Positions 1-32,474 of a stretch of 32,474 nucleotides of DNA are shown in pieces. Position 1 is the first letter of the stretch. Each line of letters starts with the position of its first letter. The stretch comes from Candidatus Zipacnadia bacterium (lineage in GTDB: Bacteria; Armatimonadota; Zipacnadia; Zipacnadales; UBA5352), in contig JALGVE010000008.1 in the NCBI GenBank assembly GCA_029820045.1, positions 1-32,474 of the forward strand. The letters are read 5' to 3'. A model generated the notes under the pieces. That model was not told the DNA's origin and searched no databases. It worked only from the letters and a program-made list of their open reading frames with translations. The position numbers were made by a program, and so were the translations under genes.

Positions 1-106
1 AGGCCGAGATGTTGCTGATCCCATCAGGGGCGGACACTAGACTGAGCGTCCTGCCCTACGGCACCTGCCTGGGACGACCGTAAAGGGCCCCTTTCCGGCC
101 AGGTTT

Positions 107-793
107 CTAGGGCGTCGGATCAAAGTACGTGTCCCTGCCGTTGTCGTACAGCGTGCTGTACTTCATCGCCTTGCTGTGCCCGTCCACGAAGCCGACGTTG
201 CCCACGTCGTTGTGCCGGACACAGAAGTTGAAGGCATACTCGTACGGGACGTTGTGGTCCCAGGTTTCGTGGTCACTCCCGTCAGGGGCGTCGCCCCGGG
301 GACCCGAGGAGGGCGCCTGGAATACCCAGGTCAGCCAGGCGATGTTCGGCGTGATGTCCCCGATCGTAACGCACGACGCGGGCTGCTTCACTGTCGCAAG
401 CAGGGGCGGGGTACTCGTAGGGCAGAGGTACTCATTCATCCCGTAACTACGGGAGCCCTTGTAATAGATCCCGTAGGTACTGCTCTTGGTGCACTTGATG
501 TCTTGGCTAGGGCAGTCAAACACTTGGACGTTCTTCACGTACGGGAAGATCGCCCCGGGCCAGGTGTATCTGTCGGCGAAGGACGGCCGGTTGACAAAGC
601 CTAACGGGAACCTTTCATCGTAGTCCTGACAGTACATGAGCACACCCAGGGTAATCTCCTTGACGTTGCTCAAGCACGAGCTCTGCCTCGCCTTCTCGCG
701 GGCCCGGGCGAAGACCGGGAATAGAATCGCCGCCAGGATCGCGATGATCGCGATGACCACCAGCAATTCGATGAGCGTGAATCCACGTCGCAT
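107..793 (-). CDS. DUF1559-like prepilin-type N-terminal cleavage/methylation protein (type II pseudopilin-like)
   Basis: [46 protein letters not shown] prepilin signal; C-terminal '[22 protein letters not shown]' H-x-[11 protein letters not shown] type; ATG at 793 with upstream GGGAGG on the minus strand. Confidence 0.93.
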
Positions 794-932
794 GATCGTA
801 ACCTCCCTGGCTCACATGATGTTAGCACAATGCAGCAGTATCATCTCGCACTGACAAAGGGAGCTAACTCTCCCTGCCACTGCCACCTGTCATCATCCAG
901 CTATGCATAATCTCCGGGGCGCAGGGATAGGT

Positions 933-1673
<741 letters not shown>

Positions 1674-1912
1674 TTGCTCGCAGCTCCTTGTGCGATGATA
1701 TAATGTACACTGGTATTCTACCCCTCCCCCCCGAATTGTCAAGAATTTCTCGTAACCTGGCAGCACCTAACATCGTGATGATGGGCAACAGCGGCGCATG
1801 TGGGCCATTACCTGGTACGACAGGCACCCTCGGCTAGGTGGGATGCCCCCTTCCGATGATAGGCCTCTCGCCGTACGATGATCTCTACATGTAACCACTT
1901 TGCACCCTGGGC

Positions 1913-1941
1913 TTGACTCGCGTAGGTCGTTGTGGTAGAGT
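1913..1941 (+). promoter_or_regulatory. candidate sigma70-like promoter for the SorC-like regulator
   Basis: TTGACT (1913-1918), 17-nt spacer, TAGAGT (1936-1941), about 100 nt upstream of the ATG at 2045. Confidence 0.4.
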
Positions 1942-2044
1942 CGCACTTGCAAGCCCGTGCAGATTACTGCATTGATGTGTAGCCAAGCACGTGGCCCGCA
2001 GCCGAGGGCTCTGCGTGGCGAGGCTACGGTGCGAGGGGGAACCG

Positions 2045-3343
2045 ATGACCACAAGGGACAAGGACCTCTGCATGGCGCTGGTCGCGCACTACTACTGTAC
2101 CGGGGCGACCGGCGAGAGGTCGAGGCTGAAGCAGGCGGAGCTGGGCGAGCTCCTGCGCACTCTCCATGACGTTGACGTGGACAGGTCGCAGATATCCCGG
2201 TGGCTCAAGCAGGCGCGCGAACGCGGCTGGGTCGAGGAGATAACGCGCCGCAGCCTGAACCTGCCGGATGCCCTGCAAGAGCAGGTCGAGGCGCGGCTGG
2301 TGAACGGCAGCCTTCAGCAGAGACTGCGCGAGCAGGCCTTCCACCCCAAGCTGTGCCCGCGCCTCAAGAAGCTGGTGGTTGTTCTGACCCCCAGGACCGC
2401 CAGGGACGAGGACGCCCGCATCCCGTATCTGGCCAGCCACTGCGCCATCCACCTCATGAACAGCATTACCCGTGACACCAGGGGCATCGGCTGGGCGTGG
2501 GGTAAGCACTGCCTGGCCGTGGCGGACCGTCTCTCCGAGGTGGACTACGGAAAGCTCGAGTGCATTCCGTTGCTTGGCACCACTGCCATCGGCAGGGGAA
2601 TACCCTTTGCCGAGCACGTGCGTGACAGGCAGGCGAGCCGCGTCTGCGAGCTGGCGGCGCGTCAGCTCAGGGGAGTTGGGGCCCGTGATGACGAGGACAG
2701 ATGGGTGCGTGCGGTCCCGCTCTCCGTGCCCGCCTTTCTCCCCCGGCACCTCGTCGCCGACAAGGACTTGCCTGTCGCCGTCAAGCTTATCAACGGTTTT
2801 GACGAGGTCCAGCAGATCTTCGGGGAGGAACCGTACTTCTCGGCGCAGGGCGACGATGACGTCGCCGAGCTGCGACCCGGCTGGCAGCCGGAGTCGCACA
2901 CGCAACTCAAGAAGAAGGGCAAGCTCAGCAACATCAACGCCATCATCACCAGCGTTGGCGCCCTTGCGGACGAAAGTCCCATCACCTCCTATGACCTGTT
3001 GCCCGCCCGTCAGATTCAAAGCCTGCGCAAGACCACGCACCTCGCAGGCGATTTGGCCGAGCAGGTCATGGTGCTGCCGGGCCAGACGCTCTCGGAGAAG
3101 ACCCTCGACAAGCTCGCCAGGCTCCGGCGGCGGGCGTTGTCGCTTCGCATCCGCGACATGATCTCAATGGTGGCCAACGGCACGGAGATCCACGTCCTCG
3201 CGGCGCGACCCAACAGAGCCGAGGCCGTGTACGCCGCCGTGCATCTCGGCGCGGTGACGCATCTCTACATTGACGAGGCTGTGGCCAACAGAGTACTCGA
3301 GCTGGACCAGATGTGCCGCACTGAGTTCGGCTACCTGCAGTAG
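2045..3343 (+). CDS. SorC/DeoR-type transcriptional regulator (N-terminal HTH plus sugar-binding-like domain)
   Basis: N-terminal 'RSQISRWLKQARERGWVEE' HTH; C-terminal 'GDLAEQVMVLPGQTLSEKTLDKL' and 'AAVHLGAVTHLYIDEAVANRVLEL' resemble the SorC effector domain; RBS GAGGGGGA before the ATG at 2045. Confidence 0.72.
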   Translation: MTTRDKDLCMALVAHYYCTGATGERSRLKQAELGELLRTLHDVDVDRSQISRWLKQARERGWVEEITRRSLNLPDALQEQVEARLVNGSLQQRLREQAFHPKLCPRLKKLVVVLTPRTARDEDARIPYLASHCAIHLMNSITRDTRGIGWAWGKHCLAVADRLSEVDYGKLECIPLLGTTAIGRGIPFAEHVRDRQASRVCELAARQLRGVGARDDEDRWVRAVPLSVPAFLPRHLVADKDLPVAVKLINGFDEVQQIFGEEPYFSAQGDDDVAELRPGWQPESHTQLKKKGKLSNINAIITSVGALADESPITSYDLLPARQIQSLRKTTHLAGDLAEQVMVLPGQTLSEKTLDKLARLRRRALSLRIRDMISMVANGTEIHVLAARPNRAEAVYAAVHLGAVTHLYIDEAVANRVLELDQMCRTEFGYLQ

Positions 3344-3392
3344 AGACGGGCGCCCACTGGAACTCGCGCCAGGCGGCGCCTTTCGTATACCT

Positions 3393-3416
3393 ACCTCGTG
3401 GCACACGAGGTTTTCT
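3393..3416 (+). terminator. Rho-independent terminator after the SorC-like gene
   Basis: ACCTCGTG-GCA-CACGAGGT 8-bp stem (3393-3400/3404-3411) followed by TTTCT, 50 nt after the stop codon. Confidence 0.65.
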
Positions 3417-3627
3417 GTAGCCCCGCTGATGCACACGCGTGTAATAAAGCGCATTGCTGTGCGCAACACCCTGGCCCATCGCCTTAGTAAACGCGCACCT
3501 ATCGTCGGCGGATGCACGAAAACCCAGATGTGAACGTAGTACCAAATGAGGCCAGCTAGAGGCGCGCACAGACCGGCTGCTTGCCCGGGGCAACAGCACG
3601 CAAGAGCCCGCGAAAGGAGAGGCGGCG

Positions 3628-4092
3628 ATGCTCAGGTTGACCCAGAGAACAGAGGACGGCGGGTTGCAGTTCTGCGACGACATTCCGCCGGGGCTTGAAC
3701 TCCTGCGTAGTGGCCGCCACGCCCTGCTCGTAGCCACCAGCCCCGAAGTAAGGGTGGACGGGCAGCCGGTGGCGTCACTGGGAGGCATCACTGTGGTCGG
3801 TGTCGGCACGGAGATATGCTCGAACGGCGACCGTTTCTACCTCGTGAAAGCGCCGCCCACGGTTGTCGAGGAGGGACCCCAGGACGCCATCTGCCCCCTG
3901 TGCCGAAACGCGATCGCCGGCAAGCCTGCCGTCCAGTGCCCTGAGACCAGCCGCTGGTACCATCAGACAGATGAGTTCCCGTGCTGGGATACCGCGCACC
4001 CCCAAGAACCCGCGAGTGGCGGTAGCTCACAGGCGGGCGAGCACGACGGCGATCAGCCGGGCCCGCTGCATCCGTGGGAGGTGTCGAGGTGA
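3628..4092 (+). CDS. Prok-RING-like protein (candidate E3/adaptor) with an FHA/beta-rich-looking N-terminus
   Basis: 'CPLCRNAIAGKPAVQCPETSRWYHQTDEFPCWD' resembles bacterial RING-like treble clefs (CPxC...VxCPxC..WHH...PCW) but lacks some ligands; RBS AAAGGAGAGG upstream; 4-nt overlap (GTGA) with the next gene. Confidence 0.6.
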   Translation: MLRLTQRTEDGGLQFCDDIPPGLELLRSGRHALLVATSPEVRVDGQPVASLGGITVVGVGTEICSNGDRFYLVKAPPTVVEEGPQDAICPLCRNAIAGKPAVQCPETSRWYHQTDEFPCWDTAHPQEPASGGSSQAGEHDGDQPGPLHPWEVSR

Positions 4093-5249
4093 ACCTCACG
4101 TCGGAGACCTTCGACAGCCTGGCCCAGACCTCCTGGTATGAGCATGATGTGCTCGCGGGCGCCACCGTCGGGCTGGTTGGCGTGGGCGGCATCGGCGCAC
4201 CCGGCGCAGTGCAGCTCGCCCGTCTCGGGGTAGGGCGTCTCGTGCTGATGGACCCGGACATCTGCGAGCCGTCCAACTTGAGCAGGACCTTCGTCCGATC
4301 CGACCTTGGTAAGTACAAGGTCCACGCGGTCAGGGATGAGATCGCTCGCTGCGGGCTGGGCACCGAGGTCCTCGCCCTGCCTGGCGATGTTGCTTACGAC
4401 CTGTCGTGGGGCATGGTCTCACGGCTCGACCTGGTGGTCGGGGCGCTGGACAATCGCGCCGCCCGCGTGGCGCTCAGCAGGGCCGCCTGGCGCGCCGGTG
4501 TACCCCTCGTGGATACCGCGCAAGATGGGGAGAGCCTGACGGCGCTCGCGCGCGTCTTCCTGCCCTCTGGCACGGGCGCATGTTATCAGTGTGGGCTCTC
4601 CGCAGCCGACTACAGGTACATCGGCCGCAACGTCCCGTGCACGAGGGAGGACCCTGAGGTCCCGCGACTGCCGACCACCGGCCTGGAGGCTGGGGTGGCG
4701 GCTGCGCTGCTCGCGAGCCTCACCGCGCGCGTGCTGTTGGAGGGCCCGGAGACTGTCGCTGGCATGGAGTATCGCATCAGTCTCGGCGACTACAGCTTCA
4801 TGACCACGCGGCTCCAGCGGAATGCAGCCTGCCGCTTCGACCATCGCACGTGGCCCGGCGAGGCCGCGACCCTGGCCGCGCCGGCGCCCGTCGGTCGCAT
4901 GACGCTGGGGGAGATCGCGGACTTCCTTCGGACCGAGTTGGGGGAAGGCTTCAGCCTCCACCTTGACCGCGACGTGGTCACGGACCTCGCCTGTCCCGAA
5001 TGTGGGCATGTCAATCGTGGGATAGCGGCCCGCAGGAGTGACACCGTCCACTGCGAGCGCTGTGACGAGGCAATATCGCCGCCGCCGACGGCACTGCGCA
5101 GCACATTCACCGAGGACGAGTTGCGCGGCCCCGAGTTCGCGCAGAGGACCTTTGAGCGCGTGCTGCCCGACGGTCATGTCGCGTGGGCGGAGCGCGGGGG
5201 CGAGCACACTATGATCAGTTTCACCTTCGAGGAGGGAAAGCCATGGTAG
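4089..5249 (+). CDS. ThiF/MoeB/E1-like ubiquitin-activating enzyme family protein with C-terminal zinc ribbon
   Basis: Nucleotide-binding GVGGIG (4179-4196), 'LMDPDICEPSNLSRTFVRSDLGKYKVHAVRDEI', 'DLVVGALDNRAARVALSRAAWRAGVPLVD', CYQC, candidate catalytic Cys in 'NVPCTRED...LPTTGLEAGVAAALLA', and CPEC-x17-CERC ribbon; likely GTG start at 4089 overlapping the upstream stop. Confidence 0.9.
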   Translation: MNLTSETFDSLAQTSWYEHDVLAGATVGLVGVGGIGAPGAVQLARLGVGRLVLMDPDICEPSNLSRTFVRSDLGKYKVHAVRDEIARCGLGTEVLALPGDVAYDLSWGMVSRLDLVVGALDNRAARVALSRAAWRAGVPLVDTAQDGESLTALARVFLPSGTGACYQCGLSAADYRYIGRNVPCTREDPEVPRLPTTGLEAGVAAALLASLTARVLLEGPETVAGMEYRISLGDYSFMTTRLQRNAACRFDHRTWPGEAATLAAPAPVGRMTLGEIADFLRTELGEGFSLHLDRDVVTDLACPECGHVNRGIAARRSDTVHCERCDEAISPPPTALRSTFTEDELRGPEFAQRTFERVLPDGHVAWAERGGEHTMISFTFEEGKPW

Positions 5250-5746
5250 ACGCGATCCGGGAGGCGCGACTCCGCAATGAGAGGGCGAACCTGCTCCGCA
5301 TGAGGAATCCGCGTCTTCACCTTCAGCCTGCCGAGACGCTCGATCGTTACCTGCTCGCGCTCGACGTCAAGACCCTCGTGGCAAGCGATGGCGGCAGCCC
5401 TGAAGTCTTCGATGGGCCATGCCTGGTGGAGATGTTCTTTGGCGCCAACTACCCGGTTTCCGACCCGCCGATCTTCCTCGTGCATGCGCCGCGCGACCTC
5501 TTCCATCCGAACGCCAAGCGCGGAGAACATCAGTTGTTCTGCCTCGGCGACCTCACCGAGCAAAGGGCAGACGTGATCGTCGCTGCCATCGCCGGCAGCC
5601 TCAGCTATCACGATAACCTCTACAGCATGGACGAGCGCGACGCCTTCAACATTGAGGCCGCCCGCTGGGCGCGCGAGCATCAGGACCTGCTGCCGGTGGA
5701 CCCGCGCCCCTTCGCGGGCAACGTTGAGGACGACACCGCCGAATAG
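5243..5746 (+). CDS. E2-like (UBC-fold) ubiquitin-conjugating enzyme family protein
   Basis: 'YPVSDPPIFLVHAPRDLFHPNAKRGEHQLFCLGDL': E2-type YP..PP..., HPN (residues 88-90) and candidate catalytic Cys100 in FCLGD; C-terminal 'NLYSMDERDAFNIEAARWARE'; ATG at 5243 overlaps the E1 stop, RBS GGAGGGAAAG. Confidence 0.85.
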   Translation: MVDAIREARLRNERANLLRMRNPRLHLQPAETLDRYLLALDVKTLVASDGGSPEVFDGPCLVEMFFGANYPVSDPPIFLVHAPRDLFHPNAKRGEHQLFCLGDLTEQRADVIVAAIAGSLSYHDNLYSMDERDAFNIEAARWAREHQDLLPVDPRPFAGNVEDDTAE

Positions 5747-5758
5747 GAGTGTTGGGAC

Positions 5759-6547
5759 ATGGATCGTCAGGAGCTTATCACCGCAATCCAGGACGCTGGT
5801 GCAGCGCGCGACCTTGAGCTCGCCATCAGCGGGGAATGGCTCCGGATCTCGGCGCCCGCGGACGAAGCCACTGCCGGCCTCTCGAGCGAGGAGCTGCTGA
5901 GGGAGCACCCGCTCTCGGGCCTCGGCAAGTACTGGAGAGACTTCACTGGCCAGACGACCCGGCTCGTGGCCCAGGTGCCGCTGGAGGTGCTGCTGGCGAC
6001 CCCAGCGTTGGTCAACGGCCTGCCCGGTCTCGCCGAGGCGCTATCTCCGGAGGCGGTGGGCGGGACCGAGGTCCCCGCGGACCCGCTGGAACTCGCAACG
6101 ATGGCGCTGGAGGAGGCGGGGCTAACCGTCATCAGCTCGACCGACACGGCGGTCGTCGGCCGGGCGGACCAACTCTCGTGGCGGGCGGAGGTTGAGATGT
6201 CAGTCGGCGATGACGAGCTCTCGGTCTGGTGCCCGCTCGCGGGCTGGCCGTCGGCCGACGGGGCCCAGGGCGGGGACCGGGTCGCGGCCATCTGGCTATT
6301 GAGTCTTGGGCGCACGGTGCGGCTGGTCGCGCCGGCGCTCAGGGACGTAGAGGGTTCAGGGCAGCAGGAGCTGCAGTGCGGGTGGTCGCTCGCGGCGCCC
6401 TTGTGGGGCCTGTCACTCCCGCTCGCAGGCCACGCGGCTGCGGCGGCCGCCGCAGGCGCGCTTCGCTTCAACGTTGAAGCCCGGGCTATCCTCCAGGATG
6501 CGTCCGTGGCCGAAGCCCTGAGCCGTGCCTACGAGACTGCTGCATAG
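5759..6547 (+). CDS. hypothetical protein of unknown family in the Ub-like operon
   Basis: Open frame between E2 and Ubl genes, 12 nt after the E2 stop, with RBS TAGGAGTG; no family recognised by eye. Confidence 0.75.
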   Translation: MDRQELITAIQDAGAARDLELAISGEWLRISAPADEATAGLSSEELLREHPLSGLGKYWRDFTGQTTRLVAQVPLEVLLATPALVNGLPGLAEALSPEAVGGTEVPADPLELATMALEEAGLTVISSTDTAVVGRADQLSWRAEVEMSVGDDELSVWCPLAGWPSADGAQGGDRVAAIWLLSLGRTVRLVAPALRDVEGSGQQELQCGWSLAAPLWGLSLPLAGHAAAAAAAGALRFNVEARAILQDASVAEALSRAYETAA

Positions 6548-6563
6548 AAAGGAGGTGGCTAGA

Positions 6564-6842
6564 TTGAGCCAGGACAGCGTCACCATCACGGTCCAGGACG
6601 TGACCGGCGAAAAGGAACACATCGTCGCTTACGGCGCGGACCGCACGATCGGCGAACTGGTGGAGGACCCTCGGGTTCTTCAGGAGGTGGACCTCGCGCC
6701 GGTGGGCTCCGGCACGGCCGGAGTAACCTACGGCGCCCGGAGAGAACGAGACGAGATCCTGTTGAACACCGACGACAAACTCGGGGACGTGCTCAAAGAT
6801 GGTGAATCCGTGAGGCTGCTCCCGCAGATCGTCGCAGGATAA
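6564..6842 (+). CDS. small ubiquitin-like (beta-grasp-like) protein ending in C-terminal Gly
   Basis: TTG start at 6564 preceded by AAAGGAGG (6548-6554); 92 aa 'MSQDSVTITVQDVTGEKEHIVAYGADRTIGELVED...EILLNTDDKLGDVLKDGESVRLLPQIVAG*'; size, 'D.LGDVLKDGE.VRLLP' C-terminus and neighbourhood fit a Ubl; fold not verified. Confidence 0.72.
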   Translation: MSQDSVTITVQDVTGEKEHIVAYGADRTIGELVEDPRVLQEVDLAPVGSGTAGVTYGARRERDEILLNTDDKLGDVLKDGESVRLLPQIVAG

Positions 6843-6906
6843 CCTCACGGCTACCGCGGAGGGTCGGGGGTCGCCAAGGCCACCGGCCCTCCCGGAGGAG
6901 GCAATC

Positions 6907-7929
6907 ATGGTAAGCCCGCAATACGATCTGATAGCCACGTTCCAGAAGGCGGACAGCGACGAGCTGGCCCACGCCGAGGTCCTTCAGGAGCAGCACGTGA
7001 AGCGCTTCGTCGAGGACGCCCACTTCGGGGCCATCCGCCGCGGCGTCGCTCCTAACGATGGTGAGCCAGTCTTCGGGACCGTAGCTCCTCTGGGCGTGTG
7101 CGAGGCGCAGTGCGAGACCTGCAACCGCTTGTGTGGCTTCCAGGTCCACCTGAGCGACTCCTCTGGAAAGCTGCTCACACACAACACGTATCCCACGGAG
7201 CTGCTTCAGAGCTGGGCGAACCTCGTCGTCGCCGCCCTCGCCCAACGCGATGGGGAGGGCGGTGGGAAGCCTCAGCCGGCTCGCTACCTTTACAGTCTGA
7301 TAGCCCGCCGCTGCGACGAGTTAGGGCCGGTGCTTGGCGCCGTCAGGAGCTGCCTGCGCCAGATACCCGTGGAGGAGCTGCCGGCGGGCGCAGTGACCAG
7401 TCCCGATGATGCTGACTTTCCGCTCCACATTGAGCCGGTGGCGATTGGGAACATGCTCGCCTGGGCGCGCGAAGCTGGTAACGAGGAGGTCGGCGGTCTA
7501 GTGGCCGGCCGCCTGCGCTGGTGTCCCCGCCGCCGCGACGTGTGGGCTCACATTGACCATGCGGTGCGCGCGCCGGCCATCGGCGGCAGGGCAACGCTGG
7601 AGTTCACTCCCCAGGCTTGGAACGCGGCACTCAGCGAACTCAATAAGCTAGGCAACGGCCTGGACGTACTCGGCTGGTGGCATTCACACCCCGCCGGGAT
7701 CTTCGAGGATGAGCCTGATCTGCAGGGCGCCTCCAAACTCTTTCTCTCGCATCGGGACATGCCCATCGCAACCGAGCACTTCTCTACGCCCTGGCAGACC
7801 TCGTGGGTCGTAGACCCCGAGTTAGACGACGAAGAGGCGGTCGCGGCTTTCGGCTGGGCCTCGGGGGTCATCACTCCGCGCGCCTTCGACGTGGTGTCCG
7901 CAGCCGTCGCCAGCCAAGGAGCGAGTTAA
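6907..7929 (+). CDS. JAB/JAMM (MPN) domain metalloprotease with N-terminal Cys cluster; candidate deubiquitinase-like enzyme
   Basis: 'EEVGGLVAGRL...DVLGWWHSHPAGIFEDEPDL' JAMM-type Glu and H-x-H-P (7681-7689) plus Asp; 'CEAQCETCNRLC' at 7099-7133; RBS GGAGGAGG upstream. Confidence 0.85.
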   Translation: MVSPQYDLIATFQKADSDELAHAEVLQEQHVKRFVEDAHFGAIRRGVAPNDGEPVFGTVAPLGVCEAQCETCNRLCGFQVHLSDSSGKLLTHNTYPTELLQSWANLVVAALAQRDGEGGGKPQPARYLYSLIARRCDELGPVLGAVRSCLRQIPVEELPAGAVTSPDDADFPLHIEPVAIGNMLAWAREAGNEEVGGLVAGRLRWCPRRRDVWAHIDHAVRAPAIGGRATLEFTPQAWNAALSELNKLGNGLDVLGWWHSHPAGIFEDEPDLQGASKLFLSHRDMPIATEHFSTPWQTSWVVDPELDDEEAVAAFGWASGVITPRAFDVVSAAVASQGAS

Positions 7930-7941
7930 CCCACGCGAGAC

Positions 7942-8015
7942 CCTGCCTGTGGACTCTCTTTAGGCAGGCCAGACAACTCGCGCCGCTTTTCGGACAGATT
8001 AAGCGCAAAAGCGCT
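7942..8015 (+). other. intergenic hairpins between JAB and AAA genes
   Basis: CCTGCCT (7942-7948)/AGGCAGG (7962-7968), and AGCGC-AAAA-GCGCT (8002-8015). Confidence 0.4.
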
Positions 8016-8073
8016 GAGCCGAGCGTATGAACTAATGCAGGAGCGCACACCGCGAAGCCAGGAGGTGCCATCC

Positions 8074-9780
8074 ATGCCGATAGATGAGCAACTCGAGAGC
8101 GTCTTTCAGACCGTGTGGGGCATGTATAGGGACAGAAGCACACGTGGTGAGGGAGTGGCCTTCATCCAAGGGCTGGACGGCTTGCTCAACGCCGAGCAGC
8201 TCGCCTACGTGAAGGTGCGCCTCTGGGAGCGCATCGGCGAGCTTGAGCAGGCCACACGCGAGCTGAACACCGTCGTAACCGAGCAGGCCGAACTGCTCGA
8301 GGAGGCCACCAAGCCGCCACTGCTGAGAGGCATGGTCCTCGCTGAGCCCCGGGACAACCTCGTGCTCGTCGCGGTCGGCTCGCGCCGATTCGAGGTCGAG
8401 GTCGGCGACCGCTTCGACGCCCAGCTCACACCGGGTCGTGAAGTCGTCCTGACCGGGGAGGGCACGGCGATCGTTGATATCCGCGACATGTGGACCGGCG
8501 GGGAGGTAGGGACGCTCGACAGCGTGCTGCCCGACCAGCGCCTGGTGGTGGGAGACCACACCTCGAAGATTGTGCTCAACCCCATCGCGGCGCTGCGCGG
8601 ACTGGAGTTGGAGGCCGGCCAGCCCGTCAGATACGATCGCACGCATGGTCTGGCCTTCGAGGTCATGCCCCAGGATGAGACGCAGCAGAAGTCGGTGTAC
8701 AGCCTCGAGGACGACATTGACTATCGGGCAGCCGAGGTGATCGCCGGGCTCGATAGCCAGATGCGGGAAGTGACGGACCTCATCAATCTGAGCCTCCGAG
8801 GGGACCTGGTCAACGCCTACGAGATCGAGCAAGACAAAGGCTGCATACTCTGGGGCCCTCCCGGCTGCGGCAAGACCCTGCTGGTGCGCGCTGTGCTCGC
8901 CAAACTGAAGGCAGAGACCGATCTCGATCCCCTCATGTTGCTCGTACCGCCCTCCGGGCTGCAGATAATGTGGGTCGGCGAAGGTCCCAGAAAGACCCGC
9001 GAGCTCTTCGATGCCGCCCGTCGCGAAGCGAAGAAGGGGAGATTGGTTACGATCGTGATGGACGAGCTCGAGTGGCTCAGTGCCAGGACGGGGCGACGGG
9101 GCATGGACGGCGGCGCTCGGGCGACGGACAACCTGGTACAGGCCGTGTGTCACGAGATTGATGGCATGAGGGCGTTACCCAACGTCTTCATCATCGGCAC
9201 CACCAATCGCTACGACATGCTCGACACTGCCTTCACTCGCCCGGGTCGCCTGGGCACGCCGATACTGGTCCCACGGCCCAACGCCACGGCTGCGCGGGCG
9301 ATCTTCCTCAGCCACCTGCGTAACACGCCGATCCGCCTGAACGGCAAGGTGGAGGCCGGCACCGAGGTCGCGAGCGAGCTTGTGGATGACATCATCCCCG
9401 CTCTCTATTCGCCTGAGTCATCCGAGGCCAAGGTCGTCAACGTTGTCTACCGCGACGGCCGCAACGTCACGCACCGCGTCCCGGACTTCCTGTCCGGCGC
9501 GCACATCGAGGACTGGGTCAAGCGTGCCAAGCGCCGGGCCTGCTTGAGAGATACTTACGCCGGAGAGACCGCGCCCTCCGGCGTCACCCGCGAAGACCTG
9601 CATGAGGCCATTGACCAGCGCCTCGATGAACTCGCCGAGACCATCTCGCCGGCCAACCTTCCCGACCACCTGGGCCATTACGACGACCCCGAGGCGCGCA
9701 TCGAGATCGTGTCAGTGACCTCTGCGCGCCCGAAGGTCCGGATTCACAGGTACGTGGAGCCTGAGGGGCTGCCGGTGTGA
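8074..9780 (+). CDS. AAA+ ATPase of the Mpa/ARC proteasomal-ATPase type (coiled coil, OB-like, AAA)
   Basis: Short N-terminal coiled-coil region, OB-like segment, Walker A GPPGCGKT (8854-8877), pore-loop-like 'IMWVGEGPRKTRELFDAAR', Walker B 'TIVMDE', 'NVFIIGTTNRYDMLDTAFTRPGRL'; ATG at 8074 with GGAGGT. Confidence 0.85.
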   Translation: MPIDEQLESVFQTVWGMYRDRSTRGEGVAFIQGLDGLLNAEQLAYVKVRLWERIGELEQATRELNTVVTEQAELLEEATKPPLLRGMVLAEPRDNLVLVAVGSRRFEVEVGDRFDAQLTPGREVVLTGEGTAIVDIRDMWTGGEVGTLDSVLPDQRLVVGDHTSKIVLNPIAALRGLELEAGQPVRYDRTHGLAFEVMPQDETQQKSVYSLEDDIDYRAAEVIAGLDSQMREVTDLINLSLRGDLVNAYEIEQDKGCILWGPPGCGKTLLVRAVLAKLKAETDLDPLMLLVPPSGLQIMWVGEGPRKTRELFDAARREAKKGRLVTIVMDELEWLSARTGRRGMDGGARATDNLVQAVCHEIDGMRALPNVFIIGTTNRYDMLDTAFTRPGRLGTPILVPRPNATAARAIFLSHLRNTPIRLNGKVEAGTEVASELVDDIIPALYSPESSEAKVVNVVYRDGRNVTHRVPDFLSGAHIEDWVKRAKRRACLRDTYAGETAPSGVTREDLHEAIDQRLDELAETISPANLPDHLGHYDDPEARIEIVSVTSARPKVRIHRYVEPEGLPV

Positions 9781-9811
9781 TCACTAAGCCGAAGAAGGAG
9801 GCGCTGGGCTG

Positions 9812-11506
9812 ATGAAGCTTCTGCCCAAGATCGTAGGCTGGGAGAGTGAGCTACCCGCCATCACGCTCGCGGATGTCCCTGTCGCCGATTCCTTCGCCAC
9901 CCACAGCATTATTGCCGCTTGTCCCCTGCGCCCTACGGCAGCGGACGGTCATCCTCTGCCTGTACGCTCACACCGCGGAGAGTTCCTGGTCAATGGCTGC
10001 AGGCTCTACCCAGAGAACGAGCAGGGCCTGCTGGAGATATCAACTCACGAGCAACTCTCCGCCCGAGGGGCGGCCGCAAGCCTGCTCGCCGGCTTCCATG
10101 TGGTCAACCAGTCCCGCCGCCTCGCTGAGGAAGCTGGCGACGGCGAATTTGAGATCGAGGTCCTGGTCTCGTCGGCCAACGAGCTTAGTAGCTGGGGCGG
10201 GCACCTCAATCTGCTGCTCTCGCGCGAGACCTTCGACGACATGTTCGGCGCTCGCCAGCACCTTCTGTTCCAGTTGCTGATCCCGTTCCTGGCGACCGCC
10301 CCTACTCTCTTTGGCTTCGGCGATCTCATCGAGCAGCCCGACGGCAAGGTCCGCTTCGTGCCCAGCTCCAGGGCCGGCTTCTTCGGAGACCTGATGCATC
10401 ACGGCACCACTCAGGGGCGCCGGCGCCCGATCGTCAACCTGCGTGATGAGGCTCTCGCCGATAAGTTGCACTTCGCGCGGCTGCACACCATCAGCCTCGA
10501 CCCGAGCATGAGCCCGTGGGCGGCGTGGGTGAAGTTCGGCGCCATGCAGCTCGTCGGCCTGGCCCTTGAGATGCGCCTGGCGCCCCAGAACCTCATCCTG
10601 GACAACCCGGTCGCGGCCATCAAGGTCGCGGGTTCTGACTGCTCCCTCACCCGGAAGGTCCGCCTGGCCTCGGGAGACTCGGTTACTCCGCTGCAGGTGC
10701 AGAGAACCATCGCCGAGTTCATCCGCGACCGCATCGTGGAACCCGGCGACGCTGAGCCCTACGTGCCCGAGGCGGAGGCCATTGTCACCGCGTGGCTCGA
10801 GACCCTGGACGCAATGGCTCAGGACCCGGCTCTCGCTGGCCGCCGAGTTGACTGGGTCACGAAGAAGCTGCTGCTGGAGCATGCTATGGACGAAGGCGAC
10901 GGCACAGACTGGGATGACGAGGAGATCAAATACCTCGCTCTCATGTACGGCAGCGTGGATTTCAAGGCTAACCCCTTCTTCGATGGTCGGGCCAGTTTCA
11001 TCCCTGCCGCAGGCGCCGAACGCGTCGTCACCGTGCGAGAGGTCGCTGCGCTCGTGAATGAGCCGCCGCCCGACACACGCGCCTGGGTGCGTGGGCGGAT
11101 CCTGCGCCGCTTCCCTGACATCACCAGCGCCGACTGGCACCGCATCAAGTTCCGCTCCAAGGGGCGCCAATGGGGCGGGCAGGAAATCGAACTCTCGCAC
11201 CCGTACCGGCTGAACGAGGAGACGTGTGGCGAGGTGGTGGAGAACGGAACGCTGGAGGAGATTGCCGACCACGTTGAGGGTGTCTGCTGGGAGCCTGGGG
11301 CCAGTGTGCGGCGGGTCGGAACCGGCGCGTCCACGCGAGCTGTGACTAAGCGCAAGGCGGAGGCGAAGCACGATGCCGATCGCGGCGGTCAGGGCCAGTC
11401 GAAACGCCAACAGTCAGGCGCCCGCGGAGAATCACACGGACAGCGCGCTCACGCGGCGCCCAGATCGGTCGCCGTCTCCACCACTGAAGAGCGCGAGGAT
11501 GAATAA
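9812..11506 (+). CDS. divergent Dop/PafA-family protein (Pup deamidase/ligase paralog) with low-complexity C-terminal tail
   Basis: 'IVGWESELPAI' (cf. GxETEY), 'FLVNGCRLY...LEISTHE', 'SSWGGHLNLL', 'PIVNLRDEALADKLHFARLHTISLDPSMSPWAAWVKFGAMQLVGLALE' align by eye with Dop/PafA 'INTRDEPHAD...RLHVIVGDANMSE...LKVGTTALVL'; RBS AAGGAGG. Confidence 0.8.
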   Translation: MKLLPKIVGWESELPAITLADVPVADSFATHSIIAACPLRPTAADGHPLPVRSHRGEFLVNGCRLYPENEQGLLEISTHEQLSARGAAASLLAGFHVVNQSRRLAEEAGDGEFEIEVLVSSANELSSWGGHLNLLLSRETFDDMFGARQHLLFQLLIPFLATAPTLFGFGDLIEQPDGKVRFVPSSRAGFFGDLMHHGTTQGRRRPIVNLRDEALADKLHFARLHTISLDPSMSPWAAWVKFGAMQLVGLALEMRLAPQNLILDNPVAAIKVAGSDCSLTRKVRLASGDSVTPLQVQRTIAEFIRDRIVEPGDAEPYVPEAEAIVTAWLETLDAMAQDPALAGRRVDWVTKKLLLEHAMDEGDGTDWDDEEIKYLALMYGSVDFKANPFFDGRASFIPAAGAERVVTVREVAALVNEPPPDTRAWVRGRILRRFPDITSADWHRIKFRSKGRQWGGQEIELSHPYRLNEETCGEVVENGTLEEIADHVEGVCWEPGASVRRVGTGASTRAVTKRKAEAKHDADRGGQGQSKRQQSGARGESHGQRAHAAPRSVAVSTTEEREDE

Positions 11507-11605
11507 TCGCGCAGATTGGGCCGTCCCTTGCTCGAAATGCTCACCGCTGACGTATAGCTAGACGGTTAAGGTGCCACGAAAAGCAAGGAAGAGGGAGTGA
11601 CGAAC

Positions 11606-11806
11606 ATGCAGAGGCAGATAGAGAGGTATCGGCCGGCTCCGGTGCATGATCCTGAGGGCGACGGTGACCTGGCGGGGTCGCGTGCGCAGCGGGTTCGAAC
11701 TCAGGGACGCGAGGCCGCGCAGAAAGCCAAGGAGATTACGGAGAAGGCCATGGGCCGCACCGGGCGTCTGCTGGACGCCATGCGGCGCCAACGAGGAGGG
11801 CAATGA
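11606..11806 (+). CDS. pup: Pup/UBact-like modifier protein, 66 aa, C-terminal Gly-Gly-Gln
   Basis: MQRQIERYRPAPVHDPEGDGDLAGSRAQRVRTQGREAAQKAKEITEKAMGRTGRLLDAMRRQRGGQ; small, charged, ends GGQ, and immediately precedes a PafA/Dop homolog; RBS GAGGGAG. Confidence 0.85.
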   Translation: MQRQIERYRPAPVHDPEGDGDLAGSRAQRVRTQGREAAQKAKEITEKAMGRTGRLLDAMRRQRGGQ

Positions 11807-11807
11807 G

Positions 11808-13370
11808 ATGGCGCTGGTGATGGGCTCGGAGACCGAGTACGCCGTCTGTTCGCCGCACGGGGCAGGCTCCTCATCGCGGGCACTCGAGGGCCTCATGTGC
11901 GAGGTGCGCAGCCAGAACGTCGTTGCGCCCCAGGAGGCCAGGTTTGACTACTTCCTGGCCTCGGGCGGTCGCATCTACGTGGACACGGGCAGTCACGTTG
12001 AGTACGCCAGCCCGGAGTGCGCCAGCCCGCTGGACCTCGTGCGCTGGGAGAAGGCGGGCGAACTCATCCTCGGCGCCGCCGCGGACCGCGTACTCGGCCC
12101 GTCTCCTGAGGACCCCAAGCTCCTTCTGGTCAAGAACAATACGATGCCCGGCAGGTACACGGGACAGAGCTGGGGCTGCCACTCGAACTACGGCCTACAC
12201 CGAGCCCCCACCGACGCAGAACGTGAGCTGATAATCCCTCACCTGGTCACGCGCACGATATACTCCGGCGCCGGCCGCGTGTCCTTTGGCGCGGGCGGCA
12301 GCGGATACGAACTCTCTCAGCGTGCCGCGTTCATCAGTTCCACGACGGGCTCAGATACTACTGGCGGCTCCCGCGCCCTCTACAACACCCGCGACGAGCC
12401 CCTGGCGAGCGGTACCCACCACCGGGCCCACATCATCTGCGGCGATTCGCTGCGCAGCCACCTGGGGATCTTCCTCAAGATCGGGACGACGGCCCTGCTG
12501 TTCGCGCTCGTCACCCGGCGTCCCGAGTTGATTGACCGCCGCAAGGTCATCTTGAAGCACCCGGTCTCCGCCTTCAGGGGCGCCAGCTTTGACATCAGGG
12601 GAAAGGCCCACTGCACCCTCGCCTCCGGCGGCCCCCGGCTGGCTCGCACCATCCAGTACGCCTATCTGCGGGCAGCCGAGAGCTTCGTGGACGCCGAGCC
12701 CAATCCCCCATCGTGGATGGCGGACGTGCTGAAGTACTGGGACATGATCCTCACCCGACATCGGCAGGGACCTCAGGCGCTCAATACCTGTCTGGACGCC
12801 TACATCAAGCACAACCTGCTGACGCAGATACTGGAGGAGAACGACTTCTCGTGGAGCCAGTTGTGCGAGTGGGCTAACGTGGCCGAGGAGCTGTCCAGCT
12901 ACGCTGTCGAGTCAGAACCGATCGAGGTGCCGCAGTGCGGCGCTGCTGTCGTGCGCCGGTACCTGGGGGCCGTGTTGACGGCCGAGGTATGGACGCAGGT
13001 CCAGGCTCTCATGGCCCAACAGGGCCTGGCCTGGGAAGAACTCCCGCACGCATTCTCGGTCTACCGGCAAGTCATCGCTGCCGACATCGCCTATCATGCG
13101 GTGGGCGAGGGCAATCTCTTTGACGAGCTGGATAAGGCGGGCCTGCTGGAGCACCGCCTGCTCAGCGATGAGGAGATTCGGTTCGCGGTCACCAACCCGC
13201 CGTCGGACACGCGCGCCTCCCTACGAGGCGCGATGATCCGCCGAACCGCGGGGCACTGCGAGGTCTACTGGACCTTTGTTGAGAGCAATGACAGCCGTGT
13301 CGAACTCCCGGATCCGCTGCAGAGCAGCTTCACGAGGTCAGGGCAAAGGGAACTCACAATGGGCTTCTGA
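11808..13370 (+). CDS. PafA/Dop family protein (Pup ligase or Pup deamidase/depupylase)
   Basis: 'GSETEYAV', 'RIYVDTGSHVEYASPECASPLDLVRWEKAGE', 'VKNNTMPGRYTGQSWGCHSNYGLHR', 'LYNTRDEPLASGTHHRAHIICGDSLRSHLGIFLKIGTTALL'; starts 2 nt after the pup stop. Ligase versus deamidase assignment not made. Confidence 0.92.
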   Translation: MALVMGSETEYAVCSPHGAGSSSRALEGLMCEVRSQNVVAPQEARFDYFLASGGRIYVDTGSHVEYASPECASPLDLVRWEKAGELILGAAADRVLGPSPEDPKLLLVKNNTMPGRYTGQSWGCHSNYGLHRAPTDAERELIIPHLVTRTIYSGAGRVSFGAGGSGYELSQRAAFISSTTGSDTTGGSRALYNTRDEPLASGTHHRAHIICGDSLRSHLGIFLKIGTTALLFALVTRRPELIDRRKVILKHPVSAFRGASFDIRGKAHCTLASGGPRLARTIQYAYLRAAESFVDAEPNPPSWMADVLKYWDMILTRHRQGPQALNTCLDAYIKHNLLTQILEENDFSWSQLCEWANVAEELSSYAVESEPIEVPQCGAAVVRRYLGAVLTAEVWTQVQALMAQQGLAWEELPHAFSVYRQVIAADIAYHAVGEGNLFDELDKAGLLEHRLLSDEEIRFAVTNPPSDTRASLRGAMIRRTAGHCEVYWTFVESNDSRVELPDPLQSSFTRSGQRELTMGF

Positions 13371-13400
13371 ACTCGACGCCCTTGATCGGTGGGACGAAAG

Positions 13401-14606
13401 ATGAGCGATCGCCAGGACCTGGGCTTTGAAATGTCGCGACAACTCTACGATGCCCTCGTTGACAGCGGGGCGAAGGTCGGGTGCGTCTCCGAGAACGAGG
13501 TGCTCCTTAAGGACGTCCGCGTTGATGAGGGCTCCTTCAGTCAGGATCGCACCACCGTGCTCATTGACCTGAGCAGCGCCGAAGCACCGGTGGTGTTCGT
13601 GGATAAGACGCTACGCTATCGCGGGGATGACGACCAGGTCACCGAGGTATTGCGCGGCGAGAGGCACGGGCCCTGGCGTCGCCTGAAGCTGCCCGAGGGT
13701 GCGGCGGGCGAGGACTTCGACCGGCTGGTTCGAGAGGTGCTGCGGCTGCTGGGCTTCCCTGAGGACGCGGGCCACGAGCCCTCGCACTGGCTGACCTGGT
13801 CAGAGGCGGCCCGCAGGCGCGACCTCATCGTCGCTGCCCCTCAACTGCCGCCGGTTGTGCATCGCGAGGCTGAGATCGAGCGCCTGGCCGATGTGCTGAG
13901 CCGTCGCGACTGCCGCGCGGTGGCTCTCGTAGGTCTCCCCGGTTCGGGCCGTCGCAGCATCGTCGTCGGGCTGGCCCAGGCCATCGCCGGCCTGCGCAAC
14001 CCCGCCGCTGTCGCACACCTCACGCCCGTTGAGATTGATGCTCGTCTCGCGGAAGCCACGATCCTCTTCGGCGACCAGATCTCCCAGCCTCAGGGTGAGC
14101 CCAGCGCGGGGGGAGCAGGCCGGGAAGCGCAGGTGTCCGCTCCGCCCCCCCCTGCCGTAGGCAGCGCCCGCCCCCAGACCTTTGCGGTGCACCTGGGCAG
14201 AGGGGAGCCGGGCCGCATCTTCGTGCTTGATCCCCGCCAAGCAGAGGCGATGACCAGCATTTGGCCGGACGCTCCGCTTGAGGTCACGCGCATCACGGTT
14301 GAACCTGCCGACCGCACCACTGCGCGCAAGATGCTGGCCGCCAACGTCCCGGCTCTACAGGCCCACCACGGTTTGTCCATCTCCGGCGCCATGATCGCCA
14401 GGGCCGTTCGCATGGCGAGCCTGTGGGTGGAGGGCGCCCTTCCCGGCTCCGCGGTGAAGCTCCTGGACGAGGCTTGCAGCCGTGCCCGACGCTCGCGTTC
14501 AGACGGGAGCGGCGAGCCTCGGCTTCTGCTCTCCGATCTCGTCGGCGTTGCGGAGCAGTACGCCGACAGCTCGGCTGTGTGGCACGAGATCTACAAGAGA
14601 GACTAG
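13401..14606 (+). CDS. Clp-like AAA+ protein with degenerate Walker A/B motifs (candidate pseudo-ATPase)
   Basis: 'VALVGLPGSGRRSIVVGLAQAIA' aligns with ClpA/B 'LLGEPGVGKTAIVEGLAQRI'; 'ATILFGDQ' sits where ILFIDE would be; 'HHGLSISGAMIARAVRMASLWVEGALPGSAVKLLDEACSRAR' resembles ClpA/B D1. Confidence 0.7.
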   Translation: MSDRQDLGFEMSRQLYDALVDSGAKVGCVSENEVLLKDVRVDEGSFSQDRTTVLIDLSSAEAPVVFVDKTLRYRGDDDQVTEVLRGERHGPWRRLKLPEGAAGEDFDRLVREVLRLLGFPEDAGHEPSHWLTWSEAARRRDLIVAAPQLPPVVHREAEIERLADVLSRRDCRAVALVGLPGSGRRSIVVGLAQAIAGLRNPAAVAHLTPVEIDARLAEATILFGDQISQPQGEPSAGGAGREAQVSAPPPPAVGSARPQTFAVHLGRGEPGRIFVLDPRQAEAMTSIWPDAPLEVTRITVEPADRTTARKMLAANVPALQAHHGLSISGAMIARAVRMASLWVEGALPGSAVKLLDEACSRARRSRSDGSGEPRLLLSDLVGVAEQYADSSAVWHEIYKRD

Positions 14607-14619
14607 CCCCGCGCAGGCG

Positions 14620-15156
14620 TTACTGTCTTGGCCTGCTGCTGGCTGCGAGGTCGTACTGAATGGTCAGGCTATCCCCGACAGCCCAGTTCAGCGGCGCGGC
14701 GTCCCAGTTGATCCAGGCGGTCACGTTGTCTCTCGTGGGTACCGGGGTCGGGTCCATCCGCCCCTGCGGAACACAGCTCGCGAGCGGGGGGGCCTCGGCG
14801 AGCGTGATGCAGACACTAGGCGTGGGTGCTCCCTGCCAGCCGCACTGCGCGAATAGTGCCGCCTCCAGCCACGCTTCCGCCATGGGGCGAGGCACATTCC
14901 AGACGAACCGGCCACCCTCCGGCAGACCGTTGGCAACGTCGGCAAGGTCCTTGCGCCGGTGCCCGGTATTGCCGACGTAGTGCAGCGCATCCGAGTCATA
15001 GTGGTCGGCATCCATGTACATTGATGACAACTGCACCAGCTTCAGCCCCTCGTTCAGCGCCTGGTGTGCTTCATCCAGCGACAGGGCTTCATCGCAGGTG
15101 CAGGTCTGAGTAAGGTGGCAGGTCGTCTGCGTCTGACTGGGGCTATTGATGGTCAT
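14620..15156 (-). pseudogene. hypothetical protein fragment, possibly truncated at its 5' end
   Basis: The frame stays open upstream of the first ATG ('...PVLSQIRITGDFHAGQTLALTASGANGKFSAEYAMTINSPSQTQ...') without an obvious start; protein-like composition. Confidence 0.4.
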
Positions 15157-15305
15157 CGCGTATTCCGCCGAGAACTTCCCGTTGGCGCCCGACGCCGTCA
15201 GTGCCAGCGTCTGCCCGGCATGGAAGTCCCCGGTTATCCTTATCTGCGAGAGAACCGGATTGTGAAGGAGGCACAGGGGAGGTCGCCTGTACTATGCTCC
15301 AGGAG

Positions 15306-15325
15306 GCCCGACATTCCTGTCGGGC
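15306..15325. repeat. hairpin of the GACA-N4-TGTC family
   Basis: GCCCGACA-TTCC-TGTCGGGC. Confidence 0.85.
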
Positions 15326-15329
15326 GCTC

Positions 15330-15667
15330 TCACCTGGCGCGCCGCTGATCCTGCCTATCCTGTCCACCCTGTTCCGAGGAGCCGAGCTGCGCCTGGGGGG
15401 AGTCGCCCTCGCCGCCGGGGGCATTGGTCGGATCGTAGCGCACTCCCGCGTCGCGGCTGAGGGCCGTGCGGGGCGCCCGGTCCACCCCGAGGCCGACGGC
15501 CGCCAGGTCCACCGCCGCCGTGGTAGCGTGGGAATAAGAAGGACACCCCCTGCGCAGGGCGAAGACCTACTGGGGGAACAGATTCCCCGGTGCGCTGGTC
15601 TAACAGAATGAGTGAGTTCTGCACGCGCGGACCTCGGAGGGATCGGCATGCAGACAACGCTTGCCAC
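15330..15667 (-). pseudogene. possible frameshifted remnant of a prepilin-like/secretion-associated protein
   Basis: Protein-like text moves between two frames: 'NSLILLDQRTGESVPPVGLRPAQGVSFLFP' then 'SHATTAAVDLAAVGLGVDRAPRTALSRDAGVRYDPTNAPGGEGD'; 'VRYDPTN' resembles prepilin-like proteins. Confidence 0.35.
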
Positions 15668-17285
15668 AGTGGCACTGCTGGCCGCGCTGGTCGGGCTAAT
15701 CTATTCACACCTCACGACCCTGGTCTCTACGCGTCAGGAGGCTGGGCAGCGGCGGCCGCGGCAGACTCCGTGGCCGCTTCTTATTTGGTTTGCGGCTCTG
15801 GTGCTGGTCGGCTTCCTGGCGATGCTGTCGAGCCGCCCGCCGTTCTCTCCGGGCTTGACGCTGGGCTGGGGTTTTCTCATCGGCGGCGTCGTTGCGTTGT
15901 ACGGCGTCTTTGAGGCTGATCGCTCCTTCGAGGGCGCTCAGTGGCTTACGCGTGGCATAGGACTGCTCTCGGCGGCCGTCTTCGGCGTCAGCCTCGTTCT
16001 CCTGATCTTCCGTGGCTACCCCAACGAGGCCCTGGTCGGCTACGCCCTTGCGGCGATTCTGGCTGCTGGGTTGTGGCGGGCGTGCATAAGCCCCCAACGC
16101 GCGTCTGAGACCGTTGGCGAAAGGCCGATAGTCGCTGATATCGGCACGGAGCTGTTTGCCCTTTCGGCGGTGACTTTGGCGCTGGGCGCACGGCTCGGCA
16201 TTGAGCACTTCGCTCGCGGCACAGCCGGCGGCCTCGGCGGCGGGTACTGGGTCTTGCCGGCGCTGCTGGCTGCCATCGCAGCCCTGGCCACGGTCTTCCC
16301 GGCTCAGTTGACTTCCGAAGGTCCGGGGCGCTCAGACGACTGGCGCTCCCTCATACCTGGCTGGATCGCCACTGCTGTGGCCGCGGCCCTTGCCTTTGGT
16401 CTCGCCTCGAAGTTGGGCGGCACCTCAGGAACAGCCCTGACCTTTCTCTGTGGCGCAGTCGGCTTCGCCATCGCTGCCTGGCTGGCGTTGGGGGCGCATG
16501 ACCGAGTTGATAGCCAGGCCCGCCCCGTGTCCGAGGCCTTCGGCGTTGCTTTGCTATCACTTGCGGTTGCTGCGCTCAGTTTCAAGTTGCTTCACGGGTA
16601 CGGTGAGGCGCTCGCCTTGAGCGGCGGCCTTGCCATCGTGGTTCTCCTCACGGCCAGGCGGGCCGCCTCCTCTCGCGGGCTTGCGGGACCCCTCCTGACC
16701 GGCGGCTTCGTCGTCCTGCTCCTGCTGGCTCTTTACCGGCTCTTCCTGGAGAAGAACGGCCTCGGCCATCCCTTCGACTTCCAGCAGCACTACAACTCCT
16801 TCAGCCTGGTCCTGGGTGCGTTGAGCGGCTTTGCCCTGCTTACGTATGGGCAGAGTGCCTGGCAGGTGGTGAAGGTGGCCGCCGACCGCACCGCCGCCCT
16901 CAGTTCGCTCATGGGGCGCGCGGCCCTGCTTGGGATTGCGGGTATGCTCACGCCCCTGATCCTGGTAGTTCTCTGGGGTCTTGGCGCCGTGGGCAGCTTC
17001 CTCATCGGCCTAGTGATCGCCGAGCTTTCGTGGATGCTCCTGGTCACCTGGGCGACGGGCGAGGACCGTGCCATCGCTCTTGCCGCCGCCCCGCACGCCT
17101 ACCTGGTTGCCATGTCGCTCGTCGCCATCCAGTTCTCCTCGGTCGTGCTCTCGTTCGGTGACGCCTCGCGCTGGTGGAAGGCGTTGATTGTGATTGCTGT
17201 GTTGCTGGCCGGCCTCGCCTGGGCGGCCTTGAGAGCTCCGGCTGGGCCAGCGCGCGGAGCGCAAGGAGGTGGCGGAGCTGACTGA
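15648..17285 (+). CDS. polytopic integral membrane protein, unknown function
   Basis: MQTTLATVALLAALVGLIYSHL followed by many hydrophobic segments; ATG at 15648 with GGAGGG. Confidence 0.8.
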   Translation: MQTTLATVALLAALVGLIYSHLTTLVSTRQEAGQRRPRQTPWPLLIWFAALVLVGFLAMLSSRPPFSPGLTLGWGFLIGGVVALYGVFEADRSFEGAQWLTRGIGLLSAAVFGVSLVLLIFRGYPNEALVGYALAAILAAGLWRACISPQRASETVGERPIVADIGTELFALSAVTLALGARLGIEHFARGTAGGLGGGYWVLPALLAAIAALATVFPAQLTSEGPGRSDDWRSLIPGWIATAVAAALAFGLASKLGGTSGTALTFLCGAVGFAIAAWLALGAHDRVDSQARPVSEAFGVALLSLAVAALSFKLLHGYGEALALSGGLAIVVLLTARRAASSRGLAGPLLTGGFVVLLLLALYRLFLEKNGLGHPFDFQQHYNSFSLVLGALSGFALLTYGQSAWQVVKVAADRTAALSSLMGRAALLGIAGMLTPLILVVLWGLGAVGSFLIGLVIAELSWMLLVTWATGEDRAIALAAAPHAYLVAMSLVAIQFSSVVLSFGDASRWWKALIVIAVLLAGLAWAALRAPAGPARGAQGGGGAD

Positions 17286-17286
17286 A

Positions 17287-20200
17287 GTGCGCCTTTCACG
17301 CATCCTCGCCCAAGCCCTCGCGTTCGTGGCGGTGGGCGCAGTCGTGTGCTATTTCCTCATGGCAGAGACGCCTCGTGGCGCCCTGGAGGGCACGGTGATC
17401 GCCGAGGAACTTGGCAGACCGCTGCCCTCCGCCTCCGTCAGGCTGGGCTACGATGACTACGGGATGGGAGCTTTCACAACCAGGACCGACGACCAGGGCC
17501 GCTTTCACTTCGACCACGTCCCCGCTGGGTCCTATCAACTCCGGGTCAGCGCCCGGGCGCACAAGCAGCCGCCGCAGAGCGTCACCATCCGCGAAGGCGA
17601 GACGCTCAAGTTGAACCTGGAACTCAAGCCGGTCAAGTCATTCCTCGAGTTGATGATGCCTCAGCGGGTCTTCACGCCGCGCGAGCAGCCGCAGATACGC
17701 TGCCGTGGCTTTGCGCCGACCAGCCTCCTGCGCGCGGACATCTATCGCCTGAGGTCCGAGGTCGCCCGGCCCACCAGGCGCATGAATCTCCAACGGCTGC
17801 TCGTCGGCTCCCGCCGAGGCCGCGCGGAGGACCTCGACCTCGACCGCAGCGACAAGCTGGACCGGCTGAGCCGCCGCACCCTCCCCGTGACCGGCCGGGA
17901 CGCGGAGGGCGTTTTCAGCCAGCGGCTGGACCTGCCTAGGTTCGACCCCGGCACCTACGTCATCGCTGTGAGCCTGGGCGACGTTCGGCGCGTGCAGACC
18001 TTCACAGTCACCGACTTGGCGCTGGTGGTCAAGACCGCCCCCGACCTCACGCTCGTCTACGCCGTGGACATCGAGAGCGGAGACCCTCGGCCGGGAACCG
18101 AGGTCAGCGCCACCTGGGACGGCAAGCCCGCAGGCAGTGGGACTACCGACGACAGCGGTCTCCTCGAGATGCCGCTGGCCCACAGAGAAGGCTCCGGCGA
18201 GCTGCTGGTAAGCGGCCGCTCCGGCGGGTCGTGGGCCAGCGTACACACCTGGCATTGGCGTTCCGCCGGCGAGCCGCACAAGGTGTACTGCTACACTGAC
18301 CGCCCAGCCTACCGGCCCGGGCATACGGTCTACTACAAGGGCATTGTCCGCAAGCTGGCGGGCGATGACTACCAGGTGCCCGCTAACGCGCCGGTGCGTG
18401 TGACGGTGCGCGACGACCGCGACAACCTGGTGCACAGCGCCGACCTGCACACGAACGAGTTCGGCTCCTTCCACGGCGAGCTGGAGCTGTCGGAGAGCGC
18501 GCTGCCGGGCATCTACGCCATCAGCACCAGCGTCGCGGGCGCCCCTCATTACTCAGAGTTCGTGGTCGCCGAGTACCGCAAGCCGGAGTGGGAGGTCGAG
18601 GTCACAACCGACCAGGACCGCTACGTGCGCGGCGACACTATCGAGGCCACCGTGACCGCGAACTACTACTACGGCTCCCCGGTCGCGGACGCGAAGGTCC
18701 GCTACACCGTCACTCGTTCACCGTATTGGTACTGGCCCGAGGAAGAACTCTGGGGCGAAGATTACTTCGGGTGGGACGAGTACTACGGCGACGGCGAGGT
18801 CGTTCTGCGCGGCTCCAGCGCCACCGACAGCGCCGGCCGCCTGGTCATCTCGATACCGACCAACCTTGAGGAGACTGAGAGGCCGGAGTGGTACAGCGAC
18901 ACGCATGACTACCGCTACCGCGTCGAGGCCGAGGTCACCGATGCCAGCCGCCGTTGGGTCACCAGCGCCGGTACCGCGCTGGTGGTGCAGGGCGAGTTCC
19001 GCCTGGAGGTCAGCGCCACGCCGAGTGTGCTCCCACCTGAGGACACCGCCACGGTTACCATCAACGCCGTGGACTACGATGGCAAGCCGGTGCCCGGCGC
19101 CAAGGGCGACGCTCGCCTCGAGCTCTCCGACTGGGCGGGCAGGAGGGAGCGCTTCGAGCGAGAGGCCAGCGCCCGCTGGAAGGCCGGCAAGGACGGAAAA
19201 GCCGAGGTGACCTTCGTCCCGAAGCAGGAGGGCAGCTACCGCGTGCGTGTCACCGCCACGGACAGCCGCGGCAATGTCATTAAGGCTGACGACTGGCTGT
19301 GGGTCTCCGCCAGGGGGTACTTCTCCTTCGGCTACCCGTACGGCGAACTCGACCTCAAGGCCGACAAGGACCTCTATCACGAGGGCGACACGGCGCAGAT
19401 ACTCATTAACACCGAGCTGGCGCCCGCCACGGCTCTGCTGACCGTCGAAGGGCCTACCATCTACGACAGCCGCCTCATCCCTCTCAAGGCGAACTCCACC
19501 ATCGCGCACGTGAGAATCAAGCCAGAGTACATGCCCAACTGCTGGGTTACGGTCACCTTCGTCCGCAACAAGCGTTTCATTCGCGACAGCGCGCGCCTGG
19601 TCATCTCGCCGGAGCGGAAGGCCCTCCAGGTCTCGATTACCACCGACAAGTCGCAGTACCTGCCCGGCCAGCCCGCCGTCTACAAGGTGCAGACTACGAC
19701 GCCCAGCGGCAAGCCCGTCCGCGCCGAGGTATCGCTCGCGGTCGTGGACGAGGCCGTGCACACGATCGCGCCTGACTCTGCCGGCGACATCCTCAAGTTC
19801 TTCTACCCGCGCCGCTACCGCGAGGTGGAAACGCACTTCTCCTTCCCGCTCATCTATCTCAGCGGGGACGACAAGGCAGGGACTGACATCGCTACGCGCA
19901 GGCGCTTCCCGGACACGGCCTTCTGGGCGCCGGCCACGATCACCGATGAGCACGGCGAGGCCGCCTTCCGCTTCGAGATGCCGGACACCCTCACCACCTG
20001 GCGGGCCACCGTGCGCGCGAGTACCATGGACACGCGCGTCGGTCAGGCCGCCTCCAAGACCATCTGCACCAAGCCGCTGCTGGTCCGCCTGGAGGCGCCG
20101 CGCTTCTTCACCCAGCATGACCAGGTGCGCCTGGCCGCCATCGTGCACAATCGCACTGACAAGGCGGTGCAGGTCCGGGTCGGCCTGGATGCGCCGGCCT

Positions 20201-21987
20201 TGGAGGTCGCCGGCAAGACCAGCGGCTCCGGGAAGGTCGCCGCCGGGCAGGCGAAGCGCTTCGAGTGGGAGGTTGCGCTTCCCCAGGTCGGCGACACGCC
20301 GATTCGCGTCTGGGCGAAGGCCGGCGAGCTTGAGGATGCGATGGAGCTTACCCTCCCCGTGCTGCCCAAGGGGCGCCATCGGGTGGAGCTGCGCTCCGGC
20401 GCGGTGACCGCCGAAGAGATCGAGCGCTTCCAGATCCGCGAGGACGCGATCCCGGGCGCCTCCTCGCTGACCATCCGGCTGACGCCCTCGCTGGCCTCGG
20501 CCATGCTCGGCTCGCTTGACTACCTGGCTGAGTATCCCTGGGGCTGCGTGGAGCAGACCCTGTCCTCCTTCCTGCCGGACGTCATCATCGCGCAGATGCT
20601 GGACCGCCTGGGCATTGAGGAGCCGGAGCTGCGCAAGCGCCTGCCGAAGATGGTCGAGGCCGGGCTGCTGAAGATCTATGACTACCAGAAGGATGACGGT
20701 GGTTGGGGTTGGTGGCGCTACGATAATTCTGACCCGTGGATGACGGCCTACGCTGTCTTCGGCTTGCACGAGGCTGAGCGTGCCGGGTTCACGGTCAATC
20801 CGCGCGTGCTGAGCGCCGGCCGCGCGCGCCTGGAAAGGGCCCTGCACGACCACAAGCTCAGCATTCAGAACCGGGCCTACGTCATCTACGTCCTGGGCCT
20901 TGCAGGGGAGGCGCAGGCCACGCGCGACGCTGTGCCCTCACTGACCCGTGACCTCCGACGGGTCAGCGGCGATTGCGCGTCCTGGGCGCGCGCCGTGGGC
21001 TGCCTGGCGCTGCATGAGCTCGGCCAGGAGCAGGAGGCGCGTCAGATACTTGCCGAACTCTGGACGAAGGCCGACAAGAGCACGAGTCTTATTCACTGGA
21101 AGACCACCGACAGGTACTACGGTCACTGCTCGCAGGTGGAGACTACTGCCCTCGCCCTGTCGGCCGCCTGCCGTCTCACGCCCGAGGATGAGCGCCTGGC
21201 CAAGGTCGTGCGCTGGTTGCTGCTCAACCGGCGCGGCAATCACTGGTACTCCACGCGCGACACCGCCTTCGTGCTCTACGCGCTCGCGGACTACCTGGAG
21301 GTCACCGGGGAGCTGGACGCCGACCTGATGGCGACCGTGAAGCTCAACGGCGAGATGATCGCCTCCCGACACTTCGACCGCAGGGACACGTTCCAGCCCG
21401 AGTACGAGATGGCTCTGGGGCCGGAGAAGCTGAAGAGCGGCCCGCTGGAAATCTCTATCGCACGCACCGGCCGGGGTCGTCTGTACTACACGGGCGAGCT
21501 GTCGCAGTACCTCGACGTGGACCTGAAGGCCAAGACCCTGAGTGGCACAGGCATCGTCATTGAGCGGACCTATCACAAGCTTCAGACGCAGCTTGGGAAG
21601 GACCGTCGCCTGAATGAGCAAGCTCTCCCGGAGGAGCGGAACCGCTTCCGCAGCGGCGACCTTATCGAGGTGCGCCTGAAGGTCCGCAGCGACCGCGAGT
21701 ACGGGTACATCATGGTCGAGGACCCGATCCCGGCGGGCTGTGAGGTAGTCACGCGCGGCCGCATCTGGCCGTGGGAGTGGGATTATTGGTGGGCCGACCG
21801 GGTGGTTCGCGACGAGTTGGTCGGCTTCGCCATCACGCGGCTGCCGGTTGGCGCCCGCGACCTGACGTACAAGCTCGTCGCGCAGATACCCGGTGAGTAC
21901 TGTGCGATGCCGACCCAGGTCTATAACATGTACGACCCGACCATCCGCGCCACCGGTACCGCTGACGACATCGTCGTGGCGCCGTGA
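17287..21987 (+). CDS. alpha-2-macroglobulin family protein with N-terminal carboxypeptidase-regulatory-like domain
   Basis: 'VYCYTDRPAYRPGHTVYYKGIVRK' MG-type domain, 'FPDTAFWAPATITDEHGEAAFRFEMPDTLTTWRATVRA', thioester-type 'YPWGCVEQTLSSFLPD' (GCVEQ at 20542-20556), then alpha-helical toroid-like region; GTG at 17287 (alternative 17269). Confidence 0.93.
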   Translation: MRLSRILAQALAFVAVGAVVCYFLMAETPRGALEGTVIAEELGRPLPSASVRLGYDDYGMGAFTTRTDDQGRFHFDHVPAGSYQLRVSARAHKQPPQSVTIREGETLKLNLELKPVKSFLELMMPQRVFTPREQPQIRCRGFAPTSLLRADIYRLRSEVARPTRRMNLQRLLVGSRRGRAEDLDLDRSDKLDRLSRRTLPVTGRDAEGVFSQRLDLPRFDPGTYVIAVSLGDVRRVQTFTVTDLALVVKTAPDLTLVYAVDIESGDPRPGTEVSATWDGKPAGSGTTDDSGLLEMPLAHREGSGELLVSGRSGGSWASVHTWHWRSAGEPHKVYCYTDRPAYRPGHTVYYKGIVRKLAGDDYQVPANAPVRVTVRDDRDNLVHSADLHTNEFGSFHGELELSESALPGIYAISTSVAGAPHYSEFVVAEYRKPEWEVEVTTDQDRYVRGDTIEATVTANYYYGSPVADAKVRYTVTRSPYWYWPEEELWGEDYFGWDEYYGDGEVVLRGSSATDSAGRLVISIPTNLEETERPEWYSDTHDYRYRVEAEVTDASRRWVTSAGTALVVQGEFRLEVSATPSVLPPEDTATVTINAVDYDGKPVPGAKGDARLELSDWAGRRERFEREASARWKAGKDGKAEVTFVPKQEGSYRVRVTATDSRGNVIKADDWLWVSARGYFSFGYPYGELDLKADKDLYHEGDTAQILINTELAPATALLTVEGPTIYDSRLIPLKANSTIAHVRIKPEYMPNCWVTVTFVRNKRFIRDSARLVISPERKALQVSITTDKSQYLPGQPAVYKVQTTTPSGKPVRAEVSLAVVDEAVHTIAPDSAGDILKFFYPRRYREVETHFSFPLIYLSGDDKAGTDIATRRRFPDTAFWAPATITDEHGEAAFRFEMPDTLTTWRATVRASTMDTRVGQAASKTICTKPLLVRLEAPRFFTQHDQVRLAAIVHNRTDKAVQVRVGLDAPALEVAGKTSGSGKVAAGQAKRFEWEVALPQVGDTPIRVWAKAGELEDAMELTLPVLPKGRHRVELRSGAVTAEEIERFQIREDAIPGASSLTIRLTPSLASAMLGSLDYLAEYPWGCVEQTLSSFLPDVIIAQMLDRLGIEEPELRKRLPKMVEAGLLKIYDYQKDDGGWGWWRYDNSDPWMTAYAVFGLHEAERAGFTVNPRVLSAGRARLERALHDHKLSIQNRAYVIYVLGLAGEAQATRDAVPSLTRDLRRVSGDCASWARAVGCLALHELGQEQEARQILAELWTKADKSTSLIHWKTTDRYYGHCSQVETTALALSAACRLTPEDERLAKVVRWLLLNRRGNHWYSTRDTAFVLYALADYLEVTGELDADLMATVKLNGEMIASRHFDRRDTFQPEYEMALGPEKLKSGPLEISIARTGRGRLYYTGELSQYLDVDLKAKTLSGTGIVIERTYHKLQTQLGKDRRLNEQALPEERNRFRSGDLIEVRLKVRSDREYGYIMVEDPIPAGCEVVTRGRIWPWEWDYWWADRVVRDELVGFAITRLPVGARDLTYKLVAQIPGEYCAMPTQVYNMYDPTIRATGTADDIVVAP

Positions 21988-21993
21988 TCAATT

Positions 21994-22013
21994 GGCAGAC
22001 AAGCGTGTCTGCC
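21994..22013. repeat. hairpin of the GACA-N4-TGTC family
   Basis: GGCAGACA-AGCG-TGTCTGCC. Confidence 0.8.
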
Positions 22014-22044
22014 CCACCATAAGGCTTGGCGCCATGGGTTCTGA

Positions 22045-22120
22045 GTGATCGGTGGCGCTGTGAGTGACTGCTGGAACTCTGGGTGATCGGTGGCGCTCCG
22101 GGTGGTTGGTGGCGCGGACA
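22045..22120. repeat. 19-bp tandem repeat, four degenerate units
   Basis: GTGATCGGTGGCGCTGTGA / GTGACTGCTGGAACTCTGG / GTGATCGGTGGCGCTCCGG / GTGGTTGGTGGCGCGGACA at 22045, 22064, 22083 and 22102. Confidence 0.75.
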
Positions 22121-22132
22121 TTCATGTCCGCG
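22113..22132. repeat. hairpin of the GACA-N4-TGTC family
   Basis: CGCGGACA-TTCA-TGTCCGCG. Confidence 0.85.
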
Positions 22133-22209
22133 ACGGCGGCGCAGCCGCCGATGTCGGCATTGGCAGACGGACGTGTTTGCCCCACTGCAAGCGTGACGGT
22201 GCGACAGCC

Positions 22210-22971
22210 ATGACACGCAAGTTCGGCTGGATAGTCGCAGTTCTTCTGCTCGCTGGCGTGGCGTTCCTGGCCGCGATGCCGCCCTCGCGCGCGGTGCTGG
22301 GAGCCTACGCGACTCTGCTCGAGGGCCGTAGGGACTCTCAGCGTCACAACACGCTCCGCGCGGCCCGCGCGATTGATGGGACCGTCCTCGAACCGGGCGC
22401 CATCTTCTCCTTCAACAAGGCCGTAGGCTCCTGGACCGCTGACCGCGGCTATGTAAAGGCGCCGGTGAGCTTCGGTGGTGAGCTGCGGCCCGCGTGGGGG
22501 GGAGGGGTCTGCCAGACCTCCACGACCCTTTACAACGCGGCGCTGGTCGCGGGTCTGGAGATCGTCGAGCGGCACCGCCATCACTGGCCGCCACACTACG
22601 TCGCCCTGGGCCGCGATGCGGCCGTCGCTCAGTACGACATTGACCTGCGCCTCCGCAATCCTTACCCCTGGCCGGTGCGCATCGAGGCCGAGGTGGGCGG
22701 CGATTCCGTCGGCTTCGCCATCGTTGGCCGCGAGGCCGGGCCAATGGCCGACATACAGACCGAGGTCCGGGGCATCCTGGCCCCGCGAGAGGTCCTGCAG
22801 TTCGACGACTGCCTTCCCACCGGCGAGCGTCACATCGTCAATCATGGCCGGCCCGGCTACCGCGTTGTCGTCTACCGCCAGCTTCTGCGGGGCGACGGAC
22901 GGGTCGGCCGCGAGCTCATCTCCGAGGACCGCTACCCTGCCATGAACCGCCTCGTTAGCGCTGGCCTCTGA
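22210..22971 (+). CDS. VanW family protein
   Basis: 'GAIFSFNKAVGSWTADRGYVKAPVSFGGELRPAWGGGVCQTSTTLYNAALVAGLEIVERHRHHWPPHYVALGRDAAV'; N-terminal signal/TM segment; ATG at 22210. Confidence 0.93.
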   Translation: MTRKFGWIVAVLLLAGVAFLAAMPPSRAVLGAYATLLEGRRDSQRHNTLRAARAIDGTVLEPGAIFSFNKAVGSWTADRGYVKAPVSFGGELRPAWGGGVCQTSTTLYNAALVAGLEIVERHRHHWPPHYVALGRDAAVAQYDIDLRLRNPYPWPVRIEAEVGGDSVGFAIVGREAGPMADIQTEVRGILAPREVLQFDDCLPTGERHIVNHGRPGYRVVVYRQLLRGDGRVGRELISEDRYPAMNRLVSAGL

Positions 22972-23216
22972 TTGCGGCTCCCCTCACGCGCTCTCGTGTC
23001 CCTCGCAGCGCTCCGTAGGATGCGTTGTTGGAGATCGAAGAGCCTCTGGAAGAGCAGTTCTTCGCCCGCCTCCAGCACCTCTCTAACCTCAAAGTTGACT
23101 TCCCTGCCAGGAAGTCGCCGGGGCACCGCCTGGCGCCTCACGAGGCCGATTCGCCAACCCCGGCTTCCTCTCAGACAGGCTCTTCAGCCCCGCCTCCCGA
23201 GATCACGGCGCCAACC

Positions 23217-26200
23217 CTACTGCGCGCTCTTCCTCTCGACAAACGCGCGCACCGGTATCTCGAAGGTGTCCCGCCTCGGCACGATCCGCGAGATGGCAAC
23301 CTCATCGCCCACCGCGACGCCCTCCGTGCTGGCTAGCTGCAAAGTGCTGAAGTAATGCAGTCGCCTGCCCCGCTCGTCGTTGATGCTGATGCCGCCTCTG
23401 CCTGTAAGCTTGCCCAGATGCCGCGGGCCCCCGCCGCCCAGATGATAGACGTGGTAGTCCACCGGCGAGCCAACCAGCACCGGCGGTGGCTCGACCACCA
23501 GCCGCGTCGGCTCCGCGTTGCGCACCAGCAGCACGTTCTCCAGCAGCTTCGGCATGTTCGCGAGGTTGACCCGCTGCGTCCCATCGGCGGCCGGTTCAAC
23601 CCGGGCGATGGTGAAGCTGGAGCGCCCCCGGCTGTGCTGGATCATGAGCGTCCGCCCGGCCAGCTTGTCGGCGGGCGGCAGCGGAGGGTCGGCCCGCACG
23701 ATCAGGGCAAAGTCGTCCGGCAGCATCTTCTCGACCGTGCCGGTGAAGCAGGCTGGCCCCTCAACCTCCAACTCGAAGTCGCCCACCCGAGCCGACGTTC
23801 CCCGTACCGCGTAGAGCCACCGCGGCTCGCCCGCTTCGTCCAGCGACGCCGCGCAGAAGCGCCCCGCCGTCTGCACCACGGTGTCTCCGTCGTGCAGCTC
23901 CACCGGCTCCTCGTCCAGTGAGCTGACGAGGTAGTCGGTCCCGCTCCTCGTCACCACCTTGACGCCGATGACCCCTTCTCGCGCCTCCAGCCGCTGCACT
24001 GAGCGAATGAAAGGCTCGGACCGGTAAGGCTCGATGACCGCCACGAACTCATCCACGGCCTTAGTGTTGGGCCGCCGCACACGTAGTTGGGTGATGGTCC
24101 GGCCGAAGTCCTCGTTGCGCAGGAAGCGCTGACCGGGCGCTTCGCCGGCGATAATCTGGCTCCCTGGCTCATCGAGCATCCACAGCCGGAGCGCGACCTC
24201 GTGATCGCGCTCGACGGGCCCCTTGTGTCCCTTCCGATAGCGGTCAACTTCCGACCAGGTCGCGGTGAAGGGGCCGCTCGATTCGCCCACGCGCAGTCGG
24301 TCCACGTTCCTTGAGCCGTACTCCCTTGCCGTAGACAGGAAGCTGAAGCCGCTGAAGTCATACAGGTTCTGGTCCGGGTCTGCGACCGGCTTGAGTTGGA
24401 CGCCCTCAGTCACGAGCTTCTGCCCGTGGCTGTGAAACTGATAGTCGTGCAGCGCGCCGCCGCGCGCCCGACAGAAGTCCACCACATAGCCGTCCTCCCC
24501 GCCGTAGCGGTCGCGGACAGGAATGTCCGCGCTACTGGGTTTACGGACGAGGGCGATGGTGCGCTGGTAGATGCCACCCTCCTCGCCCAGGCCGGCCTGC
24601 AGGTCGGCCGCATCGCGCTCGGCGACCTCGACCATCTGCACGGGACCGCCGGCATCGAACAGCTCCAGGTCGCCACGCAGCGGCCGGGTCGGGTAGGGAC
24701 TGCCGTCCTCGCCACGGATGATGAGCGAGTTGTGCGAGGCGAAGCTGCGTATCCACTGCGTGGTCAGATGGTGGGAGGAGCCCAGGTAACCCAGGTCGGA
24801 GGCCAGCTCGTGGCCCTTGGCGTAGACCATCAAGCTCAGCGGCGCCTCGTGGTAGTGCCCGACCACCATGGAGTAGTCGAGCGCAGCGACCATCTGCCGC
24901 CGGCCCTCACCCGCGCGCAGGACGGCCTTGCGGTTGTCATGCAAGAGATGGCTGCGGAGCGTGAAGTCCCGCTTCAGGGAGACCTGCACGTCCTCGCCCT
25001 GGCGCTGGATGTTGAGGCAGCTTCGGTAAGGCTCAGGGATACCGCCGCAGTACTTCTCCACGCGCGCGGCGTTGTACAGGCCGAAGCTCCCGCCATGCAC
25101 GGAATCCTCAAAGGATATGTACAACCCATCGGGCATCAGGCAGTCCATCAGCCCCAGGCAGCGCCGGTAGCGCGGCATCCCGAGGATGTTGAGGCCGCGC
25201 AGCTTCGCGTCGTAGTAGGGGGCCGACGGGTCGAAGTCGCCTTTCATCCCCTGCATCTTCTCGGCGATGCTGGAGACCGCCCAGGTTCCGCCGGCGTAGG
25301 TAGGCGAACCCTCCTTGCCCATGCCGTCGCCCGAGGCCATGTTGGACCAGAAGTACGTGATGTCCTGAGCGATCTTCTCGAGGATCTCGTCATCGCCCAC
25401 CAACAGCCCCATCCTCAGCCGCGGCGTCAGCGACGAGGTTAGCAGGTTGTCCCCGCCGCTCTCCAGGTTGTACGGATGTATCTCGTACTCGACCAGCCCG
25501 CGCTTGAGGTAGGGATCATCGTAGGGGGAGTCCGCCAGCCTCTCCCGATCGCCCTCCTGGGAGACGATGACGCGCTCGGCGAGCTGCGGCAGCCCCAGCG
25601 CCTTCTGCTCGTCCGTGTATGAGTCCCGCAGCAGGCAGGCCGCGTAGATCCAGTCGCCGACCAGGGCCGCGCGCAGGTTCCAACTGCCGAAGTAGTAGGT
25701 GAGCGAAGAGGTGCGGTCCCTCTGCTTGAAGTAGTCCTTCCAGACGGGATCGCCAAGCAGCGCGTCCCTGGGGTAGACACGGGGCCGGAAGCCCGGATAG
25801 GGCCGGTAGCGCCACCCGCCCTCCTCGGCGCGGAGGAAGTCACGCATTATCCCGCGGAACTCCTCGGGCGTCCTGCCGCTGGCGGCGGCGAGGTACTCAT
25901 CACCCAGGTGCGCCCGTGTCAGCAGCAGCAGGATGGTCTGTGCCTGATGCGCGAAGCCCTCGCGCAGCTCGCGCCGCGGGTCGTCGTCCGGCAGCACCTT
26001 GTCGCAGACCTGGTAGGCCTCGGCGAGACGGGGTAGAACACCTCCGCTCACCGCTCTGATGATGTTGCAGTAGCACTTCCCCATGAAGTAGAACTTGCGC
26101 GAGTCGGTGTAGCCGTGGCAGACACCGTCCCAGTGGTCCCACGGGATGCCCCGGTGCGACTTGGTCCACTGCGCGTCGTGGTCCTCGCGCCAGACCTCGT

Positions 26201-27320
26201 CGGTGGGCATGCAGCCGTAACCGTCGTCGGGGTAACGCGGGTTGGGATACTTGAAGTGCTCGCGACCCTCCTCCTTGCAGTAGGGGCAGACCAGGTGCCA
26301 GGGATCGTCCAGGCTCCACTTGAAGTCATTGTAGTAGCGCACCAGGAACGGATGAATCGGGCAGCAGACCGAGTACTGCCCCATCGGCTCGAACTCGGGG
26401 AAGAGATCGCGGAGCGCCTCGTCGGTCAGGTGCGCGTAGCTCTGCGCGCCCGCGATGATGCCGTCCACCCGGGCCTTGGCCTGCTCGTCGCCCTTTGCGT
26501 AGGCGGCTGCGAGTTCCTCGATGGGCGTGTCACCAATGAAGACATGCGGCTCATCCGGAATGACGAGGCGCTGGAGCGCCTCCGGACCCAGCGGAGCTCC
26601 GGGCATGATGCTCACCTCGTCAACATAGAGCGTGCCTAGCTTCACGCCCTCCGCCTTGAACCCGTAGATCTGAAACTGCACACAGAAGCGCTTCACCTCG
26701 CCGCCCACGATGGCCGTCGCCTGGTAGTGCGTCCACTCCTCGTTGGGCATGGTCTTCCCCAGCAACCCGGCTCCGACACGGTCGTCGGCGGTCGCCTCTT
26801 CGGTAGACCAGCCCTTCAGTCCCACGTTCACCGGCCCGGCGTCGCCGCGCATCCACCAGCTTACCGTGTATCGCGTCGGCAGCCCGCGCTTAAAGAACCG
26901 CGCCTCCGCCGGCGGGACGTGGACGTAAGCGTTCGGGCCGGTGAAGCCGTTGGAGTCGCCCTGCACCAGCCCGACGTTGATGTAGTCCTCGCCCTCACGG
27001 CCCTTTTCCGTGCTGGGAGTGAAGGCCTTCAGCTTGAGGTACGCGCACTTGCCGTGATAGCCCTCCTCGGCCTGGCCGATCTCGGCGCTGGAGCCGCTGC
27101 CGTAGAGGTTCCAGTGCGCGAGCTTGCCATCAGCCAACTCCTCCGCGCCACCGTTGAGGGCCATGCTATCCTGCGCGAACGCTCCGCCCGCTGCCAACAG
27201 TAGCATGGCGCTCGCCACCACTACGCTTGCCCGAGCGAGCGGCGCCGGGGATGCGCCTGAGTCGAGCTTGGTTAGTCGCAACGCGAATACCCCCTGTGTC
27301 CACCTGTCGGCTGAACTCAC
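23217..27320 (-). CDS. heparinase II/III-like family protein with N-terminal carbohydrate-binding-like domain (secreted)
   Basis: N-terminal signal-like segment; 'GLMDCLMPDGLYISFEDSVHGGSFGLYNAARVEKYCGG' and 'HEAPLSLMVYAKGHELASDLGYLGSSHHLTTQWIRSFASHNSLIIRGEDG' resemble heparinase II/III C-terminal regions; exact start uncertain. Confidence 0.82.
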   Translation of the reverse strand: MSSADRWTQGVFALRLTKLDSGASPAPLARASVVVASAMLLLAAGGAFAQDSMALNGGAEELADGKLAHWNLYGSGSSAEIGQAEEGYHGKCAYLKLKAFTPSTEKGREGEDYINVGLVQGDSNGFTGPNAYVHVPPAEARFFKRGLPTRYTVSWWMRGDAGPVNVGLKGWSTEEATADDRVGAGLLGKTMPNEEWTHYQATAIVGGEVKRFCVQFQIYGFKAEGVKLGTLYVDEVSIMPGAPLGPEALQRLVIPDEPHVFIGDTPIEELAAAYAKGDEQAKARVDGIIAGAQSYAHLTDEALRDLFPEFEPMGQYSVCCPIHPFLVRYYNDFKWSLDDPWHLVCPYCKEEGREHFKYPNPRYPDDGYGCMPTDEVWREDHDAQWTKSHRGIPWDHWDGVCHGYTDSRKFYFMGKCYCNIIRAVSGGVLPRLAEAYQVCDKVLPDDDPRRELREGFAHQAQTILLLLTRAHLGDEYLAAASGRTPEEFRGIMRDFLRAEEGGWRYRPYPGFRPRVYPRDALLGDPVWKDYFKQRDRTSSLTYYFGSWNLRAALVGDWIYAACLLRDSYTDEQKALGLPQLAERVIVSQEGDRERLADSPYDDPYLKRGLVEYEIHPYNLESGGDNLLTSSLTPRLRMGLLVGDDEILEKIAQDITYFWSNMASGDGMGKEGSPTYAGGTWAVSSIAEKMQGMKGDFDPSAPYYDAKLRGLNILGMPRYRRCLGLMDCLMPDGLYISFEDSVHGGSFGLYNAARVEKYCGGIPEPYRSCLNIQRQGEDVQVSLKRDFTLRSHLLHDNRKAVLRAGEGRRQMVAALDYSMVVGHYHEAPLSLMVYAKGHELASDLGYLGSSHHLTTQWIRSFASHNSLIIRGEDGSPYPTRPLRGDLELFDAGGPVQMVEVAERDAADLQAGLGEEGGIYQRTIALVRKPSSADIPVRDRYGGEDGYVVDFCRARGGALHDYQFHSHGQKLVTEGVQLKPVADPDQNLYDFSGFSFLSTAREYGSRNVDRLRVGESSGPFTATWSEVDRYRKGHKGPVERDHEVALRLWMLDEPGSQIIAGEAPGQRFLRNEDFGRTITQLRVRRPNTKAVDEFVAVIEPYRSEPFIRSVQRLEAREGVIGVKVVTRSGTDYLVSSLDEEPVELHDGDTVVQTAGRFCAASLDEAGEPRWLYAVRGTSARVGDFELEVEGPACFTGTVEKMLPDDFALIVRADPPLPPADKLAGRTLMIQHSRGRSSFTIARVEPAADGTQRVNLANMPKLLENVLLVRNAEPTRLVVEPPPVLVGSPVDYHVYHLGGGGPRHLGKLTGRGGISINDERGRRLHYFSTLQLASTEGVAVGDEVAISRIVPRRDTFEIPVRAFVERKSAQ
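24513..24530. repeat. intragenic hairpin of the GACA-N4-TGTC family
   Basis: GCGGACA-GGAA-TGTCCGC, in frame within the heparinase-like CDS (encodes SADIPVR on the minus strand). Confidence 0.8.
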
Positions 27321-27422
27321 GGTCCGATTCCATGCCCAACGGGGTGATACCTGCTCAGCAAGCGTGAAGCATCACACCAAGGCCCGCCGGGGCCAAGTAA
27401 CAAAGCGGCCGCCGAGGGGTCC

Positions 27423-27600
27423 GGCCAGCGCGGCTCCGCCAAGCGGAGCCGCGCCCCGCGCGATGGCAGGCAGGCAAAGCCTGCTGGCGCGCAGGAAGCC
27501 CGACGTGGGACCACGTCGGGCTTCCTGCGCGCCACGGGCGTCTCTGACGCCCGCTGCCATCGCGGGGGGCGCGCGGGCGCTTCGCGCCCGCGCGCTGGCC
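27423..27600. repeat. complex inverted-repeat element with cloverleaf/four-way-junction potential
   Basis: Arms: 27428-27439/27443-27454; outer stem 27459-27469/27554-27564 enclosing 27470-27484, 27485-27534 (24-bp stem, 2-nt loop) and 27535-27553; 27569-27580/27584-27595; terminal pair 27423-27432/27591-27600. Confidence 0.85.
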
Positions 27601-27771
27601 TGTTGGCGACGGCGCATAGCTTGCACACATAGCTCTGCAGCTTGGCTCGACCTGTCTCGGGGTCAGGGAAGGAATCCATGGAGTCGGCAGGGAACTCTAT
27701 CCTGTGGCCGGACGTCTAAGCGGCGCACGTGCCACCAGCCGCCCTGCGCGGCGCCTGAGGAGGGATGAAGA

Positions 27772-28908
27772 GTGAGCAGGAAGCTAGCCGTTGCGATTGC
27801 TATTGTCGGCGTTCTGGTCACGCTGGCTTACATGAGCGGCTGTGGTGGCGGAGAGGGCAATCCACCAGCGCCCGGGCCGGGCGACACCTCGAGCATCCGG
27901 GGCTCGGTTGACACCGCCGCGGGCAGCAGCTATGAGGTCCTCCTGGACGGTCGGGCGGTGCCTGGGGCCATGCAGGCTGACGGTAGCTTCGAGATCAACG
28001 GCGTTCCGCCGGGAGAGCACCGCGTGGCGGTGGTCGAGGCCGGCGGCCTGGCGGGGAGCTATGTGAGTGTCGTCGTGCGTGCGGGAGAGGACACACAGGT
28101 TCCGCCCATCGTCCCGGAGTTAGGCGGACAGATCGTCGGCATGGTGACGGTCCGCGACGAAGGCGGACTGCGCCCGCTCCCTGACGTTGAGGTCACCGCC
28201 CAGCCCGCCGATGAGGTTGTTGCTCTCGCCGCGAAGGGGGACGAGGGCGGGCCGAACGTCTCGCCGCCTGATGTGCCCGCCTTCAGCGCCTTCACCGACG
28301 AGCATGGCTCCTACATAATCCAAGCTGTGCCCGAGGGCAGCTACGTGGTCACGGTCGCGGCTCCTGAGTATGAGGACAACTCCCGGTGGACCTGGGTGGA
28401 GGCAGGACATACTGCGGTGGCCGACTTCGAGCTGCGTCCGGCGATTGACCCGGGGGTCGGCACCGTTCGGGGTCGCGTGGTGACGGAGACGGACGGCGGC
28501 GCGCAGCCCATCGAGGGCGCAACGGTGACCATCAGCAGCGATGAACCCTGGTTCGCAGAGCCGCCCAGCCTTGACGGTGATGGCTCCGAGCCTGCCTCTG
28601 AGGAGGGCGAGGATGGGGACAGCGGCTGCGACAACTGCCCGGAGCCGCCCGACGAAATGCCGCCCCCATGGTTCTACGGCGTCAGCACGCTGACCGACTC
28701 AGACGGCAACTACAGCCTGAACGCGCCGGCGGGCTACGGCTCGATTGAGGTCTTCGCGCCGGAGTATATGCCCGTCTGGGAGGAGATCGTCATTCAGGCC
28801 GACCAGGTCCTGGAGCGCAACTTCACGCTGGAGCCGTGGCCCGACGAGCCGCCGTTCCCACCTCCCGGACCGGGTCCTGTGCCTGTGCCGGAGCCGGAAC
28901 CGGAGTGA
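27772..28908 (+). CDS. lipoprotein with carboxypeptidase-regulatory-like (beta-sandwich) repeats
   Basis: GTG start, lipobox-like 'LAYMSGC', repeated 'G.V.....G.PI.GA.V......TD..G.Y.......G.Y.V.V.AP.Y' segments, Pro/Glu-rich C-terminus. Confidence 0.82.
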   Translation: MSRKLAVAIAIVGVLVTLAYMSGCGGGEGNPPAPGPGDTSSIRGSVDTAAGSSYEVLLDGRAVPGAMQADGSFEINGVPPGEHRVAVVEAGGLAGSYVSVVVRAGEDTQVPPIVPELGGQIVGMVTVRDEGGLRPLPDVEVTAQPADEVVALAAKGDEGGPNVSPPDVPAFSAFTDEHGSYIIQAVPEGSYVVTVAAPEYEDNSRWTWVEAGHTAVADFELRPAIDPGVGTVRGRVVTETDGGAQPIEGATVTISSDEPWFAEPPSLDGDGSEPASEEGEDGDSGCDNCPEPPDEMPPPWFYGVSTLTDSDGNYSLNAPAGYGSIEVFAPEYMPVWEEIVIQADQVLERNFTLEPWPDEPPFPPPGPGPVPVPEPEPE

Positions 28909-28949
28909 GCAGTCCGTACGACATGCCCTGCCAAGGAGCGCCAGGCTGA

Positions 28950-30845
28950 GTGCGAACGCTGAGGATCGTGCTTCTCGGGTTGGCGCTTCTTGTTCTCGCC
29001 AACCTCTGGGTGCGTCAGGGCGCGCTTATTACCCTGAGCTGTCAGGTTGCGATGGCGGTGCCGCCGGTGCCTGCGCTGGCGGCCCTGCTGCTCTTGCTCC
29101 CTGCGCTGCGGCTGCTGCGGCGCGTCGGCCTTGACCGCCGCGAGCTCATCGCCATCTACTGCTTCCTCACGCTCGCCGTAGCGCTGACCTCCGGCGCCGC
29201 CATGCGCTTCTTCCTGCCTTCCTTGCCGACGCCGTTTTACTTCGCCTCGCCCGAGAACAACTGGGCGGACTTCCACGACCTCATCCCTACCTGGCTGGCC
29301 CCGCGCGACACCGACGTGGTGCGCGACTACTTCGAGGCCTCGGACACCGGCGCCGTCCCCTGGGGCGCATGGCTGATGCCTCTGAGCGCGTGGATGCTCT
29401 TCTTCGTGGCCTTCTACGGGCTGCTGATGAGTATCATCCTCGTCTTTCAGCCGGTCTGGGAGCGCGACGAGCACCTCGCCTACCCGATGGCCGAGCTACC
29501 GCTCATGCTCGCCGGCTACCGCAAGGTGACCCGAGGCCTCTGGCTGAACGGGGCCTTCTGGGTCGGCTTCGGGCTGATCTGCGTGCACACGCTGCTCAAC
29601 ATCCTCAACGCCTTCAACCCGGCGGTCACGGCCCTGGGCCTGGAGACCAACCTCGGCAACCTGCTGCACGAGCGCCCGCTGACCGCCCTGCGGCCCCTGG
29701 TCTTTCGCTATCGTCCCCTCATCCTGGGCATGGGGTACATGATGCCCAGCGACATCGTGGTCTCGACGCTGCTGTTCTACTTCGTCTATCTCAAGGGCCT
29801 GCAACTGGGCGGCGCGATAGCCGGGGTCGGCGTGCCCAGGTTCCCCCTCTACCGGGAGCAGAGCACCGGGGCCTTCGTAGGGATGGCCCTGATACTCATC
29901 TACGGCGCTCGCGCCCGCATCAAGGAGGTCTTCAGCAGGCTGGCGGGGAGGGGCAAGGGCTCACCGTTGCTGCCGGGGGCGTTGCTGGCGTGCGCGGCGA
30001 TAGTCTATATCTTCTGGCGCGCGGCGGGCATGAACGGCACGGTGATCCTGGCGTACTTCGGGGTGATGATTGCCTTCGCCCTCTCCTACGCGCGGGGGCG
30101 AGCGGAGACCGGCTTCCCGCATCACTGGATCAAGCCGCTGGACCAGGAGCGCAACGTGCTCATCAACTTCCTGGGCACCCGGGCCCTCGCGCCGCGCGGT
30201 GACATGCGCACCCTGACGCTTCTGTCCACCACGCACTTCCTCTCGCGAGGCTATCTGCCGCAGCTTGTTGCGTTCCCGATGGAATCGTTCAAGATCGCTG
30301 GTCAGGTCAATATACCCCTGCGCAGGATGGTGCGGCTGATGATGCTGGCGGTCATCCTGGGGTCGGCGGTGAGTTGGTGGATGCACCTGTCGGCGTTCTA
30401 TCAGTACGGGGCCAACGTGCTGGAGGGGGGTACCACCAGCGGCGGTCAGCGCGTGGCGCTAATGCGCCGCTCCTACGACGCCCTGGCCGGGTGGATGCGC
30501 GTGCCGGAGGGGCCGAACCCCAACGAGATAACCGCAACCGTCGTAGGCTTAGTCATCGTCGGCGCGCTGGCCGCTGTGCGCCGCGTCTTCATCAGCTTTC
30601 CGCTGCACCCGATGGGCTTTCTGTTCTCGCTGACCGGCGCGGGTGAGAACGGGTGGGCGATGCTGCTGCTGGTCACGATCGTTAAGAGCATCGTGTTGCG
30701 CGTCGGTGGCATGAGGCTATATCACCAGGTGCTGCCGTTCTTCCTCGGGGTAATCGTGGGGCACTTCTTTGCGGCCGGGTTCGTGTGGAGTCTGATCGCC
30801 AGCTTCGGCGGCGAGGGCTTCAACAAGTACCCGGTGTGGTTCTAG
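28950..30845 (+). CDS. polytopic membrane protein resembling the DUF6785/DUF6784 family
   Basis: Many TM segments; 'LDRRELIAIYCFLTLAVALTSGAAMRFFLPSLPTPFYFASPENNWADF', 'VWERDEHLAYPMAELPLML', 'HPMGFLFSLT'; GTG start with AAGGAG. Confidence 0.75.
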   Translation: MRTLRIVLLGLALLVLANLWVRQGALITLSCQVAMAVPPVPALAALLLLLPALRLLRRVGLDRRELIAIYCFLTLAVALTSGAAMRFFLPSLPTPFYFASPENNWADFHDLIPTWLAPRDTDVVRDYFEASDTGAVPWGAWLMPLSAWMLFFVAFYGLLMSIILVFQPVWERDEHLAYPMAELPLMLAGYRKVTRGLWLNGAFWVGFGLICVHTLLNILNAFNPAVTALGLETNLGNLLHERPLTALRPLVFRYRPLILGMGYMMPSDIVVSTLLFYFVYLKGLQLGGAIAGVGVPRFPLYREQSTGAFVGMALILIYGARARIKEVFSRLAGRGKGSPLLPGALLACAAIVYIFWRAAGMNGTVILAYFGVMIAFALSYARGRAETGFPHHWIKPLDQERNVLINFLGTRALAPRGDMRTLTLLSTTHFLSRGYLPQLVAFPMESFKIAGQVNIPLRRMVRLMMLAVILGSAVSWWMHLSAFYQYGANVLEGGTTSGGQRVALMRRSYDALAGWMRVPEGPNPNEITATVVGLVIVGALAAVRRVFISFPLHPMGFLFSLTGAGENGWAMLLLVTIVKSIVLRVGGMRLYHQVLPFFLGVIVGHFFAAGFVWSLIASFGGEGFNKYPVWF

Positions 30846-30876
30846 GGAAAGAGCCGGACGGATACATCTCCCGTGG

Positions 30877-31006
30877 GCCCGACATTCCTGTCGGGCAGCC
30901 CCTCGGCGATAGGCGGGGTCCCGACATTCCTGTCGGGCGGCCCCTCGGCGATGGGCGGGGGCCCGACATTCCTGTCGGGCGGCGTTCGGCGACAAGAATG
31001 TCGCCG
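30877..31006. repeat. tandem array of GACA-N4-TGTC hairpins between convergent genes
   Basis: GCCCGACATTCCTGTCGGGC at 30877-30896, CCCGACATTCCTGTCGGG at 30920-30937, GCCCGACATTCCTGTCGGGC at 30961-30980, and the variant CGGCGACAAGAATGTCGCCG at 30987-31006. Confidence 0.9.
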
Positions 31007-31018
31007 CCCCGGGTGAGC

Positions 31019-32179
31019 CTACCGCCAGCCGTACTCCTCCAGCGCCTCGACCAACGCCAGGATGTTCTCCGGCGGCACGTCCGGCTGGATGTTGTGCACG
31101 GTGTTGAGCACATACCCGCCACCCGGGGCCAGGTCATCAATGCGCCGCCTCACCTCGTCCTTGACCTCCTGCGGCGTGCCATGAGGCAGCACGTCCTGGG
31201 TGTCAATGCCGCCCCAGAAGGTCAGCGCGTCGCCGAACTCGCGCTTGAGCCGCGCCGTGTCCATCTCCGCCGCGCTGACCTGGACGGGATTGAGTATGTC
31301 TATTCCCGTCTCGATGACCTCCGGGAGAAGGTCATACACCGACCCGCAGCTATGAAAGAATATCTTCACCTGCGGGGCTAGCTTCCGTATCAGCGCGAAA
31401 TACTCCAGGTAGCGCGGCCTGAGCAGCTCCCGGAACCACTCCGCGCGGATCGCCGGCCCCTCCTGGTGCCCCAGGTCATCGCCGAAGTAGAAGACGTCCG
31501 CCCACTGCCCGACTGCCTCCAGGACCGCCTGCGCGTGTTCCAGCTTGATGCGGAGGATGTTGTCCAGTATCGCCTCGGTGACCGGCTTGTTCGCGATCAG
31601 GTTCATATAGCCGTCATTGAAGCCCTGAAGCCATAGGTCCAGCTCCAGGAAGCCCGCGCCATAGCCACCGACTATCAGAGCGTACTCGTTGGCCTCATGC
31701 ACCTCCCGGCAGGCCCGGACCAGGCCGTCCGTATCGAGCGTGGCCAGCGGGTCCGGCCAGTCGTGCGCCTCCACCTCCTCCACGCTGGTCGCGCCTTCCA
31801 GAGGGTGGGCGTACATATCATAGTAGAAGCCGCCGTCGGTGGGCATGCGCCACTTCATCCCCCACTCGCCGGTGTACCTGTAGTAATGTCCATCGTCGCT
31901 CGCCTTCGCCTCAGGCCGGTCAGGGCGGCCGGGCAAGTAGAGATATGTGCTGCGTGTGTCTACGCCCAGGTACTCCAGCACCTCCTCATGGGGCGTGGCG
32001 AGCTGCTGGATGGGGTCGAGGATGGGGCGCGGTTCCAGGTCAGCCATGCCGATGGCCCTAAGCAGGTTGTCGTAGGCTATCCGATGGATGCCGGTGACGA
32101 AGGTGGTCCCCTGGTCGTACGGGACCCGATCCGGCTCCTGGTGGTTGAGCGCGGCAAGAACTCGCTCTCGTCCGGTCAT
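31019..32179 (-). CDS. uroporphyrinogen decarboxylase (URO-D)/methyltransferase family protein
   Basis: 'MTGRERVLAALNHQEPDRVPYDQGTTFVTGIH', 'DVFYFGDDLGHQEGPAIRAEWFRELLRPRYLEYFALIRKLAPQVKIFFHSCGSVYDLLPEVIETGIDILNPVQVSAAEMD', 'GGGYVLNTVHNIQPDVPPENILALVEALEEYG'; ATG at 32179 with GGGAG. Confidence 0.9.
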   Translation of the reverse strand: MTGRERVLAALNHQEPDRVPYDQGTTFVTGIHRIAYDNLLRAIGMADLEPRPILDPIQQLATPHEEVLEYLGVDTRSTYLYLPGRPDRPEAKASDDGHYYRYTGEWGMKWRMPTDGGFYYDMYAHPLEGATSVEEVEAHDWPDPLATLDTDGLVRACREVHEANEYALIVGGYGAGFLELDLWLQGFNDGYMNLIANKPVTEAILDNILRIKLEHAQAVLEAVGQWADVFYFGDDLGHQEGPAIRAEWFRELLRPRYLEYFALIRKLAPQVKIFFHSCGSVYDLLPEVIETGIDILNPVQVSAAEMDTARLKREFGDALTFWGGIDTQDVLPHGTPQEVKDEVRRRIDDLAPGGGYVLNTVHNIQPDVPPENILALVEALEEYGWR

Positions 32180-32474
32180 CACACTGTCTCCCTTATGCGT
32201 ATCCGTTCTGTAGGTCGGGCTTTCTAAGTCTGTCCGCCGCAGCCTTCTCGTCCCCCGTAGCCTTGGCGCAGGCGAAGGCAAAGGCAGGCCCGCCTCGTTC
32301 ATCGTTCGAGAGGGCGTGAGTGCAGTCGGGCTGGAAAGCCTCTCCTACGCGCTTGCCTTCGGGCAGCACCACAATTCGTGTGCGTCAGGCAGGGGATTGG
32401 GTTGAGGACCAGTATTGATCCCAGCGGTGATTGTCCACCAGCAGGCGAAGCGACAACAACGCCTCGGCGCCGTC

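Follow-up and report, generated by a model that had tools for sequence, protein, structure and literature searches.

A conserved, horizontally scattered bacterial operon joining a Pup-type modifier and PafA/Dop homologs to a ubiquitin-like conjugation module

Gene content of the locus

The window, by which we mean the entire stretch of 32,474 nucleotides analyzed here, contains between positions 3628 and 13370 an unbroken, one-strand run of ten genes in the order FHA/RING, E1, E2, an uncharacterized protein, Ubl, JAB, Mpa-like AAA, Dop-like, Pup and PafA-like, with no 20S proteasome gene within the run. The individual features are:

3628..4092, + strand: protein with an FHA-like N-terminus and a RING/treble-clef zinc finger, candidate E3 (pattern CPLC...CP..HH-like...C)
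4074..5249, + strand: E1-like adenylating enzyme (PF00899 ThiF, E=4.3e-29; present in all complete loci)
5183..5746, + strand: predicted E2 (UBC fold) with an HPN...Cys motif, probable start near 5219 (motif, model and profile)
5759..6547, + strand: conserved protein, tentatively two YbjN or type III chaperone-like domains (same position in all complete loci)
6525..6842, + strand: ubiquitin-like modifier ending in ...PQIVAG (HMM family; inferred beta-grasp fold)
6907..7929, + strand: JAB/JAMM protease, candidate Ubl deconjugase (PF14464, E=2.6e-6; metal-site E, HxH and S..D retained)
8035..9780, + strand: Mpa/ARC-like AAA ATPase without a C-terminal GQYL (TIGR03689 pup_AAA, E=5.1e-73; C-terminus ...VEPEGLPV)
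9812..11506, + strand: Dop1, Dop-class PafA/Dop homolog, candidate deamidase/depupylase (PF03136, E=2.8e-64; in the window copy, Glu stands in for the catalytic Asp)
11606..11806, + strand: Pup-type modifier precursor, 66 residues, ending in RRQRGGQ (slot and C-terminus kept in 15/15 loci; family profile leads to Pup)
11808..13370, + strand: PafA2, PafA-class candidate Pup ligase (PF03136, E=7.3e-87; PafA-type signature YVDTGSHVEYASPEC; short beta1-beta2 gap)

A preliminary description had drawn attention to the 66-residue ORF with its RRQRGGQ end and to its position beside PafA/Dop homologs. This is confirmed, both neighbors being PF03136 proteins; what that description missed is the upstream reach of the operon into a full E1/E2/RING/Ubl/JAB system. 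Directly downstream of PafA2 lies an ORF (13389-14606) encoding the N-terminal AAA half of a ClpA/ClpB-like protein, which was considered as a member of the operon and rejected because a counterpart is absent from the other loci. Elsewhere in the window, two prepilin-like genes with a common start motif are found on the minus strand (107-793 and 933-1766).

Conservation and distribution of the operon

A Dop1 search in the phylum of the window separated six loci, scoring 470-960 bits, from a remainder at 271 bits or less. These six are the window and loci in genomes G052, G050, G102, G262 and G112, and three of the six genomes also possess a separate canonical UBact locus. A scan of genome contigs with the window Dop1 alone recovered no relatives, because the window copy is the most divergent one. 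The GTDB genomes were scanned with a six-row Dop1 alignment, and this added loci from, at least, Gemmatimonadetes, Acidobacteria, Verrucomicrobia, Deltaproteobacteria (Myxococcota), Planctomycetota and Omnitrophota, the list of loci being a lower bound.

With HMMs for the ten components, the gene order was found to be kept across at least six phyla, wherever a locus is long enough to contain all the genes. The ten-gene order, at about 30% identity, is seen in the window and in L031, L072, L084, L086, L087, L090, L091, L092, L100 and L154; partial copies are present in L030, L073, L085, L088, L089, L093 and L194. An all-against-all comparison of the flanking ORFs uncovered no common flanking genes save one unrelated pair. 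A chimeric assembly was rejected as an explanation, given that the order is repeated in independent genomes and on long contigs (304 kb for L090 and 462 kb for L092). The operon is conserved and horizontally scattered, and its strict gene order over large divergence, taken together with the lack of any conserved flanking gene, suggests one functional unit; a joint operon is in itself no proof of joint function. We found no description of an operon combining Pup/PafA with E1/E2 in the literature searched, which covered subscription papers only in part, and an earlier description is possible.

The ubiquitin-like half of the operon

In the RING protein the Cys/His pattern CPRC..CPxC..HH..C..CxxC is kept in 12 loci; the window copy shows no clear final C-x2-C pair, and the sole Pfam match is a weak one to Prok-RING_1 (E=0.059). 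The N-terminal part, as judged by eye from a VNGxP..G..L.D.DEI pattern, appears FHA-like. The E2 has an HPN motif and a Cys that are invariant among nine aligned members, and its profile matched a PDB E2 with E=6.9e-4. An AF2 model of the representative from L084 reached a pLDDT of 92, with all the Foldseek matches seen being E2s, and on this model the operon E2 is predicted to adopt the UBC fold. The model of the protein encoded at 5759..6547 had a pLDDT of 74, and its Foldseek matches, to YbjN and to secretion-chaperone folds, had E>0.01. The Ubl family displays an AG at or near the C-terminus (AG, or AG with a short tail) that is invariant in 14 loci, and the window member (6525..6842) has no Pfam match.

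The operon hence combines ThiF, a UBC-fold E2 with HPN and Cys, an AG-ended Ubl and JAB, the set that characterizes Bil/Bub-type systems; PADLOC gave domain-level E1-E2, JAB and AAA hits only. A survey of 292 genomes of the phylum found the operon type of E2 in six (G000, G050, where the gene is cut by the contig end, G052, G102, G262 and G268). A looser class of E2s belongs to Bub-like operons without PafA (L195, L196, L198, L199 and L202), which are frequent in the phylum and contain an E2, a trypsin/HtrA-like protein, Ubl, E1, JAB, RING and sometimes a second E2.

The AAA ATPase and the search for a 20S core

The actinobacterial and Nitrospira Mpa proteins terminate in G[QH]Y[LF], an end that is lacking in the AAA proteins of the operon. 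This absence is only suggestive, because UBact-type Mpas encoded next to 20S genes are also without GQYL. In G050, an operon carrier that is 99% complete, the sole PF00227 protein is HslV, adjoining HslU. No PF00227 member other than HslV was found in 13 of the 18 carrier genomes, the completeness of which is mostly not established, and in the window genome HslV alone was found, which at 60% completeness of the assembly is not decisive. Four of the 18 carriers have a 20S-type hit elsewhere (G052, G102 and G112 at separate UBact loci, G294 with one non-HslV match), and in these four cross-use of a 20S core is possible; a weak fragment was seen in G295.

The small modifier

The modifier ORF runs from an ATG at 11606-11608 to CAA (Gln) at 11801-11803, followed by TGA at 11804-11806; an in-frame GTG at 11597 offers an alternative start, with a product of 69 residues. 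The stop precedes the PafA2 ATG (11808) by one base, and the codons CGA GGA GGG CAA (11792-11803, Arg-Gly-Gly-Gln) include an AGGAGG just 5' of that start, which is likely to be the ribosome-binding site of PafA2 and to couple the translation of the two genes.

The window protein yielded no Pfam or NCBIfam match, even with E up to 10, and this includes the Pup model PF05639; the earlier remark that it diverges from actinobacterial Pup apart from GGQ is thus borne out. A leave-one-out family HMM placed it at E=0.32, third among 262 window ORFs. It is the most aberrant member of its family, unrecognizable alone, and is identified by where it lies, its length, its start motif and its QxGGQ end.

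The family as a whole is more informative. Ten of the 15 related loci that possess both Dop1 and PafA2 have, in the slot, a short ORF terminating in Gln, and the remaining five have one terminating in Glu; it lies between these two genes in every complete locus. The C-terminus is mostly GG[QE], GGQ in the case of the window, and the distance to the PafA2 start is at most 60 nt in 13 of the 15 (the slot ORFs of L092 and L073 were read manually). The consensus of 13 members is MxTRER...AIxRxLSxDSExFLxxxRQxGGQ, with the Gln four residues before the end being invariant. Three of the 13 match PF05639 below the cut-off (best E=0.002; the Pup of G052 scores 15.1 bits against a cut-off of 27). Searched against the PDB, the 13-member profile (A7) found mycobacterial Pup as its top match (E=0.0035), aligned along IDDVLEENAEDFVRAYVQKGGQ, with two designed helical proteins also under E=1. 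It is at the level of this family profile, and not of the window protein alone, that the C-terminal half shows homology to known Pups. Of the findings that the preliminary description named as refuting it, one was made, in that the window protein matches no Pup or UBact model, and one was contradicted, a C-terminal Gln or Glu being present in every ortholog.

That description had left the choice between Pup and UBact open. A UBact-type modifier, like that found in canonical proteasome loci elsewhere in the phylum, might be expected in view of the commonness of such loci there, their shared Mpa-Dop-modifier-PafA gene set, and the QQSGE end of the operon Pup in G102, which comes near the QRSGE of UBact. 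However, neither the window protein nor the other family members match the UBact models PF20513 and NF033388, whereas control UBacts of the same phylum, which end in RQRSG[QE], match PF20513 with E=2e-22. Moreover, the family profile scores 35 canonical Pups at 7.6 to 24.9 bits and nine UBacts at no more than 2.1 bits, so that all Pups stand above all UBacts, and the UBact loci carry 20S genes and sit elsewhere in the same genomes. The profile evidence largely refutes the UBact identity, which we regard as very improbable, and argues for a Pup-type family. Even harder to credit is that the ORF arose by chance, with GGQ as a side effect of the ribosome-binding site that serves PafA2. The AGGAGG just before the PafA2 start and the lack of a profile match for the window protein alone would fit such an origin, but a Shine-Dalgarno sequence cannot explain a terminal Gln or Glu, nor the constancy of the Gln four positions ahead of it, and both residues are kept in orthologs whose codons at this place are without AGGAGG.

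The Dop1 and PafA2 enzymes

In a quick tree with long branches, Dop1 (hybDop1, support 99) and PafA2 (hybPafA2, on one side of a branch with support 97) each constitute a single group outside the canonical Dop and PafA. The two differ in signature and in the gap before strand 2, which corresponds to the Dop-loop: Dop1 orthologs combine YIDxxHxE (D-x-x-H) with a long gap, and PafA2 proteins combine YxDxGxHPE (D-x-G-x-H) with a short one, those of L087 and L154 being exceptional in this comparison. The gap spans 55-107 residues in the Dop1 orthologs, 71-83 in canonical Dop, 42-59 in PafA2 and 52 in the window Dop1. By alignment, the PafA motifs GhExE, strand-2 Asp, HxN and Hx4D are all present in 11808-13370. 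The score against the PafA equivalog model TIGR03686, 230 bits, misses the cut-off of 551, and by the standard of that model PafA2 is a distant relative rather than an ortholog. Some PafA2 proteins bear a C-terminal TPR-like extension of about 150 residues (L031 850-2901, L072 8911-10956). This deep-branching pair could furnish outgroups for the split between ligase and deamidase.

The window Dop1 retains GhExE, HxN, Hx4D and the Arg residues. At the catalytic Asp, where 15 of 16 aligned members have YID, it reads YPEN, within a motif YPENEQG that places Glu at the equivalent of Asp94, contains a 2-residue insertion and has lost NSDG. In Dop, the most likely function of D94 is to activate the water used for hydrolysis (PMC8599861). 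The GGQ end had led to the prediction of an active deamidase among the neighboring genes, and this prediction fares better for the family than for the window. The upstream gene is Dop-class by the signature and the Dop-loop length of its orthologs, and 10 of the 15 modifiers end in Gln; against it, Dop1 is kept where Pup is already Glu-ended, and the window copy is altered as above. For the family, the GGQ end speaks in favor of a deamidase; in the window the prediction is uncertain because the catalytic Asp is missing (YID to YPE), and this Dop1 may be slow, altered or inactive.

Variant and reduced loci

A divergent variant of the operon was found in the taxonomic order to which the window belongs (L208, G022:C13, 7328-16326; L039, G026:C440; L209, G023:C89). 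It has E1, E2, Ubl, JAB, RING, AAA and two Dop/PafA homologs with no Pup ORF between them, and in L208 the latter two overlap by 4 nt. A reduced locus, L074 (G112:C14, 7452-12124), contains one Dop1-type and two PafA2-type genes; Pup, AAA and Ubl genes are absent nearby.

A proposed proteasome-free tagging module

We think it probable that the 3' half of the operon encodes a pupylation module independent of the proteasome, with the 66-residue protein as its modifier, and that the 5' half specifies a RING-type ubiquitin-like conjugation system, a single AAA unfoldase serving both. With enzymatic roles assigned by homology, the steps would be as follows: 1) The Dop-class enzyme would convert PupQ to PupE, and would also take Pup off. 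2) Using ATP, PafA2 would activate PupE at its C-terminal gamma-carboxylate and couple it to lysines of the targets. 3) Separately, the E1, the E2 and the FHA/RING protein would attach the AG-ended Ubl to targets. 4) The JAB protein would remove or trim the Ubl. 5) The Mpa-like AAA ring would bind the tagged proteins and unfold or pull them apart, without hand-over to a 20S core.

Other divisions of labor between the two halves deserve consideration. The Ubl pathway might be the real work of the operon, with the PafA/Dop homologs modifying the Ubl system, for instance through a gamma-glutamyl linkage to the Ubl or to E1/E2, and the small ORF acting as a cofactor-like peptide. The variant loci L208 and L039, which keep both halves without the intervening Pup ORF, and the altered active site of the window Dop1 lend this some plausibility. 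The main family, in contrast, keeps the Gln- or Glu-ended ORF with its Pup-like C-terminal signature at all 15 loci and in at least six phyla, and a Pup could be encoded elsewhere in the variant genomes; we consider this alternative unlikely. We would give still less credence to two independent tagging systems that share an operon in the style of a defense island, acting on separate sets of targets without crosstalk. That the Ubl half can stand alone is clear from the frequent Bub-like E1/E2/Ubl/JAB/RING operons without PafA, and L074 has Dop1 and two PafA2 copies without the Ubl half; yet the order is strict over large divergence with no conserved flanking genes, and a single AAA ATPase lies between the halves.

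Returning to the pupylation module with a shared AAA unfoldase, a further step, which we put forward only tentatively, is that the two chemically different tags, the gamma-glutamyl-linked Pup and the Ubl conjugated through E1, E2 and RING, might form one circuit, acting on targets that are shared or interlinked and perhaps yielding mixed Pup-Ubl conjugates, with one proteasome-free AAA reader. Pupylation and ubiquitin-like tagging are regarded as separate, convergent inventions, and an operon holding both tags would offer the first direct opportunity to find out whether bacteria combine them. It also allows one to ask whether tagging and unfolding without a 20S core is general or a quirk of Corynebacterium.

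Comparison with known systems

With the actinobacterial Pup-proteasome (Pup/PafA/Dop/Mpa/20S) the operon shares a Pup-type modifier with a helix-rich C-terminus and a GG[QE] end, PafA- and Dop-class enzymes and an Mpa-like AAA ATPase. It differs in having no 20S core genes and no GQYL on the AAA protein, in the deep, separate clades formed by its PafA and Dop, and in their being joined to an E1/E2/RING/Ubl/JAB module. The UBact system likewise has a modifier beside Dop, PafA and Mpa in gram-negative phyla, including that of the window, but UBact ends in RQRSG[QE], matches PF20513 and is accompanied by 20S genes. Bil/Bub-type operons resemble the 5' half in bringing together E1, E2, Ubl and JAB (and RING) in one operon; in the Bub-like operons of the phylum, in contrast, Pup, PafA, Dop and Mpa are absent.

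Pup loci lacking proteasome genes have been reported in Plesiocystis and Rhodopirellula (Iyer 2008, PMC2588565). These provide an example of Pup and PafA outside Actinobacteria without linked 20S genes, but their ligases have four transmembrane segments and adjoin a membrane protein gene, and no E1/E2 was reported for them. The best mechanistic precedent comes from C. glutamicum, where ferritin is tagged with Pup and unfolded in the absence of a 20S proteasome (PMC8223512), a combination of Pup tagging with an AAA unfoldase as proposed here; the C. glutamicum locus differs in being without a ubiquitin-like module, and its Pup is an ordinary actinobacterial one.
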